The translations under genes were made by a program, and so were the position numbers. Shown piece by piece: positions 1-52,813 of a stretch of DNA of 52,813 nt. Position 1 is the stretch's first letter, and each line of letters begins with the position of its first letter. The stretch is from a virus: IMG/VR virus record IMGVR_UViG_3300042308_001282, positions 1 to 52,813 of that record; one strand, 5' to 3'. The notes under the pieces are model-generated. The model did no database searches. It saw nothing but the letters and a program-made list of their open reading frames with translations, and had not been told where the DNA came from.

Positions 1-69
1 AGAATGGTGCAAGAATATCAATCTATGTTTAGTAGTATTATTACTCCTAATAAACAACTTCAAATTTAA
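1..69 (+). CDS. C-terminal 22 residues of an upstream gene, possibly clamp-loader gp44
   Basis: An open frame runs from the window edge to a TAA at 67-69, whose last base is shared with the ATG of the next gene (TAATG). The peptide ends with ITPNKQLQI. It is too short to identify from sequence. In T4 the order is 45-44-62-regA, and gp62-regA follow just downstream, so gp44 (large clamp-loader subunit) is the contextual guess. Confidence 0.55.
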   Translation, partial: RMVQEYQSMFSSIITPNKQLQI

Positions 70-926
70 TGAAAAATTTTAAAACACCCCTTCGTTATCC
101 TGGAGGCAAGTCTCGTGCTTGCACCAAAATGGATCCTTACTTCCCAGACCTTCGTAACTATGATGAATTTCGTGAACCATTTATTGGTGGGGGAAGTGTT
201 GCAATTCATATTACCAAAAAATATCCTAATTTAAATATTTGGGTAAATGATTTGTATGAACCTCTTGTTAATTTTTGGCAACAACTTCAAATTTTTGGAA
301 CGGATCTAAAAGATAAACTTTTAGAACTTAAATCGCTACACAATAATCCAGATGATGCAAAACAATTATTTTTAGTGAGTAAAAAAAATATTAATGATAC
401 GAATCTATCAAATATAGAACGTGCAGTTAGTTTTTATATTATTAATAAGTGTTCTTTTTCTGGTCTTACGGAATCTTCATCCTTTTCAAAACAGGCATCT
501 GAGTCTAACTTCTCTATAAGGGGAATTGAAAAATTACCAGAATATTCCAAATTAATTGAGAGGTGGCGTATAACTAATTACTCCTATGATTATCTAATGG
601 ATGGAAACAAGGGTGCTTTTGTGTATCTCGATCCTCCTTATGACATTAAGGATAATCTCTATGGGAACAAAGGATCAATGCATAAAGGATTTGATCACGA
701 TAAGTTTGCTACTGATTGCGATTCTTGTAATATGGATCAACTAATCAGTTACAATTCAGACCAATTGGTAAAGGATCGTTTTAAGAACTGGAATACTGGG
801 GAATTTGACCTTACTTATACAATGAGGTCAGTTGGTGAATATATGCGAGAGCAAAAACAACGAAAGGAATTGCTATTATTTAATTATGGAATTGAAGGAC
901 TGGTTGAATTCAATCAATCAAACTAA
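69..926 (+). CDS. dam: D12-class DNA adenine-N6 methyltransferase
   Basis: This 285-residue protein would transfer a methyl group from SAM to adenine N6 in DNA. Visible motifs are the N-terminal LRYPGGK (res. 8-14), the SAM-binding REPFIGGGSV (about 36-45), the catalytic LDPPYD (about 191-196) and a C-terminal LLLFNY strand. These are in D12/Dam order and the length fits the family. The target sequence cannot be read from the protein; GATC is typical. It starts on the TAATG overlap with the upstream gene and overlaps gp62 by 41 bp. Its position just ahead of gp62-regA suggests insertion into the clamp-loader operon. Likely roles are protection against host restriction or marking of phage DNA. 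Confidence 0.9.
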   Translation: MKNFKTPLRYPGGKSRACTKMDPYFPDLRNYDEFREPFIGGGSVAIHITKKYPNLNIWVNDLYEPLVNFWQQLQIFGTDLKDKLLELKSLHNNPDDAKQLFLVSKKNINDTNLSNIERAVSFYIINKCSFSGLTESSSFSKQASESNFSIRGIEKLPEYSKLIERWRITNYSYDYLMDGNKGAFVYLDPPYDIKDNLYGNKGSMHKGFDHDKFATDCDSCNMDQLISYNSDQLVKDRFKNWNTGEFDLTYTMRSVGEYMREQKQRKELLLFNYGIEGLVEFNQSN

Positions 927-1266
927 AACTAATTTAATGGATGAAAATCCAGAATCAGTAAAAGAATATACACCATATATCATCAATAAGTGTCTTTCTG
1001 CTCATATTGATTGTATTTTATTTGCCAATGAAATGAATAAGTATCATCATCTTGATAAAGATATGCAATATTCATTTTATATAAATACTCTGAGGAAGCG
1101 AAAGAGATTTTCTCCTTGGCTCCGAAAGGATAAAGTCAAAGATTTAGAATGTGTTAAACGTTACTATGGTTATAGTAATGAGAAGGCATCTCAGGCTTTG
1201 AAAATTTTATCAAAATCACAACTCGATTTTATTAAACAACGACTTGATATTGGCGGAACAAAATGA
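886..1266 (+). CDS. 62: Clamp-loader small subunit gp62
   Basis: 126 residues from ATG 886, where MELKDWLNSINQ begins; a longer in-frame start at 832 would run deeper into dam. In T4, gp62 assembles with four gp44 subunits to load the gp45 sliding clamp. The tract LRKRKRFSPWLRK followed by a KRYYGYS segment resembles the RGKRYGKWAK...LLAKRY core of T4 gp62, and the next gene is regA as in T4. The protein is shorter than T4 gp62 (187 aa), as is usual in cyanophages. Its TGA overlaps the regA ATG (ATGA), indicating translational coupling. Confidence 0.82.
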   Translation: MELKDWLNSINQTKTNLMDENPESVKEYTPYIINKCLSAHIDCILFANEMNKYHHLDKDMQYSFYINTLRKRKRFSPWLRKDKVKDLECVKRYYGYSNEKASQALKILSKSQLDFIKQRLDIGGTK

Positions 1267-1703
1267 CTACTCAAACTATCGAACCCCAAGTAAATTGGAC
1301 ACCTGATATGATGGTGGAAGTTATTCTTAATGAACCTGATGATTTTCTGAAAGTTCGTGAGACTTTAACCCGTATCGGAGTGGCATCTAGGAAGGAGAAA
1401 AAACTCTACCAGAGCTGCCACATTCTTCACAAACAAGGTAGATATTATATTACACACTTTAAAGAGTTGTTTGCACTTGATGGCAAACATGCAAATCTTA
1501 CCGTAAATGATGTTCAGCGTCGTAATCGTATTGCTCGATTACTTTCTGATTGGGGATTAATTACTATAGTAAATACTGATTCAATCCTCGACATTGCACC
1601 TCTTAATCAAATTAAAGTTCTTTCTTATAAAGATAAAGGTGATTGGATTTTGGAGCAGAAGTATAATATCGGATCTAAAAAAGGTAAACCTCAAGATGAG
1701 TGA
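1263..1703 (+). CDS. regA: RegA translational repressor
   Basis: 146 residues. RegA binds near ribosome binding sites of early phage mRNAs and shuts off their translation. Residues about 24-70 (DDFLKVRETLTRIGVASRKE, then LYQSCHILHKQGRYYITHFKE) match T4 RegA nearly position for position, and RRNRIARLLSDWGLI matches the later conserved block. An N-terminal extension of about 20 residues is present relative to T4 (122 aa). It is coupled to gp62 by an ATGA overlap and followed by an intrinsic terminator. Confidence 0.95.
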   Translation: MTTQTIEPQVNWTPDMMVEVILNEPDDFLKVRETLTRIGVASRKEKKLYQSCHILHKQGRYYITHFKELFALDGKHANLTVNDVQRRNRIARLLSDWGLITIVNTDSILDIAPLNQIKVLSYKDKGDWILEQKYNIGSKKGKPQDE

Positions 1704-1733
1704 TATTTAAATATAGGTTCGGAATACCATAAG

Positions 1734-1767
1734 AAGAGGTTCGGGTTTTTCCGCACCTCTTTTTTTA
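1734..1767 (+). terminator. Intrinsic terminator after regA
   Basis: The stem AAGAGGT (1734-1740) / ACCTCTT (1755-1761) is followed by a run of T. It ends the dam-62-regA unit. Just downstream, TATAAT at 1776-1781 could be the -10 element of a promoter for hsp20, though no clear -35 is visible. Confidence 0.8.
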
Positions 1768-1841
1768 ATATCTTGTATAATTAATATTGGATGCCTTCGG
1801 GGTCCACAAAACACAAACTCGCTTTAAAAGGAGCTACTATA

Positions 1842-2282
1842 ATGACCAACCTTGCAACATCTAGGTTTACACATGCGGATCTTCCTGCCTTGATGGATAG
1901 GATTACTCGCAACAGTATTGGTATGGATGAATATTTTGACCGTCTATTTCATTTACATGAAACAACTTCTAACTATCCTCCATACAATTTAGTTCAAGTC
2001 AGTAATGTGGAATCAAGATTAGAACTTGCACTTGCAGGATTTAAAAAGAAAGAGGTTTATGTCTATACACAAGATGGGAAACTATTCGTTGAAGGACAAA
2101 AAGAGGATAAGGAATCTGACACCAACTACGTCCATAAGGGACTGGCTCAACGATCTTTCAAAAGAGCGTGGACAATGGCAGATGATACAGAAGTCGCAGA
2201 AGTATCATTTGAAGATGGACTCCTCTCTATCAACTTAAGAAAGATTGTCCCAGATCATCATAAACGTAAAGATTATCTCTAA
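1842..2282 (+). CDS. hsp20: Hsp20 / small heat-shock protein
   Basis: 146 residues from ATG 1842, chosen because AAAGGAG lies about 8 nt upstream; an in-frame ATG at 1791 lacks this. Small heat-shock proteins hold unfolding proteins without ATP. The alpha-crystallin domain spans roughly residues 50-140: YNLVQVSNVESRLELALAGF (start strand), GKLFVEGQKE, and the terminal EVSFEDGLLSINL strand. Hsp20 genes next to replication genes are a standard core feature of T4-like cyanophages. Confidence 0.92.
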   Translation: MTNLATSRFTHADLPALMDRITRNSIGMDEYFDRLFHLHETTSNYPPYNLVQVSNVESRLELALAGFKKKEVYVYTQDGKLFVEGQKEDKESDTNYVHKGLAQRSFKRAWTMADDTEVAEVSFEDGLLSINLRKIVPDHHKRKDYL

Positions 2283-2304
2283 ATAATTTTAAATTATTTA
2301 GAGA
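2276..2304 (+). promoter_or_regulatory. Perfect 14-bp hairpin with embedded late-promoter-like CTAAATA
   Basis: TCTCTAAATAATTT (2276-2289) and AAATTATTTAGAGA (2291-2304) are perfect inverted repeats around a single T. CTAAATA at 2279-2285 resembles the T4/cyanophage late -10 motif. The 3' arm, with its GAGAG, reaches to one base before ATG 2306. Readthrough mRNA would therefore sequester the ribosome site, whereas a late transcript starting inside would not. Regulation is inferred from T4 precedents. Confidence 0.6.
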
Positions 2305-2305
2305 G

Positions 2306-2488
2306 ATGAAAACCTTCCAGCAGTTTATTGCAGAAATTAAAACCATAAGTTTTAAAATGGCAAAACCACACAAGGTATATAATAAAAATAGGGTAACAAA
2401 TATTGGTGCTGGAAGGGCAGTTCCGAAAAGATCATCCTCTAGTTCTGGTGGAGATGGTGGTGATGGAAGTGGTGGAGATGGTGAATAA
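2306..2488 (+). CDS. Small protein with T4-type capsid-targeting N-terminus
   Basis: 60 residues. The first ten, MKTFQQFIAE, closely match the T4 capsid-targeting sequence MKTYQEFIAE of internal proteins IPI-IPIII, which is removed by the gp21 prohead protease. The remainder is basic (KMAKPHKVYNKNR) and ends in a low-complexity Ser/Gly/Asp tail (SSSSSGGDGGDGSGGDGE). No enzyme domain is visible. A role as a DNA-associated internal head protein injected with the genome is inferred. The residue after the cleavage glutamate is Ile rather than Ala. Confidence 0.7.
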   Translation: MKTFQQFIAEIKTISFKMAKPHKVYNKNRVTNIGAGRAVPKRSSSSSGGDGGDGSGGDGE

Positions 2489-2525
2489 ATAGAATTGGCT
2501 ACCCCAAATATCGTCGGTGCTATCA

Positions 2526-2566
2526 AAGGGAGTTCTGGCAAAATCCAGATTGACTCCCTTTTTTAT
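2526..2566 (+). terminator. Intrinsic terminator
   Basis: AAGGGAGT (2526-2533) pairs with ACTCCCTT (2553-2560), with an inner TCTGG/CCAGA helix, followed by T residues. It closes the small internal-protein gene. Confidence 0.8.
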
Positions 2567-2608
2567 TTGTGATACAATTTTAGTAAAAAGTATTATTTAA
2601 AAATAATT

Positions 2609-2962
2609 ATGTCTATTAAATTGGTAGTAGTAAAAACAGGTGAGCAAATTATTGCAAAAATTGAAGAAATGATTCTTGATGATAGAGTTGTTGGATATTT
2701 TTTAATAAAACCGTGTGTAGTAAAAATAGAAGACCTGAATCTTAATAAGGATACTGGAGGTGCATCTTTTGATATTAAATTGACACCTTGGATACCTTTA
2801 GGTAAAGGAATTAGATTTCCAGTTCCTACTGACTGGGTTGTTACAATTTCTGAACCAGTAGATGAATTAAAATTAATGTATCAGACTGATATTTTAAGAA
2901 CTACTGAAGAAATTGAAGAGCAAAATATCGTTTTAAAAGATAATTGTGAGGAATGTCAATAA
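2609..2962 (+). CDS. Conserved cyanophage protein, Sm-like fold suspected
   Basis: 117 residues. It opens MSIKLVVVKTGEQIIAKIEE, a pattern of short beta strands around a TGE turn that recalls phage Sm-like/LSm small proteins. It continues with a KPCVVKI strand and LTPWIPLG, and an acidic C-terminus. The next gene has the same layout (KLL...ILITKIEES...INPF...E..IHSDKILTI), so the two appear to be tandem divergent paralogues. They are TAATG-coupled to each other and to DNA polymerase. Function is unknown; RNA or protein binding would be a guess. Confidence 0.7.
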   Translation: MSIKLVVVKTGEQIIAKIEEMILDDRVVGYFLIKPCVVKIEDLNLNKDTGGASFDIKLTPWIPLGKGIRFPVPTDWVVTISEPVDELKLMYQTDILRTTEEIEEQNIVLKDNCEECQ

Positions 2963-3228
2963 TGATTAAATTATTAGTATTTTTAGATAAAACCATCTTA
3001 ATTACAAAAATAGAAGAATCACCATCTGAACTTGGAGAACCAGATTGCAAATTAATTAATCCATTTGAAGTTAAAAAACCTCAAGTTGATGGAATGGCAC
3101 CAACTTTGGAATCTTGGTTGAGTGGATACACTAAACAGAATGAATTTATGATTCACTCTGATAAAATCTTGACTATTGCCGAACCTACTGCTAGACTGAT
3201 TGAACTATATGAAGAATTGACGAAGTAA
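2962..3228 (+). CDS. Conserved cyanophage protein, paralogue of the preceding gene
   Basis: 88 residues from ATG 2962, which overlaps the upstream TAA (TAATG); an in-frame ATG at 2953 sits only two bases from the GTGAGG ribosome site and is less likely. It begins MIKLLVFLDKTILITKIEE and follows the strand pattern of its neighbour. Its TAA overlaps the ATG of gp43, so it would be co-translated with the polymerase. No function can be assigned. Confidence 0.72.
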   Translation: MIKLLVFLDKTILITKIEESPSELGEPDCKLINPFEVKKPQVDGMAPTLESWLSGYTKQNEFMIHSDKILTIAEPTARLIELYEELTK

Positions 3229-5723
3229 TGAGGTTTTATACCAACGTTCAGATGGTCGGAGATCAATTTCTTGTTCGTGGTTATGAAAATGGAAATCATT
3301 TCATGACTCGTGAGAAATTTGCTCCGACTCTTTTTGTGCCTTCAAATAAAAAAACTAATTATAAAACTTTAAATGGTGAATATGTAGAAAAAATTCATCC
3401 AGGTTTTGTTCGTGATTGTAGGGAGTTTATAAAAAAATATGATGGTGTAGAAGGATTTAAAATTTACGGGAATGAGAGATATATCTATCAGTATATTTCC
3501 GAAAATTATTCTGAGGATGAAATCAAATTTGATATTAGTAAAATTAAATTAATGACCTTGGATATTGAGGTTGCATCAGAAAATGGGTTCCCCGATGTAG
3601 AAAATGCTGCAGAAGAAGTTCTTCTCATTACTCTACAAGATTATACAACCAAGGAAATTATTACTTGGGGTATGGGACCATTCAAGCATAATCGTAATAA
3701 AGTTACTTATCGACAATTTAACAACGAGTATGACCTTTTGAATGATTTTATTCATTGGTGGATGGATAATACTCCAGAAGTTGTGACTGGGTGGAATAGT
3801 AAACTTTACGATATTCCATATCTTGTTCGTCGCCTAGACCGTGTGCTTGGTGAAAAACTTATGAAGAGAATGTCTCCTTGGGGTTTGGTAACTGAGGATG
3901 AAGTTTATATTTCTGGTCGTAAAAATATTTCTTATGATATTGGGGGTATCTCGCAGTTAGACTATCTTGACCTTTATAAAAAATTCACCTACAAGGCACA
4001 GGAATCATACCGACTTGATTATATTGCCGAAGTTGAACTTGGTCAGAAAAAACTAGATCACTCTGAGTTTGATACGTTCAAGGACTTTTATACTAAAGGT
4101 TGGCAGAAGTTTGTAGAATACAACATCATTGACGTAGAACTTGTTGACCGTTTGGAAGACAAGATGAAATTGATTGAACTTGCACTTACTATGGCATATG
4201 ACGCCAAAGTAAACTATGAGGATGTATTTTCTCAGGTTAGGATGTGGGACACTATCATTTACAATTATCTCAAAAAGAGAAACATTGTAATTCCTCCAAA
4301 TGAAAGATCTGATAAAGATTCCAAATATGCTGGTGCTGATGTAAAAGAACCAATTCCTGGTGCTTATGACTGGGTTGTGAGTTTTGACTTGAACTCTCTA
4401 TACCCTCACCTTATTATGCAATACAACATTTCTCCAGAGACTCTTTTAGATAATCGCCATCCTACAGTAAATGTAGATAAAATTCTTAATAAAGAACTAA
4501 CATTTGACTCTTATAAAGACTTTGCCGTATGTGCTAACGGTGCAATGTACCGTAAGGATGTTCGTGGATTCCTTCCAGAACTGATGGAAAAGATTTACAC
4601 TGAACGTGTGGTGTTTAAGAAAAAAATGCTTGCTGCGGAACAGGAATATGAAAAGAAAAAGACGAAAGAGTTGGAAAAAGAGATTGCAAGATGCAACAAC
4701 ATCCAAATGGCGAGGAAAATTCAACTTAACTCTGCTTATGGTGCTATCGGCAATCAGTACTTTCGTTATTTTAAACTAGCAAACGCTGAAGCCATTACTT
4801 TATCTGGACAGGTTTCTATTCAGTGGATTATGAATAAAATGAATGCCTATCTGAATAAAATTCTTAAGACGGGAGATGTTGATTATGTTATTGCTTCGGA
4901 TACTGATTCTCTTTATATTAATATGGGTCCTTTGGTTGACAGTGTATTCAAGGGAAGAGAGAAAACTACTCAAGGCATTGTTTCGTTCCTTGATAAGGTC
5001 TGTCAAGTGGAATTTGAGAAATATATTGAAAGTTCTTACCAAGAATTGGCTGAGTATGTGAATGCCTATGATCAGAAGATGTTTATGAAGCGTGAATGTG
5101 TTGCTGAACGTGGAATTTGGACTGCCAAAAAACGCTACATTCTGAATGTTTGGGATAGTGAAGGTGTTCGTTACGAAGAACCTAAACTTAAAATTAAAGG
5201 AATTGAAGCAATTAAATCATCTACTCCTGCTCCATGCAGAAAAATGTTTAAAGATGGATTTAAAATAATGATGAGTGGAACGGAAGATGATGTTATCGAG
5301 TATATCGATAAATGTAGACAATTGTTTAAGACTCTTCCCCCAGAACAAATTGCATTCCCAAGAAGTGCATCTGATGTTCGCAAATATAAATCGTCATCGG
5401 ACATTTATATAAAAGGTACACCTGTTCATATTCGTGGAGCACTATTGTTTAATCATTATATCAAAGAAAAAAAATTAACTAATAAATATTCTCTTATTGG
5501 TAATGGTGAAAAAGTGAAGTTTATTTATTTAAAAAAACCAAATATCATTAGGGAAAATATTATATCTTTTATACAAGAATTCCCAAAAGAATTGGGTATT
5601 GACAAGTACATTGATTATGACTTACAATTTGAGAAGGCATTCTTAGAACCATTTAGATCTATTTTAGATGCTATCGGATGGAAAGTTGAAAAAATAAATA
5701 CCTTAGAATCTTTTTTCTCATGA
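3228..5723 (+). CDS. 43: Family B DNA polymerase gp43
   Basis: 831 residues, a little shorter than T4 gp43 (898). It is the replicative polymerase with 3'-5' proofreading. The exonuclease domain shows Exo I TLDIEVAS (D112, E114), Exo II around TGWNSKLYDIPYLVRR and Exo III YNIIDVELVDRL. The polymerase domain shows motif A FDLNSLYPHLIMQYN (about 386-400), motif B QLNSAYGAIGNQYF (about 500-515) and motif C ASDTDSLYI (Asp about 558 and 560). All catalytic carboxylates are present and there is no intein or insertion. It is TAATG-coupled upstream and ATGA-coupled downstream. Confidence 0.97.
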   Translation: MRFYTNVQMVGDQFLVRGYENGNHFMTREKFAPTLFVPSNKKTNYKTLNGEYVEKIHPGFVRDCREFIKKYDGVEGFKIYGNERYIYQYISENYSEDEIKFDISKIKLMTLDIEVASENGFPDVENAAEEVLLITLQDYTTKEIITWGMGPFKHNRNKVTYRQFNNEYDLLNDFIHWWMDNTPEVVTGWNSKLYDIPYLVRRLDRVLGEKLMKRMSPWGLVTEDEVYISGRKNISYDIGGISQLDYLDLYKKFTYKAQESYRLDYIAEVELGQKKLDHSEFDTFKDFYTKGWQKFVEYNIIDVELVDRLEDKMKLIELALTMAYDAKVNYEDVFSQVRMWDTIIYNYLKKRNIVIPPNERSDKDSKYAGADVKEPIPGAYDWVVSFDLNSLYPHLIMQYNISPETLLDNRHPTVNVDKILNKELTFDSYKDFAVCANGAMYRKDVRGFLPELMEKIYTERVVFKKKMLAAEQEYEKKKTKELEKEIARCNNIQMARKIQLNSAYGAIGNQYFRYFKLANAEAITLSGQVSIQWIMNKMNAYLNKILKTGDVDYVIASDTDSLYINMGPLVDSVFKGREKTTQGIVSFLDKVCQVEFEKYIESSYQELAEYVNAYDQKMFMKRECVAERGIWTAKKRYILNVWDSEGVRYEEPKLKIKGIEAIKSSTPAPCRKMFKDGFKIMMSGTEDDVIEYIDKCRQLFKTLPPEQIAFPRSASDVRKYKSSSDIYIKGTPVHIRGALLFNHYIKEKKLTNKYSLIGNGEKVKFIYLKKPNIIRENIISFIQEFPKELGIDKYIDYDLQFEKAFLEPFRSILDAIGWKVEKINTLESFFS

Positions 5724-5923
5724 CAAATAAAAATCTTAATAATGAAGATATTGAAACTAAAAAAGACAAATGGAATAGGGGTTTAGATTTATTTTTAGAA
5801 TCTGTATATAAACCAGATAACGAACTTAGGCAATGTGCTCATAATCAAAAATGTTTTCATGAATTAATGGATGTTCGTGAAAATGTTGTAGAATATTTAC
5901 AAACTTTGCGTTGGAATGATTGA
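5720..5923 (+). CDS. Conserved hypothetical protein
   Basis: 67 residues, acidic and basic mixed, with no membrane segment. The middle FLESVYKPDNELRQCAHNQKCFHEL contains two cysteines and histidines, but these do not form a clear metal motif. It overlaps the gp43 stop (ATGA) and the next small gene (TGATG), placing it inside the replication operon. Function unknown. Confidence 0.7.
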   Translation: MTNKNLNNEDIETKKDKWNRGLDLFLESVYKPDNELRQCAHNQKCFHELMDVRENVVEYLQTLRWND

Positions 5924-6087
5924 TGGAACTTCCTATTAATGATAAAGAACTGAATACTATTGTTAAGGCATTGGGATTTGGTGGAGATGCCTCTTTATAC
6001 CATAAATTAAAATTAGTAAAAGAACTTAGAGAGCAAGGTTTGCCTTATAAACAAATACTTCGTAAAGAATACGGGATTGTAGCGTGA
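5923..6087 (+). CDS. Small conserved protein (54 aa)
   Basis: Open frame from ATG 5923, sharing bases with the preceding TGA, to the TGA at 6085-6087. The peptide starts MELPINDKELNTIVKALGFG and ends in KQILRKEYGIVA. The helical, charged composition (KLKLVKELREQG) suggests a small helical or DNA-binding protein, but no family is recognised. The end-to-end coupling on both sides supports a real gene. Confidence 0.65.
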   Translation: MELPINDKELNTIVKALGFGGDASLYHKLKLVKELREQGLPYKQILRKEYGIVA

Positions 6088-6215
6088 TGATTAAACTGAA
6101 TTATTACATCAAAGAGTTTCCAAATACAACACTCTTTAAGTTTTTTAGAACTGAAGAGGCAGTAGAGATGTTTAAATCTCAAAATCAAGATTATGTTTTT
6201 ATTGGAGATAAGTGA
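6087..6215 (+). CDS. Small conserved protein (42 aa)
   Basis: ATG 6087 overlaps the previous TGA (TGATGA) and its own TGA at 6213-6215 overlaps the uvsX ATG. The peptide begins MIKLNYYIKEFPNTTLFKFF and ends YVFIGDK. The strand-helix-strand composition is typical of tiny T4-like ORFs. No function is recognised; coupling suggests it is translated with uvsX. Confidence 0.6.
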   Translation: MIKLNYYIKEFPNTTLFKFFRTEEAVEMFKSQNQDYVFIGDK

Positions 6216-7222
6216 TGGATTTTTTAAAGGATATTGTAAAAGAGATTGGTGACGACTTTACAAAGTTGGCATCTGATATAGACGAGACCGAAACTTATGT
6301 TGATACGGGTTCATACATTTTTAATGCACTGGTCTCAGGTAGTGTATTTGGCGGTGTATCTGGCAATAAGATTACTGCTATTGCTGGAGAGTCTTCTACT
6401 GGAAAGACTTTTTTCTCTCTCGCCGTGGTTAAGAATTTTCTTGATTCTAATCCCGATGGTTACTGTCTCTACTTTGACACTGAAGCTGCTATCACTAAAT
6501 CACTTGTAGAGTCTCGTGGTATTGATACTACACGTCTTGTAGTTGTAAATGTTGTTACCATTGAAGAGTTTCGTGGTAAAGCACTTAAGGCGGTTGATAT
6601 GTACCTTAAGAAACCTTTAGAAGAACGCAAACCGTGCATGTTTGTGCTAGACTCTTTAGGTATGCTTTCAACAGAGAAAGAAATCACTGATGCACTGAAC
6701 GATAAACAAGTTCGTGATATGACCAAATCTCAATTGGTCAAAGGTGCATTCCGAATGCTCACACTCAAACTAGGTCAAGCAAATGTCCCGCTCATTGTCA
6801 CAAATCATACATACGATGTCATCGGAGCTTACGTACCAACTAAAGAAATGGGAGGAGGTTCTGGACTCAAATACGCAGCAAGTACGATCATTTATCTCAG
6901 CAAAAAGAAAGAAAAGGATGGAACGGAAGTGGTCGGCAATATTATCAAGGCTAAGACTGCTAAATCGCGTTTGAGTAAGGAGAACAAAGATGTTGAAGTC
7001 CGTTTGTATTATGATGAGCGCGGTCTTGATCGTTACTATGGTCTTCTGGAACTTGGTGAGATTGGTGGACTCTGGAAGAATGTAGCAGGTCGCTATGAGA
7101 TGGATGGTAAAAAGATTTATGCTAAGCAGATTCTAAAAGAACCTGAGGTATATTTCACACCTGAAGTAATGGAACAACTTGATCAAATTGCACGAAAGGA
7201 ATTTAGTTATGGAGAAAGTTGA
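6215..7222 (+). CDS. uvsX: UvsX RecA-like recombinase
   Basis: 335 residues from ATG 6215 in a TGATG overlap; the GTG at 6212 is not needed. UvsX coats ssDNA and performs strand exchange in recombination-dependent replication. The Walker A loop is GESSTGKT (about 56-63) and the Walker B strand is CMFVLDSLG (about 144-152). NVPLIVTNHTY is the sensor-like strand and EMGGGSGLKYAAS resembles the L2 region. Length is a little short of T4 (393). It overlaps gp41 by 14 bp. Confidence 0.95.
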   Translation: MDFLKDIVKEIGDDFTKLASDIDETETYVDTGSYIFNALVSGSVFGGVSGNKITAIAGESSTGKTFFSLAVVKNFLDSNPDGYCLYFDTEAAITKSLVESRGIDTTRLVVVNVVTIEEFRGKALKAVDMYLKKPLEERKPCMFVLDSLGMLSTEKEITDALNDKQVRDMTKSQLVKGAFRMLTLKLGQANVPLIVTNHTYDVIGAYVPTKEMGGGSGLKYAASTIIYLSKKKEKDGTEVVGNIIKAKTAKSRLSKENKDVEVRLYYDERGLDRYYGLLELGEIGGLWKNVAGRYEMDGKKIYAKQILKEPEVYFTPEVMEQLDQIARKEFSYGES

Positions 7223-8585
7223 GTTTCTAATTCTTAGAAACCTTTTATACAAGGAAGAATATATTCGAAAGGTAATACCATTTCTAAAATCTGAATATTT
7301 TGAAGATCCTAATCAAAAGATCATATTTGAAGAAATACTTTCTTTTGTTCAAGAGTACAATCGACCAGCAACTAAAGAAGTTCTTTGTATTGAAGTAGAG
7401 AAACGTCAAGATATTAATGACGAATCTTTCAAGCAAATTGTTCATTTGATTTCTTCTTTGAACGATGTTCCTTCTGAGTTTAATTGGTTGATTGATACGA
7501 CAGAAAAGTGGTGTCGCGATCGTGCCATTTACTTGGCACTTATGGAGTCTATTCATATTGCTGATGGAAATGGCGAAAAGAAGAATCGTGACAGCATTCC
7601 TTCTATTCTTTCTGATGCTCTTGCTGTAAGTTTTGATAACCACGTAGGTCATGATTACCTGCAAGACTATGAACAACGATACGAGTCTTATCATAAAAAG
7701 GAGGATAAAATTGAATTTGATCTTGAGTACTTTAACAAAATCACGAAAGGTGGTCTCCCTAACAAAACTCTTAACATCGCTCTTGCTGGTACGGGCGTCG
7801 GGAAATCTCTATTCATGTGCCATGTGGCTAGCTCCGTCTTGCTCCAAGGACGGAACGTTTTGTACATTACGTTGGAAATGGCAGAAGAACGTATTGCTGA
7901 AAGAATTGACGCAAACCTTCTGAATGTTCCTATTCAAGATATCGTAGATCTTCCAAAGCAGATGTTTGAAAGTAAGGTTAATAATCTTACCAAGAAGACT
8001 CAAGGTACTTTGATTATTAAAGAATATCCAACTGCTTCAGCACATGCAGGTCACTTTAAGTCACTTCTCAATGAACTTGCTCTTAAAAAGTCGTTTAGTC
8101 CTGATATTATTTTCATTGATTATCTTAATATCTGTTCTTCTTCTAGGTATCGTGGAAATGCAAACATTAATTCCTATACATTTGTAAAAGCAATTGCAGA
8201 AGAACTTCGTGGACTTGCTGTAGAATTTAATGTTCCTATTGTAAGTGCCACTCAGACAACTCGTTCTGGTTATGGTTCTTCTGATGTTGAGTTGACTGAT
8301 ACTTCAGAATCCTTTGGTCTTCCTGCTACTGCTGACTTAATGTTTGCATTGATTTCTACAGAAGAACTTGAAGGTCTTGGGCAGATTCTTGTTAAACAAC
8401 TTAAAAATAGGTATAATGATCCTACCATTCATAAGCGTTTTGTGGTTGGTATTGACCGTGCTAAAATGCGTCTTTATGACTGCGAACAATCTGCTCAACA
8501 AGATATCCTTGACAACGGAAAAGATGAAGAGTATGATTATGAAGAAAAGAAACCTAAAAAAACATTTGAGGGATTTAAATTCTGA
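7209..8585 (+). CDS. 41: Replicative DNA helicase gp41 (DnaB family)
   Basis: 458 residues from ATG 7209 (MEKVEFLILRNLL); a longer start at 7179 lies deeper inside uvsX. This hexameric 5'-3' helicase works with primase gp61. The RecA fold carries Walker A AGTGVGKS and Walker B PDIIFIDYLNI, followed by the ATQTTR motif and a DTSESFGLPATADLMFAL segment as in DnaB-type helicases. It is coupled to mazG by TGATG. Confidence 0.95.
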   Translation: MEKVEFLILRNLLYKEEYIRKVIPFLKSEYFEDPNQKIIFEEILSFVQEYNRPATKEVLCIEVEKRQDINDESFKQIVHLISSLNDVPSEFNWLIDTTEKWCRDRAIYLALMESIHIADGNGEKKNRDSIPSILSDALAVSFDNHVGHDYLQDYEQRYESYHKKEDKIEFDLEYFNKITKGGLPNKTLNIALAGTGVGKSLFMCHVASSVLLQGRNVLYITLEMAEERIAERIDANLLNVPIQDIVDLPKQMFESKVNNLTKKTQGTLIIKEYPTASAHAGHFKSLLNELALKKSFSPDIIFIDYLNICSSSRYRGNANINSYTFVKAIAEELRGLAVEFNVPIVSATQTTRSGYGSSDVELTDTSESFGLPATADLMFALISTEELEGLGQILVKQLKNRYNDPTIHKRFVVGIDRAKMRLYDCEQSAQQDILDNGKDEEYDYEEKKPKKTFEGFKF

Positions 8586-9004
8586 TGACTGATAAAAAAG
8601 TTATTGATAGTGACAAATATATTGAGTTTGTGCGTCAAACCACAAGTCCTGCAAGCAGTGACTTTGGACAACTTCTTGCACGAATGACTGAACTTGAGGC
8701 AAATAATGATGCTGATGTTCCTCGTCTTTTGACTGCTGCTCTTGGCATTAGTGCAGAAGCAGGTGAGTTCACTGAAGTTGTAAAGAAAATCATTCTCCAA
8801 GGCAAACCCTATAATGAAGAGAATGTCTTTCATATGAAGCGTGAACTTGGTGATATCTGTTGGTATCTTGCTCAAGCGTGTATGGCACTTGATACTAACT
8901 TCCGTGAAATTATGGAAATGAACTATGAGAAATTGAGTGCTCGCTACCCAGAAGGAACGTTTGATGTATATAGAAGTGAAAACCGTGTAGAGGGTGACCT
9001 ATGA
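8585..9004 (+). CDS. mazG: MazG nucleotide pyrophosphohydrolase
   Basis: 139 residues with the MazG metal-binding pattern: SAEAGEFTEVVKK (first E..E helix, about 57-69) and RELGDICWYLAQAC (E..D helix, about 87-100). It hydrolyses NTPs or dNTPs to the monophosphate plus pyrophosphate. Cyanophage MazG proteins have been proposed to alter host ppGpp or nucleotide pools. The position right after gp41 is the usual cyanophage arrangement. Confidence 0.92.
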   Translation: MTDKKVIDSDKYIEFVRQTTSPASSDFGQLLARMTELEANNDADVPRLLTAALGISAEAGEFTEVVKKIILQGKPYNEENVFHMKRELGDICWYLAQACMALDTNFREIMEMNYEKLSARYPEGTFDVYRSENRVEGDL

Positions 9005-9186
9005 CTAAAGAAAAACAAGTAACACTTAAACTTGATGCTCGTACTGCAGCAGCAGTTCGTCAAGTTCTCTTTGATGCTCAAAAAGGATATACTTATGATG
9101 AAGTCAGTGTTCCTCCTCGTGTAACTGATATTCGTGAGGTAATTGGGCAACTTGATGATAATATTGGCGCTGTTTTTGGTGCTTGA
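9001..9186 (+). CDS. Small conserved protein after mazG
   Basis: 61 residues, starting MTKEKQVTLKLDARTAAAVR, with an ATGA overlap to mazG. The KLDARTAAAVRQVLFDAQKG helix resembles a ribbon-helix type segment, but no family is assigned. It is the last gene before a terminator, so it closes the replication operon. Confidence 0.65.
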   Translation: MTKEKQVTLKLDARTAAAVRQVLFDAQKGYTYDEVSVPPRVTDIREVIGQLDDNIGAVFGA

Positions 9187-9190
9187 ATTT

Positions 9191-9211
9191 GACTCCTTCG
9201 GGAGTTTTTTT
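9191..9211 (+). terminator. Intrinsic terminator closing the replication operon
   Basis: ACTCC-TTCG-GGAGT (9192-9205), a UUCG tetraloop hairpin, is followed by seven T. Confidence 0.85.
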
Positions 9212-9215
9212 GTTT

Positions 9216-9223
9216 TATAAATA
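9216..9223 (+). promoter_or_regulatory. Late promoter TATAAATA
   Basis: TATAAATA, the T4 late consensus, lies 24 bp before ATG 9247. The leader TAAATAAA...AGTATTTGTAA is nearly repeated at 45041-45064, upstream of the paralogous gene at 45068. Confidence 0.75.
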
Positions 9224-9246
9224 AATAAAAAAGTATTTGTAAAAAA

Positions 9247-10281
9247 ATGTCTAGAATTACTGGAAAACAAGCTCTTGGACTTTTTGAGGCTTATCAAGCA
9301 GTATATGCTCCCCAAGAATTATCTGAAGAACAGATTTGGGAAGAAGTAGAAGAGTGGGTAAATTCACTTCTAGAAGAAGGATATGATCTGAGTGATTATA
9401 CCTGGGAAGAAATGTATGAAGCATATATCGAAGAGGCAAGAGCAGAAGGTGTAAAACCTTATAAAGCAGGACCAACTCAAGCAGATGTAAGAGCAAATGC
9501 TGCTGCTGCTCGTCAAAAGCACGTTGCAGGCGCTTCTGGACAAAAAGGTTATGGACCTGAAGATAAGTTTAAGAGTGATTGGAAGCTAAGAGCAACTCCA
9601 TCTTCGACAAGTAAGAGAAAAGATGGAACTATTGAAACTGTTTCTCAGAGAATGGATAGAGAAAAACCTTATGCTACCAGACCATTTTCTCCATTATTTA
9701 CAAAACAAGGAAGTCGCACTGCTTCTGCCGTAACAAGAACGATTGAGGGTCCAGGAGAACCACAAGCAGTCACAATGCCTAGAAAAGGTAGAGGTGAAAA
9801 ACCAAAACTTTCTAGAGAAATTATCCGTAAGGAGCACGTAGATGTTTATGATGTAGTTCTCTCTCATCTTCTTGATGAAGGATATGCTAATTCAATTGAA
9901 TCTGCAGAAGCAATTATGGTGAATATGAGTGAGGAATGGATTGATACTATTATTGAAGATTTTGATCAACTTGATGAAGCAGAAGGTTCCTACGGTGCTA
10001 CACCAAAGGCATATAGTGCAGCAAGAAAAACCAAAATGACTGCAAAGAGAAAGCCTTTCCTCAAGAAGATGTTAAGCAGAACTAACCCTGCTAATAGAAC
10101 AAGTGCTTATGATTCTCCAAGAAAGGGTTTGACTGCTGACGATAGAGAAAGAGCAAGAGCAGGTTCTGCTTATGGTGTTGGGACTCGTCAAGACCACGAT
10201 TATCCTTCAGAGGGTCCTGGTGGTGTAACCAAGAGTGCTAAGAAACTCCGTAAGCAAAGAGCAATGGGAGAAATTGATTGA
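9247..10281 (+). CDS. Putative packaged/prohead-processed protein
   Basis: 344 residues. The N-terminus MSRITGKQALGLFEAYQAVY contains LFE|A (residue 14/15), which fits the T4 gp21 protease consensus (L/I-x-E before a small residue). An acidic region (about 25-65) and a basic Arg/Lys/Ser/Thr-rich middle follow. The block VDVYDVVLSHLLDEGYA, ending AEAIMVNMSEEW (about 198-235), is almost identical in the protein at 45068. The C-terminus is basic and low complexity. It is driven by a TATAAATA promoter. An internal head or core role is inferred from the signal and composition; no enzyme motif is seen. Confidence 0.72.
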   Translation: MSRITGKQALGLFEAYQAVYAPQELSEEQIWEEVEEWVNSLLEEGYDLSDYTWEEMYEAYIEEARAEGVKPYKAGPTQADVRANAAAARQKHVAGASGQKGYGPEDKFKSDWKLRATPSSTSKRKDGTIETVSQRMDREKPYATRPFSPLFTKQGSRTASAVTRTIEGPGEPQAVTMPRKGRGEKPKLSREIIRKEHVDVYDVVLSHLLDEGYANSIESAEAIMVNMSEEWIDTIIEDFDQLDEAEGSYGATPKAYSAARKTKMTAKRKPFLKKMLSRTNPANRTSAYDSPRKGLTADDRERARAGSAYGVGTRQDHDYPSEGPGGVTKSAKKLRKQRAMGEID

Positions 10282-10306
10282 AAATCTAAATTATAGAATT
10301 TATTGA

Positions 10307-10343
10307 CCCCCCTTTCTAAATATAAGAAAGGGGGGATTTTTTT
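10307..10343 (+). terminator. Strong hairpin terminator abutting the next start codon
   Basis: CCCCCCTTTCT (10307-10317) pairs perfectly with AGAAAGGGGGG (10325-10335), followed by A and seven T. ATG 10344 follows immediately. The loop contains TAAATATA, so a late start inside the loop is possible. In that case GGGGGGA would act as the ribosome site. Confidence 0.8.
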
Positions 10344-11240
10344 ATGTCTGACATTTTATCGAGAATGAGTTCTTCTTTTCAACGTAATGTTGCAAGTGGT
10401 GTTATTCCAAAATCTGCTGTTGATGGATATGGTGGATTTTTTGTAGAAAAAGGAAGGTCATATGAAAATGAAATCGTCGGAAAGTTAAAAAGATCAAAAA
10501 AATCAGATGGAACACCTGCACCCTTAATACGATCAAATTTTACTGCTGCTGGTACTAGTTTGAATCCAGATGTTCAGTTTTATGCAAATAATAATAAAAA
10601 CTTGGCAAGTGTTGAAGTTAAAACTAGTTTAAATGCTCAGTGGCTTTCAAAAAAACTAAAAGTAGAAAAAGATGGTAATACTTTTTTTTGGAATGTTACT
10701 GAAAAAGGTAGAACAAAAACATATGGATTATTAAAGTCTATTTTAGATACTTATAAAGAAGATATATTAAAATCAATAAAGGATGATTTTAATCTACCCT
10801 CAAAAAATAATGAGACAGGAAGTAATCCATTTTACAATATGCAGGCTGTATATGATGCTTTTGAAGATAAAACATTTACAACAAAATTTAAATCTTATAC
10901 ACAAAGAAATCAAAAAATTATAATAACTGGAAAAGAAATAGTAGAATTATATGAAAAATATTTGAATGATTTAAATACGTATTATATTCAAATTAAAGGT
11001 AAAGGATTATATTATATTGGGGAAGATATGTATAAATTAAATGATAATTTACCAAAAAATAAAAGGATAATAAAATTTCCTATATCGACAGCATCTTTAT
11101 CTTTAAAAAAGGCATATAAATCTGGCGGAAAATATCAACTTGAACTTCGTATAACTGCATCATCTAAATCAATACAACAAAGTAATTTTTCTTTGGATGA
11201 TACTGGTGATTTAAAAATTATATCCGATTTTGTTTATTAA
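10344..11240 (+). CDS. Putative PD-(D/E)XK-type nuclease, otherwise unknown
   Basis: 298 residues, Lys-rich, with no close relative recognised. A motif set compatible with the restriction-endonuclease-like fold is visible. An early glutamate in SYENEIVGKL (about 45) is followed by NPD (about 74-76), then after a short strand VEVK (about 91-94), giving E...PD...ExK. The GKGLYYIG and KFPISTASLSL strands follow. A nuclease role is only suggested by these residues. It sits between two genes for putative packaged proteins. Confidence 0.55.
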   Translation: MSDILSRMSSSFQRNVASGVIPKSAVDGYGGFFVEKGRSYENEIVGKLKRSKKSDGTPAPLIRSNFTAAGTSLNPDVQFYANNNKNLASVEVKTSLNAQWLSKKLKVEKDGNTFFWNVTEKGRTKTYGLLKSILDTYKEDILKSIKDDFNLPSKNNETGSNPFYNMQAVYDAFEDKTFTTKFKSYTQRNQKIIITGKEIVELYEKYLNDLNTYYIQIKGKGLYYIGEDMYKLNDNLPKNKRIIKFPISTASLSLKKAYKSGGKYQLELRITASSKSIQQSNFSLDDTGDLKIISDFVY

Positions 11241-11246
11241 TAAATA
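11239..11246 (+). promoter_or_regulatory. Late promoter AATAAATA
   Basis: AATAAATA overlaps the stop codon of the preceding gene and lies 17 bp before ATG 11263. This is the same arrangement as other late-type genes in the window. Confidence 0.6.
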
Positions 11247-11262
11247 TCTATAAACCTATAAG

Positions 11263-12561
11263 ATGAAAAGATTTTCTCAATTTATATTAGAAGCAAAAGA
11301 AACCAGGGCATCTGAGCAAGCTAAGAAACTTGGTTTAGTTGGTAATGGTCATGGGGATTGGTATAACTCCCAGGGAGAATTTGTTGCTAAAACTGTAGAT
11401 GGGCAATTAAAATTTTTTAATAAAGGACAAAGAATTGGATTAAGAGATATTCCACCAAAATCTGGACAAGGAAGAGGAGCATCTGCTAAGGCACAACAGC
11501 AAGTATCTCCACAACAAACTCAAGGTCAGCAAATTTCTCCTCAAAGAATACCTATTGGGCAAGATGAGCAAATGCCTGCGGATGATGAGTTTTTAACAAT
11601 TGTTCTTGCTAAATTTAATCCCCCATCAAAGGAGCATAAAAAATTATTTACTACTGCAAAAAGAGTTTCTTTAGGTGGAGAATTAAGAATTTATCCATCT
11701 AGAACTCAAGATACTAAATCAAATCCATTAACTGTAAATAGAAAAATTTATTATTTGAAAATGATGTTTCCTGAAATTAAAGATGATATTGTAAATAATC
11801 CAGAAATTAAAACAATATTTGATGTGTTAATTGCAGGAAATGAAGACGGATATACGAATGTAAATATTGTTGTTGGATCTGATCGTCAAGCCGAAATACA
11901 AAATCTAGCAAATAAATATAATGAAAAATTTTATCAGTACAATGAAATAAAAGTAATTCCTACTGGAAATTTTGATTCAGGAAAGGATAGTTCGGGAATT
12001 TCTTCTGGTATGATGAAAAAAACTGCTGCTGACAATAATTTTAGAGAATTTAAAAGAGCCGTTACTAAAAATGTTGATGACCTTGATGCTAGAAAATTGT
12101 TTAATGAACTCAGGAAGGCAATGGGATTTAAAGAAAATGTTAAGGAAAATTATAATCTTTGGGAAATTGCGCCAGAATTAGACTTTAAAAATTTGAGAGA
12201 AAATTATATCCAAAATAAAATTTACAAAATTGGAGATATTGTAGAAAATGTGAATACTGGTCTGGTGGGTAAAGTTATACGTAGGGGGACAAATTATTTG
12301 ATATGCGTCACTGAAGAAGATGTTATGTTTAAATCCTGGATAAAAGATATTGTTGAGTACAATGAAGTTAAAATGGATAGTTTGATGAGGGATAAAACTC
12401 ACCCAAATACTCTTGTTGGAACTTTGGGGTCATTTAAATATCATGCAAAAATGACTCCAGGTGCAATTGGAACTAATAAGAAAAATCTTCAGTATGGGGG
12501 TAAAGCATATGGAGTAAATTTTATAAATAAGTATAAGGCAAAAAAAGCAAGTACTTGTTAA
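11263..12561 (+). CDS. Nucleotidyltransferase-like protein with capsid-targeting N-terminus
   Basis: 432 residues. MKRFSQFILEAKET resembles the T4 capsid-targeting sequence, with a predicted gp21 cut at ILE|A (10/11). A Gln/Pro-rich linker (about 70-100) leads to a nucleotidylyltransferase-like fold. TIVLAKFNPPSKEHKKLF (about 109-126) stands in for the usual hhhGrFnPpt.gH motif, and INVNIVVGSDRQAEIQNL-type and SGISSGMMKK segments (ISSTxxR-like position) follow. The C-terminal 150 residues include a KIGDIVENVNTGLVGKVIRRG beta domain. An injected nucleotide- or RNA-modifying enzyme is inferred. The GxH histidine is present (EH), but activity is unproven. Confidence 0.68.
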   Translation: MKRFSQFILEAKETRASEQAKKLGLVGNGHGDWYNSQGEFVAKTVDGQLKFFNKGQRIGLRDIPPKSGQGRGASAKAQQQVSPQQTQGQQISPQRIPIGQDEQMPADDEFLTIVLAKFNPPSKEHKKLFTTAKRVSLGGELRIYPSRTQDTKSNPLTVNRKIYYLKMMFPEIKDDIVNNPEIKTIFDVLIAGNEDGYTNVNIVVGSDRQAEIQNLANKYNEKFYQYNEIKVIPTGNFDSGKDSSGISSGMMKKTAADNNFREFKRAVTKNVDDLDARKLFNELRKAMGFKENVKENYNLWEIAPELDFKNLRENYIQNKIYKIGDIVENVNTGLVGKVIRRGTNYLICVTEEDVMFKSWIKDIVEYNEVKMDSLMRDKTHPNTLVGTLGSFKYHAKMTPGAIGTNKKNLQYGGKAYGVNFINKYKAKKASTC

Positions 12562-12562
12562 G

Positions 12563-15004
12563 ATGACTAAAGCAAAACCCGATTATCTTGATTTTGACGG
12601 CGATAGAAACACTAAAGAATCAATGAAAAAAGCCCTGAAAGATAAGAAAACAAAATCTGTTAAAGAGGGGTTGATTGGTGGTCAGACTAAAATTGATGTT
12701 GCTGCTCCTTATGGGAAATTAACTTCTGCAGATTTTAAACATCTTCGAAAATCAAAAAAGAAACTCACCAAAGAAGGATATTCAAATTGGAGAGAAGACC
12801 TGATTGAAATCGCAGATAAAATTCCAGTAAAAAAAGGAGAAGAGCAAAAAATAATAGAAAAAGAAGTTAATAATAAAATTAAGATTAATCCAACCCTTGA
12901 ACTGGGAGAAGCACTAGGAAATCTTGGTGGAACTCTTATTGAAATGATCGAGATTGATGAAGTTGATTATATTGTTGAGAGTGTTTATAATGAACTTCTC
13001 GATGAGGGTTATGATGATAACGAAATTGAAGAAGCTCTTGAGTATGCATTAACCGAAGCAACAGTTACTTTCGGACACGATACTCCTGTTAGAGAAAAGA
13101 AAAGAGGTAATTTATTAAAAGCGGTTGGAAGACTTGCAAGACAAAAACTTTCCAGTAAAGTTCGTGGGGTTAAAAGTGCTGCTTCCGGTGCTATTGCTTC
13201 TGGTGCAAGGCAAGTTGCTAGAGGTGCATTAGGTGTTGCTCGTAAAATGGAAGGCGACAAAAAACCAAGTAAAGTTCATAGCAAACCCGGAGTAAGAACA
13301 TCATCGACTTATAGTGGTGCTGGTGTAGGAACTAGAGAAAGAGTGAGTAGTGGTTCTTATACTCCTCCTAAACCACAACCAAAAACACAACCAAAAGCGT
13401 CATCTCAAAAATCTCCAGATCCTTGGGGAGAACCAACAACTCCACCAAAAGCAACTCCTAAACAGCAAACAACACAAAAACCTCAAGCAAAAACTACAAC
13501 AGTTTCGGCAAAACCTCAAGCAAAAACTACAACAGTTGCTGCAAAACCATTAAGTAAAAAGCAACAGCAGGCTGCCATGAGGGCAATTCGTAGAAATCCA
13601 AATATCTCTAAAACAGATTTGGATAGAATTACTTCTTCAGTAAATGAAGTAAATCAAAAAGTTTTTAATGATTATTGGAGTTATGTTGCAGAAGAATATA
13701 AAGAGCAATATGAAATTCTTGAAAAAGCAGAAAGTGAGCAACAACAAAAACTTTTTGGACTTGCACTTTCGGTGAAGAGGGGACAAACTTCAAGAGATAA
13801 AGTAAGCGATAAAGTTCTTGAAATTGTTGATAGTATGAGCGAAAAGAAAATTCGTGATTTTGCTAAAACTCCTCACAAAGGACTTCCTAACAAAATAGAG
13901 ACAAAAGAAGAAGCAATAAGACAAGAATTTATTGCTAGAATGATTGAAAAAATTGAAAATCAAAGTGAAGTATATGTTGATGAGGCAAAACTTCCAAACT
14001 CAATGAAAAAAGGTAGAAAAAAACTTGAGAGCAAAACTCAAGTAATACATGATGTTGATGATAATCTTGCAGATCAACGACATCCTGATGCAGCTAAGAT
14101 TGATGTAATGAGAAAATCTTCCGGCAAATGGCAGAAAGTTAAATCATTAACTCCTAGCCAATTTGCTCATCATAAACTTAGAGGTCCTGGCGAACCTGTA
14201 AAGGAAGAAAAAGATGATCCTGGTGATAAATATGGATTCGATCAATTTAGAAGTACTAAAAAGTTTAGAGAAACGACCAAACCAAACAAACCAGTAGTAA
14301 GGTTGGGAGATAGTTCAAGAAGACCTGCCCAAAAATCTGTGGTGACTGCTCGTGGTGGATCTGAATTTGGAAGTAAAAAACCTAGTACTCCTATGGATAA
14401 TCCAGGAGAGTTTGCTAAAGATTTAAAATCTAGAATTGGGGTAAAAAATCTTGAGAGAAAGAATGTTCATTTTACTGGGGGAATGCGTGCAGGTTCTGGT
14501 CCTGAGAAAAAAGCAGAAGTAGTTAAAAGGATTGTAAAACCCGATGCCAAAAAAGTAATTACTACTGATGACCATCTTCAAAATGTAAGACATATGGCTG
14601 CTGCAGCATCTGAAACTGCACCTAAAGCAAAAGTTAGAGCATATCAATCAAAACCAGCGACAAAGGCAAAAGGTAAGGTTAAAACTGGAGATATTGTTCC
14701 AGTGAGAGTTGGTAAGGAAAAGAATTTAAGTGATACTAATATTGGTATAAGAAAGAACACCTCGCCTTCATCATCTACTAAAGAAACTCAACGCAGAAGA
14801 AAAATTGCAAAGCGTGGTATGAGAAGTGAAGCACTTGATGTAAATACTCAGCAACAAAATACTTCGCGGGTTAATCAACCAACTTCAAATGAATTAAATC
14901 CTAAACAAAAATCTGCTCTTTCTAAGTTAATTCAAAGTAAAACTATGGAATTGACCGCAGCAAAAAGAGCAATAAGTTCTGGAATTTCTCCTGATATTGG
15001 TTAA
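12563..15004 (+). CDS. Large putative packaged protein with a HAD-like domain
   Basis: 813 residues, strongly basic and low complexity. The region IVESVYNELLDEGYDDNEI (about 138-156) echoes the LLDEGYA module of the genes at 9247 and 45068. A Pro/Gln/Lys/Thr-rich linker spans about 260-340. Residues about 490-670 form a HAD-like domain: motif I VIHDVDDNL (D about 497, 499), the KIDVMRKSSGKWQKVKSLTP insert ending FAHHKL, motif II VVTARGG (about 593-599), GGMRAGSGPEKK with a motif III lysine, and ITTDDHLQNVRH as motif IV. A phosphatase or nucleotide-end-processing role is inferred. It starts one base after the TAA of the nucleotidyltransferase-like gene. Confidence 0.66.
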   Translation: MTKAKPDYLDFDGDRNTKESMKKALKDKKTKSVKEGLIGGQTKIDVAAPYGKLTSADFKHLRKSKKKLTKEGYSNWREDLIEIADKIPVKKGEEQKIIEKEVNNKIKINPTLELGEALGNLGGTLIEMIEIDEVDYIVESVYNELLDEGYDDNEIEEALEYALTEATVTFGHDTPVREKKRGNLLKAVGRLARQKLSSKVRGVKSAASGAIASGARQVARGALGVARKMEGDKKPSKVHSKPGVRTSSTYSGAGVGTRERVSSGSYTPPKPQPKTQPKASSQKSPDPWGEPTTPPKATPKQQTTQKPQAKTTTVSAKPQAKTTTVAAKPLSKKQQQAAMRAIRRNPNISKTDLDRITSSVNEVNQKVFNDYWSYVAEEYKEQYEILEKAESEQQQKLFGLALSVKRGQTSRDKVSDKVLEIVDSMSEKKIRDFAKTPHKGLPNKIETKEEAIRQEFIARMIEKIENQSEVYVDEAKLPNSMKKGRKKLESKTQVIHDVDDNLADQRHPDAAKIDVMRKSSGKWQKVKSLTPSQFAHHKLRGPGEPVKEEKDDPGDKYGFDQFRSTKKFRETTKPNKPVVRLGDSSRRPAQKSVVTARGGSEFGSKKPSTPMDNPGEFAKDLKSRIGVKNLERKNVHFTGGMRAGSGPEKKAEVVKRIVKPDAKKVITTDDHLQNVRHMAAAASETAPKAKVRAYQSKPATKAKGKVKTGDIVPVRVGKEKNLSDTNIGIRKNTSPSSSTKETQRRRKIAKRGMRSEALDVNTQQQNTSRVNQPTSNELNPKQKSALSKLIQSKTMELTAAKRAISSGISPDIG

Positions 15005-15046
15005 TTTTTCCTAAATAGTTTTGAATCCACTTATACGGAGGTTATT

Positions 15047-15220
15047 ATGGGAGTATTAGTAGAGGTTGTAAAACCACTTCTTTTAGCGGCAATGAATTCT
15101 TGCCATACAAAAAGACTTGTTTGTGAACTTCTTGATCGTTATGTAAATACTACCGATAATGATATTGATGATCTAATTGCAGGGACAGTGAGAACTGCGC
15201 TGCTTAAAGGTTGTAAGTGA
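15047..15220 (+). CDS. Small conserved protein (57 aa)
   Basis: ATG 15047 follows a strong ACGGAGG ribosome site (15035-15041), and CTAAATAG at 15011-15018 could serve as a late promoter. The peptide is MGVLVEVVKPLLLAAMNSCH... to ALLKGCK. The N-terminal segment is hydrophobic but too short and mixed to call a membrane helix with confidence. A terminator follows at once. Function unknown. Confidence 0.65.
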   Translation: MGVLVEVVKPLLLAAMNSCHTKRLVCELLDRYVNTTDNDIDDLIAGTVRTALLKGCK

Positions 15221-15242
15221 TTAATTTTTAAAATAAATTACA

Positions 15243-15271
15243 AAGGAGATCAAAAGTAAGATCTCCTTTTT
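15243..15271 (+). terminator. Intrinsic terminator
   Basis: AAGGAGATC (15243-15251) pairs with GATCTCCTT (15260-15268), followed by T residues. Confidence 0.85.
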
Positions 15272-15272
15272 T

Positions 15273-15280
15273 TATAAATA
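15273..15280 (+). promoter_or_regulatory. Late promoter TATAAATA
   Basis: An exact T4 late consensus, 32 bp ahead of the ATG of the abundant-looking virion-type protein at 15312. Confidence 0.8.
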
Positions 15281-15311
15281 TTATTAGCAAATAATTTTAC
15301 GGAAGAAAGAC

Positions 15312-16079
15312 ATGGCACTCTGGGGAGACAATGATAACATTCATTCTGGTGGCACAGTATCTTTAGATTATCAAACCGGTGTTGTAACTGGAAGTGGGAC
15401 AACTTTTGGAAACGTTGGTGCTGCAGCAACTGGAGACGTTATTCGTTTTGGTGCAGTTGTCGGTGGAATTTATTATGGTGATGCTGTAATTGTTGGTATT
15501 GCAAGTACGACTCAACTATCAATTGGATCAACTAATGGTCTTAGTGGAGCTACGATTTCTGGTGCTCAGTACACTATAAATGAACAACCAAAGTATACAG
15601 TTGATGATGTTTTCTATAGTCAGAAGCATGAACATTCAGGCGAAACAATTAATGCTGTTGTAACCACTGCCTCTGCTCCTGGTGCATCTATTGGAACAAG
15701 TATTGTTGCGGTTGCAAGCACTACAGGAATTCTTGTTACAGATACTCTTACTGCTAGTGGTGGAGTTAGTGCTGTAGTTTCTTCAATCGGTGCTACAACT
15801 GTTTCTCTTGGTTCTACAATTTCTGCGGGTATTACTACTGGAGCAACTATTACGTTCACTCGTGTAACTGGTGCTCGTAATACTTATGTCGCTGGTGTTT
15901 CTACTGAAGGTGTAGGTGCTGCTAGATCAACAGTATACCAAATTGGTGCTGGTTGGGTTGGAGTTACTACCTATAAAGATGCTGAAGGTAATCTTAGAGT
16001 TAAGAAAGAGATTCTAGTCGCAATGTCTGGCATTCAGACTGGAAATGTTCCTATCTATGATGCAGATCCAACGGTTTGA
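15312..16079 (+). CDS. Cyanophage virion-type beta-rich protein
   Basis: 255 residues, Gly/Ser/Thr/Ala/Val-rich, starting MALWGDNDNIHSGGTVSLDY. Similar MALWG-starting proteins occur across T4-like cyanophages and are usually regarded as structural. Repeated short strands (VVTGSGTTFGNVG, IVGIASTTQLSIGS, VAVASTTGILVTDTLTASGG) suggest a beta-repeat fold of capsid-decoration or fibre type. It has no cysteine, and an exact late promoter lies upstream. The precise structural position cannot be told from sequence. Confidence 0.75.
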   Translation: MALWGDNDNIHSGGTVSLDYQTGVVTGSGTTFGNVGAAATGDVIRFGAVVGGIYYGDAVIVGIASTTQLSIGSTNGLSGATISGAQYTINEQPKYTVDDVFYSQKHEHSGETINAVVTTASAPGASIGTSIVAVASTTGILVTDTLTASGGVSAVVSSIGATTVSLGSTISAGITTGATITFTRVTGARNTYVAGVSTEGVGAARSTVYQIGAGWVGVTTYKDAEGNLRVKKEILVAMSGIQTGNVPIYDADPTV

Positions 16080-16085
16080 TAATAT

Positions 16086-16478
16086 ATGTTTTTTAATGAA
16101 TTGAATGAGGACAATTTCCTTTTGTTTGCTATTAAAAATTATGAAAATCCTCAAGCAGTCACTAAAGAAGATTTTGACAAAGATTTAAATCATTTTAAAT
16201 ACATCAAAAGACTTTTGAAACGATATAAAAAATCAGGTGAACTTAAAACTCACCTGATTTTAAACCATTTTATTGTTCTTTATAATATTTTTGGTGAGGC
16301 TGCTACACCTATGTTATTTTTTAAAATAGATAAAGATCTTTGGTCAGTTCTAAAATCTTTTATTATATTTTTGAATAAGCTTCCAGAATACCCAAGATCA
16401 TCAATTCATAATATTCAAGTTGACCTATATTGTTTAGAGGAACTTTATAAAATCTACAATGGAAAAGAAGAAACTTGA
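16086..16478 (+). CDS. Conserved cyanophage hypothetical protein
   Basis: 130 residues, helical, beginning MFFNELNEDNFLLFAIKNYE, with a Lys-rich segment (FKYIKRLLKRYKKSG) and an aromatic LNHFIVLYNIFGEAATPML helix. It lies six bases after the virion-type gene and overlaps the next gene by 20 bp, so all three are probably co-transcribed late. Function unknown. Confidence 0.72.
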   Translation: MFFNELNEDNFLLFAIKNYENPQAVTKEDFDKDLNHFKYIKRLLKRYKKSGELKTHLILNHFIVLYNIFGEAATPMLFFKIDKDLWSVLKSFIIFLNKLPEYPRSSIHNIQVDLYCLEELYKIYNGKEET

Positions 16479-16686
16479 TTGGATTATTTCTATAATAAGA
16501 GAAGAAATGATGACAGCAAATCCTCCTGGTGGTTCTGGTGGATTTTCTAGTTCTTCTGATCCGGCAGGTCCAGTTGCCGGCAGAAGTCCAAAAATGTTTC
16601 TTTTATCGAGAAAGTTTGCTAAAACTTATTCTAAAGGTGGTCCCGGATCCCGCAAAAAATGGTTAGATTATTTAAAAAATAAATAA
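16459..16686 (+). CDS. Conserved cyanophage hypothetical protein (75 aa)
   Basis: Starts MEKKKLDWIISIIREEMM and contains a flexible Gly/Ser/Pro stretch (PPGGSGGFSSSSDPAG), then a basic C-terminus (KFAKTYSKGGPGSRKKWLDY). It overlaps the upstream gene by 20 bp. The helix-linker-basic tail layout suggests a small structural or assembly factor, which is inference only. Confidence 0.7.
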   Translation: MEKKKLDWIISIIREEMMTANPPGGSGGFSSSSDPAGPVAGRSPKMFLLSRKFAKTYSKGGPGSRKKWLDYLKNK

Positions 16687-16764
16687 TATTAAACTATAAA
16701 ATTTATACGATTAGTTTTCTGAAAAAAGTGAGAGAACGTTCAGACAACTAATTAAACTAAAAAA

Positions 16765-17175
16765 ATGTTTAATCAAAACATATCTGCAGACACTAAAATT
16801 GCTGTATTGGAAGAACGTCTTTCGGCATACGAAGGTATGATGAAAAAAATTGATGAGGCAATACAGTTAATGGGTAAGACGAGTCAAAATATTAGTAAAA
16901 TGCTTGCTGTTCATGAAGAAAGAATAGAGCAGTGTCATAAGGCAGATGATTATATTAGTAGAGTAATTGAAGAACTGAGATTAGAAAATAAAGATCAGTA
17001 CGAAGCAGTATCAGGAAGAATTGAGAAAATAGAAAATAAATTAGAAGAAGTTGTAAAGTTTCGTTGGGTTATAATTGGGATTTTCGCTGTAGTTTCTTTT
17101 GGTCTCTCGCAATCTCATGTGGTCGTAGATCTTTTAACTCCAGATTCTTCTCAAGTACAAGTACTACAAAAATAA
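16765..17175 (+). CDS. Coiled-coil protein with C-terminal membrane segment
   Basis: 136 residues. Residues 8-90 are heptad-like and charged (IAVLEERLSAYEGMMKKIDE; ENKDQYEAVSGRIEKIENKL), a long coiled coil. Residues about 97-118 (FRWVIIGIFAVVSFGLSQS) form one transmembrane helix. The upstream spacer holds an inverted repeat, ATTAGTT (16710-16716) / AACTAAT (16746-16752). Similar proteins are common in T4-like cyanophages; function is unknown. Confidence 0.72.
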   Translation: MFNQNISADTKIAVLEERLSAYEGMMKKIDEAIQLMGKTSQNISKMLAVHEERIEQCHKADDYISRVIEELRLENKDQYEAVSGRIEKIENKLEEVVKFRWVIIGIFAVVSFGLSQSHVVVDLLTPDSSQVQVLQK

Positions 17176-17291
17176 ATAGTTGAGTGTTGGCACACCGCCA
17201 ATGAAAACTCAAAGAAAAATCACAGTCTATTCACTTCAAAAAGCGACAAATTCGGTTGTTAAGTGGACAGCAATAATCACTTCCCTTTGCC

Positions 17292-17319
17292 TTGACAAGA
17301 CGCGATAGTCTGGTAGAAT
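17292..17319 (+). promoter_or_regulatory. Sigma70-type promoter for primase and nrd genes
   Basis: TTGACA at 17292-17297, a 16-bp spacer, and TAGAAT at 17314-17319. The flanking 17176-17343 holds nothing else convincing; a 35-codon frame at 17201 lacks a ribosome site. Confidence 0.65.
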
Positions 17320-17343
17320 AGATCAACAGGTTAATGTTTGTTT

Positions 17344-18321
17344 ATGGACTTTGTTGATGTAAAGTACATCAATTTGATATCTTCTCGTTTTCAGAAATTC
17401 AAGAAGGTAAAGAATAATCTTTACAACTTTCGTTGCCCTATTTGCGGCGACTCTCAAAAAAATAAAAATAAGGCAAGAGGTTATTTGTATCAAGTAAAAA
17501 ATAACACAAACTTTAAGTGCCATAATTGTGGCATTAATATTTCCTTCAACAATTTTCTCAAACAAATAGATTCCGTAATCTATAAGCAATATGCATTTGA
17601 AAAATTTAAAGATGGAAAGACTGGTAGAAACTTCACTGTTGAAGAACCAGCGTTTCATTTTCAAGCACCAAAGTTTAAACCTAAACTAGACTTACCTAAA
17701 GCATCAGAAAATCCTGATGCAAATGAATATTTGGTAAAGAGAAAATTAAATCCGCATAACTATTATTACGCCGAAAAATTTAAGTCTTGGACTAATTCTT
17801 TAAAGAAAGTCTTCGATGATACAAGTAAAGATGAACCTAGGATTATCATTCCTCTGTTCTATCAAGATACTCTTATTGGATTTCAAGGTAGAGCACTTGA
17901 TCATAATAAGATTAAATACATTACTGTAATGCTTGATGATGATGCACCAAAAATATATGGTCTCGATGAAATCAAAAAAGATCAAACTGTCTACATCACG
18001 GAAGGTCCATTCGATTCAACTTTCATATGCAACTCAATTGCTCTTTGTGGAGCTGACGGTGATGTTAGTAAGTGGGGTATTAGCAATTGTGTGTGGATCT
18101 ATGATAACGAACCACGTAATGCAGAAATCCACCGCAGAATTGAACATTGTATCAGTGGAGGAGATAAGGTCGTAATTTGGCCATCTAATATAAAAGAAAA
18201 AGATGTGAATGATCTAATTATTAGTGGATATTCTCAAGAAAATATTATGAAAATTATTAAAGAAAATGTTTATAAAGGATTGGAGGCAAAATTAAAATTA
18301 AATCAATGGAAAAGATGTTGA
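17344..18321 (+). CDS. 61: DNA primase gp61 (DnaG type)
   Basis: 325 residues from ATG 17344 (MDFVDVKYINL), with AGG about 13 nt upstream; a TTG at 17338 is the alternative. It makes RNA primers with helicase gp41. The N-terminal zinc ribbon CPICGDSQKN...CHNCG (about 30-62) and the TOPRIM strands YITEGPFDSTF (E about 220) and VWIYDNEPRN (DxE) are visible. The C-terminal GLEAKLKLNQWKRC occurs again, diverged, 700 bp downstream at 18926-19033 beyond an inverted homing gene. The annotated 3' end therefore lies at an invasion junction. Confidence 0.9.
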   Translation: MDFVDVKYINLISSRFQKFKKVKNNLYNFRCPICGDSQKNKNKARGYLYQVKNNTNFKCHNCGINISFNNFLKQIDSVIYKQYAFEKFKDGKTGRNFTVEEPAFHFQAPKFKPKLDLPKASENPDANEYLVKRKLNPHNYYYAEKFKSWTNSLKKVFDDTSKDEPRIIIPLFYQDTLIGFQGRALDHNKIKYITVMLDDDAPKIYGLDEIKKDQTVYITEGPFDSTFICNSIALCGADGDVSKWGISNCVWIYDNEPRNAEIHRRIEHCISGGDKVVIWPSNIKEKDVNDLIISGYSQENIMKIIKENVYKGLEAKLKLNQWKRC

Positions 18322-18891
18322 TGTATTAGGAACGCATTTTAAGTGATGTTTTAAATTGGATTTTATAGTTTCTCTTTTGCAAAATAAACAACAAAATCTA
18401 TCAGTTCTTTGTTTTTTAAATAGTGGATGTTTTTCTCCTCTTATTCCAAACATTGGATTATTTTTTCCTTTCATCCTTTTTGAATGATCTGGTCTTTTTC
18501 TTCTTGCATGTGGTCTTGGGATGCCTTTTGTTTTTTCACTTAACTTTTGGTTTCTTTCTTTGGTATGTTTTTTTCCTGAAAAACCAGATCCAAATTTTCC
18601 ATTTGCAACTGCTATTGATTTGTTGATATAAAGTGGATTTTTGTCTACCTTTAAATGTCTATGTATTTTTTCTTCTTTTTGATATGCATCTTTTCTTTTT
18701 TTAAATTCTTGTATTATTAAAGTCTTAAATAAATGTGGATTATTTTTAATTTCTATTTTCCATATATCTCTGTATTCTTCGGACATTACTGAACCATGAT
18801 ATCCACCATCAATTTTATCGATACTTGTTGAACCAATATAAAATGGAGGAAGATTATTTCCTTTATAAATTGTAAGATAAACGCAGTACAT
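18298..18891 (-). CDS. GIY-YIG homing endonuclease with NUMOD3 repeats
   Basis: 197 residues on the minus strand inside a plus-strand operon. The GIY-YIG core is YCVYLTIYKG...FYIGST (residues 2-23). It is followed by NUMOD3-like DNA-binding repeats (GKKHTKERNQKLSEKTKG; HSKRMKGKNNPMFG; KHPLFKK) and a C-terminal Cys/His cluster (FCCLFCKRE...HHLKC). Such enzymes nick or cut intronless/HEG-less alleles to spread. Its 3' end overlaps the primase 3' end antisense by 24 bp. It is expressed opposite to its neighbours, probably from a minus-strand AATAAATAG in the hairpin at 18892-18939. Confidence 0.88.
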   Translation of the reverse strand: MYCVYLTIYKGNNLPPFYIGSTSIDKIDGGYHGSVMSEEYRDIWKIEIKNNPHLFKTLIIQEFKKRKDAYQKEEKIHRHLKVDKNPLYINKSIAVANGKFGSGFSGKKHTKERNQKLSEKTKGIPRPHARRKRPDHSKRMKGKNNPMFGIRGEKHPLFKKQRTDRFCCLFCKRETIKSNLKHHLKCVPNTSTSFPLI

Positions 18892-18939
18892 ACCATATCA
18901 TTAATATCTAAAACTATTTATTAATATTAATGATATGGT
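18892..18939 (-). repeat. 16-bp perfect inverted repeat with minus-strand late promoter in the loop
   Basis: ACCATATCATTAATAT (18892-18907) and ATATTAATGATATGGT (18924-18939) are perfect inverted repeats abutting the homing gene start codon. On the minus strand the loop reads TAATAAATAG, a late-type promoter. The right arm is also primase coding sequence (I-N-D-M-V), so the left arm is an inverted copy of the target. Confidence 0.75.
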
Positions 18940-19033
18940 TCTTTCTGGACTGGATGTGCAGTCTGTGATAGAATTAAATACTTACTCTGGATTAGAAGCA
19001 AAACTAAAATTCACTACTTGGAAGAAAATATGA
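18926..19033 (+). pseudogene. Orphaned 3' end of primase gp61
   Basis: In frame to TGA 19031-19033 this reads INDMVLSGLDVQSV, then GLEAKLKFTTWKKI. It aligns with the current primase C-terminus VNDLIISGYSQENI...GLEAKLKLNQWKRC. Its TGA overlaps the nrdA ATG (ATGA), the natural coupling of an intact primase-nrdA junction. It is therefore the original primase 3' end, left behind when the homing gene arrived with a substitute end. Confidence 0.85.
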
Positions 19034-21327
19034 GCAACGGAACAAAAGTTAAAAAACGTGATGGTCGAATTGAGTCTCTCGACCTGGATAAGATGCATCT
19101 GATGGTTGAAGAGGCATGTAAAAGTCTTTCAGGTGTCTCTGCTAGTCAAGTTGAAATGACTTCTGGTATTCAATTTTATGATGGAATTACTACAGGAGAA
19201 ATTCAGGAAATTCTGATTCGTTCTGCTTCGGATTTGATTGATCTAGACCACCCAAACTACCAATATGTTGCAGCAAGGTTACTTCTGTTTGCTGTCCGTA
19301 AACAACTTTATGGTAAGATGAAAGAACTTCCATCTCTTGAGCAGCACATTTACAACTGCGTAAATCAAGAGGTATACGATAATGATATCTTTAACAAATA
19401 TTCGCAGGAAGATATTGCTCGTGCGGAGTCTTTTATTGATCATGATCGTGACTATTTGTTTACATATGCTGGTCTTCGCCAAGTAGTAGACAAATATCTT
19501 GTTCAGGATCGTAGTAATGGTGGTGTATATGAAACACCACAGTTTATGTACATGATGATTGCTCTGACTATCTTTGCAGAGTATCCAAAAGAAACCCGTA
19601 TGTCATATGTCAAGAGGTATTATGACGCAATCTCCAAACACAAAATCAACATCCCAACACCAATCATGGCGGGAGTGCGAACTCCGCTTAGACAATTTGC
19701 TAGCTGTGTGCTTGTTGACGTTGATGACACCCTCGATAGTATCTTTAGTAGTGATATGGCTATTGGCAGATACGTTGCACAGAGGGCGGGAATCGGCATC
19801 AACGCTGGTCGAATCCGTGGTATCAACAGCAAAATTAGAGGTGGAGAAGTTCAACACACGGGTGTTGTACCATTTCTCAAGAAGTTTGAAGCAACTGTCC
19901 GATGCTGCACGCAAAATGGCATACGAGGTGGATCCGCGACAGTCCACTTCCCAATCTGGCACCAAGAAATAGAGGACATTCTGGTTCTCAAGAATAATAA
20001 AGGTACGGAGGACAATCGTGTTCGTAAACTTGATTACAGCATTCAGATCAGCAAACTCTTCTATGAGAGGTTCATTCAGGATGGTGAGATCACGCTTTTC
20101 TCCCCCCATGATGTACCTGGACTTTATGATAGCTTTGGACTCCCTGAATTTGATGAACTCTACTGTTCATATGAAAAAGATCCGACCATTAAGAAAAAGA
20201 CTATTAAGGCACAGGAACTCATTCTTAATCTTCTCAAAGAACGTGCAGAAACGGGTCGTATCTATATTATGAATATTGACCACTGTAATTCTCACTCATC
20301 CTTTAAGGACAAAGTGAACATGTCAAATCTTTGTCAGGAAATTACTCTTCCCACAGACCCTCTTCAGCATATTGACGATACGATGGGGGAGATTGCTCTC
20401 TGCATTCTCTCTGCTATTAACGTCGGTAAAGTGAAATCTGATGAGGAACTTGAAGAACTTTGTGATCTTTCAGTTCGTGGTTTGGATGAGTTGATTGATT
20501 ATCAGAAATACCCCGTAGTGGCGGCAGAAATCGCCACCAAGGCGCGTCGTTCTCTTGGTATAGGGTTTATTGGTCTTGCACACTATTTGGCAAAACTTGG
20601 GTTCAATTACGACTCCCAAGAAGCATGGGATGCAGTTCATGGTCTTTCTGAATCTTTCCAATATTATCTTCTGAAAGCATCCAATCAACTTGCCAAAGAG
20701 AAGGGATATTGTGAATATTTTGGACGCACAAAGTATGCTGATGGTATTCTTCCTATTGATACGTACAAAAAAGATGTAGACGAAATTTCGCCCATTAACC
20801 TTCAACATGATTGGGAAACTCTTAGGTCATCTATCTTGGAACACGGTCTCAGGCACTCAACATTGTCCGCACAGATGCCATCGGAGAGCAGTTCCGTTGT
20901 GTCAAATGCAACCAATGGAATCGAACCTCCTCGTGGATTCTTGTCCGTTAAGAAGAGTAAAAAGGGACCGCTCAAACAGATTGTTCCGCAGTATCATACC
21001 CTTAAGAACACTTATACGCTTCTTTGGGATATGCCTAGCAATCGTGGTTATATTAACATTGTTGCTGTGATGCAAAAATTCTTTGACCAGGCAATCTCTG
21101 GAAATTGGTCATACAACCCAGAAAACTACAAAGATAATGAAGTTCCTGTGTCAGTAATGGCGAATGACTTTTTGACTACATACAAGATGGGATGGAAAAC
21201 TTCATACTACCAAAACACTTACGATATTAAGACTGATGAGGTAGTAGAAGAGAAACCCAATCTTCAAGATTTGCTAAGTGAGTTAAGTTCAGCAGAGGAG
21301 GGGGAGTGTGAATCCTGCGCAGTTTGA
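19030..21327 (+). CDS. nrdA: Ribonucleotide reductase class Ia alpha subunit
   Basis: 765 residues from ATG 19030; a TTG at 19018 is inside the primase remnant. It reduces ribonucleoside diphosphates using a radical supplied by NrdB. Active-site features are the redox cysteines in FASCVLVDVDD and ALCILSAINVG, the radical cysteine loop NLCQEITLP, and SNRGYINIV near the radical-transfer tyrosines. The C-terminal swinging arm GECESCAV carries a CxxC pair. An N-terminal ATP-cone-like KKRDGRIESLDLDKM is present. It overlaps nrdB by 20 bp. Confidence 0.97.
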   Translation: MSNGTKVKKRDGRIESLDLDKMHLMVEEACKSLSGVSASQVEMTSGIQFYDGITTGEIQEILIRSASDLIDLDHPNYQYVAARLLLFAVRKQLYGKMKELPSLEQHIYNCVNQEVYDNDIFNKYSQEDIARAESFIDHDRDYLFTYAGLRQVVDKYLVQDRSNGGVYETPQFMYMMIALTIFAEYPKETRMSYVKRYYDAISKHKINIPTPIMAGVRTPLRQFASCVLVDVDDTLDSIFSSDMAIGRYVAQRAGIGINAGRIRGINSKIRGGEVQHTGVVPFLKKFEATVRCCTQNGIRGGSATVHFPIWHQEIEDILVLKNNKGTEDNRVRKLDYSIQISKLFYERFIQDGEITLFSPHDVPGLYDSFGLPEFDELYCSYEKDPTIKKKTIKAQELILNLLKERAETGRIYIMNIDHCNSHSSFKDKVNMSNLCQEITLPTDPLQHIDDTMGEIALCILSAINVGKVKSDEELEELCDLSVRGLDELIDYQKYPVVAAEIATKARRSLGIGFIGLAHYLAKLGFNYDSQEAWDAVHGLSESFQYYLLKASNQLAKEKGYCEYFGRTKYADGILPIDTYKKDVDEISPINLQHDWETLRSSILEHGLRHSTLSAQMPSESSSVVSNATNGIEPPRGFLSVKKSKKGPLKQIVPQYHTLKNTYTLLWDMPSNRGYINIVAVMQKFFDQAISGNWSYNPENYKDNEVPVSVMANDFLTTYKMGWKTSYYQNTYDIKTDEVVEEKPNLQDLLSELSSAEEGECESCAV

Positions 21328-22501
21328 TTTTAAAACTTCTTCAATAGAAGAAACCACCAATATTAAAGGAATGACAGTTTTTAACACCGAAAAAGTTGAT
21401 ACCAAAAAGCAACCTATGTTTTTTGGAAAACCTCTTGGAGTTCAGAGATACGATTCATACAAATATCCTATATTCGATAAACTAACTACTCAGCAACTTG
21501 GATACTTCTGGAGACCCGAAGAGGTCTCCCTCCAGAAGGATCGTGGCGATTATCAAACTCTTCGTCCTGAACAAAAGCATATCTATACTTCTAATCTGAA
21601 GTATCAGATCATGCTTGATAGTGTTCAGGGTCGTGGTCCTGGTATGGCATTTATTCCATATTGTTCACTTCCTGAATTGGAAGCATGTATGGAAGTATGG
21701 GGATTTATGGAGATGATCCATAGTCGCTCATACACTTATATTATTAAAAACATCTATTCCGATCCTTCTGAGGTATTTGATACTATCATTGGCGATGAGC
21801 GTATTCTGGAACGTGCTAAGAGCGTTACAGAGTCATATGATGATTTTATTCAATCAGCACAGCAATATGGTGTATCTGACGCTTGGATGCACAATCTTGA
21901 AGGAGTTTCATACGCAAAGGAAACAATCAACGATGTTAAACGAAAACTGTACAGAGCAGTCGCAAACGTTAATATTCTTGAAGGTATTCGCTTTTACGTT
22001 AGTTTTGCTTGTAGTTTCGCCTTTGGTGAACTTAAGATTATGGAAGGATCCGCTAAAATCATCTCTCTTATTGCAAGAGACGAAAATCAACACTTAGCAC
22101 TTACTCAGAATATTCTGAATAAGTGGAGAGAGGGTGATGATCCAGAAATGCAAAAGATTATGAAGGAAGAAGAAGAGTGGACTTATAAAATGTTTGATCG
22201 TGCTGTAAATGAAGAAAAGAAATGGGCAGATTATCTGTTCAAAGATGGCAGCATGATTGGACTTAATGACAAATTACTACAACAATATGTTGAGTGGATT
22301 GCAAACCGTAGACTAAAGGCAATTGGACTTAAACCCCAATATGATATTGCGGCAAACAATAATCCACTTCCATGGACTCAGCACTGGATTTCCTCCAAAG
22401 GACTTCAAGTGGCACCACAGGAAACAGAAGTCGAAAGTTATGTCGTAGGAGGCATTAAGCAAGATGTTACCAAAAATACTTTTGCAGGATTCCAACTATG
22501 A
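21308..22501 (+). CDS. nrdB: Ribonucleotide reductase class Ia beta subunit
   Basis: 397 residues from GTG 21308, chosen because of the excellent AGAGGAGGGGG ribosome site at 21294-21304. An in-frame ATG at 21371 matches the E. coli start better but has no spaced ribosome site. It houses the diiron-tyrosyl radical. Visible are MFFGKPLGVQRYD, FWRPEEVSLQKDR, the metal/radical helix EMIHSRSYTYIIKNI (E..H and Tyr) and the second-site ARDENQHLALTQ (E..H). Confidence 0.96.
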   Translation: MNPAQFDFKTSSIEETTNIKGMTVFNTEKVDTKKQPMFFGKPLGVQRYDSYKYPIFDKLTTQQLGYFWRPEEVSLQKDRGDYQTLRPEQKHIYTSNLKYQIMLDSVQGRGPGMAFIPYCSLPELEACMEVWGFMEMIHSRSYTYIIKNIYSDPSEVFDTIIGDERILERAKSVTESYDDFIQSAQQYGVSDAWMHNLEGVSYAKETINDVKRKLYRAVANVNILEGIRFYVSFACSFAFGELKIMEGSAKIISLIARDENQHLALTQNILNKWREGDDPEMQKIMKEEEEWTYKMFDRAVNEEKKWADYLFKDGSMIGLNDKLLQQYVEWIANRRLKAIGLKPQYDIAANNNPLPWTQHWISSKGLQVAPQETEVESYVVGGIKQDVTKNTFAGFQL

Positions 22502-22613
22502 TGAATGGTGCGAACAAGAAATCATAAATGCATATAGAGATGCAGCGGAGTGTGATGAGTTTATGTTTGGAGATTATGATTATTGTAAAGAATGGTTAGG
22601 TGCAAATGACTAA
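22464..22613 (+). CDS. Small acidic protein overlapping the nrdB 3' end (49 aa)
   Basis: The frame from ATG 22464 to TAA 22611-22613 overlaps nrdB by 38 bp. AGGAGG at 22447-22452 lies 11 bp upstream. The peptide begins MLPKILLQDSNYDEWCEQEI and ends YCKEWLGAND, acidic and aromatic with three cysteines. It ends just before a terminator. It might be a thiol-active accessory of the reductase, but that is speculation. Confidence 0.5.
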   Translation: MLPKILLQDSNYDEWCEQEIINAYRDAAECDEFMFGDYDYCKEWLGAND

Positions 22614-22625
22614 TCACACATAGAT

Positions 22626-22651
22626 AGAGGAGGTTACGCCTCCTCTTTTTT
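22626..22651 (+). terminator. Terminator abutting the next start codon
   Basis: AGAGGAGG-TTACG-CCTCCTCT is followed by T6. The next ATG is at 22652, directly after the T run. Confidence 0.88.
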
Positions 22652-22813
22652 ATGCCTAAAAATCAACTGAATAAAGACGAATTGAAAGTTCGTGTTTTAA
22701 AACTAAAAGATAAACTTCATAAAGATCATATTAGACCTGAAATGGATATGAAAGGACTTGCTCATAAATATCTGAATGAAGTTCTTGATATAATAGATGA
22801 GTACAGATATTGA
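22652..22813 (+). CDS. Small basic helical protein (53 aa)
   Basis: ATG 22652 to TGA 22811-22813. It begins MPKNQLNKDELKVRVLKLKD and ends LNEVLDIIDEYRY, a charged helical coil. It begins directly after a terminator T tract and overlaps the next gene by 17 bp. Function unknown. Confidence 0.62.
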   Translation: MPKNQLNKDELKVRVLKLKDKLHKDHIRPEMDMKGLAHKYLNEVLDIIDEYRY

Positions 22814-23240
22814 CTATGAAAATCCTTGGATTTATAATGGAGTGCCTTTTACTTCCTCTAATATTCAAGATTATTTTGGTTTTGTTTATCTTATCCAGAA
22901 TAATCTTACTGGCAAAAAATATATTGGAAGAAAATATCTTTGGCAGTTCCGTACTCCAAAGGGTAAAAAAAGAAAAGTAAAATCAGAATCAAATTGGAAG
23001 GAATACTATGGGTCTTGTCCGGAACTTAAAGAAGACATTGACAAATTGGGCAGAGAAAATTTTAGTCGAACTATCTTATCATTACATAAAACAAAGGGCA
23101 AAACAAACTTTGGAGAGACCAGCCAACTTTTCAAAAACGATGTCCTCACGGAGTCCCTTGACGACGGAGAACCCGCCTTCTATAATAGCAACATCCTTGG
23201 AAGGTTTTACCGAAAAGACTATTATGACCGCAACGACTGA
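22797..23240 (+). CDS. GIY-YIG family endonuclease
   Basis: 147 residues. The GIY-YIG core GFVYLIQNNLTGKKYIGRKY (about 28-47) is followed by an Arg-containing helix, a catalytic-type Glu (EYYG/ELKED) and a NFGETSQLFKNDVLTE segment. No NUMOD repeats are present, unlike the homing genes at 18298 and 44403. It is embedded with overlaps on both sides, so it may be a resident repair or recombination nuclease rather than a selfish gene. Confidence 0.8.
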   Translation: MSTDIDYENPWIYNGVPFTSSNIQDYFGFVYLIQNNLTGKKYIGRKYLWQFRTPKGKKRKVKSESNWKEYYGSCPELKEDIDKLGRENFSRTILSLHKTKGKTNFGETSQLFKNDVLTESLDDGEPAFYNSNILGRFYRKDYYDRND

Positions 23241-23397
23241 AGATATCGTGGCGCATGTGAGAACTTGGTCTCTTGATCGTGCTGCTGATATGAGTATTCA
23301 TAAAGAGGATGCCCGCGCAATTCTTGCTGAGTTCTATGAGTGGATTGAACCAGAAAGTGATGAACTGGAAATTGTCTCTCTAGAACCAGAAGATTGA
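23224..23397 (+). CDS. Small acidic protein (57 aa)
   Basis: From ATG 23224, overlapping the GIY-YIG gene by 17 bp. It begins MTATTEDIVAHVRTWSLDRA and ends in an acidic tail (EPESDELEIVSLEPED). A single helical domain is likely. Function unknown. Confidence 0.62.
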   Translation: MTATTEDIVAHVRTWSLDRAADMSIHKEDARAILAEFYEWIEPESDELEIVSLEPED

Positions 23398-23422
23398 CAA
23401 TCCATAAATACTCACTTATAAT
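23394..23422 (+). promoter_or_regulatory. Canonical sigma70 promoter overlapping a late-type motif
   Basis: TTGACA (23394-23399), 17 bp, TATAAT (23417-23422). The spacer includes CATAAATA, a late-type element. The expected start falls in the hairpin that follows. Confidence 0.7.
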
Positions 23423-23426
23423 GTTA

Positions 23427-23455
23427 AGATTCACAACTATGTGAATCTTTTTTAT
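23427..23455 (+). terminator. Hairpin terminator
   Basis: AAGATTCACA (23427-23436) pairs with TGTGAATCTT (23440-23449), followed by T6. It lies at the start point of the promoter just upstream, so it mainly stops readthrough from upstream. A second hairpin, CCCTTT-GAGA-AAAGGG, lies near 23491-23506. Confidence 0.8.
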
Positions 23456-23551
23456 TATGAGACTTTGATTTTAATTTAGAGCCGTGGAAGATGCCCTTTG
23501 AGAAAAGGGTGGACCCCTCTTCTATACGGATGTAGAGTTCTATTAATTTTA

Positions 23552-23914
23552 ATGCTTTTTAAAACACTTTCGATTTTAGCCCTTGCCACTGCAGGACTAG
23601 CACCCCTTCAAGCAAAGGCAGCGAGCGGATGTTCACTCGCATCACACTATGGAGTTGGTGATGGGTATCACGGGCAGATAACTGCCAATGGAGAAAGATA
23701 CAATGCTTATGGAAATTCGGTAGCACATAAAACACTTCCCTTTGGAACTAGATTGCGCGTAACCAATCAATCAAATGGAAGATCAGTAATTGTGCGTGTA
23801 AATGATCGCGGTCCTTATATCGCGGGTAGAGACCTTGACTTGTCTTATGGTGCATTCTCTACTATTGCTTCACCTAGTCAAGGTGTAGCTAGAATTTGCT
23901 ACTCGCGTGTATGA
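23552..23914 (+). CDS. RlpA-like secreted double-psi beta-barrel protein
   Basis: 120 residues from ATG 23552; an upstream TTG would add residues before the signal. A signal peptide (MLFKTLSILALATAGLAPLQ, cut after AKA) precedes an RlpA/DPBB domain: CSLASHYGVGDGYHGQITAN, AHKTLPFGTRLRVTN, VIVRVNDRGPY and GRDLDLS, with the conserved aspartates. RlpA proteins act on peptidoglycan glycan strands. It is short, a single domain without SPOR. It may act on the host envelope, for lysis, entry or division effects. No good ribosome site is visible. Confidence 0.85.
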   Translation: MLFKTLSILALATAGLAPLQAKAASGCSLASHYGVGDGYHGQITANGERYNAYGNSVAHKTLPFGTRLRVTNQSNGRSVIVRVNDRGPYIAGRDLDLSYGAFSTIASPSQGVARICYSRV

Positions 23915-23938
23915 TTGAATGAAAACCGAATAATAAAT

Positions 23939-23969
23939 AGAGGGGAGCGGTTGCTACTCCTCTTTTTTT
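23939..23969 (+). terminator. Imperfect hairpin terminator abutting the next start
   Basis: AGAGGGGAG (23939-23947) pairs with CTCCTCT (23957-23963) with a bulge, followed by T6. ATG 23970 follows directly. AATAAATAG at 23933-23940 is a late-type promoter just before it. Confidence 0.7.
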
Positions 23970-24374
23970 ATGTTTAATTTTAACTTCGGAAAGAAGAAAT
24001 CAGACAAGAAGCAGATAATCCTCATAAGCGTAATACTCAGTGGTATCGTAGCAACCCTCTCACAATGCTCTGGAGTCTCCTCAGAGCGTCTCTGGGACCT
24101 TCTAGACGAGGTACAGAGGTCTCTGTTCCCTCAGACCATAATCAACGATGTTTTGCTCCAAGATCCTGGTGTGGTGGAGAGGAGAGTCGAAAGAGATGTA
24201 GATAAAGCAATCAGAGAATATGAACGCTTGACAAGACACTCAGAACCACCTAGAGTACCTTTGCCCAGGTTGATAAAGAAATCTCTAGATAATTCTAAGT
24301 GTTATAGTAAAGAATGTAAGTCTTTAGGTGGAGAAATAAGACTTTGTGCTCCTTGGAAAGAGGATTGTGTTTAA
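23970..24374 (+). CDS. Membrane-anchored hypothetical protein
   Basis: 134 residues. Basic N-terminus (FGKKKSDKKQ), then one hydrophobic segment (IILISVILSGIVATLSQCSG; the Cys follows LSQ and is not a clean lipobox). A charged helical body (RRVERDVDKAIREYERL) and a C-terminal Cys-rich tail (CYSKECKSLGG...CAPWKEDC) complete it. The tail suggests a disulfide-stabilised periplasmic end. Similar proteins occur in cyanophages; function is unknown. Confidence 0.65.
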   Translation: MFNFNFGKKKSDKKQIILISVILSGIVATLSQCSGVSSERLWDLLDEVQRSLFPQTIINDVLLQDPGVVERRVERDVDKAIREYERLTRHSEPPRVPLPRLIKKSLDNSKCYSKECKSLGGEIRLCAPWKEDCV

Positions 24375-24378
24375 AATG

Positions 24379-24386
24379 TATAAATA
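24379..24386 (+). promoter_or_regulatory. Late promoter TATAAATA
   Basis: Exact late motif 30 bp before ATG 24417. Confidence 0.72.
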
Positions 24387-24416
24387 ACTTATCCTTATAT
24401 TTACTTAAAGGTTATT

Positions 24417-24605
24417 ATGTCAGTATCACAAGAACTCTTAAATGCTGTTGAAGTGTGGAAAGTAGAAGATGAAAAATTTACTACAGGAAACAATTCTGCA
24501 GGAACTCGCGCTCGTAAAGCACTTCAAGAAATTGCTAAATTAGTTAAATCCCGTAGAGCAGAAATTGCAGAGGAAAAAAATTCCCGTAAAGAAGCAAAGG
24601 GTTGA
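24417..24605 (+). CDS. Histone H1-like basic DNA-binding protein
   Basis: 62 residues. The core NSAGTRARKALQEIAKLVKS, followed by RRAEI, matches small bacterial histone H1-like proteins (AGTRARKA...L..L...R). The C-terminus is charged. It is probably a non-specific DNA-compacting protein of the virion or late infection, and an exact late promoter precedes it. Confidence 0.75.
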   Translation: MSVSQELLNAVEVWKVEDEKFTTGNNSAGTRARKALQEIAKLVKSRRAEIAEEKNSRKEAKG

Positions 24606-24624
24606 AAATTTATAAGAAAACTCT

Positions 24625-24632
24625 TATAAATA
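24625..24632 (+). promoter_or_regulatory. Late promoter TATAAATA
   Basis: Exact late motif 21 bp before ATG 24654. Confidence 0.72.
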
Positions 24633-24653
24633 AACATACTTAGGTCGAAAACA

Positions 24654-24755
24654 ATGTCTTATCCAATGCCCACCAAACAGTTTAGTATTCTCGATTGCCG
24701 CTATTGGCATATTGAGGGTGCTCCCCTGTTTGCGGATATGGAAAGACATATGTAA
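24654..24755 (+). CDS. Very small protein (33 aa)
   Basis: ATG 24654 to TAA 24753-24755, beginning MSYPMPTKQFSILDCRYWHI. It sits directly under its own late promoter and before a terminator, which supports a real monocistronic unit. There is no clear ribosome site. Function unknown. Confidence 0.5.
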   Translation: MSYPMPTKQFSILDCRYWHIEGAPLFADMERHM

Positions 24756-24779
24756 GATGTAATCCATAAAGCAAAATAC

Positions 24780-24814
24780 AGGGGAGAGAAACCAAAAGTT
24801 TCCTCCCTTTTTTT
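24780..24814 (+). terminator. Hairpin terminator abutting a start codon
   Basis: AGGGGAGAGAAAC (24780-24792) pairs with bulges to GTTTCCTCCCT (24798-24808), followed by T6. ATG 24815 follows at once. Confidence 0.68.
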
Positions 24815-24949
24815 ATGCTTTGTGCCACTTGTTCAACTGGTCGTATCATTTGCCATTGGGGTCCAAACCCTGGTATATTACTTGAGTTGGTGGGGGAACG
24901 AGACCCCAAGTGCCTAGGACCACTTCTGGAACTGGCACAAACCACTTGA
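24815..24949 (+). CDS. Possible small Cys-rich protein (44 aa)
   Basis: Open frame from ATG 24815 to TGA 24947-24949, starting MLCATCSTGRIICHWGPNPG with a CxxC. It begins right after a terminator T tract, like three other genes in the window. No homologue is recognised and no ribosome site is seen, so it may be spurious. Confidence 0.3.
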   Translation: MLCATCSTGRIICHWGPNPGILLELVGERDPKCLGPLLELAQTT

Positions 24950-25024
24950 TTCCCAACGGGTTCTGTGGTATTCTTAAGGAGTGGTTGAGAGACCACCAGC
25001 ACCTTGACAATCTAAACCTTTAAT

Positions 25025-25097
25025 GGGTCTGTTGCATAGCGGCTAATGCACCTGGCTTTTAACCAGTATATCGTGGGTTCGAGTCCCACCAGACCCA
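25025..25097 (+). tRNA. tRNA-Lys (UUU)
   Basis: Acceptor GGGTCTG/CAGACCC, discriminator A, T arm GTGGG-TTCGAGT-CCCAC, anticodon loop CTTTTAA. First gene of the tRNA array; CCA is not encoded. Confidence 0.93.
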
Positions 25098-25135
25098 TTG
25101 ACCGCTACAGTTCGGTCATTAAACATAAACTGTTC

Positions 25136-25217
25136 GGGTAGGTGTCCGAGTGGTTAATGGAGGAGGTCTGTAAAACCTCTGGCTCTGCCTACGGGGGTTC
25201 AAATCCCTCCCTGCCCA
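25136..25217 (+). tRNA. tRNA-Tyr (GUA)
   Basis: Acceptor GGGTAGG/CCTGCCC, anticodon loop CTGTAAA in stem GAGGT/ACCTC, long class II variable arm typical of bacterial tRNA-Tyr. Confidence 0.92.
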
Positions 25218-25221
25218 CCTT

Positions 25222-25295
25222 GACCCATTAGTGTAGCGGTTTATCACGCCACCCTGTCACGGTGGAGATCACGGGTTCAAATCCCGTATGGGTCG
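25222..25295 (+). tRNA. tRNA-Asp (GUC)
   Basis: Acceptor GACCCAT/ATGGGTC, discriminator G, anticodon loop CTGTCAC in stem CCACC/GGTGG. Confidence 0.94.
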
Positions 25296-25343
25296 TTGCT
25301 ACGCTGCCTGTGGAGTATTCCTCCTTGGTGGTTGTAGCATCAT

Positions 25344-25415
25344 GGTCCTATCGTCTAGTGGTGAGGACATCACTCTTTCACAGTGAAGACACGGGTTCAA
25401 ATCCCGTTAGGACTA
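25344..25415 (+). tRNA. tRNA-Glu (UUC)
   Basis: Anticodon loop CTTTCAC in stem TCACT/AGTGA; acceptor GGTCCTA/TAGGACT with a terminal G-U pair; T arm ACGGG/CCCGT. Confidence 0.92.
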
Positions 25416-25418
25416 CCA

Positions 25419-25495
25419 CGGAATGTAGCGCAGTTTGGTAGCGCATCTGTTTTGGGAACAGAGGGTCGCAGGTTCGAATCCTGTCATTCCGACCA
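25419..25495 (+). tRNA. tRNA-Pro (UGG), copy 1
   Basis: Acceptor CGGAATG/CATTCCG, discriminator A, encoded CCA, anticodon loop TTTGGGA. It directly abuts the next tRNA. A second Pro(UGG) gene lies at 29260. Confidence 0.94.
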
Positions 25496-25568
25496 GGAAA
25501 CATAGCTTAGTTGGTAAAGCATTCGACTGATAATCGAAAGAGCACTGGTTCGAGTCCAGTTGTTTCCA
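25496..25568 (+). tRNA. tRNA-Ile (GAU)
   Basis: Acceptor GGAAACA/TGTTTCC, anticodon loop CTGATAA in stem TTCGA/TCGAA, no spacer from tRNA-Pro. Confidence 0.93.
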
Positions 25569-25591
25569 TTGTTGCCTTAAGGCAACATTAA

Positions 25592-25681
25592 GGAAGTGTG
25601 GCAGAGAGGTCTAATGCAGTGGATTGCTAATCCGCCGATGTTCTTTAAGGGCATCCGTTGGTTCGAATCCAACCACTTCCG
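25592..25681 (+). tRNA. tRNA-Ser (GCU)
   Basis: Class II with long variable arm; acceptor GGAAGTG/CACTTCC, discriminator G, anticodon loop TTGCTAA. The following spacer 25682-25768 has hairpins (AGCAAG/CTTGCT; CTCTT/AAGAG inside CTGAC/GTCAG) but no gene. Confidence 0.92.
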
Positions 25682-25768
25682 TAGGACTCCAGCAAGGTGC
25701 TTGCTAGGATATAAAAGACTGACGCCTCCCTCTTCAGAAAGAGTAACCAGCAGGTCAGCGTCCACTTT

Positions 25769-25840
25769 GGCAGTGTAGTTCAGTGGTAGAACAAGAGATT
25801 CATACCCTCTATGTCGGTAGTTCAATTCTACCCACTGCCT
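25769..25840 (+). tRNA. tRNA with CAU anticodon (Met or Ile2), copy 1
   Basis: Acceptor GGCAGTG/CACTGCC, anticodon loop TTCATAC. One of three CAU genes. Lysidine-modified Ile(CAU) cannot be told from Met by sequence alone here. Confidence 0.88.
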
Positions 25841-25841
25841 T

Positions 25842-25913
25842 GTGTCGTTAGCCTAGTGGTTAAGGCAGTAGTTTGTGGAACTACCTAGATGGGTTCAATT
25901 CCCATACGACACC
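25842..25913 (+). tRNA. tRNA-His (GUG)
   Basis: Acceptor GTGTCGT/ACGACAC, discriminator C as usual for His, anticodon loop TTGTGGA in stem GTAGT/ACTAC. The -1 base in the gene is T, not the usual G. Confidence 0.93.
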
Positions 25914-25915
25914 CC

Positions 25916-25987
25916 GCCCTTATAGCTCAGTGGTAGAGCAACTCACTAGTAATGAGTAGGTCGTTGGTTCAAATCCGACTGAGGGCT
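25916..25987 (+). tRNA. tRNA-Thr (AGU), rare A34 anticodon
   Basis: Acceptor GCCCTTA/TGAGGGC, anticodon stem ACTCA/TGAGT, loop CTAGTAA giving AGU. A34 in Thr tRNA is rare in bacteria. Confidence 0.9.
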
Positions 25988-26022
25988 CTCAACTATCTGA
26001 AATTTCCAGATAGTTCATACAA

Positions 26023-26094
26023 TCCAGAATCGACTAACTGGCAGGTCAGCACCCTTTGAAGGTGTACGTCTAGGTTCGAATCCTAGTTCTGGAA
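26023..26094 (+). tRNA. tRNA-Gln (UUG)
   Basis: Acceptor TCCAGAA/TTCTGGA, anticodon loop CTTTGAA in stem GCACC/GGTGT. Preceded by a perfect 9-bp spacer hairpin at 25991-26015. Confidence 0.92.
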
Positions 26095-26112
26095 TTGCCC
26101 CTAATGGGGCAA

Positions 26113-26284
26113 CAATCTGTCCAACACTGGGGTTCGACTCCCCACATCTCCACTCTTGGGGATGAACTGGCATTCGACTGGGCAGAGGGTTCTGAGAATA
26201 AATCTCAACAACATCGTATCTTTCCGCAGAACTGCTGTTGCCGTTTGAGCAATAGCACTTTGAGCGAACTGGGGAGTAATCCCT
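26113..26284 (+). ncRNA. ssrA: Circularly permuted (two-piece) tmRNA
   Basis: The acceptor piece comes first: TCTGTCC, T arm CTGGGG-TTCGACT-CCCCA, CATCTCC and discriminator A at 26152. After only five bases the coding piece begins with GGGGATG at 26158. GGGGATG pairs with CATCTCC (7 bp, with G3-U70, the alanine identity pair), and GGGCAGA pairs with TCTGTCC (P2). The conserved GGCATTCGAC lies in the D-like arm. The tag frame at 26207-26248 reads NNIVSFRRTAVAV then TGA, resembling the marine cyanobacterial ANNIVxFxR...APVAA tag; the resume position reads CTC instead of an Ala codon. A GGGGAGTAATCCC-T5 hairpin ends it. Confidence 0.87.
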
Positions 26285-26290
26285 TTTTCT

Positions 26291-26365
26291 GTTGGGTTGG
26301 TGCAATTGGTAGCATCTCGGTCTCCAAAACCGAAGATCAGAGTTCAAGTCTCTGGCCCTTCGCCA
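26291..26365 (+). tRNA. tRNA-Trp (CCA)
   Basis: Anticodon loop CTCCAAA in stem TCGGT/ACCGA, T arm CAGAG/CTCTG, encoded CCA. The acceptor GTTGGGT/GCCCTTC has two U-U mismatches (pairs 2 and 3), so function or editing is uncertain. Confidence 0.82.
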
Positions 26366-26366
26366 T

Positions 26367-26443
26367 ACCCTCTTAACTCAGTGGACCAGAGTGCTTGGCT
26401 ACGAACCAAGAAGTCGCAAGTTCGAATCTTGCAGAGGGTGCCA
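26367..26443 (+). tRNA. tRNA-Arg (ACG)
   Basis: Acceptor ACCCTCT/AGAGGGT, discriminator G, encoded CCA, anticodon loop CTACGAA in stem CTTGG/CCAAG. Confidence 0.94.
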
Positions 26444-26480
26444 TTTAAATCTAAATAGCAACAAGAGGTGTGATAGGAAA

Positions 26481-26951
26481 ATGGAATTAGTAGAACCACA
26501 CTCAACTATACTAGTTTTGAATAGTTCTTACGAGCCACTACACTTCACTAATTGGAAACGTGCAATAGTTTTACTTTTCAAACAGAAAGCAAAACTTATC
26601 TCCAAGAGAATTATTCGTTTGGTGAATTATGTGAAAATTCCATTTTCCTATGGAAGATCAGATTACCCGACGAGAGCACTCATCTATAAACGGGATGATT
26701 ATGAGTGTCAGTATTGTGAGTCTAAAAATGACCTTACAATTGACCACATAATTCCCCGCTCAAAAGGTGGTAAAGATACTTGGGATAATTTAGTTGCTTG
26801 TTGCACATCTTGTAATCTCAAAAAAGGAAATAAACTTCTTAAAGAGACTAATATGATCTTAAAGAGTATTCCGCAAGCACCAATTAGTAGAGTAATACTT
26901 GATATTCAGAAAACAAAAGTTTCTGAATGGAAGGACTATTTGTTTCAGTGA
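26481..26951 (+). CDS. HNH endonuclease
   Basis: 156 residues from ATG 26481; an upstream in-frame start would lie inside the tRNA-Arg gene. The N-terminus STILVLNSSYEPLHFTNWKR is shared by a widespread bacterial HNH family. The nuclease core is YECQYCESKNDLTIDHIIPR, then SKGGKDTWDNLVACC..CN, with two CxxC zinc pairs and the His-Asn-His set. CTAAATAG (26451-26458) could be a late promoter. It is inserted between tRNA genes, a common place for mobile nucleases, but lacks NUMOD repeats. Confidence 0.88.
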   Translation: MELVEPHSTILVLNSSYEPLHFTNWKRAIVLLFKQKAKLISKRIIRLVNYVKIPFSYGRSDYPTRALIYKRDDYECQYCESKNDLTIDHIIPRSKGGKDTWDNLVACCTSCNLKKGNKLLKETNMILKSIPQAPISRVILDIQKTKVSEWKDYLFQ

Positions 26952-26955
26952 GAGA

Positions 26956-26984
26956 TTGACAAATTTTTGAAAATACCCTAATAT
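26956..26984 (+). promoter_or_regulatory. Sigma70 promoter for downstream tRNAs
   Basis: TTGACA (26956-26961), 17 bp, TAATAT (26979-26984), starting just after the HNH stop codon. Confidence 0.8.
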
Positions 26985-27046
26985 ATAAAGACAGAGGTTA
27001 AGTCCCTGTTACATCCTTATGAGGTGTATCACACTTAATCCATCAT

Positions 27047-27121
27047 CGTGGGGAAGTGTAATGGTTGCACAGAAGTCTCATAAGCTTCAGGTAGGTGGTT
27101 CAACTCCATCCCCCGCCTCCA
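27047..27121 (+). tRNA. tRNA with CAU anticodon, copy 2 (unpaired first base)
   Basis: Anticodon loop CTCATAA in stem GAAGT/GCTTC, encoded CCA. The acceptor CGTGGGG/CCCCGCC has a C1-C72 mismatch, reminiscent of initiator tRNAs, but it lacks the three G-C pairs of initiator anticodon stems. Confidence 0.82.
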
Positions 27122-27194
27122 GCCCTTGTATTCCAATGGTAGAGAAGGTGGACTTAGAATCCATACAGTGTAAGTTCGAATCTTACCAGGGGCA
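27122..27194 (+). tRNA. tRNA-Leu (UAG) with short variable loop
   Basis: Acceptor GCCCTTG/CAGGGGC, anticodon loop CTTAGAA in stem GTGGA/TCCAT, T arm GTAAG/CTTAC. The variable region is only about five bases, whereas bacterial tRNA-Leu is normally class II. Confidence 0.82.
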
Positions 27195-27195
27195 C

Positions 27196-27224
27196 TTGAC
27201 AATCAAACTTAAATAGTTTATAAT
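27196..27224 (+). promoter_or_regulatory. Perfect sigma70 promoter
   Basis: TTGACA (27196-27201), 17 bp, TATAAT (27219-27224), immediately ahead of tRNA-Gly. Confidence 0.85.
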
Positions 27225-27234
27225 TGTCTTATAA

Positions 27235-27306
27235 GCGGAGTTAGTTCAGCGGTAGAACGCTATCCTTCCAAGTTAGATGTCGTCGGTTCGATTCCGATAC
27301 TCCGCT
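27235..27306 (+). tRNA. tRNA-Gly (UCC)
   Basis: Acceptor GCGGAGT/ACTCCGC, anticodon loop CTTCCAA. The anticodon stem has one T-T mismatch. A GAACC-TTCG-GGTTC hairpin follows. Confidence 0.9.
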
Positions 27307-27358
27307 CTGAACCTTCGGGTTCTATAAACACACAAACACACTTCATAGGAGAATACTT

Positions 27359-27556
27359 ATGACGCCTTATCAACTTAGATTTGAAGTTTTTAAGCAAGCT
27401 TATGCGATGCTTTCGGATAATTATCATGTAGAGTTTGCAAAAGCAGAATGCTCTAATGGTGGCAAATTGCCGGATGGATTTGATTTAAAATATCCAACTC
27501 TTTCTGATGTTCTTGGGCACGCAGAAACGATTAATGATTTTGTAAGTTCTAAGTAA
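27359..27556 (+). CDS. Conserved small cyanophage protein (65 aa)
   Basis: Starts MTPYQLRFEVFKQAYAMLSD under an ATAGGAGA ribosome site. It is helical, with a C-terminal YPTLSDVLGHAETINDFV segment. It lies between tRNA genes and is likely co-transcribed from the promoter at 27196. Function unknown. Confidence 0.7.
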   Translation: MTPYQLRFEVFKQAYAMLSDNYHVEFAKAECSNGGKLPDGFDLKYPTLSDVLGHAETINDFVSSK

Positions 27557-27564
27557 TAGAACAT

Positions 27565-27636
27565 TCCCCTGTGGCGCAGCGGTAGCGCGAGAAACTGTTA
27601 ATTTCCAGGTCACAAGTTCGAATCTTGTCGGGGGAG
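27565..27636 (+). tRNA. tRNA-Asn (GUU)
   Basis: Acceptor TCCCCTG/CGGGGGA, discriminator G, anticodon loop CTGTTAA. Confidence 0.93.
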
Positions 27637-27655
27637 TTGCTATCAGTAGCAAACT

Positions 27656-27733
27656 GTAGGTGCCAAATACCCCTTCTGGTTAATGCTGGAAGAAGTAAAG
27701 AGTGTGGACATAGGTAAAGTCCACAACACCTAC
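27656..27733 (+). ncRNA. Structured tRNA-sized RNA of unknown function
   Basis: A 7-bp closing stem GTAGGTG (27656-27662) / CACCTAC (27727-27733). A 7-bp stem-loop TGTGGAC/GTCCACA (27703-27725) is stacked beside its 3' strand, like an acceptor-T arm pair. There is no T-loop consensus and no recognisable anticodon arm. It lies between tRNA-Asn and a degenerate tRNA. Confidence 0.45.
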
Positions 27734-27738
27734 CACAA

Positions 27739-27810
27739 CCTCTGGTAGTCTATTGGTAAGGACGGGCGGATAACGCACTTGGAAACTAGGTTCGATTCCT
27801 AGACAGAGGT
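27739..27810 (+). tRNA. tRNA-like gene with degenerate anticodon arm
   Basis: Acceptor CCTCTGG/ACAGAGG (last pair mismatched), D arm GTC...GAC, T arm CTAGG-TTCGATT-CCTAG. The anticodon arm GGGCG-GATAACG-CACTT pairs poorly and lacks U33, so no anticodon can be assigned. It is either a decayed tRNA or one with an odd loop. Confidence 0.6.
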
Positions 27811-27813
27811 AAC

Positions 27814-27886
27814 GGGAGCATAGCTCAGCGGTAGCAGCGTCTGCTTTACACGCAGAATGTCGGGGGTTCGAATCCCTCTGCTCCCA
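27814..27886 (+). tRNA. tRNA-Val (UAC)
   Basis: Acceptor GGGAGCA/TGCTCCC, anticodon loop TTTACAC in stem TCTGC/GCAGA. Confidence 0.94.
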
Positions 27887-27890
27887 CTTG

Positions 27891-27898
27891 CATAAATA
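27891..27898 (+). promoter_or_regulatory. Late promoter CATAAATA
   Basis: Late-type motif 15 bp before the dps ATG. Confidence 0.6.
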
Positions 27899-27913
27899 TT
27901 GAAAAAGAGTATA

Positions 27914-28348
27914 ATGGAAAAACTGTTTAAACTTTTAAGTGATGCTCAGTCATCACTTTTTGTTTTATTTCATAAAACTTGGGCATTTCATTGGAATGTA
28001 GTTGGTGAAGATTTCACACAACTACATCAACTCTTTGGTGGACAGTATGAGACTATGTTTGAAGAGATTGATCGTCTTTCTGAACATATGAGATACTTAA
28101 ATGTAAAACCATTAAGTTCTCTTTCAAGAATGCTTGAAGTGACTCAAATCAAAGAGTCTGCAAGTTCAACTGGAGCAAAAGAAATGCTTCAGGAACTTCT
28201 GGATAATAACACCAAGTTTTGTGAGTTAATGGCAGAGATTTCGGAAGAAGCAGAAGAACAAAAGTCTTATGCAACTGCCAATCTAGTTCAAGACTTAATG
28301 GAATCTCATGGTAAATTTGTATGGATGTTGAGATCACATTTACAGTGA
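27914..28348 (+). CDS. dps: Dps/ferritin-like protein
   Basis: 144 residues from ATG 27914. The Dps ferroxidase signature is present: KTWAFHWNVVGEDFTQLHQL (His about 30, with further acidic/His ligands) and QYETMFEEIDRLSEHMRYL. A C-terminal LMESHGKFVWMLRSHLQ helix follows. Dps proteins form 12-mers that oxidise iron with peroxide and may coat DNA. A short late-type promoter precedes it. A role in peroxide or iron stress during infection, or packaging, is plausible. Confidence 0.88.
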   Translation: MEKLFKLLSDAQSSLFVLFHKTWAFHWNVVGEDFTQLHQLFGGQYETMFEEIDRLSEHMRYLNVKPLSSLSRMLEVTQIKESASSTGAKEMLQELLDNNTKFCELMAEISEEAEEQKSYATANLVQDLMESHGKFVWMLRSHLQ

Positions 28349-28363
28349 TAAGGATGAAGAAAA

Positions 28364-28615
28364 ATGATTTCAATAAGATGTAAAGATTGCAATAAAGAAT
28401 TAACAGGACACCCATCAAAAACAGTTACTTGTGGGTGTCCTAATATGGCAACAATTCGTGGAGACAAGATTTCGGCACTTGACTTATCTCGAATTGTCAT
28501 GCTAAACTCTCTAAAAGAAAATCAAAACAAAAGTGTGCTTACTTCTCAAGACATTGCTTGGCAAGAAGCACGTCGTCAACGTAAAGTAAGACGACTTGAT
28601 TTTGAAGTCCGTTGA
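28364..28615 (+). CDS. Zinc-ribbon-like small protein
   Basis: 83 residues, starting MISIRCKDCNKELTGHPSKT, then VTCGCPNMATIRGDKI. The two CxxC/CxC groups suggest zinc binding. The C-terminal half is basic and helical (WQEARRQRKVRRLDFEVR). It follows dps by 15 bp and is probably co-transcribed. Function unknown. Confidence 0.7.
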   Translation: MISIRCKDCNKELTGHPSKTVTCGCPNMATIRGDKISALDLSRIVMLNSLKENQNKSVLTSQDIAWQEARRQRKVRRLDFEVR

Positions 28616-28626
28616 GGACTTAATTT

Positions 28627-28713
28627 GGAAGGTCAATCCGATTGGCGACGGAACCGCTCTTGAAAAGCGTTGAGGTGTTAAAGCCCTTGGGAGTTCGACT
28701 CTCCCACCTTCCG
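28627..28713 (+). tRNA. tRNA-Ser (UGA)
   Basis: Class II; acceptor GGAAGGT/ACCTTCC, discriminator G, anticodon loop CTTGAAA, long variable arm. Confidence 0.93.
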
Positions 28714-28826
28714 TTTAGAAAAGTTACAAATTTAACAATTTCTTCAACAGTGTTAAGATATCAACACAAAAAGTTGACTGCGAAATACCTGTGATTAGTA
28801 TATAGTAGTATCACGGGGACGAACCG

Positions 28827-28976
28827 ATGGATCAACATACTTACGAAAATTGGGTGAAAATCAAAGAAACATTTGAAACTTCTGGTAATATTGATAATAT
28901 GTTTTACAAAAGAGCCGTTCAAATTGTTAAAACAAGAGTCGATCCTCTTGCAAAGTTTTTGGGAGATGAGAAGTGA
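28827..28976 (+). CDS. Small conserved protein (49 aa)
   Basis: ATG 28827 (MDQHTYENWVKIKETFETSG) to TGA 28974-28976, with ACGGGGAC upstream as ribosome site. A weak promoter (TTGACT 28774, TATATA 28799) precedes it in 28714-28826. Its TGA overlaps the ATG of the next gene. Function unknown. Confidence 0.65.
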   Translation: MDQHTYENWVKIKETFETSGNIDNMFYKRAVQIVKTRVDPLAKFLGDEK

Positions 28977-29143
28977 TGGAACCTGGGGATGAATTTATTA
29001 GTAGGTCTGAAGTGCAGGAGATGATCGACCAAGCTATTGACAAACACAATAAAACTGCTACAATAATATCAGCAGCAATCGGTTCGGTTCTGCTCTTCTT
29101 CTATGCCCACGGCGTCATTGCTATTATAGATAGAGTACAATGA
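28976..29143 (+). CDS. Small membrane protein (55 aa)
   Basis: Begins MEPGDEFISRSEVQEMIDQA, then one transmembrane helix (TATIISAAIGSVLLFFYAHG) and a short tail. It is coupled by TGATG upstream and overlaps the next gene (ATGA). Function unknown. Confidence 0.65.
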   Translation: MEPGDEFISRSEVQEMIDQAIDKHNKTATIISAAIGSVLLFFYAHGVIAIIDRVQ

Positions 29144-29259
29144 GACACTTTGCTCATTTAATTTTGGATAATCAGGTTTCGCTTTTTATCCTTTGCTACC
29201 TCTTGACAATGGTTCCAATCATGGGTATAATGATTATACACCAAACAAAAGAAAAATAA
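29140..29259 (+). CDS. Tiny membrane protein (39 aa)
   Basis: ATG 29140 to TAA 29257-29259: a hydrophobic peptide starting MRHFAHLILDNQVSLFILCY with a helix to about residue 33. A perfect sigma70 promoter lies within its coding sequence. The overlap coupling supports translation. Confidence 0.5.
   Translation: MRHFAHLILDNQVSLFILCYLLTMVPIMGIMIIHQTKEK
29203..29231 (+). promoter_or_regulatory. Perfect sigma70 promoter
   Basis: TTGACA (29203-29208), 17 bp, TATAAT (29226-29231), driving tRNA-Pro at 29260 from inside the preceding small gene. Confidence 0.8.
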
Positions 29260-29335
29260 CGGAGTATCGCCTAACTTGGTCATGGCACCTGCTTTGGGAG
29301 CAGGAATAATTTCGGTTCAAATCCGAATACTCCGA
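29260..29335 (+). tRNA. tRNA-Pro (UGG), copy 2
   Basis: Acceptor CGGAGTA/TACTCCG, discriminator A, anticodon loop TTTGGGA in stem CCTGC/GCAGG. It has the same anticodon as the gene at 25419 but a clearly different body, so it is not a recent duplicate. Confidence 0.92.
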
Positions 29336-29351
29336 TCATAAAAATAACTTT

Positions 29352-29579
29352 ATGAAAATGCAAGAACTAGAAGAACTTCAATCCTTTACAGTCGAAGAGT
29401 TTCAATCTGATTTTGACAATCTAATACAAAGAGTAGAAAACGGTGAATCATTTATCATACGAGATGGAAATAATAGCGCAGTGATAGTTCCTTACAACGA
29501 AACCATAAAGTACGCAATAGAATCAACTGTGGATGACGAACTGATACGTCTTCACACAGACCACGAAGAAGGTTCTTGA
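29352..29579 (+). CDS. Phd/YefM-like antitoxin without adjacent toxin
   Basis: 75 residues. The segment SFTVEEFQSDFDNLIQRVEN, then GESFIIRDGNNSAVIVPYNE, is the Phd/YefM pattern: an N-terminal DNA-binding dimer domain with x.F...l..v..Ge.fii.....aViv. The C-terminus is acidic (toxin-binding type). The next element is a promoter and a tRNA, so no partner toxin is encoded. It could neutralise a host toxin or act as a repressor. Confidence 0.75.
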   Translation: MKMQELEELQSFTVEEFQSDFDNLIQRVENGESFIIRDGNNSAVIVPYNETIKYAIESTVDDELIRLHTDHEEGS

Positions 29580-29604
29580 CACAGAGTTCCAGATCCTCTA
29601 TAAT
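29576..29604 (+). promoter_or_regulatory. Perfect sigma70 promoter
   Basis: TTGACA (29576-29581, overlapping the antitoxin stop), 17 bp, TATAAT (29599-29604), serving the last two tRNAs. Confidence 0.82.
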
Positions 29605-29618
29605 AGATTCAGATTCAA

Positions 29619-29706
29619 GCGAGTGAGACTTGGTAGTCAGAGGGCACTTATAACGCCTTTCCGCCAGATTAGCGGCTTTGACCTGGTTCGAATCCAGGCA
29701 CTCGTA
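29619..29706 (+). tRNA. Class II tRNA, anticodon apparently UAU
   Basis: Acceptor GCGAGTG/CACTCGT, variable arm with stem CCGC/GCGG, T arm CCTGG/CCAGG. The best anticodon loop is CTTATAA (UAU, Ile AUA) with an A-C mismatch closing it. A long variable arm fits Leu or Ser, not Ile, so identity is open. Confidence 0.72.
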
Positions 29707-29734
29707 TTGTTATTCGTGATTTGCGAATAGCGAA

Positions 29735-29809
29735 TGCCCGTTTGGCCCTCTGGTGAAGGCAATCTGCTCATAACAGATAGAAGGTCGGATCGTAACCGAC
29801 AACGGGCAT
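29735..29809 (+). tRNA. tRNA with CAU anticodon, copy 3
   Basis: Acceptor TGCCCGT/ACGGGCA, anticodon loop CTCATAA in stem ATCTG/CAGAT. The T loop is ATCGTAA instead of TTCRANN. It is followed by T6 and is the last of the array. Confidence 0.85.
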
Positions 29810-29825
29810 TTTTTAATAAAACTCA

Positions 29826-29850
29826 TATAAATAAATAGGACTGTCCTATT
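29826..29850 (+). promoter_or_regulatory. Late promoter running into an 8-bp hairpin
   Basis: TATAAATA (29826-29833) is followed by AATAGGAC-T-GTCCTATT (29834-29850). The HNH gene at 29857 starts six bases later. Confidence 0.65.
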
Positions 29851-29856
29851 ATAAGT

Positions 29857-30477
29857 ATGAGTTGTAAAAAGCAAGGTTTATTTGATAAACATCATATTGT
29901 CCCAAGATATATGGGTGGGACAGATAACTTTGATAATTTGGTTACAGTATCGAGGACTTGCCATACGATGTTTCATTATTGTAACTGGAATCTATGGAAC
30001 AACAAAGAAGATTATATTGCGTATAAAGGATTGTCTTCTCAAATAACAAAACAAGATATAATTAAAGAGACTGCTAGTATTGCTGGTAAAAAATCTTACA
30101 AAAATGGAACTGGGTTATTTTCTCTAACAAAAGAAGAAAAGAAAAAAGCATCTTCAAAGGGAGGTAAAAAAGCAGGGAAATATATGTCACAATCTATGTG
30201 GATAAATGATGGAACACAAAATAGAAGAATATTAAAAATCGAAATATTACCTGATGGTTGGGTAGCAGGTAAAGTTAAAAAGAAAAAAAGAAAAAGATAT
30301 GGAAGAAGTTGGGACGAATATATGGATACATTTAAAGAGGAATATCAAAGTAGAATTGAATACTTAAATGGAGTTGACTTGACAAAATGGGGTATTAAGA
30401 CTAAAATTGCTAATGACTGGGGCATTTCAAGAACACAAGTAAATAGATTTCTTGAAAAACACTATTTACCAGCATAG
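29857..30477 (+). CDS. HNH homing endonuclease, free-standing
   Basis: 206 residues. The HNH core is KHHIVPRYMGGTDNFDNLVT, then CHTMFHYCNWNLW. A Lys-rich middle (GKKSYKNGTG; KKASSKGGKKAGKY) and a C-terminal helix-turn-helix (KIANDWGISRTQVNRFLEKH) complete it. It is clearly related to the psbA intron-encoded protein at 49884 ([28 protein letters not shown]). It sits at the end of the tRNA array under a late promoter/hairpin leader. Its target is unknown. Confidence 0.88.
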   Translation: MSCKKQGLFDKHHIVPRYMGGTDNFDNLVTVSRTCHTMFHYCNWNLWNNKEDYIAYKGLSSQITKQDIIKETASIAGKKSYKNGTGLFSLTKEEKKKASSKGGKKAGKYMSQSMWINDGTQNRRILKIEILPDGWVAGKVKKKKRKRYGRSWDEYMDTFKEEYQSRIEYLNGVDLTKWGIKTKIANDWGISRTQVNRFLEKHYLPA

Positions 30478-30499
30478 GACACTCATCCAAGTGTCTCAC

Positions 30500-30528
30500 T
30501 TGACTTCTCCAAGTCAAACCCTTATAAT
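30500..30528 (+). promoter_or_regulatory. Sigma70 promoter
   Basis: TTGACT (30500-30505), 17 bp, TATAAT (30523-30528), 22 bp before the ATG of the next gene. Confidence 0.78.
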
Positions 30529-30550
30529 ACTAAGGTCAACATTCAAAACA

Positions 30551-30766
30551 ATGACTCTCACAGCAAAATTCAAGAAAGACGTTCAAACCCTTCGTGGTGC
30601 AGCAAATGGCGATTTCTACCTTGATGTAAAGAATCCAAAACTTTACAAAAAGGTTCGTCGATACTATGAAAACGAAGGTGTAGTATTTTCTGGTGATCCT
30701 TTGGATGATTATGAAATGCTTATGGAATATGTTCTTTCTGACCTTGAATCTGTCGAGGTTGCCTGA
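30551..30766 (+). CDS. Conserved small protein (71 aa)
   Basis: From ATG 30551 (MTLTAKFKKDVQTLRGAANG); a longer in-frame start would precede the promoter. Acidic C-terminus (LDDYEMLMEYVLSDLESVEV). Its own sigma70 promoter suggests early expression. Function unknown. Confidence 0.68.
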   Translation: MTLTAKFKKDVQTLRGAANGDFYLDVKNPKLYKKVRRYYENEGVVFSGDPLDDYEMLMEYVLSDLESVEVA

Positions 30767-30817
30767 GTAAATAGTCACGGAGAGACTTTAAAAGTACTGG
30801 TCGTGAGCAAACCCCTT

Positions 30818-31045
30818 ATGTCTAGATCTGATTTACTTCGGTGGATTGGAAACATTCTCCTCATAATAGGATATCAAATCATGTTATGGGGGGATTTCAA
30901 ATACGGTTTAATGATAAAAGTTGTTGGAGGACTACTCACAATACCTTTTGCTATTAAACTTAAACTTTGGGATGTTCTATTTTTATGTGCATTCTTTGGT
31001 ATTACCGAGATATCAAAGTTAACCCAACTTTTCTTAGTTTCTTAA
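30818..31045 (+). CDS. Small multi-pass membrane protein
   Basis: 75 residues from ATG 30818 (MSRSDLLRWIGNILLIIGYQ); a GTG at 30803 is the alternative, and neither has a good ribosome site. Three hydrophobic segments are separated by short basic loops. Similar short three-helix proteins occur in cyanophages. Function unknown. Confidence 0.65.
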   Translation: MSRSDLLRWIGNILLIIGYQIMLWGDFKYGLMIKVVGGLLTIPFAIKLKLWDVLFLCAFFGITEISKLTQLFLVS

Positions 31046-31182
31046 AACTAAGTGGTGGAGCCTCAGAAAGGACCCTCTAGGGTTTATTGCTTCCTTTAAA
31101 GAGCAATTGGTGCGGATGGGGATCTCTCCTGCCTGGTTTCCAATTTCCAGTCAAAGAATTGGTGGCGAGACTGAGTTTACCT
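31046..31182 (+). other. Structured intergenic spacer, no gene seen
   Basis: Contains small inverted repeats (GACCCTCTAGGGT; TTGCT...AGCAA; AATTGG repeated with CCAATT) and leads into a strong terminator. It could be a small RNA or an untranslated 3' region. No tRNA or coding signal was found. Confidence 0.3.
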
Positions 31183-31211
31183 AGAGGAGTTGCATAAACT
31201 CCTCTTTTTTT
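31183..31211 (+). terminator. Intrinsic terminator before the glycan operon
   Basis: AGAGGAGTT-GCATA-AACTCCTCT followed by T7; then TATAAT at 31213-31218 may be the -10 of the operon promoter. Confidence 0.88.
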
Positions 31212-31244
31212 GTATAATATATACTAAGAGAATTTTATTAATCT

Positions 31245-32312
31245 ATGAGTGATTATAAAAAAACAGCACTTGTTCTTGGTGCTGGTGGCTTTATTGGAAG
31301 TCATATGGTAAAAAGACTGCGATCCGAAGGGTATTGGGTTCGTGGTGTAGACCTTAAGTATCCAGAATATTCAGATACTGAAGCAAATGAATTTATTGTT
31401 GGAGACCTGAGAGATGCTGCTTTTGTTGAGAGAGTAATTAACTTTAAAGGATACCTAGGTAATTTTTATCATTTTGTTCCTTCAAAGCATGTTGATACCT
31501 TTGATGAAATCTATCAGTTTGCTGCTGATATGGGTGGCGCAGGATTTGTATTCACTGGTGAGAATGATGCAGATATTATGCACAACTCTGCAACCATTAA
31601 TCTGAATGTTCTTGAAGCGCAAAGACAATTAAATGATTTTAAAGGTGTAAACAAAACAAAAATTTTCTATTCTGGATCGGCATGTATGTATCCAGAATAT
31701 AATCAACTAGATCCAGATAATCCCGATTGCCGTGAAGAATCCGCATATCCCGCAGCACCAGATTCTGAATATGGTTGGGAGAAACTGTTCTCAGAGCGGT
31801 TGTTTTTCGCTTATCATCGTAATTATGGGATCCCTGTTCGGGTTGCTAGGTATCATAATATCTTTGGACCAGAAGGAACCTGGGAAGGTGGACGAGAAAA
31901 AGCACCAGCAGCAATCTGTCGTAAAGTAGCATATCTGCAGAAGGAAGGTGGAACAGTTGAAGTATGGGGAGATGGTTTACAAACTCGTTCTTTCTTGTAC
32001 ATTGATGAATGTATTGAAGCAACACGAAGGATGATGGATTCTGAATTTATTGGACCAGTCAATATTGGTTCAGAAGAAATGGTTACTATCAATCAACTTG
32101 TAGATACTGCTGCTAAAGTTGCAGGTAAGGTTGTAGAAAAGAATCATATTGACGGACCTCTTGGAGTTCGTGGTCGTAATTCAAATAACGATCTTATTCG
32201 CGAAAAACTTGGTTGGGACTATTCTCAAACACTTGAAGAGGGAATTCATAAGACTTATAATTGGATTTCTGAACAAATTAACAAAAAACATATTGCACAT
32301 CATCCTGTATAA
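31245..32312 (+). CDS. GDP-mannose 3,5-epimerase-like NAD(P) SDR enzyme
   Basis: 355 residues of the extended SDR family. Rossmann GAGGFIG (res. 11-17), the SGSACMYPEYNQL active strand, YGWEK (catalytic Y..K) and the block FGPEGTWEGGREKAPAAICR, with WGDGLQTRSFLYIDEC and GVRGRNSNND, match plant GDP-mannose 3,5-epimerase closely. That enzyme makes GDP-L-galactose/gulose. A family-atypical insert of about 15 residues (YLGNFYHFVPSKHVDTF) is present after the second Rossmann strand. First gene of a long operon. Confidence 0.85.
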   Translation: MSDYKKTALVLGAGGFIGSHMVKRLRSEGYWVRGVDLKYPEYSDTEANEFIVGDLRDAAFVERVINFKGYLGNFYHFVPSKHVDTFDEIYQFAADMGGAGFVFTGENDADIMHNSATINLNVLEAQRQLNDFKGVNKTKIFYSGSACMYPEYNQLDPDNPDCREESAYPAAPDSEYGWEKLFSERLFFAYHRNYGIPVRVARYHNIFGPEGTWEGGREKAPAAICRKVAYLQKEGGTVEVWGDGLQTRSFLYIDECIEATRRMMDSEFIGPVNIGSEEMVTINQLVDTAAKVAGKVVEKNHIDGPLGVRGRNSNNDLIREKLGWDYSQTLEEGIHKTYNWISEQINKKHIAHHPV

Positions 32313-32314
32313 AA

Positions 32315-32974
32315 ATGGCAAAACTACAAAACGCAATTCACCTTCGTCCTACATTTGAAGACTTTGGTATTCAACATTATGTTGAAACTGGAACTGGTGG
32401 AATTTTAGATTCATATGGTCAGAATTCTCTCCTCCAAGTTTCACAACTTCAAAAATCTGATTTGACTATGCATTCGATTGAAATTCTTGATCGAATTTAT
32501 AGCGAAGCGGTTGATTATTTCAAAGATAATTCAAAAGTTTGTATGCATCTTGGCAATAGCCACGATGAACTTCCTAAAGTTCTTGATGAACTTGATGAGA
32601 ATCCTGCTCTATTTTTCCTTGATGCTCATTTTCCAGATTCATATCGTGATGAGTTTAATCGTGAAGTTATTCGTGATGATCCTGATTACATTAAAATTCC
32701 ACTCGAAGGAGAACTTAGAATTCTATGCCAGAAACGTGATGTAAGTAAGGATATTATTGTTATTGATGATATTCGAATTTATAAAGAAGGTCCTTATCAA
32801 AATGGAAACTTTGAAAATAAAGCTCTCCATGGTGGAGAAAGTCTAGACTTTGTTTATGAACTTCTTGATGAAACGCATGTTATTGTTGAATCTTACTTGC
32901 AAGAAGGTTATTTGATTTGTTTTCCAATTAGTACCAAAGAAGATTCTCTTCGCAAATATATTGTTGGTGCATAA
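32315..32974 (+). CDS. Class I methyltransferase-like protein
   Basis: 219 residues. HYVETGTGGILDSYG (about 22-36), HSIEILDRIY, HLGNSHDELPKVL and ALFFLDAHFPDS follow the strand order of a SAM-dependent Rossmann methyltransferase, although motif I is relaxed. It starts two bases after the epimerase stop and shares its last base with the next ATG. Likely sugar or glycan modification; the substrate is unknown. Confidence 0.6.
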   Translation: MAKLQNAIHLRPTFEDFGIQHYVETGTGGILDSYGQNSLLQVSQLQKSDLTMHSIEILDRIYSEAVDYFKDNSKVCMHLGNSHDELPKVLDELDENPALFFLDAHFPDSYRDEFNREVIRDDPDYIKIPLEGELRILCQKRDVSKDIIVIDDIRIYKEGPYQNGNFENKALHGGESLDFVYELLDETHVIVESYLQEGYLICFPISTKEDSLRKYIVGA

Positions 32975-33816
32975 TGAAATTACAGAATTGTAAATATACC
33001 TCTGCATCGGGTGGATGTGATCTTCTAGGACATCCAGAAATGAATGTCCTAGACTGTCTCTGGAATTGTGGATTTTATTCTAATCAGTTTCAGATTTTTT
33101 GTTCACTTCTAATTTTAATGAGACATGGGATTGTTCCTGATAAAATTGATTATTCAATGGGATTCAAACATTTTAAAAAAGATCCTAATCAGGACATTTA
33201 TCCGTTATTTCATCAGATAGATAAGAATCAACCAGTAGACCTTTTTGCAGATATTGATATTCCTGATGCAAATAAGTTTCAAAAAAATCTTTACAATTTT
33301 GAAATTTACAATCAAATCACAAAGAGATTCTTTAATCCAAGTGATATTATTAATGATAGAAAAAAATATTTGCTAGAGAAGTATCAGATAGATACTTCAA
33401 AAACAATTTCAGTTTTGTATAGAGGAACTGATAAGGGAACCGAATTAAAACTTGCTAATCCAGAGCAGTATATGGTAGTTACTAAAAGTCTTCTTAGTCA
33501 AAATAGTGACTTTAAAGTTTTGCTTCAAACTGATCAAACTCAAGTGATTCATTATTTTCACGAAGAATTGAGAGATAGATTAGTTATATTTGAAGAGACT
33601 CCATCTACAACATCTAATCGTGTTATATGGAGTCTCATGGAGCAGAATGGTGCAGATTCAATTGATTGGTCTCAGTGGTTTGATGCTGCACTTAGGTGTG
33701 TTTCTGATTGTAAATATGTTGTAAATCATACTGGAAATGTTGGTATGTTTATGAATTTGTATAGAGGAAATTTGGAAGGAGTATATCAATTTAATGAAAG
33801 TGGAGATTTGGGATGA
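32974..33816 (+). CDS. Putative glycosyltransferase (fucosyltransferase-like motif)
   Basis: 280 residues. ISVLYRGTDKGTE (about 146-158), followed by FKVLLQTDQTQVIHYF, resembles the HxRGTD donor-binding motif of alpha-1,6-fucosyltransferase-type enzymes. The same pair of motifs recurs in the protein at 40386 (VHYRGTDG...FLTTDQTNVI). TAATG-coupled upstream, ATGA overlap downstream. Confidence 0.62.
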   Translation: MKLQNCKYTSASGGCDLLGHPEMNVLDCLWNCGFYSNQFQIFCSLLILMRHGIVPDKIDYSMGFKHFKKDPNQDIYPLFHQIDKNQPVDLFADIDIPDANKFQKNLYNFEIYNQITKRFFNPSDIINDRKKYLLEKYQIDTSKTISVLYRGTDKGTELKLANPEQYMVVTKSLLSQNSDFKVLLQTDQTQVIHYFHEELRDRLVIFEETPSTTSNRVIWSLMEQNGADSIDWSQWFDAALRCVSDCKYVVNHTGNVGMFMNLYRGNLEGVYQFNESGDLG

Positions 33817-34391
33817 AAAACATAAACGCAGAAATAGAATACATTGAAAATTTACCATCCTTTAGTTGGCCAGCAGATTACTTTGAAAATGTTATTTCTT
33901 ATGTAAAAAACGAAGGATTGTGGTTAGAATTTGGTGTTTGTTCTGGAAACACAATAAACATAATCTCTTCAAAAACGAAAAACACTGTTTATGGTTTTGA
34001 TAGTTTTTTAGGTCTTCCTGAAGATTGGGGAGATCATCAACCAAAAGGAGCATATAGTAGAAATGGAAATCTTCCATCTATTAATAATAATGTAGAGTTA
34101 GTTGTAGGATTATTTCAAGATACTTTGGATGATTTTCTAAAAGAACATAAAGAACCAGTAGCATATTTGCACTTAGATGCGGATCTATATTCATCAACTA
34201 AATTTGTTCTAGACAAACTTAAAAAAAGAATTGTTTCTGGAACTGTTATTTCATTTGATGAAATTAGAAACTATCCAGAATATAGAGATCATGAAATTAA
34301 AGCATGGTTAGAATTTTCTAGTAAAACAAAAATATCATATGAATGGATTAGTAGAACTGATTATGAACAAGCCACATGTATAGTAAAATGA
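33813..34391 (+). CDS. TylF/MycF-like SAM methyltransferase
   Basis: 192 residues. LWLEFGVCSGNTINIISSKT (SAM motif), YGFDSFLGLPEDW, LVVGLFQDTLDDFL, AYLHLDADLYSSTKFVL and TVISFDEIRNYPEY are the diagnostic blocks of TylF-type sugar O-methyltransferases, with metal-binding aspartates in LDADLYSS and FDE. Coupled by ATGA to both neighbours. Confidence 0.85.
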   Translation: MKNINAEIEYIENLPSFSWPADYFENVISYVKNEGLWLEFGVCSGNTINIISSKTKNTVYGFDSFLGLPEDWGDHQPKGAYSRNGNLPSINNNVELVVGLFQDTLDDFLKEHKEPVAYLHLDADLYSSTKFVLDKLKKRIVSGTVISFDEIRNYPEYRDHEIKAWLEFSSKTKISYEWISRTDYEQATCIVK

Positions 34392-35182
34392 ATAAAGTTT
34401 CTGATTTAGTTTTTCATCATCATACATCTTTAGGTGATAATTTTATTTGCAATGGAATTGTTCATAATTATGCAGAACAACTTTGCGAAAGACTCCATAT
34501 TCCTTGTCATCATAGGTATTATGAAACTGTAAGTTGCCTTTATCAAGATTTTGAGAATATTATTGTGCATCCTTTTAATGATGACTGGGCAACTTTGGAG
34601 CAAGAAATGTTTCCTTGGGCACAAGAGAAAGGGTGGCCTGTAACAAGAATTGGATTTGAAAAAGTTTATTATCGCCGCCTTCAAAGAGAAAATTCCCCAC
34701 CAGAATTTTTTGCTGTCAACTTTGATAGGCAATTTTATGAGCAAGCAGGAATTCTTTTTAAGGAAAGGTATGAAAAGTTTACCCTACCAAAACAAATCCC
34801 TGGAGTAGATGAAGTTTATGATAAGTTGACAGAAGGTGAAAATGATTATATCTTAGTGCATAAGAATTCCAGTGCAGAAGAAGATTATCCAATCGATCTT
34901 TGGACTTGGAGAAGAAATCAAATAGGTGCAATTCCTGATACTAAAATTATAAAAATTCAAATGGGACAGACAACGAATATGTTGTCATATATGAAACTCA
35001 TTGAAAATGCAAAAGAGATTCATTGCATAAACAGTAGTTTCTTTTGTCTGGTTGATAGTGTTGCTAAGAGACTTAAACCAAAACTTTTTTACCATGATAT
35101 TCGCATGAATAATATTACTCAAACAAATTGTGAAGCGAATGGTAATCGTTGGACTGTTGTTGATTATCCTTTTAAGAAATGA
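34388..35182 (+). CDS. Glycosyltransferase-like protein
   Basis: 264 residues from ATG 34388, overlapping the upstream TGA. FHHHTSLGDNFICNGIVHNY near the N-terminus has the SLGD...NG pattern of GT-B heptosyltransferase-type enzymes, and a C-terminal INSSFFCLVDSVAKRL segment resembles their donor-binding end. Identity is tentative. Part of the coupled glycan operon. Confidence 0.6.
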   Translation: MNKVSDLVFHHHTSLGDNFICNGIVHNYAEQLCERLHIPCHHRYYETVSCLYQDFENIIVHPFNDDWATLEQEMFPWAQEKGWPVTRIGFEKVYYRRLQRENSPPEFFAVNFDRQFYEQAGILFKERYEKFTLPKQIPGVDEVYDKLTEGENDYILVHKNSSAEEDYPIDLWTWRRNQIGAIPDTKIIKIQMGQTTNMLSYMKLIENAKEIHCINSSFFCLVDSVAKRLKPKLFYHDIRMNNITQTNCEANGNRWTVVDYPFKK

Positions 35183-36057
35183 AAAAAATAGCAGTTTCTA
35201 CTTGGTGTACTGATGATTATGCCGTACATTTAAGACCAGATAAGTTACAGAAACTTATTAATCACTTTCATCCGGAAATTGATTTTCATATTTTTGGTAC
35301 AGAAGATACTAAAAATATAACTAAAGATCATCCTTGGATTGGCAAAGAAAATGTTAGATTTTCTGATTGGATGATGGTAGTTACATGTCTTCCTTTAGTT
35401 GAAGACTATGATATGGTTATTCATATAGACGCAGATTCTTTTTGTATCGGTAGTCTTGATCATGTTATTAATTCTGATGCTGAACTAATTGGTGTTAGGA
35501 ATAATAATTTCTTTGGAAAAGCAGGTGCAGCACAACCATGCGTAAGTCCTTTTTATGAACCGTATGGTGATGGTGGAATGATTGGTGTTGATCAATTCCT
35601 TAATGCCGGATTCATCGCTTCAAATGATAAACAATTCTGGTATGAATGGAGAGACTTTAATAAGTTTGTTGCTGAGCAAAGTGATGGACAAACATTCACT
35701 TATAGACCTTGGCCATTAATTCGCAATGAACAAGATACTTGGAATCATATTTTCCATGCAAAAAATAAGTACACTACTGAAATTGTTGATAAAGAAGGTA
35801 GTGGTGTAACATATGGAATAGTTAATCAGTGGGGAGAAAAAGATCATTGTGAGAGTTGGAAAAATTTATATGTAAAAGATAATTCGGTTTACATTGATCA
35901 TCCAATTACAGGAGAACCTTTGAGGACAAGTGTTCTTCATGCTGCTGGAGTTGGAACAATGGAAACTATTAAAGAATATGGTGACCATTATAACTGGTTG
36001 TATGGTATAATTAAACCAGAGGTAAAAGATTACATTCAAACAATTTTAGGAGAATAA
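35179..36057 (+). CDS. GT-A glycosyltransferase (GT8-like)
   Basis: 292 residues. The MVIHIDADSFCIGSLDHVIN segment carries the DxD metal/nucleotide-sugar motif of GT-A enzymes. FLNAGFIASND corresponds to the GT8 FNxG-type acceptor strand, and a C-terminal HAAGVG replaces the usual HxxG...K. It overlaps the preceding gene by 4 bp. Confidence 0.78.
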   Translation: MKKIAVSTWCTDDYAVHLRPDKLQKLINHFHPEIDFHIFGTEDTKNITKDHPWIGKENVRFSDWMMVVTCLPLVEDYDMVIHIDADSFCIGSLDHVINSDAELIGVRNNNFFGKAGAAQPCVSPFYEPYGDGGMIGVDQFLNAGFIASNDKQFWYEWRDFNKFVAEQSDGQTFTYRPWPLIRNEQDTWNHIFHAKNKYTTEIVDKEGSGVTYGIVNQWGEKDHCESWKNLYVKDNSVYIDHPITGEPLRTSVLHAAGVGTMETIKEYGDHYNWLYGIIKPEVKDYIQTILGE

Positions 36058-36058
36058 A

Positions 36059-36769
36059 ATGACTGTTATTTTGAAAACGATTAAAGATCTTAAAACATAT
36101 GATCTTTCTAAATCTGAAAAATTTTTAGAGCATCATAATACACCGCACTCAAAAACAACTGCAATTCTTGAGCAATTTGAGAATGGATTCTATTCCTTTC
36201 TTGATGAAAATGAAGAAGTCGTAATGGTTGATCTTGGTGCAAACATCGGACTTTTCTCTCTCTATATGAGTTCTATCTGCAAAGAAGTTTATGCAGTTGA
36301 ACCAACACCTTCTCATATTGAGATCATGAAAGATCTTTTTAAAAATCTTGGTGTAAAAAATATCTTTCCGCATCAAGTTGCAATTCACACAAAAAATGGT
36401 GAAGAAGAATTTCAATTAAACAGTAGTAACTCTACAATGAATTCTTTCCTTCGTCATGGTATTGATCCTGGTGGAACTGACAGTGTTATGGTTCCAACTA
36501 CAACTCTTGCAGATTTTATTAAAAATAATGTGAAGAAAAGAGTTAATTTTGTTAAGATGGACATTGAAGGTTTTGAAAATGTGATCGTTCATGATCCATC
36601 ATTTGAAGATGCAATCAAAGAGATTGATGCCATTTATGTTGAAGTTCATGACTTTGAAGGTGTTGGAAAGATGGAAGAGAACGTAAACAAAGTTATTGAA
36701 CGACTTGAATCACTAGGCAAGAAAACCGTAAAACTTACTTATGATGGAGTTCTTGGTTATGACGGATGA
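36059..36769 (+). CDS. FkbM-family methyltransferase
   Basis: 236 residues. MVDLGANIGLFSLYMSS (SAM motif I), VYAVEPTPSHIEIM (motif II), the TTLADFI and VNFVKMDIEGFENVIVHDP blocks, and IYVEVHD are typical of FkbM sugar/polyketide O-methyltransferases. It overlaps the next gene by 11 bp. Confidence 0.9.
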   Translation: MTVILKTIKDLKTYDLSKSEKFLEHHNTPHSKTTAILEQFENGFYSFLDENEEVVMVDLGANIGLFSLYMSSICKEVYAVEPTPSHIEIMKDLFKNLGVKNIFPHQVAIHTKNGEEEFQLNSSNSTMNSFLRHGIDPGGTDSVMVPTTTLADFIKNNVKKRVNFVKMDIEGFENVIVHDPSFEDAIKEIDAIYVEVHDFEGVGKMEENVNKVIERLESLGKKTVKLTYDGVLGYDG

Positions 36770-37382
36770 AAAACTAGAACGTAGACTTCTTGATATTTGC
36801 TACAATAAAAAACTCCATCACTTGGGAAGTTATTTTTCTTGTTTACATCTCATTGATAAAATCTACGGTGAGATGCAAGATGATGATATTTTCATCCTCT
36901 CAAATGGACATGCTGTAGTTTCTCTCTATGTTGTTCTTGAAAAATATTTTGGATTTGATGCAGAAGAACTTCTTGAAAAATATGGAGAGCATCCAAAAAG
37001 AAATGAAGATGTAAAAATTCATTGCTCAACTGGAAGTCTTGGTATGGGATTAACAGTTGCTGTTGGAAGAGCACTAGCAAATCCTGATCGTAATGTTTAT
37101 TGTATGATCTCTGATGGTGAGTGTGCAGAAGGATCTATTTGGGAAGCATTAAGGTTTGCATATGAAAAAAATGTTCACAATCTTAAGATTTATGTGAATG
37201 CAAATGGATGGGCTGCTTATGATGCTGTAGATTTAGATTACCTTGAGGATAGAATTAAAGCATTTAATCCTTATGTGAACTTTGTAAGAACTACAGTTGA
37301 GCATCATGGACTTGAAGGACTACATGCTCACTATACTAATTTTACAGAAGAACAATATAAATCTGCCTTGGAGGTTCTATGA
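36759..37382 (+). CDS. Transketolase-like subunit, TPP-binding half
   Basis: 207 residues from ATG 36759; an upstream in-frame ATG at 36741 lies deeper in fkbM. The thiamine diphosphate motif spans ISDGECAEGSIWEALRFAYE to IYVNANGWAAYD (GDGE...N), with STGSLGMGLTVAVGRAL and SNGHAVVSLYVVLEKY as in transketolase N-terminal halves. It pairs with the next gene. It overlaps both neighbours. Confidence 0.85.
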   Translation: MTDEKLERRLLDICYNKKLHHLGSYFSCLHLIDKIYGEMQDDDIFILSNGHAVVSLYVVLEKYFGFDAEELLEKYGEHPKRNEDVKIHCSTGSLGMGLTVAVGRALANPDRNVYCMISDGECAEGSIWEALRFAYEKNVHNLKIYVNANGWAAYDAVDLDYLEDRIKAFNPYVNFVRTTVEHHGLEGLHAHYTNFTEEQYKSALEVL

Positions 37383-37849
37383 GAAGGACATTTAGAGATC
37401 AATTAACTATTGAGATGAGAGAGAATCCTAAAATTTCTCTTTTAGTTGGTGATGTTGGATATGGATTGTTTGATGATCTTAGAAAAGAGTTTCCTCATAG
37501 AGTTATTAATCCTGGAGCATCTGAGCAATTGATGATCGGAATGGCAGTCGGAATGGCAATGGAAGAAATTATTCCAGTTGTTTACTCTATTACTCCTTTT
37601 GTTCTATATCGTCCATTTGAGTTTATTCGTAATTATGTAAATCACGAAAACATTCCAGTAAAACTTGTTGGAAGTGGAAGAAATGATGACTACGGTGTTT
37701 GTGGATTTTCTCATTATGCTTGCGAAGACATGCAAGTATTATCAATCTTTCCAAACATCAAAACTTTCATTCCAAATACAAAGAATGATGTGAATGTAAA
37801 AGAATTCTTATATAACTCTTCCCCATCTTATATGAATTTGAGTAGATGA
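37379..37849 (+). CDS. Transketolase-like subunit, pyrimidine-binding half
   Basis: 156 residues. MRRTFRDQLTIEMRENPKIS, LVGDVGYG, RVINPGASEQLMIGMAVGMA (catalytic Glu) and the YSITPFVLYRPFE strand match the transketolase Pyr domain. The C-terminal third of a full transketolase is absent. With the preceding gene it would form a split alpha/beta enzyme like those in sugar-biosynthesis clusters. Confidence 0.83.
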   Translation: MRRTFRDQLTIEMRENPKISLLVGDVGYGLFDDLRKEFPHRVINPGASEQLMIGMAVGMAMEEIIPVVYSITPFVLYRPFEFIRNYVNHENIPVKLVGSGRNDDYGVCGFSHYACEDMQVLSIFPNIKTFIPNTKNDVNVKEFLYNSSPSYMNLSR

Positions 37850-38664
37850 ATATTTTATTTACAGGACATAGAGGATTTCTTGGAAGAGAATTAATTCCAT
37901 ATCTTTCTGAAAATCATAATGTTTACTATCCAGAAATTGATTATACTAAGAAAGATCAGATTGATTTATTTCTGGGCGAAAAAAAAATTGATTTCATTCT
38001 TCATGCTGCTATCAAAGGTGGACGTAGAGTAAGGCAAGATATATCAGATGATTTCTACATCAATATGATGATGTTTGAAAATCTTGCTTCTCTAGAAATA
38101 CCGATGATTAATTTTTGTAGTGGCGCTGCTTTTGGTAGACAAAAAGATATTTTTCTATCGGAAGAAATAAAAGTTGGTAATAGAATTCCTGAAGACTTTT
38201 ATGGATTCGCTAAGTGTTTAATCACACAAAGATGTCGTCAATTAGAACATGTTTATAATCTGAGATTTTTTAATGTATTCGGACCAAAAACTCCTAACAA
38301 TATGTTCACCACAGTCAACATAAAAAATTACATTCATAAAAGAGAGATTGTAATTTTTAAAGATAAGTTTATGGACTTCTTTGGAATTGAAGATACTAAA
38401 AAAGTTTTAGATCTTTACCTGAGTAATAATGATCTTCCAAAAGAAGTTAATCTGGTATATGAAAATAAAACAAAATTATCAGATGTTGCAAACTTAATCA
38501 ATAATCTTTCTACTCATAAAGTTAATATTGATGTATTGGAAAGTGGAAATGATAATTCGTATTGTGGTTCTGGATTGATCTTAAAATCACTTGGATTAAA
38601 TCTTAATGGGTTAGATAAAGAAATTAGAAATTGTTATGAAAATTTTTGTCAACGGAACATTTGA
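37846..38664 (+). CDS. NAD-dependent sugar epimerase/reductase (SDR)
   Basis: 272 residues. Rossmann FTGHRGFLGREL (GxxGFxG), ILHAAIKGG, NFCSGAAFGRQ and YGFAK (catalytic Y..K) resemble GDP-L-fucose synthase / nucleotide-sugar epimerases, shortened at the C-terminus. Overlaps the upstream gene by 4 bp and the downstream gene by 29 bp. Confidence 0.8.
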   Translation: MNILFTGHRGFLGRELIPYLSENHNVYYPEIDYTKKDQIDLFLGEKKIDFILHAAIKGGRRVRQDISDDFYINMMMFENLASLEIPMINFCSGAAFGRQKDIFLSEEIKVGNRIPEDFYGFAKCLITQRCRQLEHVYNLRFFNVFGPKTPNNMFTTVNIKNYIHKREIVIFKDKFMDFFGIEDTKKVLDLYLSNNDLPKEVNLVYENKTKLSDVANLINNLSTHKVNIDVLESGNDNSYCGSGLILKSLGLNLNGLDKEIRNCYENFCQRNI

Positions 38665-39034
38665 TATTCTTCATCGTGGACATCTTGAACTTTTGAATTA
38701 TGCAAAAAGTCTTGGTGACTATTTGTGTGTTGGTATTGATACTGATGATAGAGTAAAGGAAAAGAAGGGTCCAACAAGACCTATACATAATCAAGATGAA
38801 AGAAAATTTTTTCTAGAAAATTTAAAGGCAGTTGATGAGGTAAAACTTTTTTCTAGCGATGAGGAACTTGAGGGTTTGGTAAAATCTTTTAAACCTAATA
38901 TAATGGTTGTTGGTTCTGACTGGAAAGATAAGTCTGTAATAGGCTCTTATTATGCTGCTGAATTAATATTCTTTGATAGGATAGGAGATTATGCCACAAC
39001 AAAAACCATACAGGATATTATTGATCGGGGATAG
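38636..39034 (+). CDS. HldC-like nucleotidylyltransferase (heptose-1-P)
   Basis: 132 residues. NGTFDILHRGHLELLNYAKS carries the HxGH catalytic motif. VGIDTDDRVKEKKGPTRPIH and the VVGSDWKDKSV loop match the RfaE/HldE cytidylyltransferase domain, which activates heptose-1-phosphate to ADP-heptose; glycerol-3-phosphate cytidylyltransferases are the alternative. Its 3' end overlaps the kinase gene by 44 bp, the kinase domain partner in bifunctional HldE. Confidence 0.82.
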   Translation: MKIFVNGTFDILHRGHLELLNYAKSLGDYLCVGIDTDDRVKEKKGPTRPIHNQDERKFFLENLKAVDEVKLFSSDEELEGLVKSFKPNIMVVGSDWKDKSVIGSYYAAELIFFDRIGDYATTKTIQDIIDRG

Positions 39035-39740
39035 TTGCGTCGATGAATACGTCTATGGAACTTGCGAGAGACTAAACCCAGAAGCACCTGTACCAATTCT
39101 TAAGTTTCATAGAAAAGAAAGTAAGAATGGAATGGCGTGGAATGTAAGAGACAATCTGCAAGCATTTGGTATGGAAGTTTATATGTTAACTAATAAAGAG
39201 AAGATTTATAAAACACGATATATTGATGAAAGGTATAATCATCAAATCTTGAGAGTAGATATTGAGGGTGTTTTATCTCCAATGGAATATGAAATACCAA
39301 ATGAAAAATTTGATGCATTGGTTATTTCTGATTATGACAAGGGATTTGTCACGCAAAACAGATTATTTGAAATAGTTTTTAACTCTAGAATTCCTGTTTT
39401 TGTTGATAGTAAAAAAACAATCTTACCAGAATCAAATTGTTTTATTAAAATCAATGATAATGAATCAAAACTATTAAAAAGTAGGCACGACAATCTAATC
39501 GTAACAAGGGGTTCATGTGGGGCAGAATATAATGGTATAACTTATCCTGGAGAAAAGGTAAGTGTATTTGATGTTTGTGGGGCAGGAGATACCTTTTTAT
39601 CTGCGTTAGTTTACTTTTATCTAGAGTATGGTACAATAGAAAGAGCAATACCTTACGCTAATAAAGCAGCTGCAATAGCAGTTCAAAACTTTGGGACTTA
39701 TGTTTTAACTGGAGATGATATTGATGAAATACGTCATTGA
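38991..39740 (+). CDS. HldA-like PfkB-family sugar kinase
   Basis: 249 residues. RILLIGDSCVDEYVYGTCER and LNPEAPVPILKF are typical of heptose-7-phosphate kinase (RfaE domain I: GDvmLDrY..G...RiSPEAPVPV). SDYDKGFVT and the PfkB signature VFDVCGAGDTFLSALVYF (catalytic Asp) follow. It is shorter than standard HldA. The order is reversed relative to fused HldE and the two genes overlap. Confidence 0.85.
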   Translation: MPQQKPYRILLIGDSCVDEYVYGTCERLNPEAPVPILKFHRKESKNGMAWNVRDNLQAFGMEVYMLTNKEKIYKTRYIDERYNHQILRVDIEGVLSPMEYEIPNEKFDALVISDYDKGFVTQNRLFEIVFNSRIPVFVDSKKTILPESNCFIKINDNESKLLKSRHDNLIVTRGSCGAEYNGITYPGEKVSVFDVCGAGDTFLSALVYFYLEYGTIERAIPYANKAAAIAVQNFGTYVLTGDDIDEIRH

Positions 39741-40047
39741 TATTGATGGAACTATTTGTGATAAAGATGAAGGTAAAACTTATTCATCTTCCTCGCCAAA
39801 AAGAGATAGAATAAAACTAATCAATCAACTTTATGATGAAGGTCATTATGTTGTATATCTTACCGCAAGAGGTATGGGTAGATATGATAATGATGCAAAA
39901 CTAGCAGAAGCAGATTTGAGATATATAACAGAATTGCAACTCAAAGAATGGGGTTGTAAATATCATAAATTGTTTATGGGTAAACCTGCCGGTGATGTCT
40001 ACATAGATGACAAAGGAATTAATGCAAATGACTTCTTCGGAAATTAA
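39724..40047 (+). CDS. HAD-family phosphatase
   Basis: 108 residues from ATG 39724. Motif I YVIDIDGTIC (D, D), motif II YLTARGM, and the C-terminal MGKPAGDVYIDDKGINANDF with motif III Lys and motif IV DD. This compact family is found in capsule and LPS operons. In this setting it could remove the 7-phosphate from a heptose bisphosphate (GmhB role), which is inference. Overlaps the kinase by 17 bp. Confidence 0.8.
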   Translation: MKYVIDIDGTICDKDEGKTYSSSSPKRDRIKLINQLYDEGHYVVYLTARGMGRYDNDAKLAEADLRYITELQLKEWGCKYHKLFMGKPAGDVYIDDKGINANDFFGN

Positions 40048-40384
40048 ATTTGTCCCTAAAGGATGGGGATTTGAAAAGTGGATTGTAAACTCTGAAGAAT
40101 ACTGTGGAAAACTTCTTTATTTTGTAAAAGGAAAAAAATGCTCTTGGCATTTTCACAAACTTAAAGATGAAGTTTTCTATTTACAATCTGGGAAAATTTT
40201 GTTAAAATATTATGATGAAGATGATATTGCTTTAGCAAATGAACTAATCTTGAATAAAGGAGATAAGTTTCATGTTTATCGCGGATTAAGACATCAAATG
40301 ATTGCTCTTGAAGATACTGAGCTTTTTGAATTTTCAACACAACATTTTGATGAAGATAGTTATCGTGTAATTAAAGGAGATTGA
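40028..40384 (+). CDS. Cupin-domain protein
   Basis: 118 residues from ATG 40028 (MTSSEIKFVPKGWGFEKWIV). A single cupin: KKCSWHFHKLKDEVFYLQSG (metal histidines and Glu) and GDKFHVYRGLRHQMIA. It resembles the cupin half of mannose-6-phosphate isomerase/GMP type proteins. It may isomerise or epimerise a sugar nucleotide. Overlaps the HAD gene by 20 bp. Confidence 0.78.
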   Translation: MTSSEIKFVPKGWGFEKWIVNSEEYCGKLLYFVKGKKCSWHFHKLKDEVFYLQSGKILLKYYDEDDIALANELILNKGDKFHVYRGLRHQMIALEDTELFEFSTQHFDEDSYRVIKGD

Positions 40385-40385
40385 A

Positions 40386-41933
40386 ATGAGTTTTGGGATT
40401 AAGTTAGTTGAGGGAATGCATCGTGGATTTCTCTCGAACTATCTTACTATTTTGACAAGTTTTAGAACACTTGAAAATAAAGGAGTAGATCTTAATCAAG
40501 TCTGCGTTTCTCCATCAATGTTTATGTTGTATGGAACTCCAGATCATTGGTTCGATCCTTCTCGCGTATCTGATGATGCCAGTAAAGTTTTTAATGCACA
40601 AGATGGATGGGATTGTGATTATCCTTGGGCATCTTTTAGGGATTTTGATTTGGATAAGTATCGTAAATACTTACCTTATAATGAAAGAATGCAATCAAAA
40701 ATTGATAACATTCCTAGAGATAAGTATAAAAATGCCCTAGGTGTTCATTATCGTGGAACTGATGGAGTTGGGCATACAGAATTTGTTGCTATTGAAAAGT
40801 ATATTAAGGTAACAGAAGAAGAATTTAATTCTGGCGGATATGATTGCATTTTTCTTACTACAGATCAGACTAATGTAATTGATGAATTTAAAAATTATTT
40901 TCCAAACATAATGATTCATCATTATGATCATCAGCGTACTATGAGTACTGCTGGTCTTCATTACTCTATTCAGGCAGAACCTAATAGTTCTGAAAGGATT
41001 CTTGCGGGCGATGAAGTTTTGATTGATGCAACTACGCTATCAATGTGTAAAACTATCATTGGCAAGTCTTCGAATATTACCAACTATGCACGTATTTTGA
41101 GTCCTTATGTTGAAATTCTTTATCAAGATTTGAATACTAGTAATGATCATGGAGATCATGCAGATCTTAATAGTAGAGGTTATCTGGAAAGATTTCCTCA
41201 AATTAGAGTAAAAGATATTCAACCATTTATTTTTAACTGGAATCGTCAGTTTGAAAAAACTTGTGCTATTGAGGATGCACTGAAAGAAGTATTTGATGAA
41301 GTTACAGTCATCAACAGCGACGATAACAATACTAGAGAGGGTTGGATTGACCTTGGAGATTCTGCTTACTTTACTTCTCAATTTACTAAGGCACTAGAAC
41401 TTTTTAAAGATAATAAAAAAGTTCTTCTTCATATTCAAGGAGATACTGAATATGATAATTGGAAACAACTCGTTGATGATGCAAGAAAGTATTATAATCT
41501 TTATGAGTGGGGTGTTTATGCTCCAGATGTAACTAATGTTTGGTATACTCCAGACCAAACTGATATTGATGGATTGCAATCAGAAGATCCTAATATTAAA
41601 ATGGTTGCTTGTACTGATGAAACTGTATGGTTTATTCATAGAGATATTATTTCTGATTTTTATAATAGAAATCTTTCTGAAGTTATGACACCAGAAACAA
41701 TGAAAATGGGATGGGGTTGGGATCTTGTAATGAATGCAATTTCTTTTATTATGCAGAGACCCGTAATTAGAGATTATGGTCATCAAATTCAACATGCGCA
41801 GGGAACCAACTATAATAAAGAAACTGCAGGTCAAGAAATGGCAAATCTATGGAACAGTCTTCCTAGTGACCTAAAAGAATGTATTGCCTATATTAAAGGG
41901 GATAGAGAAAAAATCGTTAAGTATTTTGAGTGA
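40386..41933 (+). CDS. Two-domain glycosyltransferase
   Basis: 515 residues. The N-terminal part (1-270) has ALGVHYRGTDGVGHTEFVAI, FLTTDQTNVIDEF and ATTLSMCKTIIGKSSNITNY, a fucosyltransferase-like donor site shared with the gene at 32974. The C-terminal part (about 280-515), beginning at IQPFIFNWNRQFEKTC, resembles a GT-A fold with LLHIQGDTEYDNW and CTDETVWFIHRDI. The fusion suggests sequential sugar additions. Coupled by TGATG to the next gene. Confidence 0.68.
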   Translation: MSFGIKLVEGMHRGFLSNYLTILTSFRTLENKGVDLNQVCVSPSMFMLYGTPDHWFDPSRVSDDASKVFNAQDGWDCDYPWASFRDFDLDKYRKYLPYNERMQSKIDNIPRDKYKNALGVHYRGTDGVGHTEFVAIEKYIKVTEEEFNSGGYDCIFLTTDQTNVIDEFKNYFPNIMIHHYDHQRTMSTAGLHYSIQAEPNSSERILAGDEVLIDATTLSMCKTIIGKSSNITNYARILSPYVEILYQDLNTSNDHGDHADLNSRGYLERFPQIRVKDIQPFIFNWNRQFEKTCAIEDALKEVFDEVTVINSDDNNTREGWIDLGDSAYFTSQFTKALELFKDNKKVLLHIQGDTEYDNWKQLVDDARKYYNLYEWGVYAPDVTNVWYTPDQTDIDGLQSEDPNIKMVACTDETVWFIHRDIISDFYNRNLSEVMTPETMKMGWGWDLVMNAISFIMQRPVIRDYGHQIQHAQGTNYNKETAGQEMANLWNSLPSDLKECIAYIKGDREKIVKYFE

Positions 41934-42733
41934 TGGACAAAAACAAATCAGTATTCAAACTCAAAGGTCTTCCGCAGATCTATTGGTTAAATCTAGATGC
42001 AGATACTCATCGTCGTGAGTATATGGAATCTCAATTTAAATATTGGGAGATTGAAAATCATACACGTATTTCTGGATATGATGGGAGAGTTGATGATGTA
42101 TCTTCCCATTTGAAAGGAAGAATTCCTGATAATGTATCTCAAAATGAATTGGGATGTTGTATGTCTCATCTTAAAGCAATTCGCCATTTTTATGAAAATA
42201 CAAACGATGAGTATTGTTTGATTCTGGAAGATGATGTAAACCTTGACATTGCCAAATACTGGAACTTCACTTGGAAAGAGTTTTTCTCACTTCTTCCATA
42301 TGATTGGGACTGTGTGCAGCTTACTACTATTTGCACGGGAGATATTCATGTTAAATTGCATTTAAAGTTTATCAATGATTTTTCTGCAGCAATCTACTTA
42401 ATCAGTAGACATCATGCTGCAAAACTTATGAAACATCATATACGTGGTGAAAAATATAAACTTGATAACGGGGTAAAACCAAGGGCAGTTTCTGAAGATA
42501 CTATTTTGGAGACTGGAAAAACGTATACGATTCCGTTGTTTTTATATAACTTAGATATGGGGTCTGCCATTCATACAGATCATCTTAGTATCTTTCATAA
42601 AGGTCCTCACGATGCACTACTAAACTGGTGGCAACAGTCTGGTGCAGGTGTTGATATTAGAGAGTATATGAATTATGATCCATATTTGGGTCGAATAACT
42701 GAAAACTCTTCTACTCAATCTCAAAACGCTTGA
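41933..42733 (+). CDS. GT25-family glycosyltransferase
   Basis: 266 residues from ATG 41933 overlapping the previous TGA. IYWLNLDADTHRREYMESQF (start), GCCMSHLKAIRHFYE and YCLILEDDVNLD (EDD motif) are diagnostic of LPS-biosynthesis GT25 enzymes; a late HTDHLSIFHKGPHD loop follows. Last gene of the glycan operon; a sigma70 promoter for the porin overlaps its stop codon. Confidence 0.88.
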   Translation: MDKNKSVFKLKGLPQIYWLNLDADTHRREYMESQFKYWEIENHTRISGYDGRVDDVSSHLKGRIPDNVSQNELGCCMSHLKAIRHFYENTNDEYCLILEDDVNLDIAKYWNFTWKEFFSLLPYDWDCVQLTTICTGDIHVKLHLKFINDFSAAIYLISRHHAAKLMKHHIRGEKYKLDNGVKPRAVSEDTILETGKTYTIPLFLYNLDMGSAIHTDHLSIFHKGPHDALLNWWQQSGAGVDIREYMNYDPYLGRITENSSTQSQNA

Positions 42734-42758
42734 CACTCTTTTAGTTTCCCTCTATACT
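42730..42758 (+). promoter_or_regulatory. Sigma70 promoter for the porin gene
   Basis: TTGACA (42730-42735), 17 bp, TATACT (42753-42758), followed by CTAAATAAG and a hairpin AAGAATT/AATTCTT (about 42770-42790) in the leader. Confidence 0.82.
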
Positions 42759-42826
42759 AAATAAGTACTTAAGAATTCTGTTGTAATTCTTAATCTTTGT
42801 CCTATAGTACAAACAAAAACAAATCT

Positions 42827-44293
42827 ATGAAATTCTTTCAACAACTGATGCTTGCACCTGTTGCTCTGGGAATGGTTGCTCCTGCTGCGACTGCGGCAGA
42901 CCTTAATATGAATGGGGTCAACCAATATTCCGCCGATCAGGTTACAAGCGTCACTCAATTTTCTGATGTACGTCCTACTGATTGGGCATATCAGGCACTC
43001 AGCAACCTCGTAGAGCGTTATGGTTGCGTTGCTGGTTACCCTAACGGAACCTTTGGTGGTGGTAAAGCGATGACTCGTTATGAGGCAGCAGCACTTCTGA
43101 ATGCTTGCCTTGATCGTGTGACTGAAGTTACCGATGAACTGAAGCGTCTTCAGGTAGAATTTGCACAAGAACTTGCTGTTCTTCGTGGTCGTGTAGATAA
43201 ACTGGAAGCACAAGTTACTACTCTTGAAGCACAACAGTTCTCCACTACAACCAAACTGCGTGGTGAAGCAAACTTTGTAATTGGTAATGTAGATAATTAT
43301 CAAACTAAGGCTGGTGATGTAACTCACGCCGCATTCAACTATGATCTGCGTCTGAACCTGGACACTTCGTTCACTGGTAAGGATCTGCTTCGCACTCGTC
43401 TGCGTTCTTCCAACTTCAGTGCAGATCCTTTTGGTTCCAGTTCATCTATCTTTAAACTGGATAAGGCAGACAACACTACAGGTGAGAATGGTAACAATGT
43501 AGTTATCGATCGTCTGTACTATCAGTTCCCTGCGTTCAATAACACCACCACATTTACTGCTGGTGCTCTAGTTCGTAACACTGAAATTGCTTGGCTGCCT
43601 ACTGCTTATAGTTCCAAGATCCTTGACTTCTTCCAAGTTGCTGGTGCTCCTGGTGTTTATAACAAAGCAGTTGGTTCTGGTTTCGGTGTCCAGTATGGTA
43701 ACAAGGGTCTTGTTGCTGGTGTAAACTATGTTGCCCAAAATGGTAGCGATAGTGCTACTGGTGAATTTGACCGCTCTGGTGCTCTGAACACTCTGGCACA
43801 GATCGGTTATCGTGGTGACAACTATGGTATCGCATTTGGTTATCGTTATGGTACTGAAGGCACCCGTGTTCGCACCTACAACGGTCTGAATGGTGCTTCA
43901 GGTACTCTGGTTCCTGGTCAAACCTCTAACGGTTATGCGATCAACGCTTACTGGCAGCCCACTCAATCTGGTTGGGTTCCCTCCATCTCTGGTGGTTACG
44001 GTTGGAACACTGTAAGTGGCACTCCTAGTGCTGCTACCAACAGTCAATCTTGGTTTGCTGGTCTTCAGTGGGAAGATGTGTTTGTTGATGGAAACACTGC
44101 TGGTGTTGCTATCGGTCAAGCTCCTACTGGTTCTAACCTTGAGAAGTCCACGATGCTTGAGATCTTCTACAAGTATCAAGTGTCTGATAACATCAGCGTC
44201 ACTCCTGCTATCATCTATGGTAGTGACAATCAGCGTCTTGCTGGTAACTCCTCAAATTGGGGAGGAATTTTACAAACAACCTTTAAGTTCTAA
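42827..44293 (+). CDS. som: Cyanobacterial-type outer-membrane porin (SLH + OprB)
   Basis: 488 residues from ATG 42827. A signal peptide (MKFFQQLMLAPVALGMVAPA, cut after ATAA) precedes an SLH domain (FSDVRPTDWAYQALSNLVER to MTRYEAAALLNACL, about 45-100). A coiled-coil linker (VTDELKRLQVEFAQELAVLR) and an OprB-like beta-barrel of about 340 residues ending in ...LQTTFKF (C-terminal Phe for outer-membrane insertion) follow. It matches marine Synechococcus Som porins. Codons are richer in GC than surrounding genes, a sign of host origin. It has its own sigma70 promoter and a terminator. It could replace host porin during infection. Confidence 0.9.
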   Translation: MKFFQQLMLAPVALGMVAPAATAADLNMNGVNQYSADQVTSVTQFSDVRPTDWAYQALSNLVERYGCVAGYPNGTFGGGKAMTRYEAAALLNACLDRVTEVTDELKRLQVEFAQELAVLRGRVDKLEAQVTTLEAQQFSTTTKLRGEANFVIGNVDNYQTKAGDVTHAAFNYDLRLNLDTSFTGKDLLRTRLRSSNFSADPFGSSSSIFKLDKADNTTGENGNNVVIDRLYYQFPAFNNTTTFTAGALVRNTEIAWLPTAYSSKILDFFQVAGAPGVYNKAVGSGFGVQYGNKGLVAGVNYVAQNGSDSATGEFDRSGALNTLAQIGYRGDNYGIAFGYRYGTEGTRVRTYNGLNGASGTLVPGQTSNGYAINAYWQPTQSGWVPSISGGYGWNTVSGTPSAATNSQSWFAGLQWEDVFVDGNTAGVAIGQAPTGSNLEKSTMLEIFYKYQVSDNISVTPAIIYGSDNQRLAGNSSNWGGILQTTFKF

Positions 44294-44295
44294 GG

Positions 44296-44303
44296 TATAA
44301 ATA
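44296..44303 (+). promoter_or_regulatory. Late-type TATAAATA just after the porin gene
   Basis: The motif lies between the porin stop codon and the inverted repeat; it may feed the homing gene downstream. Confidence 0.45.
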
Positions 44304-44313
44304 ATAATGCCTT

Positions 44314-44393
44314 AATTGGTTCGCATCTTTAAGGTAGAGATTGGAGGGCAGAAATGCCCTCTTTTCTTTTATAAATAGTATTGCGAACCAATT
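44314..44393 (+). repeat. 12-bp inverted repeat enclosing a terminator and a late promoter
   Basis: AATTGGTTCGCA (44314-44325) and TGCGAACCAATT (44382-44393) are perfect inverted repeats. One-base-offset extension gives CTTA(A)ATTGGTTCGCA. Between them lie terminator GAGGGCA-GAAA-TGCCCTC-T4 (44344-44365) and TATAAATAG (44370-44378). The homing gene ATG follows ten bases after the right arm. Confidence 0.78.
44344..44370 (+). terminator. Terminator of the porin transcript
   Basis: GAGGGCA-GAAA-TGCCCTC followed by a T-rich run. Confidence 0.85.
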
Positions 44394-44402
44394 TAAGAGC
44401 AG

Positions 44403-45032
44403 ATGAAAAACACTAATATGTTTTATACTTACGCATACTTGCGTGAAGATGGAACTCCTTACTATATTGGTAAAGGAGTTAAAGGTAGAATTTACTCTTC
44501 TAATAGAAAAATAAAAAAACCAAAAGATAAATCTAAAATTATATTTCTTAAACAAAATCTGACAGAAGAGGAAGCATTCAATCACGAAGAGTATATGATT
44601 TCAGTTCTTGGTAGAAAAGATTTAGGAACTGGAATGTTGAGAAATAGGACTAATGGTGGTGAGGGTGCTTCTGGCTCTTTGAAAAGTGAAGAATTCAAAA
44701 GAAGACATAGTGAAAGAATGAAAGGGAAAAATAATCCTAGTTATGGTAGGAAACAATCAGAGGAACATAGAAGAAAAAATAGTGAGGCAAATAGAGGAGA
44801 AAATAATCATTTTTATGGTAAATCTCATTCGGAAGAAACCAAGAAAAAAATTAGTATGAAGAAGAAAGGAAAACCACTTTCTACAGAGACCAAAAGAAAA
44901 TTAAGTGAGATACATAAGGGAAAATGTGGAGAAAATCATTCTCATTATGGAAAGAAGTGGTGGAACGACGGTAAAGGTAATACTACACTATCACTAGATT
45001 GTCCTGGTGAAAATTGGGTTCTTGGTAGATAA
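44403..45032 (+). CDS. GIY-YIG homing endonuclease with NUMOD3 repeats
   Basis: 209 residues. MFYTYAYLREDGTPYYIGKG is the GIY-YIG core, with EEAFNHEEYMI carrying the catalytic Glu. Tandem NUMOD3 modules (MKGKNNPSYGRKQSEEHRRK; GENNHFYGKSHSEETKKKIS; GENHSHYGKKWWNDG) form the DNA-binding tail. Free-standing, between the porin and a packaged-protein gene. It is related in design to the minus-strand gene at 18298. Confidence 0.92.
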   Translation: MKNTNMFYTYAYLREDGTPYYIGKGVKGRIYSSNRKIKKPKDKSKIIFLKQNLTEEEAFNHEEYMISVLGRKDLGTGMLRNRTNGGEGASGSLKSEEFKRRHSERMKGKNNPSYGRKQSEEHRRKNSEANRGENNHFYGKSHSEETKKKISMKKKGKPLSTETKRKLSEIHKGKCGENHSHYGKKWWNDGKGNTTLSLDCPGENWVLGR

Positions 45033-45040
45033 CTTACTTT

Positions 45041-45048
45041 AATAAATA
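45041..45048 (+). promoter_or_regulatory. Late promoter AATAAATA
   Basis: Followed by ACTAAAAAGTATTTGTAA, almost the same leader as before the paralogue at 9247. Confidence 0.7.
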
Positions 45049-45067
45049 ACTAAAAAGTATTTGTAAG

Positions 45068-45574
45068 ATGGACGCACAAGAACTTCGCAATCTTCAAGAA
45101 GCATATATGGAAGTTGTTGAAAATCAGCAACTTGATGAAGCATCTGGTGGTATTATTGGTGGGAAAACTTTTCCTTCTAAAAATGTTCCTGAAAAATCAA
45201 AATCAAATAAACCATCAAAGATTGGAAGAGGTATAAGAAAATCAATACAATCTGCTTCTTTTGGATTTAGTCAGGAAAACCCGAAAGATATTGTTTCCAG
45301 ACATAAAAAATATAGTGATAAAGAACTTGATACAGTTTCCAGAGGAAAGGACGAACCAAAACCAGGAAAAGGAAGAAGTAGAAGTGCTAGGGAGTTTCAG
45401 TTGAAGGTTATTGAAAGGGAGAAAAGAAGGAGACAAAAAGCAAACGAAGAAGTAGATATTTACGACATCATCCTCTCACACTTACTTGATGAAGGGTATG
45501 CTGAAACCCCAGAAGCAGCAGAAGCAATTATGGTGAATATGAGTGAAGAGTGGAGAGATAGTATTATCGGATGA
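45068..45574 (+). CDS. Putative packaged protein, paralogue of the gene at 9247
   Basis: 168 residues. N-terminus MDAQELRNLQEAYMEVVENQ has LQE|A, a gp21-type cleavage signal. The middle is basic (SKSNKPSKIGRGIRKS). The C-terminal block VDIYDIILSHLLDEGYAETP, ending in EAIMVNMSEEWRDSII, is nearly identical to residues about 198-235 of the 9247 protein. Shared leader and module indicate a family of co-regulated late proteins. Confidence 0.72.
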   Translation: MDAQELRNLQEAYMEVVENQQLDEASGGIIGGKTFPSKNVPEKSKSNKPSKIGRGIRKSIQSASFGFSQENPKDIVSRHKKYSDKELDTVSRGKDEPKPGKGRSRSAREFQLKVIEREKRRRQKANEEVDIYDIILSHLLDEGYAETPEAAEAIMVNMSEEWRDSIIG

Positions 45575-45610
45575 TAAGTTAGCAAAACCGAATAAAACCT
45601 TAAGGGATGC

Positions 45611-45639
45611 TTGACACCCTTTTCTTTTTCCTATATAAT
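45611..45639 (+). promoter_or_regulatory. Perfect sigma70 promoter for hli
   Basis: TTGACA (45611-45616), 17 bp, TATAAT (45634-45639). Confidence 0.85.
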
Positions 45640-45666
45640 TGTGTAACAATTCGTAATAAAACAAAA

Positions 45667-45876
45667 ATGACTATAACTAAAAATGAGTTCGGGCAAATGA
45701 ATATGTTTGCTAAAGAACCATCGATGTATATGACCAAGGAAGACCTTGATCGTTATGGCATCGAACCTTATGCCGAGAAGGCGGAGAAAATGAATGGACG
45801 CACTGCAATGGTCGGGTTTATTGCTGGTCTTATTTCTTATGCTTTCACTGGCAAACTCTTTTTCGGGGTCTTCTGA
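45667..45876 (+). CDS. hli: High-light-inducible protein
   Basis: 69 residues from ATG 45667; an earlier in-frame start would precede the promoter. The Hli helix is AEKMNGRTAMVGFIAGLISY (ExxNGRxAMxGF chlorophyll-binding motif), preceded by a long soluble N-terminus. Hli proteins bind chlorophyll and carotenoid and protect the photosystems during infection. Confidence 0.94.
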   Translation: MTITKNEFGQMNMFAKEPSMYMTKEDLDRYGIEPYAEKAEKMNGRTAMVGFIAGLISYAFTGKLFFGVF

Positions 45877-45879
45877 GGG

Positions 45880-45908
45880 TTGACAATGACTTCACTCTTG
45901 TTTACAAT
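45880..45908 (+). promoter_or_regulatory. Sigma70 promoter before petF
   Basis: TTGACA (45880-45885), 17 bp, TACAAT (45903-45908), overlapping the tiny gene at 45886. Confidence 0.65.
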
Positions 45909-45972
45909 GACCTCAGTTGCCTTCTTCGTTTTGTTGGCAGCATCTGTAGAAAAACTTTGTGAGACTTACTAA
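45886..45972 (+). CDS. Tiny membrane peptide (28 aa)
   Basis: ATG 45886 with GAGGG a few bases upstream. [20 protein letters not shown] is a single membrane helix, ending VEKLCETY. Its TAA overlaps the petF ATG (TAATG). The size resembles small photosystem subunits, but no family is recognised. Confidence 0.45.
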
Positions 45973-46265
45973 TGACCGTTTTTAATGTCACTCTTCAATC
46001 TCCTGATGGAACTGAAACCACTATCGAATGTGCTGATGACCAATACATTCTCGAAGCAGCAGAAGAGGCAGGCGTTGACCTTCCTTCATCGTGTAAGGCA
46101 GGCGCTTGTTCCGCTTGTGCAGGCAAACTCATCTCTGGCACCGTTGACAACGAAGAACAATCGTTCCTTGATGACGATCAACAAGCAGAAGGTTGGGTTC
46201 TCACTTGCGTTGCTTATCCCACAAGTGATTGTGTAATTCTTACTGAACAGGAAGAGAATCTGTGA
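45972..46265 (+). CDS. petF: Plant-type [2Fe-2S] ferredoxin
   Basis: 97 residues. The cluster ligands [13 protein letters not shown] plus the distal Cys in WVLTCVAYP give the CxxxxCxxC...C pattern. [20 protein letters not shown] is the canonical run-up. It carries electrons from photosystem I to reductases; during infection it could feed ribonucleotide reductase or bilin reductases. TAATG-coupled upstream. Confidence 0.96.
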
Positions 46266-46294
46266 TTGGTAACCTTGAACCAGAGGAGAACGTT

Positions 46295-46576
46295 ATGAGC
46301 AATCCTGGAATGCTAGGACAATTTGCTATTGCTCTACAAGAACTTGGATGGGATAAAGACGATGATGTCTCAGTTGAAATTGGTGGAGTAGCGGTCACAG
46401 GAACTGCTACTAGTCCAAATGCAAACCCAAAATGGGCAAAACCATTTGGAACAGTGTCCTATCAAAACGATGCCTTCATCGTAATTAAAAACAAATCAAG
46501 GAATCCAGTTGTTCCTTCACAACCAAATCCTGAACTCAAACAACAACACCCTTATAATGGAACACTCTCTAGTTGA
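46295..46576 (+). CDS. Conserved hypothetical protein (93 aa)
   Basis: From ATG 46295 with CAGAGGAGAA as a strong ribosome site; a GTG at 46262 overlaps petF but lacks one. MSNPGMLGQFAIALQELGWD is followed by small strands and a Pro/Asn/Gln-rich tail. Overlaps the next gene by 20 bp. Function unknown. Confidence 0.68.
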   Translation: MSNPGMLGQFAIALQELGWDKDDDVSVEIGGVAVTGTATSPNANPKWAKPFGTVSYQNDAFIVIKNKSRNPVVPSQPNPELKQQHPYNGTLSS

Positions 46577-46742
46577 ATTGCTGACTTACTATGTGATTGT
46601 TGCTGCTCTCTTTATTGGAGCACCAGCAGTATTCTTCACAATTGTCTTTATGCCTGCACTTATGAATACTAAGGGTGCAGTTGTTGGTTACAAAATTCAC
46701 CGTGATTATGGTGAAACATCTATCTATTCTAAAGTAAACTAA
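46557..46742 (+). CDS. Small single-helix membrane protein (61 aa)
   Basis: From ATG 46557. Membrane helix LLTYYVIVAALFIGAPAVFF, then a soluble tail (GAVVGYKIHRDYGETSIYSK). It lies between photosynthesis genes, so a photosystem-associated role is suggested by context only; the helix is loosely reminiscent of PsbM. Confidence 0.6.
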   Translation: MEHSLVELLTYYVIVAALFIGAPAVFFTIVFMPALMNTKGAVVGYKIHRDYGETSIYSKVN

Positions 46743-46754
46743 AGGAGAAAAACA

Positions 46755-46862
46755 ATGAACGAACGCGCAGAACGTATTAATGGTTGGGCAGCAATGATCG
46801 GTATTGTTGCCGCAATGGGTTCCTATGCCCTCACCGGACAGATTATTCCGGGTATTTGGTGA
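46755..46862 (+). CDS. hli: Very short high-light-inducible protein (35 aa)
   Basis: ATG 46755 under AAAGGAG. MNERAERINGWAAMIGIVAA carries the ExxNGxxAMxG pigment-binding signature, ending ALTGQIIPGIW. It consists almost solely of the helix, lacking the N-terminal region of the other hli. TGA at 46860-46862. Confidence 0.9.
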   Translation: MNERAERINGWAAMIGIVAAMGSYALTGQIIPGIW

Positions 46863-46871
46863 ATTGATGTT

Positions 46872-46900
46872 TAATATTTTTAAGAAAAAGAAAAATATTA
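46872..46900 (+). repeat. 10-bp hairpin upstream of the peroxiredoxin gene
   Basis: TAATATTTTT (46872-46881) pairs with AAAAATATTA (46891-46900). The GGAGG ribosome site follows at 46902-46906. Confidence 0.6.
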
Positions 46901-46911
46901 TGGAGGTTAAA

Positions 46912-47439
46912 ATGCGTAAAGAACAATATGAAGTTCCCCAAGTTGAATTTGTATTTCGTGAGAATGGGGAATTTGTAACTCGTACTACTTCAGAACTCTT
47001 CGATGGAAAGCGTGTGGTCTTGTTTAGTCTGCCTGGTGCTTTCACTCCTACTTGCAGTGCCTATCAGCTTCCTGGATTCGAAGAGAGATACGACGACTTT
47101 ATTGGTAGTGGCATCGACGCTATTTACTGCATCTCTGTTAATGATGGGTTTGTAATGAATGCTTGGCAACAAGATCAGAACATCAAGAATGTACAACTCA
47201 TTCCAGACGGCAATGCATATTTCACACGTTCTATGGGTATGCTCGTCAATAAGTCTAACCTTGGTTTCGGTGATCGCTCTTGGCGTTATGCTATGGTCGT
47301 GGATAACGGAATCATTGAAAAACTATTCGTTGAGGCAGGTCAGCGAGACAATGCAGACAGTGACCCTTACGAAGCAACTACTCCAGAGAATGTTCTGGAC
47401 TATGTAAAATCTACAGTGCGAGAAACTGCAACTGTTTGA
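46912..47439 (+). CDS. Peroxiredoxin (Prx5/AhpE-like)
   Basis: 175 residues from ATG 46912, chosen for the TGGAGG site five bases upstream; in-frame ATGs at 46900 and 46867 are alternatives. VVLFSLPGAFTPTCSAYQLP carries the peroxidatic Cys (PxxxTxxC) and GFGDRSWRYAMVVDNGIIEK the conserved Arg strand. It reduces peroxides, likely protecting photosynthesis during infection. Confidence 0.93.
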   Translation: MRKEQYEVPQVEFVFRENGEFVTRTTSELFDGKRVVLFSLPGAFTPTCSAYQLPGFEERYDDFIGSGIDAIYCISVNDGFVMNAWQQDQNIKNVQLIPDGNAYFTRSMGMLVNKSNLGFGDRSWRYAMVVDNGIIEKLFVEAGQRDNADSDPYEATTPENVLDYVKSTVRETATV

Positions 47440-47449
47440 AGAATACTCA

Positions 47450-47475
47450 AAGCGCCCCAAAAGGGCGCTTTTTTA
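47450..47475 (+). terminator. Intrinsic terminator
   Basis: AAGCGCCC (47450-47457) / GGGCGCTT (47463-47470) and T4. Confidence 0.9.
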
Positions 47476-47504
47476 ATAAATAGAATATCGAATGGATAAG
47501 GACA

Positions 47505-48194
47505 ATGAGAGTAGATCTTCATAACTTTTTTCAGTATTATGATCCAAAGAATCCTAAACATGTTGCAGCAGTCGAACAACTAGAAGTTGACTTAAAGGAT
47601 TCTCCTCTACTTGACGATAGTTCTAATTGGGTCAAAATTTATAGAACAAAACCAACTGTTCCGGGAGTCCTACCCGTTCCTTTTTATCCACAGACAGATA
47701 ATTATAGAGATGCGCAAAGAACCTGCAATTCATCTGCTTGTGCAATGTGCCTAGAGTATTTCAAACCAGGCACTCTCCAAGGAGCAAAGGGTGATGATAC
47801 CTATATTCAAAAAGTATTTGCAATTGGTGATACAACTGATCACACCGTACAGACAAAAGTTCTGGAAGGTTATGGTATTAAGTCACGATTTAGTTACAAT
47901 CTTGGGTTTGCTGATCTTGATCGTGAGTTATCCGCTGGGAGACCTGTTGTTATTGGTATCCTTCACAGGGGCACTCTATCTGCACCTACTGGTGGGCACA
48001 TGGTTGTAGTGATTGGGAAGAGAGGTGAGGATTATGTTGTGAACGATCCTTACGGTTCTCTGAATGATGGATATACTGGACCAGTCACAAACGGTAAAGG
48101 TGCGGTGTATAAGAAATCTGATCTGAACTTCCGTTGGTTAGAAAAAGGTAAAGATAAGACTGGTTGGGGGCGTATTTTTGACGCAAAAAAGTAG
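47505..48194 (+). CDS. C39-like cysteine peptidase, zero-frame product
   Basis: 229 residues. VPFYPQTDNYRDAQRTCNSS, then ACAMCLEYF, is the catalytic Cys region of peptidase C39-like proteins; TGGHMVVVIGKRGEDYVVND carries the His and Asn/Asp. It may be peptidoglycan-active. The gene ends ...GCA AAA AAG TAG. This A AAA AAG heptamer is a classical -1 slip site, followed four bases later by a 13-bp stem-loop. The -1 frame continues into a lysozyme domain that has no start codon of its own. An AATAAATAGAATA motif at 47475-47487 could be its late promoter. Confidence 0.85.
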   Translation: MRVDLHNFFQYYDPKNPKHVAAVEQLEVDLKDSPLLDDSSNWVKIYRTKPTVPGVLPVPFYPQTDNYRDAQRTCNSSACAMCLEYFKPGTLQGAKGDDTYIQKVFAIGDTTDHTVQTKVLEGYGIKSRFSYNLGFADLDRELSAGRPVVIGILHRGTLSAPTGGHMVVVIGKRGEDYVVNDPYGSLNDGYTGPVTNGKGAVYKKSDLNFRWLEKGKDKTGWGRIFDAKK

Positions 48195-48251
48195 AAAGTT
48201 CTACTCCTGATTCGAGTAAAAGTGATATATCCATAAAAGGAGTAGAACTTA
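48185..48251 (+). promoter_or_regulatory. Predicted -1 ribosomal frameshift signal
   Basis: Slippery A-AAA-AAG at 48185-48191, zero-frame TAG at 48192-48194, then stem AAGTTCTACTCCT (48196-48208) / AGGAGTAGAACTT (48238-48250), 13 perfect base pairs with a 29-nt loop. Confidence 0.72.
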
Positions 48252-48685
48252 TAAAAGAATTTGAAGGATGTCACTTAAATGCTTATCCAGACCCTTTAAC
48301 AAAAGGACCACCGATTACAATTGGTTGGGGAAGCACTAGAGACTTTGACGGAACGCCATTTAAAATAGGTAGAGTGATTACTCAAAAGTATGCAGACACT
48401 CTACTTGAGTTTGATTTAAAGAATAGATTTTTACCATCACTTCAAAGAATACCTTACTGGAATGAAATGAATGAAAATCAACAAGGAGCTCTTCTATCTT
48501 TTGCTTATAATCTTGGTGCTGGTTTTTACGGGTCTTCCAATTTTAATACCATAACCAGAGTTCTTAAGAATAAAGAGTGGTCTAAAGTTCCTGATGCTTT
48601 ATATCTTTACCGCAATCCTGGAACAAGTGTGGAAGCGGGTTTGAAAAGAAGAAGAGTTGCAGAAGGTAAACTCTGGTCTTCTTAA
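48191..48685 (+). CDS. GH24 lysozyme domain expressed by -1 frameshift (fusion with C39 peptidase)
   Basis: Open in the -1 frame from the slip site to TAA 48683-48685. The catalytic region GVELIKEFEGCHLNAYPDPL (Glu in EFEG, Asp in PDP) and ITIGWGSTRD (Thr/Ser position) match GH24 muramidases. NENQQGALLSFAYNLGAG and a GLKRRRVAEGKLW tail complete the fold. There is no ATG, GTG or TTG before the catalytic residues; the first GTG is 48374, beyond them. Expression as a peptidase-lysozyme fusion is the simplest reading; a one-base sequencing error in the A run is the alternative. Confidence 0.78.
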   Translation, partial: VESSTPDSSKSDISIKGVELIKEFEGCHLNAYPDPLTKGPPITIGWGSTRDFDGTPFKIGRVITQKYADTLLEFDLKNRFLPSLQRIPYWNEMNENQQGALLSFAYNLGAGFYGSSNFNTITRVLKNKEWSKVPDALYLYRNPGTSVEAGLKRRRVAEGKLWSS

Positions 48686-48918
48686 TCATCCATCTTTGCT
48701 TTTAATCCAAGCAACGCAGTAAACAAAGTAAACAACGCACTATATCCTTTGTCTATAGAGTTTTCGCACTTTATAGATGGGGGATTTTTTAATTCTCCTT
48801 TTGCATTGGCACTTTCAATAGATCCAGGGATCATAAAGTTGCAGTTGGTAAATGTAATACCAACATACCCTACAGTGCAAACTACAATAATAATGATTAA
48901 TTTGTCTAGTATTTTCAT
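48682..48918 (-). CDS. Small membrane protein, possible holin
   Basis: 78 residues, minus strand. N-terminal helix LDKLIIIIVVCTVGYVGITF, a polar middle with two Cys, and a second hydrophobic stretch YSALFTLFTALLGLKAK. It converges on the lysozyme gene with a 4-bp overlap. Size, two hydrophobic segments and position next to a muramidase are compatible with a holin, but no family match is recognised. Coupled by ATGA to the upstream minus gene. Confidence 0.65.
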   Translation of the reverse strand: MKILDKLIIIIVVCTVGYVGITFTNCNFMIPGSIESANAKGELKNPPSIKCENSIDKGYSALFTLFTALLGLKAKMDD

Positions 48919-49106
48919 CTTCCTTCTTGTTTATGAATCCAAGTTTTTAACTCATGTAAATATTGCCTGAGTTGATCTGCTTTCTGAAGATGCCACAAAT
49001 CACCACTCTTGAAATACTCTTGAGTGTGATTGTCTATTGCTTTTAAAATATTATGGATGGGAGCGTTCCAAGGTTCACGCTTTGGTGTATTCCACTCTCG
49101 TGGCAT
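48915..49106 (-). CDS. Conserved cyanophage protein (63 aa)
   Basis: Minus strand, MPREWNTPKREPWNAPIHNI, then helical (YFKSGDLWHLQKADQLRQYL) and basic. GTGAGGG precedes the ATG. Its stop overlaps the next minus gene (ATGA). Function unknown; proteins of this design recur in cyanophages. Confidence 0.72.
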   Translation of the reverse strand: MPREWNTPKREPWNAPIHNILKAIDNHTQEYFKSGDLWHLQKADQLRQYLHELKTWIHKQEGR

Positions 49107-49112
49107 ATGCCC

Positions 49113-49226
49113 TCACTTTTTCTTGCCACCGTTTTTTGCTTTTTTCGCAGTTGCATTGCCTTGATTTTGCTTGGGTTGCTTGCCACCAGCAGAACCCTTC
49201 TTACCTTTGTTTGCAGACTTTGCCAC
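49113..49226 (-). CDS. Lys/Gly-rich basic peptide (37 aa)
   Basis: Minus strand from GTG 49226 to TGA at 49113-49115. MAKSANKGKKGSAGGKQPKQ to KKAKNGGKKK is a disordered, histone-tail-like sequence, 6 bp ahead of the next minus gene. The GTG start is supported by GGGAC upstream, but initiation is uncertain. A nucleic-acid-binding role is likely from composition. Confidence 0.55.
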   Translation of the reverse strand: MAKSANKGKKGSAGGKQPKQNQGNATAKKAKNGGKKK

Positions 49227-49305
49227 TGCACCGTCCCAGATGATACAATGATATTTAGGGAAAACGGTTCTTATTTATACTGTGCCACCTGAGCAATTGG
49301 ACCTA

Positions 49306-49334
49306 TTGACAGCGTTTCCTAACGGTGCTATGAT
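49306..49334 (+). promoter_or_regulatory. psbA promoter (sigma70 type, with late-type overlap)
   Basis: TTGACA (49306-49311), 17 bp, TATGAT (49329-49334), running into GATAAATAGG. A leader of about 170 nt to ATG 49506 follows; a longer in-frame ATG at 49458 is not the D1 start. Confidence 0.75.
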
Positions 49335-49505
49335 AAATAGGTAAACAAATGTTACGAGTCTCTCATAACTCTTAACATTGTTAAACACCCATTAACCGAG
49401 ACCTATGGGGTGTATAAATTACGTCTCTCATATCTTCTCTAGGGGTGAGAAGAAATATTGAACCCTGTTCGTCCCCACGAACTCTTACTTAACCCTTTTT
49501 CAAAT

Positions 49506-51879
49506 ATGACTGCTTCAATCGCTTCACGCCGTTCTGGCGAAAACCTCTGGGAACAATTCTGTTCCTGGGTAACTTCAACCGATAATAGACTGTATGTTGG
49601 TTGGTTCGGAGTCCTTATGATTCCTTGCCTTCTTGCTGCTACAACTTGTTTTATTATCGCTTTCATCGGTGCTCCCCCTGTAGACATAGACGGTATCCGT
49701 GAACCCGTTGCTGGTTCACTAATGTATGGAAACAACATCATCTCTGGTGCTGTTATTCCAAGTTCTAATGCCATTGGATTGCATTTTTACAGCATCTGGG
49801 ATGCTGCTTCTCTTGATGAGTGGCTTTATAAATAATATTGGGTCACTTTAAATCGGGTGAACTGCTGGAAAGCTAAGTTCTTTATGAAACACAAACATCA
49901 CCTTACTCCAAAATATCTTGGTGGTTCTAACGAATCCCAAAATCTTGTAGAAGTTTCTACAACTCAACACGCTATGTTTCATTATTGTAACTGGCGTCTT
50001 TGGGGAAACGAAGAAGATAAGATTGCTTGGAAAGCACTTGCAGGATACTCTAAAAAAGAGGAAATAATTCATCAAGTTATTTCTCTTGCAGGTAAAAGAG
50101 GTGGTAAGGTTGCAAAAGAAAGCGGACAACTTCGGTCTGCTGCTCTTAAACAACCAAGAAGTGTAAGGCAAAAGATTGGTAAAAATCTTATCAACTATGC
50201 CTACAAAAATCCAAAGAATGCAACACAAGAAACTCTTACTAATAGAAAATACAGTAAAGTATTTCACATTTATGAAAAACTAACTGAAAGGACTATTGGT
50301 AATCATCTTGGGGATGTAGTTTTTAATCCAGAAGAAGATAAAACACTCAAAACTGTTTGTTCTATTATTCTGGAAAAATATGGGGTAAAAGTTTATCCTT
50401 CACATCTTAATAGTGTTGCTAATGGAAATAGACTTTTAACAAGTGGTATTTCTTGTAGTTGGATTTTAGAGAATATGCCAATCAGCATCCAAGCCACAGA
50501 CGATACTTCTGTGGAAGGTTCAGAGACTACTGGGTTCAACAAGCGTGTTGAGTAATACCAGATTAGCGCCCGACATCTTATAAAAAATAAGATGAAGATA
50601 TAGTCCAGTCCATATGGAAACATATGGTTCCCCCGACTGCTATAATGGGGGTCCTTTCCAACTTGTTGTCTTCCACTTCCTCATCGGCATCTACTGCTAT
50701 ATGGGTCGTGAATGGGAACTCTCTTACCGTCTAGGTATGCGCCCTTGGATTATGGTTGCTTATAGCGCACCTGTTGCTGCTGCGAGTGCTGTATTCCTGG
50801 TCTATCCTTTCGGTCAAGGTTCTTTCTCTGATGCGATGCCTCTTGGTATCTCTGGTACATTCAACTACATGCTTGTATTCCAGGCAGAGCACAACATCCT
50901 GATGCACCCCTTCCACATGCTTGGAGTTGCTGGTGTCTTCGGTGGTTCTCTTTTCTCTGCTATGCACGGATCTCTTGTCACCTCTAGTCTTGTACGTGAG
51001 ACTACAGAAAATGAGTCACAGAACTACGGATACAAGTTCGGACAAGAAGAAGAAACCTACAACATTGTAGCTGCTCATGGTTATTTTGGTCGCCTTATCT
51101 TCCAATATGCTTCCTTCAATAACTCACGTTCACTTCACTTCTTCCTTGCTGCTTGGCCCGTTGTAGGCATCTGGTTCACTGCTCTTGGTGTTTCTACAAT
51201 GGCTTTTAACCTCAATCGTCGGGGTCCCGTCTTAGCAATTTGACGGTAAACATCGGGTGAACTGCTGGAAGCCCTCCATAAATGGGTAATCAGCATCCAA
51301 GTCCAAAGTACACTTTGGAAAGGTTCAGAGACTACCTGAGGAGTTCAGTCTCCTTAATAACAGGAATAAGTGCCCGACATCCTAAATGGATGAAGATATA
51401 GTCCACTCCTTAAAGATGGTAAATTTAAGGGTTCAGTGCAACGGTTTTAATTTCAATCAGTCCATCATTGACTCACAAGGTCGTGTCCTTAATACTTGGG
51501 CAGATGTACTGAATCGTGCAGGTCTCGGAATGGAGGTCATGCATGAACGGAACGCTAGATTTGTTGGTGTTCTTGCTTAGGAATAAGCATTAGTAAAATC
51601 GGGTTAAACGGGGAAACTCTCTATGAGACAATCCCGTACCAAGTCAGAAAGGGTTTAAGTTTTCTGAAAGGTCTAACGACTAGATGGTGAGTCCCAACAA
51701 TAATCCATCCACGAATGCCCGACATCCAGAACGGATGAAGAGATAGTCTGAACTTACTAGTGATAGTAAGAAGTAGAGGATAAAGAACCACTACGATAAC
51801 AAAATTGCACAACTTCCCACTTGACCTTGCCGCAGCAGAAGCAACACCAGTTGCTCTTACTGCTCCCGCAATCGGTTGA
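49506..51879 (+). CDS. psbA: Photosystem II D1 protein, gene split by three group I introns
   Basis: Exons 49506-49825, 50640-51212, 51439-51556 and 51808-51879 join in frame to 1083 nt, 360 residues plus stop, the normal D1 length. Joined codons read EWL|YNGGPF, FNL|NGFNF and ERNA|HNFPLD, matching D1. Each upstream exon ends in T and each intron in G, as group I splicing requires. [11 protein letters not shown] carries Glu at the D1 position 130 equivalent, the high-light type. Unusual residues FYSIWDAAS replace FYPIWEAAS. Phage D1 maintains photosystem II during infection. The psbA-psbD order is kept. Confidence 0.95.
49826..50639 (+). ncRNA. Group I intron 1 in psbA, HNH gene inside
   Basis: 814 nt. 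The internal guide GGTCACT (49841-49847) pairs with exon end AGTGGCT including the U-G splice pair. Core blocks are TCGGGTGAACTGCTGGAA (49853), AATCAGCATCCAAG (50480), GGTTCAGAGACTAC (50517) and GATGAAGATATAGTCCA (about 50591). A CATATG-GAAA-CATATG hairpin lies near the 3' end. Confidence 0.92.
49884..50555 (+). CDS. Intron-encoded HNH homing endonuclease
   Basis: 223 residues from ATG 49884; a GTG at 49857 falls in the ribozyme 5' core. HNH core [20 protein letters not shown], then [20 protein letters not shown]; Lys/Gly-rich middle, and a C-terminal [23 protein letters not shown]-binding-like segment. The last 25 codons (from [11 protein letters not shown]) overlap the ribozyme core. Related to the free-standing gene at 29857. 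Confidence 0.88.
   Translation: MKHKHHLTPKYLGGSNESQNLVEVSTTQHAMFHYCNWRLWGNEEDKIAWKALAGYSKKEEIIHQVISLAGKRGGKVAKESGQLRSAALKQPRSVRQKIGKNLINYAYKNPKNATQETLTNRKYSKVFHIYEKLTERTIGNHLGDVVFNPEEDKTLKTVCSIILEKYGVKVYPSHLNSVANGNRLLTSGISCSWILENMPISIQATDDTSVEGSETTGFNKRVE
51213..51438 (+). ncRNA. Group I intron 2 in psbA (no ORF)
   Basis: 226 nt, ending in G 51438. It shares the same core blocks in the same order as intron 1: ATCGGGTGAACTGCTGGAA (51252), AATCAGCATCCAAG, GGTTCAGAGACTAC and GATGAAGATATAGTCCA. Clearly a sibling of intron 1 without an endonuclease gene. The guide pairing with exon end AACCT is short (GGGGT). Confidence 0.9.
51557..51807 (+). ncRNA. Group I intron 3 in psbA (no ORF, different lineage)
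   Basis: 251 nt. Guide GGTGTTC (51566-51572) pairs with exon end GAACGCT with the terminal U-G pair. The core differs from introns 1 and 2: ACAATCCCGTACCAAGTCAG, GGTCTAACGACTAG and GATGAAGAGATAGTCTGAAC. It sits just before the D1 codon for the Mn-cluster His (H337 equivalent). Confidence 0.9.
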
Positions 51880-51887
51880 TATAATGA

Positions 51888-51913
51888 GAGACCCTTTACG
51901 GGTCTCTTTTTTT
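51888..51913 (+). terminator. psbA terminator
   Basis: GAGACCC-TTTAC-GGGTCTC followed by T7. Confidence 0.9.
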
Positions 51914-51927
51914 ATGCTATAATGGAG

Positions 51928-51960
51928 TTTAAGATTTTATAAATAGTTAAAAGATTAAAC
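51928..51960 (+). promoter_or_regulatory. Late promoter TATAAATA inside an imperfect hairpin
   Basis: TATAAATA (51938-51945) lies between GTTTAAGATTTT (51928-51939) and AAAAGATTAAAC (51949-51960), which pair with a GA/GA internal loop. It precedes the Endonuclease VII-like gene. Confidence 0.6.
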
Positions 51961-51966
51961 ACCATA

Positions 51967-52488
51967 ATGAGAACCACGAAGATTTGTAGAACCTGCACAC
52001 AAGAACTTCCTATCTCTGATTTTAGAGAAGGTCGTAGAAGATGTATTAGGTGTGAAGAAAAAACCTATGCAGAAAATTGGGCAAGTAAAACTCACATTAC
52101 TTGCAACAAGTGTGGTTTAGAAAAACTTATTTCTGAATATTATAAAGGTCATAAGAGGTGTAAGGATTGTTACAGTAAAGACTATAAAGACAAAAAACCT
52201 TCTTATGATGATAAGAAAGACTATATGTTAAAGTATACTTATGGGCAGGATTTTGGATTAACTGAATATCAAAATCTTTTGCAGGAACAGAATGAAGTAT
52301 GTGCTATTTGTTTAAATCCAAATACTAATGGTAGGAAGGATAGTAATAATCTTTATGTAGACCACGATCATAATACTGGAAAGGTTCGTGGATTGTTGTG
52401 TAGTAACTGCAATAGAATGCTTGGACTAGTAGGAGATAATATCGGCACACTAACTAATGCAGTTAAATACTTACAAAAGCACCAATAA
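51967..52488 (+). CDS. Endonuclease VII-like homing endonuclease next to psbA
   Basis: 173 residues. N-terminal zinc-binding pairs (CRTCTQEL, CIRCEE, CNKCGLEK, CKDCYS) precede the Endo VII/His-Me core CAICLNPNTNGRKDS...YVDHDHNTGKVRGLLCSNCNRML, with DHDH catalytic residues. GLVGDNIGTLTNAVKYLQKH is the family's C-terminal helix. A free-standing nuclease just 3' of psbA is reminiscent of F-CphI of phage S-PM2, which targets psbA intron sites. Confidence 0.88.
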   Translation: MRTTKICRTCTQELPISDFREGRRRCIRCEEKTYAENWASKTHITCNKCGLEKLISEYYKGHKRCKDCYSKDYKDKKPSYDDKKDYMLKYTYGQDFGLTEYQNLLQEQNEVCAICLNPNTNGRKDSNNLYVDHDHNTGKVRGLLCSNCNRMLGLVGDNIGTLTNAVKYLQKHQ

Positions 52489-52489
52489 T

Positions 52490-52612
52490 ATGTCTCATAA
52501 TAATCAACATCATCCTATGGAACCCTGGGTCATTTGGGCAGGTGTAGCTATGATGGTATTCACAGTTCTTGTGTTTGTTTTATTCACTCTTGGGCAGATT
52601 TATTGGGGATGA
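52490..52612 (+). CDS. Small membrane protein (40 aa)
   Basis: ATG 52490 to TGA 52610-52612. MSHNNQHHPMEPWVIWAGVA then a membrane helix (MMVFTVLVFVLFTLGQIYWG). It lies between psbA and psbD, one base after the nuclease stop. A photosystem-associated role is only contextual. Confidence 0.6.
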   Translation: MSHNNQHHPMEPWVIWAGVAMMVFTVLVFVLFTLGQIYWG

Positions 52613-52636
52613 GAATTAATACTCATTGACCTCTTT

Positions 52637-52652
52637 GTTAACATATGTTAAC
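52637..52652. promoter_or_regulatory. 16-bp perfect palindrome upstream of psbD
   Basis: GTTAACATATGTTAAC, a possible operator, overlapping a weak TTGACC (52626) 17-bp TAACAT (52649) promoter. ATAAATA at 52654-52660 follows as a late-type element. Confidence 0.5.
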
Positions 52653-52679
52653 ATAAATATGAGAAATCACTAGGAGGTT

Positions 52680-52813
52680 ATGACTTCTTCAACACTTTCG
52701 CAACCTATTTCACAACGAGGATGGTTTGATGTCCTGGATGACTGGCTTAAACGAGATCGCTTTGTATTTGTGGGTTGGTCTGGACTATTACTTTTTCCCA
52801 CTGCTTATCTTGC
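52680..52813 (+). CDS. psbD: Photosystem II D2 protein, 5' part (cut by window end)
   Basis: 44 residues visible from ATG 52680 under [27 protein letters not shown], then [20 protein letters not shown], is the D2 N-terminus ([21 protein letters not shown]). It partners D1 in photosystem II. Confidence 0.95.

Follow-up and report, generated by a model that had tools for sequence, protein, structure and literature searches.

A permuted, cyanobacterial-type tmRNA gene with a putative Leu resume codon and an AVAV tag end in the tRNA array of a cyanophage fragment

The tmRNA element and its setting

The window, that is, the whole stretch of DNA analysed here, is IMG/VR record IMGVR_UViG_3300042308_001282 (52,813 nt), a fragment and not a complete genome. 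Its ORF families include a family-B DNA polymerase, a UvsX-like recombinase, ribonucleotide reductase subunits, psbA and a nucleotide-sugar epimerase, and its top sequence matches are T4-like Synechococcus phages. The window is a T4-like fragment of a cyanophage (Kyanoviridae-like). Positions 25024-29809 are occupied by a tRNA array with 22 tRNA genes, as called by ARAGORN on the whole window, and the tmRNA element sits within this array, between tRNA-Gln and tRNA-Trp. The array also contains an HNH endonuclease ORF (26391-26951), directly 3′ of the tmRNA/tRNA-Trp/tRNA-Arg group.

The element spans about 26095-26285 on the plus strand, and its gene order is permuted, with the acceptor half followed by a spacer and then by the coding half. 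The preliminary description placed it at 26113-26284; the core does lie there, but the true span is wider and includes a 5′ hairpin and a 3′ terminator-like hairpin. Its parts are as follows.

26095..26112, plus strand: 5′ hairpin TTGCCCC-TAAT-GGGGCAA, which leads the acceptor half (MFE fold; arms co-vary in relatives)
26116..26122, plus strand: P2 3′ strand TCTGTCC, partner of 26180-26186 (sequence, fold, relatives)
26128..26144, plus strand: T-arm TGGGG-TTCGACT-CCCCA (Rfam alignment; compensatory changes at 5/5 pairs in relatives)
26145..26152, plus strand: 3′ acceptor strand CATCTCC (26145-26151) and discriminator A73 (26152) (sequence, Rfam alignment)
26153..26157, plus strand: spacer (intervening sequence) CTCTT, 5 nt, between the halves (sequence)
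26158..26164, plus strand: 5′ acceptor strand GGGGATG, bearing G3 of G3-U70 (sequence, Rfam alignment, relatives)
26165..26179, plus strand: D-loop-like AACTGGCATTCGACT (Rfam alignment; TCGAC invariant in lineage alignment A1)
26180..26186, plus strand: P2 5′ strand GGGCAGA (fold, relatives)
26187..26203, plus strand: short linker of 17 nt where pseudoknot 1 would stand (sequence, fold)
26204..26248, plus strand: tag frame CTC...GTT TGA, with the CTC resume codon, LNNIVSFRRTAVAV and stop TGA (translation)
26234..26256, plus strand: stop-codon hairpin GCTGTTGC-CGTTTGA-GCAATAGC (MFE fold, relatives)
26270..26285, plus strand: hairpin followed by a T run, terminator-like, closing the coding half (sequence, folds)

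The features of a tRNA-like domain are present, namely a 7-bp acceptor stem, a 5-bp T-arm with a TTCGANT loop, a D-like loop without an anticodon arm, and P2. The encoded acceptor end stops at A73 and lacks CCA. It had been claimed that the acceptor half lies directly upstream of the coding half, five bases apart, and the position of CTCTT bears this out. Likewise, the pairings proposed earlier for the acceptor stem (GGGGATG/CATCTCC, with G3-U70) and for P2 (GGGCAGA/TCTGTCC) are all found in the sequence and are standard in relatives.

Infernal-type models and ARAGORN had been suggested as checks. RF01851 (cyano_tmRNA) gives a single match in the record, at 26079-26285, that covers the full model (1-288) with 45.2 bits and an E-value of 8.5e-13, while RF04321 (tmRNA_permuted) scores 40.4 bits (E 7.8e-7). 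Both scores fall under the curated gathering cut-offs, 70 and 47 bits, respectively, which are annotation thresholds and not a biological feature; nevertheless, the E-values are strong. Thus, the models recover the element, although below their cut-offs. ARAGORN, by contrast, failed as a check, as it called the 22 tRNAs of the window and no tmRNA. The unconstrained fold of 26093-26285 has an energy of -71.3 kcal/mol, compared with -52.7 for shuffled sequences (z -4.4), and none of 200 shuffles equalled it. This fold recovers the 5′ hairpin, P2, the T-arm, the acceptor stem, the stop-codon hairpin and the 3′ hairpin, and chance hairpins are ruled out by the E-values and the shuffles. Together with covariation in relatives (see below), the gene order, the Rfam matches and the fold uphold the identification of a phage-encoded, circularly permuted tmRNA of the cyanobacterial type, and it is practically certain that the element is a real tmRNA gene.

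Relatives, covariation and the tag frame

Relatives were gathered with a pattern for the acceptor/coding junction and with tag patterns, which gave at least several hundred viral loci. The lineage with Leu at the resume position was retrieved with the frame CTC-AAY-AAY-ATH-GT, the pattern itself requiring AAAT ahead of CTC. Among the matches listed, 36 loci have this frame and 33 of them are complete and genuine; the others are cut by a contig end (L128 and L140) or are a chance match (L129). The tRNA-like half and the permuted gene order are present in all 33, which lie on other viral contigs. In scans of other sequence sets, the junction pattern matched only two proteobacterial MAGs among genome contigs, and the plasmid scan gave no cyanobacterial match.

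Among the matches listed, the Leu lineage comprises 18 unique sequences, window included. The acceptor, T-arm and P2 pairs are all standard in every one of them, with two-sided (compensatory) changes at 15 of the 19 pairs. For instance, all seven P2 pairs are standard in 18/18 with up to four pair types per position, and the acceptor stem occurs as GGGGATG/CATCTCC, GGGGTAT/ATACTCC, GGGCCAT/ATGGTCC and GGGGCAT/ATGCTCC. In effect, the pairings whose disruption in relatives had been named beforehand as evidence against the tmRNA are intact. RNAalifold, applied to 17 sequences of the lineage, finds two-sided changes at 19 of 35 predicted pairs. The loci behind these covariation counts were chosen by tag motif and then by structural score, so the counts lean towards structured loci, a bias from which the figure of 33/33 is free. 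Since the acceptor strands of L126, L133 and L136 are off by one column in the MAFFT alignment A1, stem counts were taken field by field. The 5′ hairpin has changed on both arms in some relatives (TTACCTC/GAGGTAA in L023, TTGTCGC/GCGGCAA in L126). The stop-codon hairpin reads GCAACAGC in L041 and L136, a one-sided change that retains the pair, and has a shortened stem in L127.

In a wider set of cyanophage-type tmRNAs, G3-U70 is present in 117 of 117 unambiguous unique sequences among the matches listed, in a search that was blind to pair 3-70, while the neighbouring acceptor pairs 4-7 vary freely. This constancy points to selection for alanine charging. None of the three loci without G3-U70 fits this structure, and they were set aside: L162 and L268 appear to match by chance, and L229 (tag ANNIVPFARKRSLVAA) could be a tmRNA of standard form, unsuited to the permuted template. 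The spacer between the halves ranges from about 4 to 90 nt in relatives and has no conserved letters, as would be expected for a sequence that is removed. ARAGORN also performs poorly on relatives, missing L011, L126, L127, L130, L134 and L136 and giving wrong tags for L033, L133 and L144.

Some phage tmRNAs depart from the usual T-loop. Among the matches listed, nine unique ones have GGCAGTA in place of TTCGANT, together with a paired ATCGG/CCGAT stem; the carriers are L136 (8334-8511) and the L170/L279/L280 group. In L136, at the same positions, an acceptor half resembling those of the QTALV group is joined to a LNNIVSFRRTAVAV coding half, which suggests, from the sequence of this locus, that tmRNA halves may be exchanged between lineages.

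The tag frame is short and has a hydrophobic C-terminus and an in-frame TGA. Translation gives the AVAV end that was reported for it, without Ala-Ala. Because LNNIVSFRRTAVAV is identical in 27 loci among the matches listed, neither CTC nor AVAV can be attributed to assembly or sequencing error. Variants in the Leu lineage are LNNIVSFRRTVVAV, LNNIVSFRRAAVAV, LNNIVKFERTSVAV, LNNIVSFTRQTVLV, LNNIVRFTRVRVVSAA and LNNIVRFERVAVAA; the last two end in Ala-Ala, so AVAV is not universal. The earlier placement of a Leu codon at the resume position also holds, as CTC is conserved in the lineage, the exact codon being assigned by homology and by the bases at -4 and -5. The Ala-type relatives closest to the element (L060 and S-CRM01) have GCA at this site, and the T(-5)A(-4) that precede CTC in the linker occupy the same places as U85-A86 of E. 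coli tmRNA, which set the tag frame there (PMC2481249). The reading frame is open upstream of CTC, and the resume codon proposed here is thus a putative one.

The distance from the 5′ acceptor strand, where the coding half starts, to the resume codon is 43-46 nt in the Leu lineage versus 61-92 nt in Ala-resume cyanophage tmRNAs, for which reason pseudoknot 1 appears to be lost. The 17-nt linker is much shorter than the same region of relatives, and a 5-bp hairpin is predicted there instead. E. coli tmRNA tolerates the replacement of pseudoknot 1 with an unrelated sequence (PMC2481249). The predicted hairpin, TGAGA-ATAAA-TCTCA (window 26193-26207), covers CTC and is found in most of the lineage, with L130 and L133 lacking it; a helix at the resume site is thought to be inhibitory in E. 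coli (PMC2481249). Fixation of CTC through pairing with the GAGA upstream of it was considered and rejected, as the pairing is missing in those two loci. In long-gap relatives, the start of the tag is ambiguous and ARAGORN places it further upstream; consequently, tags were compared by their ends only.

Tag ends and their interpretation

Picocyanobacterial host tags are presumed to end in PVAA. Literature text searches with host tag strings gave no match, and no paper dealing with how phage tmRNA tags end was found in the literature searched, which mostly excludes subscription papers. Among the matches listed, there are 61 distinct cyanophage-type tags, and 48 of them have no Ala-Ala end: the ends include 13 Ala-Ala, 14 TA, 13 LV, 8 AV and 7 TV. 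The same junction scan also yielded phage tags of the alpha/beta type, which were picked by eye from its list with chance frames excluded; of these, 20 of 23 distinct tags end in Ala-Ala and the rest in VA (among the matches listed). The difference in Ala-Ala ends, 13/61 versus 20/23, has a Fisher p of 5e-8, a value that overstates the evidence because these tags are related (among the matches listed). As they are not independent samples, a count on a tree is safer. The tree, built without the spacer and the tag ends from a short alignment by a quick method, requires 13 switches between an Ala-Ala end and any other, at least five of them forced by well-supported branches. Judged from the tags and this tree, Ala-Ala has been lost repeatedly among cyanophage tags and hardly in alpha/beta-type phage tags. 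Nevertheless, 60 of the 61 have A or V in last place (among the matches listed). The terminal codons are GCC, GCT, GCA, GTT, GTA and GTC, and each of the three stops occurs; that an A/V end is kept with such varied codons and stops indicates that the peptide is under selection, as decay would not maintain it. Thus, cyanophage tag ends look changed yet constrained.

ClpXP takes the Ala-Ala end as its chief signal, and a change of either terminal Ala raises the KM for ClpXP (PMC7652416). In Synechocystis, degron strength follows the order LVA > AAV > ASV (PMC3446811), and AAV again proved the weaker of the tags in subsequent work (PMC9486961), although these reporter tags are E. coli-derived sequences that differ from the phage tag. 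The AVAV end is close to AAV, so the phage tag would probably be degraded more slowly than that of the host. By this analogy, it is on balance probable that AVAV makes a weaker degron in the host. The preliminary description had raised altered tag-directed proteolysis, an inference that gains comparative support from the many cyanophage tags without Ala-Ala and from the weaker V-ending reporters.

The reading favoured here, which we consider likely, is a working permuted tmRNA that rescues ribosomes with host SmpB and carries a weakened, still constrained degron; activity in ribosome rescue, taken by itself, is very likely. The tmRNA would be transcribed as part of the tRNA array of the phage. 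The tRNA-processing enzymes of the host would then free two pieces, acceptor and coding, held together by the acceptor stem and P2, a cut that the permuted order and the variable spacers of relatives suggest. After addition of CCA to the acceptor end, host AlaRS would charge it via G3-U70 and, with host SmpB and EF-Tu, the tmRNA would enter ribosomes stalled on broken messages in infection. Ala and LNNIVSFRRTAVAV would be appended to the stalled protein, and the ribosome would terminate at TGA. Because the tag ends in AVAV and not in Ala-Ala, ClpXP should bind it more weakly, and ribosomes would be recycled while tagged proteins would decay more slowly than with the host tag, presumably to the benefit of the phage. 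No smpB was found in the 52.8-kb fragment, so host SmpB would have to accept the reduced RNA. For cyanophages as a group, it may tentatively be proposed that tags have been repeatedly rebuilt off Ala-Ala (AVAV, ALV, ATA, VTA, ATV, QTV, VSV) while still under selection, and that phage trans-translation would uncouple ribosome rescue from rapid proteolysis, or route tagged proteins to another protease, in infection.

Alternatively, this could be an ordinary tmRNA in ordinary trans-translation, in which AVAV would act in picocyanobacteria as a degron of full strength and the phage would supplement the host pool as it does with tRNAs. The conserved NNIVxF tag body, the almost invariable final A or V, the VAA end kept by several cyanophage tags and the location in a tRNA array all agree with this. 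However, there are several losses of Ala-Ala among cyanophage tags and hardly any among those of the alpha/beta type, and V-ending variants are weaker in Synechocystis; this alternative seems unlikely. A different role would be that of a decoy, which would block the host tmRNA by binding to SmpB, to AlaRS or to stalled ribosomes, as has been proposed for the tRNA-like-domain-only RNA of mycobacteriophage DS6A, also a phage tmRNA derivative, and molecules of this type inhibit tmRNA (PMC4131195, PMC11915505). The reduced form of the element, apparently without pseudoknot 1, would suit such a role. The DS6A RNA, however, has no tag frame, whereas in the element the tag frame, the stop-codon hairpin and the C-terminus are conserved at the amino-acid level, and a decoy would not need a tag; this role is therefore very unlikely.

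It is also conceivable that the RNA stays uncut and uncharged, the 5-nt spacer forming a hairpin loop that caps the acceptor stem, as only five nucleotides follow A73 and CCA is not encoded. Nevertheless, spacers in relatives vary as removed sequence would, G3-U70 would not persist without charging, and processing into two pieces has been demonstrated by northern blot for the host tmRNA of Prochlorococcus (PMC1242208), all of which makes an uncut form highly improbable. Sub-threshold Rfam scores, the apparently missing pseudoknot 1 and the failure of ARAGORN might instead indicate a relic or pseudogene, taken from a host and drifting. Covariation disfavours this, with compensatory changes throughout and a strict G3-U70, and so do the same tag in 27 loci (among the matches listed) and the constrained tag ends; a relic is scarcely credible.

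Known tmRNAs and other features of the window

The element resembles the cyanobacterial two-piece tmRNA (RF01851/RF04321) in having the acceptor half first, G3-U70, the T-arm, P2, the NNIVxF tag body and the 3′ hairpin. It differs in scoring under both cut-offs, in its Leu (CTC) instead of Ala resume codon, in its AVAV end and in a linker apparently without pseudoknot 1. The tmRNA of Synechococcus phage S-CRM01 was found here, record HQ615693 having no annotation for it. It is also permuted and located in a tRNA cluster, its acceptor half is alike in 39 of 40 bases, its tag body has FRRTAV as in the element, and CTTTGAGCGA follows the tag in both. By contrast, it keeps a longer pseudoknot-1 region, has an Ala resume codon, continues its tag to TSLVAAL, and scores above the two Rfam cut-offs (82.5 and 74.3 bits), neither of which the element reaches. 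At this locus (L002, 3001-3180), the tag overruns the window's stop position and ends one Leu past Val-Ala-Ala.

The tmRNAs of S-SSM7/S-SSM6a, S-CAM1, S-CAM3 and Sf-FS3 are likewise permuted and cyanobacterial-type, and several of their tags do not end in Ala-Ala (LVTA, LATA). They differ from the element in a long pseudoknot-1 region, an Ala resume codon and other tag ends, with VAA in S-CAM1 and S-CAM3. In the records of isolates S-CRM01, S-CAM1, S-CAM3, S-SSM7 and Sf-FS3, the tmRNAs are unannotated.

A survey published in 2022 with methylophage Melnitz reports tmRNA in 402 of 18,146 phage genomes, with two-piece forms accounting for 53 of 133 unique structures, 50 of those 53 being aquatic; in it, the tmRNAs of cyanophages cluster with those of cyanobacteria (PMC9004378). 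The element shares with these the presence of a permuted tmRNA in marine or aquatic phages. The tmRNA of Melnitz itself is of an alphaproteobacterial kind with a glutamine riboswitch, unlike the element, and the survey (PMC9004378) relied largely on ARAGORN, which misses or misreads the Leu-resume lineage. The tmRNA database, with 79 phage sequences, is also largely ARAGORN-based (PMC11915505). Since ARAGORN and the Rfam cut-offs miss it, the Leu-resume lineage is under-counted. Phage-borne permuted tmRNAs were already known; thus, the element is novel as a variant and not as a kind, and its unexpected part is the tag end. The pattern of tag ends makes the question of why phages carry tmRNA testable: with its own tmRNA, a phage may gain rescued ribosomes, while the tagged protein meets a fate that is weaker than usual or different. 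In addition, cyanophage tags form a natural set of degron variants for cyanobacteria, where such tags serve as tools.

Elsewhere in the window, a wcaG RNA (31078-31176) lies 5′ of the nucleotide-sugar epimerase gene and a PhotoRC-II RNA (49373-49466) lies 5′ of psbA. Three Rfam group I intron matches fall within 1.4 kb (50362-51770) around psbA (Photo_RC ORF 50614-51243), a gene that as many as three introns may interrupt, and an endonuclease VII ORF (51967-52488) lies 3′ of these matches.

Follow-up and report, generated by a model that had tools for sequence, protein, structure and literature searches.

How does a cyanophage lysin gene produce a muramidase whose reading frame has no conventional start codon ahead of its catalytic residues? 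We addressed this question at a locus in a 52,813-nucleotide stretch of viral DNA (IMG/VR record IMGVR_UViG_3300042308_001282), all of which we call the window. The answer that we favour, with a probability of about 0.92 on the sequence data, is that a programmed −1 ribosomal frameshift joins a C39 peptidase to a GH24 muramidase. The features of the locus are as follows.

47444 to 47473 (approximate), plus strand: terminator-like hairpin and T run (AAAGCGCCCCAAAAGGGCGCTTTTTT), closing the upstream peroxiredoxin gene.
47475 to 47482, plus strand: T4-type late-promoter-like motif AATAAATA, 30 nt 5' of the start codon.
47505 to 48194, plus strand: C39-like peptidase ORF in the zero frame, 229 aa, predicted 25.5 kDa.
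48182 to 48685, plus strand: −1 frame with the GH24 muramidase domain (open frame and profile match), predicted fusion of 393 aa and 43.9 kDa.
48185 to 48191, plus strand: slippery heptamer A AAA AAG, of the X XXY YYZ type in the zero frame, read from the sequence.
48192 to 48194, plus strand: zero-frame stop TAG, read from the sequence.
48196 to 48250, plus strand: candidate stimulatory stem-loop of 13 perfect bp, from folding and from covariation in relatives.
48263 to 48319, plus strand: catalytic codons Glu (48263-65), Asp (48290-92) and Thr (48317-19), read from the sequence.

By profile, the zero-frame ORF matched Peptidase_C39_2 (PF13529, E 2.5e-11) and the −1 frame matched Phage_lysozyme GH24 (PF00959, E 5.1e-22), both above the Pfam cut-off. 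In the peptidase, Q63, C74, H165 and D181 were invariant among the eight relatives compared, which fits a papain-like Cys/His/Asp arrangement with Gln. In the muramidase, the E-x8-D spacing is that of T4 lysozyme and the Thr lies three residues further on; we take the catalytic roles of these residues from what is known of GH24 and T4 lysozyme. The first ATG, GTG or TTG of the −1 frame is GTG 48374, downstream of all three catalytic codons, and only near-cognate ATA and ATT codons precede it. Profile match and coordinates thus bear out the first-pass annotation, which had described an intact GH24 domain with its Glu, Asp and Thr ahead of GTG 48374. Its further claim that the muramidase can be made only as a fusion holds strictly for ATG, GTG and TTG in the window but does not extend to near-cognate starts. 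Over the 40 codons running from LIKEFEG to just before GTG 48374, which include the catalytic residues, dS ranged from 0.5 to saturation and dN from 0.02 to 0.27. With dS so far above dN before that GTG, the −1 frame is under purifying selection as protein.

The 3' end of the peptidase ORF reads GCA AAA AAG TAG, so that the reported heptamer directly before the stop is correct to the base. Likewise, the perfect 13-bp stem starting four bases past the heptamer was found as described, with the arms AAGTTCTACTCCT (48196-48208, 5') and AGGAGTAGAACTT (48238-48250, 3'). Its fold reached −18.4 kcal/mol (z −5.2), and none of 200 shuffled sequences was as stable. The stem is separated from the heptamer by 4 nt and from the stop by 1 nt; such a spacer is near the lower limit of those usually seen and counts against a frameshift. 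When we looked for an upstream Shine-Dalgarno stimulator of the dnaX type, none could be established: a GGGGG lies about 14 nt upstream, but the same bases encode a conserved GWGR motif and are thus uninformative. Moreover, a heptamer followed by TAG is expected 0.5 times by chance in a window of this size, which is not rare, and the argument therefore rests on conservation. When the whole window was scanned for slippery heptamers that precede a stop and have an open −1 frame, three further matches came up, none retained: that at 5721 is the end of a DNA polymerase gene overlapping a small ATGA-started gene and that at 33814 adjoins an ATG start at 33813, both ordinary overlaps, while that at 4777, inside the DNA polymerase ORF, was judged a chance match. 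The window also carries 22 tRNA genes (25024-29809), among them one for tRNA-Lys(UUU), which would be the slipping tRNA at A AAA AAG. Besides the window, S-PM2 and two further records carry this gene, but it is not universal, and we therefore claim no link to the slip site.

We infer that slippage does take place here, at some efficiency, as follows. A ribosome on AAA AAG, with the hairpin just ahead, would usually stop at TAG and release the 229-aa C39-like peptidase. Some ribosomes would instead re-pair one base back, from A AAA AAG to AAA AAA, and read on as GTA GAA AGT and so forth, adding a 164-aa GH24 muramidase and yielding a 393-aa two-enzyme lysin. Frameshifting would in this way fix an excess of peptidase over the bifunctional enzyme and keep the muramidase scarce.

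We then compared the homologous junctions, 265 sequences in all, which gave 155 distinct junctions. In 124 of the 155, GH24 lies in the −1 frame and overlaps the C39 stop. Of these 124, 105 carry A_AAA_AAG in frame, either at the stop or adjacent to it, and 4 carry T_TTT_TTT in the right register (S-CAM7 type); the remaining 15 have neither heptamer, and all of them have a start codon near the stop. The arrangement of heptamer and −1 GH24 thus recurs in 109 distinct homologous junctions, beyond chance. Codon choice points the same way: the two junction lysines are always AAA AAG, though AAA and AAG are used 2519:1878 and about 24% would be expected per site. The other junctions comprise 11 in-frame C39-GH24 fusions, 3 pairs of separate genes, 7 cases of C39 only, 5 contig ends, 1 upstream GH24 and 4 swapped-order fusions. 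The last have GH24 before C39 in a single ORF (L004, L011, L150 and L157; for example S-CREM1 and S-CBS2).

These comparisons bear directly on the simplest alternative, namely that the A run was misread or misassembled and that the gene is a plain in-frame fusion. Such fusions with seven A do exist, in L152, L154 and L156, which differ from the frameshift type by a single A: L152 reads GTA AAA AAA GTA GAA AAC TCT, translated as DVKKVENSTP, next to the DAKKVESSTP predicted for the fusion in the window. (An AlphaFold2 model of this natural fusion, L152, made with 12 rows, had a mean pLDDT of 57 and was set aside.) However, six A are found in the near-identical and independent L013 and L014 from other metagenomes. 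In the cultured reference phage S-PM2 the junction reads GCA AAA AAG TAA, GH24 again lies in the −1 frame, and a hairpin is present. About 100 other homologous junctions keep the frame break as well, with a hairpin conserved through covariation. Because the break is thus shared by isolates and metagenomes alike, an error is already refuted, and we give it practically no weight. The seven-A state, which the first-pass annotation had named as fatal to its reading, is real and occurs in L152 and its near-copies, but it is a minority, derived or alternative state.

The same holds for homologues with a normal lysozyme start, which exist in the S-SRM01 and L020 groups. In L020 (2684-3298), and likewise in L030, L047, L051 and L079, GH24 starts at an ATG of its own that overlaps the stop of the peptidase (ATGA), and it is extended N-terminally by about 50 aa (MSIKFIDAAENHK...). 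Such overlapping starts, together with a GGAG at Shine-Dalgarno-like spacing before ATA 48251, would fit separate production of the muramidase by re-initiation at a non-standard ATA or ATT past the stop. But this leaves the invariant heptamer unexplained, the GGAG belongs to the 3' arm and the coding sequence, S-CAM7 has no GGAG, and the relatives with overlapping starts mostly have no strong hairpin. We regard re-initiation as very unlikely. Hairpins are in fact mostly weak or absent in seven-A and normal-start relatives alike.

Where a heptamer is present, a hairpin follows it in most cases (106 junctions, median z −3.75). These hairpins form three families, of the GTTCTACTCC, TCAACACCAC and CGCCAACTAA types, which are unrelated in sequence and differ in register. 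With 15, 30 and 19 distinct arm pairs in the respective families, the 8-bp core (positions 7-14) is paired throughout and by several types of pair; the exceptions are single ones, at position 7 in two of the three families. In the 14-pair stem of the second family, 98.7% of cells pair, against 29-49% when the partner is slid, and three changes are two-sided (compensatory). Because both stem arms are coding, we also compared hairpin stability with synonymous recodings of each junction. Junctions without an overlapping start (n = 77) had a median MFE of −15.6 against a recoded mean of −8.4 (median z −2.7), whereas those with a start overlapping the stop (n = 13) mostly showed no excess over recoding (median z −0.6). 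Pairing is already favoured by the coding sequence, and for this reason p ≤ 0.01 was reached in only 52% of the junctions taken singly, the window's own p being 0.015, so that the case for the hairpin is a collective one. At the level of sequence, then, the site, its hairpin, their conservation, the covariation and selection on the −1 frame are all in place.

The hairpin also bears on slippage of RNA polymerase on the A or T run, which would add one base to some transcripts and so create the fusion. Runs of A and of T can slip, and one extra A does give an in-frame fusion, as in L152. Six A, however, are generally considered short for such slippage, the hairpin, being downstream, would still be untranscribed at that point, and both the final G of the heptamer and the frame register are conserved. 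Transcript slippage is thus highly improbable. Together, conservation of the heptamer and of the frame break and covariation in the hairpin support the programmed ribosomal frameshift that the first-pass annotation had read at this site.

On a C39 tree of 108 rows, A-heptamer sites dominate, and start-overlap, fusion and split states are scattered. First, L152, a fusion, is sister to L147, a frameshift type. Second, the S-CAM7 T-heptamer pair nests among in-frame fusions, the enclosing branches being supported at 100/94 and 100/99; thus, T-heptamer frameshifting probably arose separately, as a second origin. The tree further informs the idea that the frameshift is real but that only the fusion matters, the short peptidase being a by-product of a shift that throttles a toxic lysin. 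In-frame fusions in other phages (L007, L142 and L175-L183) favour this idea, but C39-only relatives exist (L010, L215 and L245) and frameshifting evolved anew within the clade of fusions, an indication that the short product is worth making. We consider it unlikely that only the fusion matters, though it deserves more weight than the alternatives above. Since in-frame fusions, separate genes and C39-only relatives all exist, a two-product ratio is not essential in every phage. Where frameshifting is kept, the gain may lie in the excess of peptidase, or the shift may do no more than hold the muramidase in check.

When and for what would this lysin be made? Of 142 distinct upstream regions, 65 contained the string NATAAATA, mostly between −29 and −31, compared with 8 in shuffles. 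This late-promoter-like motif near −30 makes late expression of the lysin gene likely, and it is compatible with a lysis role or a virion role alike. Together with matches to PHROGs endolysin families, it suggests an endolysin, and host lysis is the most likely role of the predicted C39-GH24 lysin, the virion-lysin role that the first-pass annotation also named being less likely. Just downstream, abutting the lysin end and convergent with it, the minus strand encodes a 78-aa protein (48682-48918) whose N-terminus is strongly hydrophobic and which has another, weakly hydrophobic segment. This protein had no match in PHROGs. It is kept antisense downstream in 60 distinct frameshift-type loci, the S-PM2 region included, where the ORF carries no annotation, and it is possibly a holin or another lysis protein. 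Further on (49458-50600), a psbA-like sequence is, from its letters, seemingly interrupted by a stretch with a 232-aa ORF that resembles an HNH-type homing endonuclease, an arrangement presumably akin to intron-bearing cyanophage psbA.

Signals made of A AAA AAG plus a 3' stem-loop direct −1 frameshifting in E. coli dnaX and in IS3-family elements. The lysin site resembles them in its heptamer, in a stem-loop a few bases on and in products with a common N-terminus, and it differs in that two predicted peptidoglycan hydrolases are joined. Phage late genes also use −1 shifts, as in tail-assembly chaperones of the lambda G/GT type, where a minor extended product is made. That is another gene class, and the lysin extension is a complete second enzyme. 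To our knowledge, conserved phage −1 frameshifts have been described mainly in tail-assembly genes. The short products of the lysins CTP1L, LysIME-EF1 and Ms6 reportedly arise from internal starts and are C-terminal parts. These are cases of one lysin gene giving a long and a short product (CTP1L, PMC4777826; LysIME-EF1, PMC7098653; embedded lysin of Ms6, PMC3111421); in the cyanophage lysin, the short product would be the N-terminal enzyme, made by termination instead of shifting. A precedent by mechanism is given in PRFect (PMC10885494), where a phage lysin appears in a list of genes with known frameshifts, by reference to a 1994 lactococcal paper; it concerns another phage and another host. 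Among protein families, phrog_3617 (405 aa, "function unknown" in PHROGs) corresponds to the in-frame C39-GH24 fusion of ACG-2014f and matches both halves of the window gene, but it is a single ORF without a frameshift. We found no published report of a cyanophage lysin frameshift site in the literature searched, whose coverage left out most subscription papers. Frameshifting being a known mechanism, its use in a cyanophage C39-GH24 lysin appears new within that literature.

In GenBank, the lysins of S-PM2 (S-PM2p154) and S-CAM7 are short ORFs that start inside the domain and are truncated before the catalytic residues. A frameshift would explain these truncated, apparently inactive annotations, the genome annotations having missed the shift. 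The same truncation probably also lies behind small "endolysin" profile families, of which phrog_10457 (95 aa) is one. As S-PM2 and S-CAM7 are cultured model cyanophages, the lysin frameshift is directly testable. We tentatively suggest, at somewhat less than even odds, that frameshifting in cyanophages sets a ratio of peptidase to bifunctional muramidase that times or tunes lysis, that it evolved at least twice (with an A- and a T-heptamer), and that it can be exchanged for start-overlap coupling, in-frame fusion or separate genes. Frameshift, coupled start, fusion and split would then form a natural series in which to ask why phages maintain a set enzyme ratio and, if our reading is true, the lysin frameshift would be a model for the evolution of translational control of lysis.
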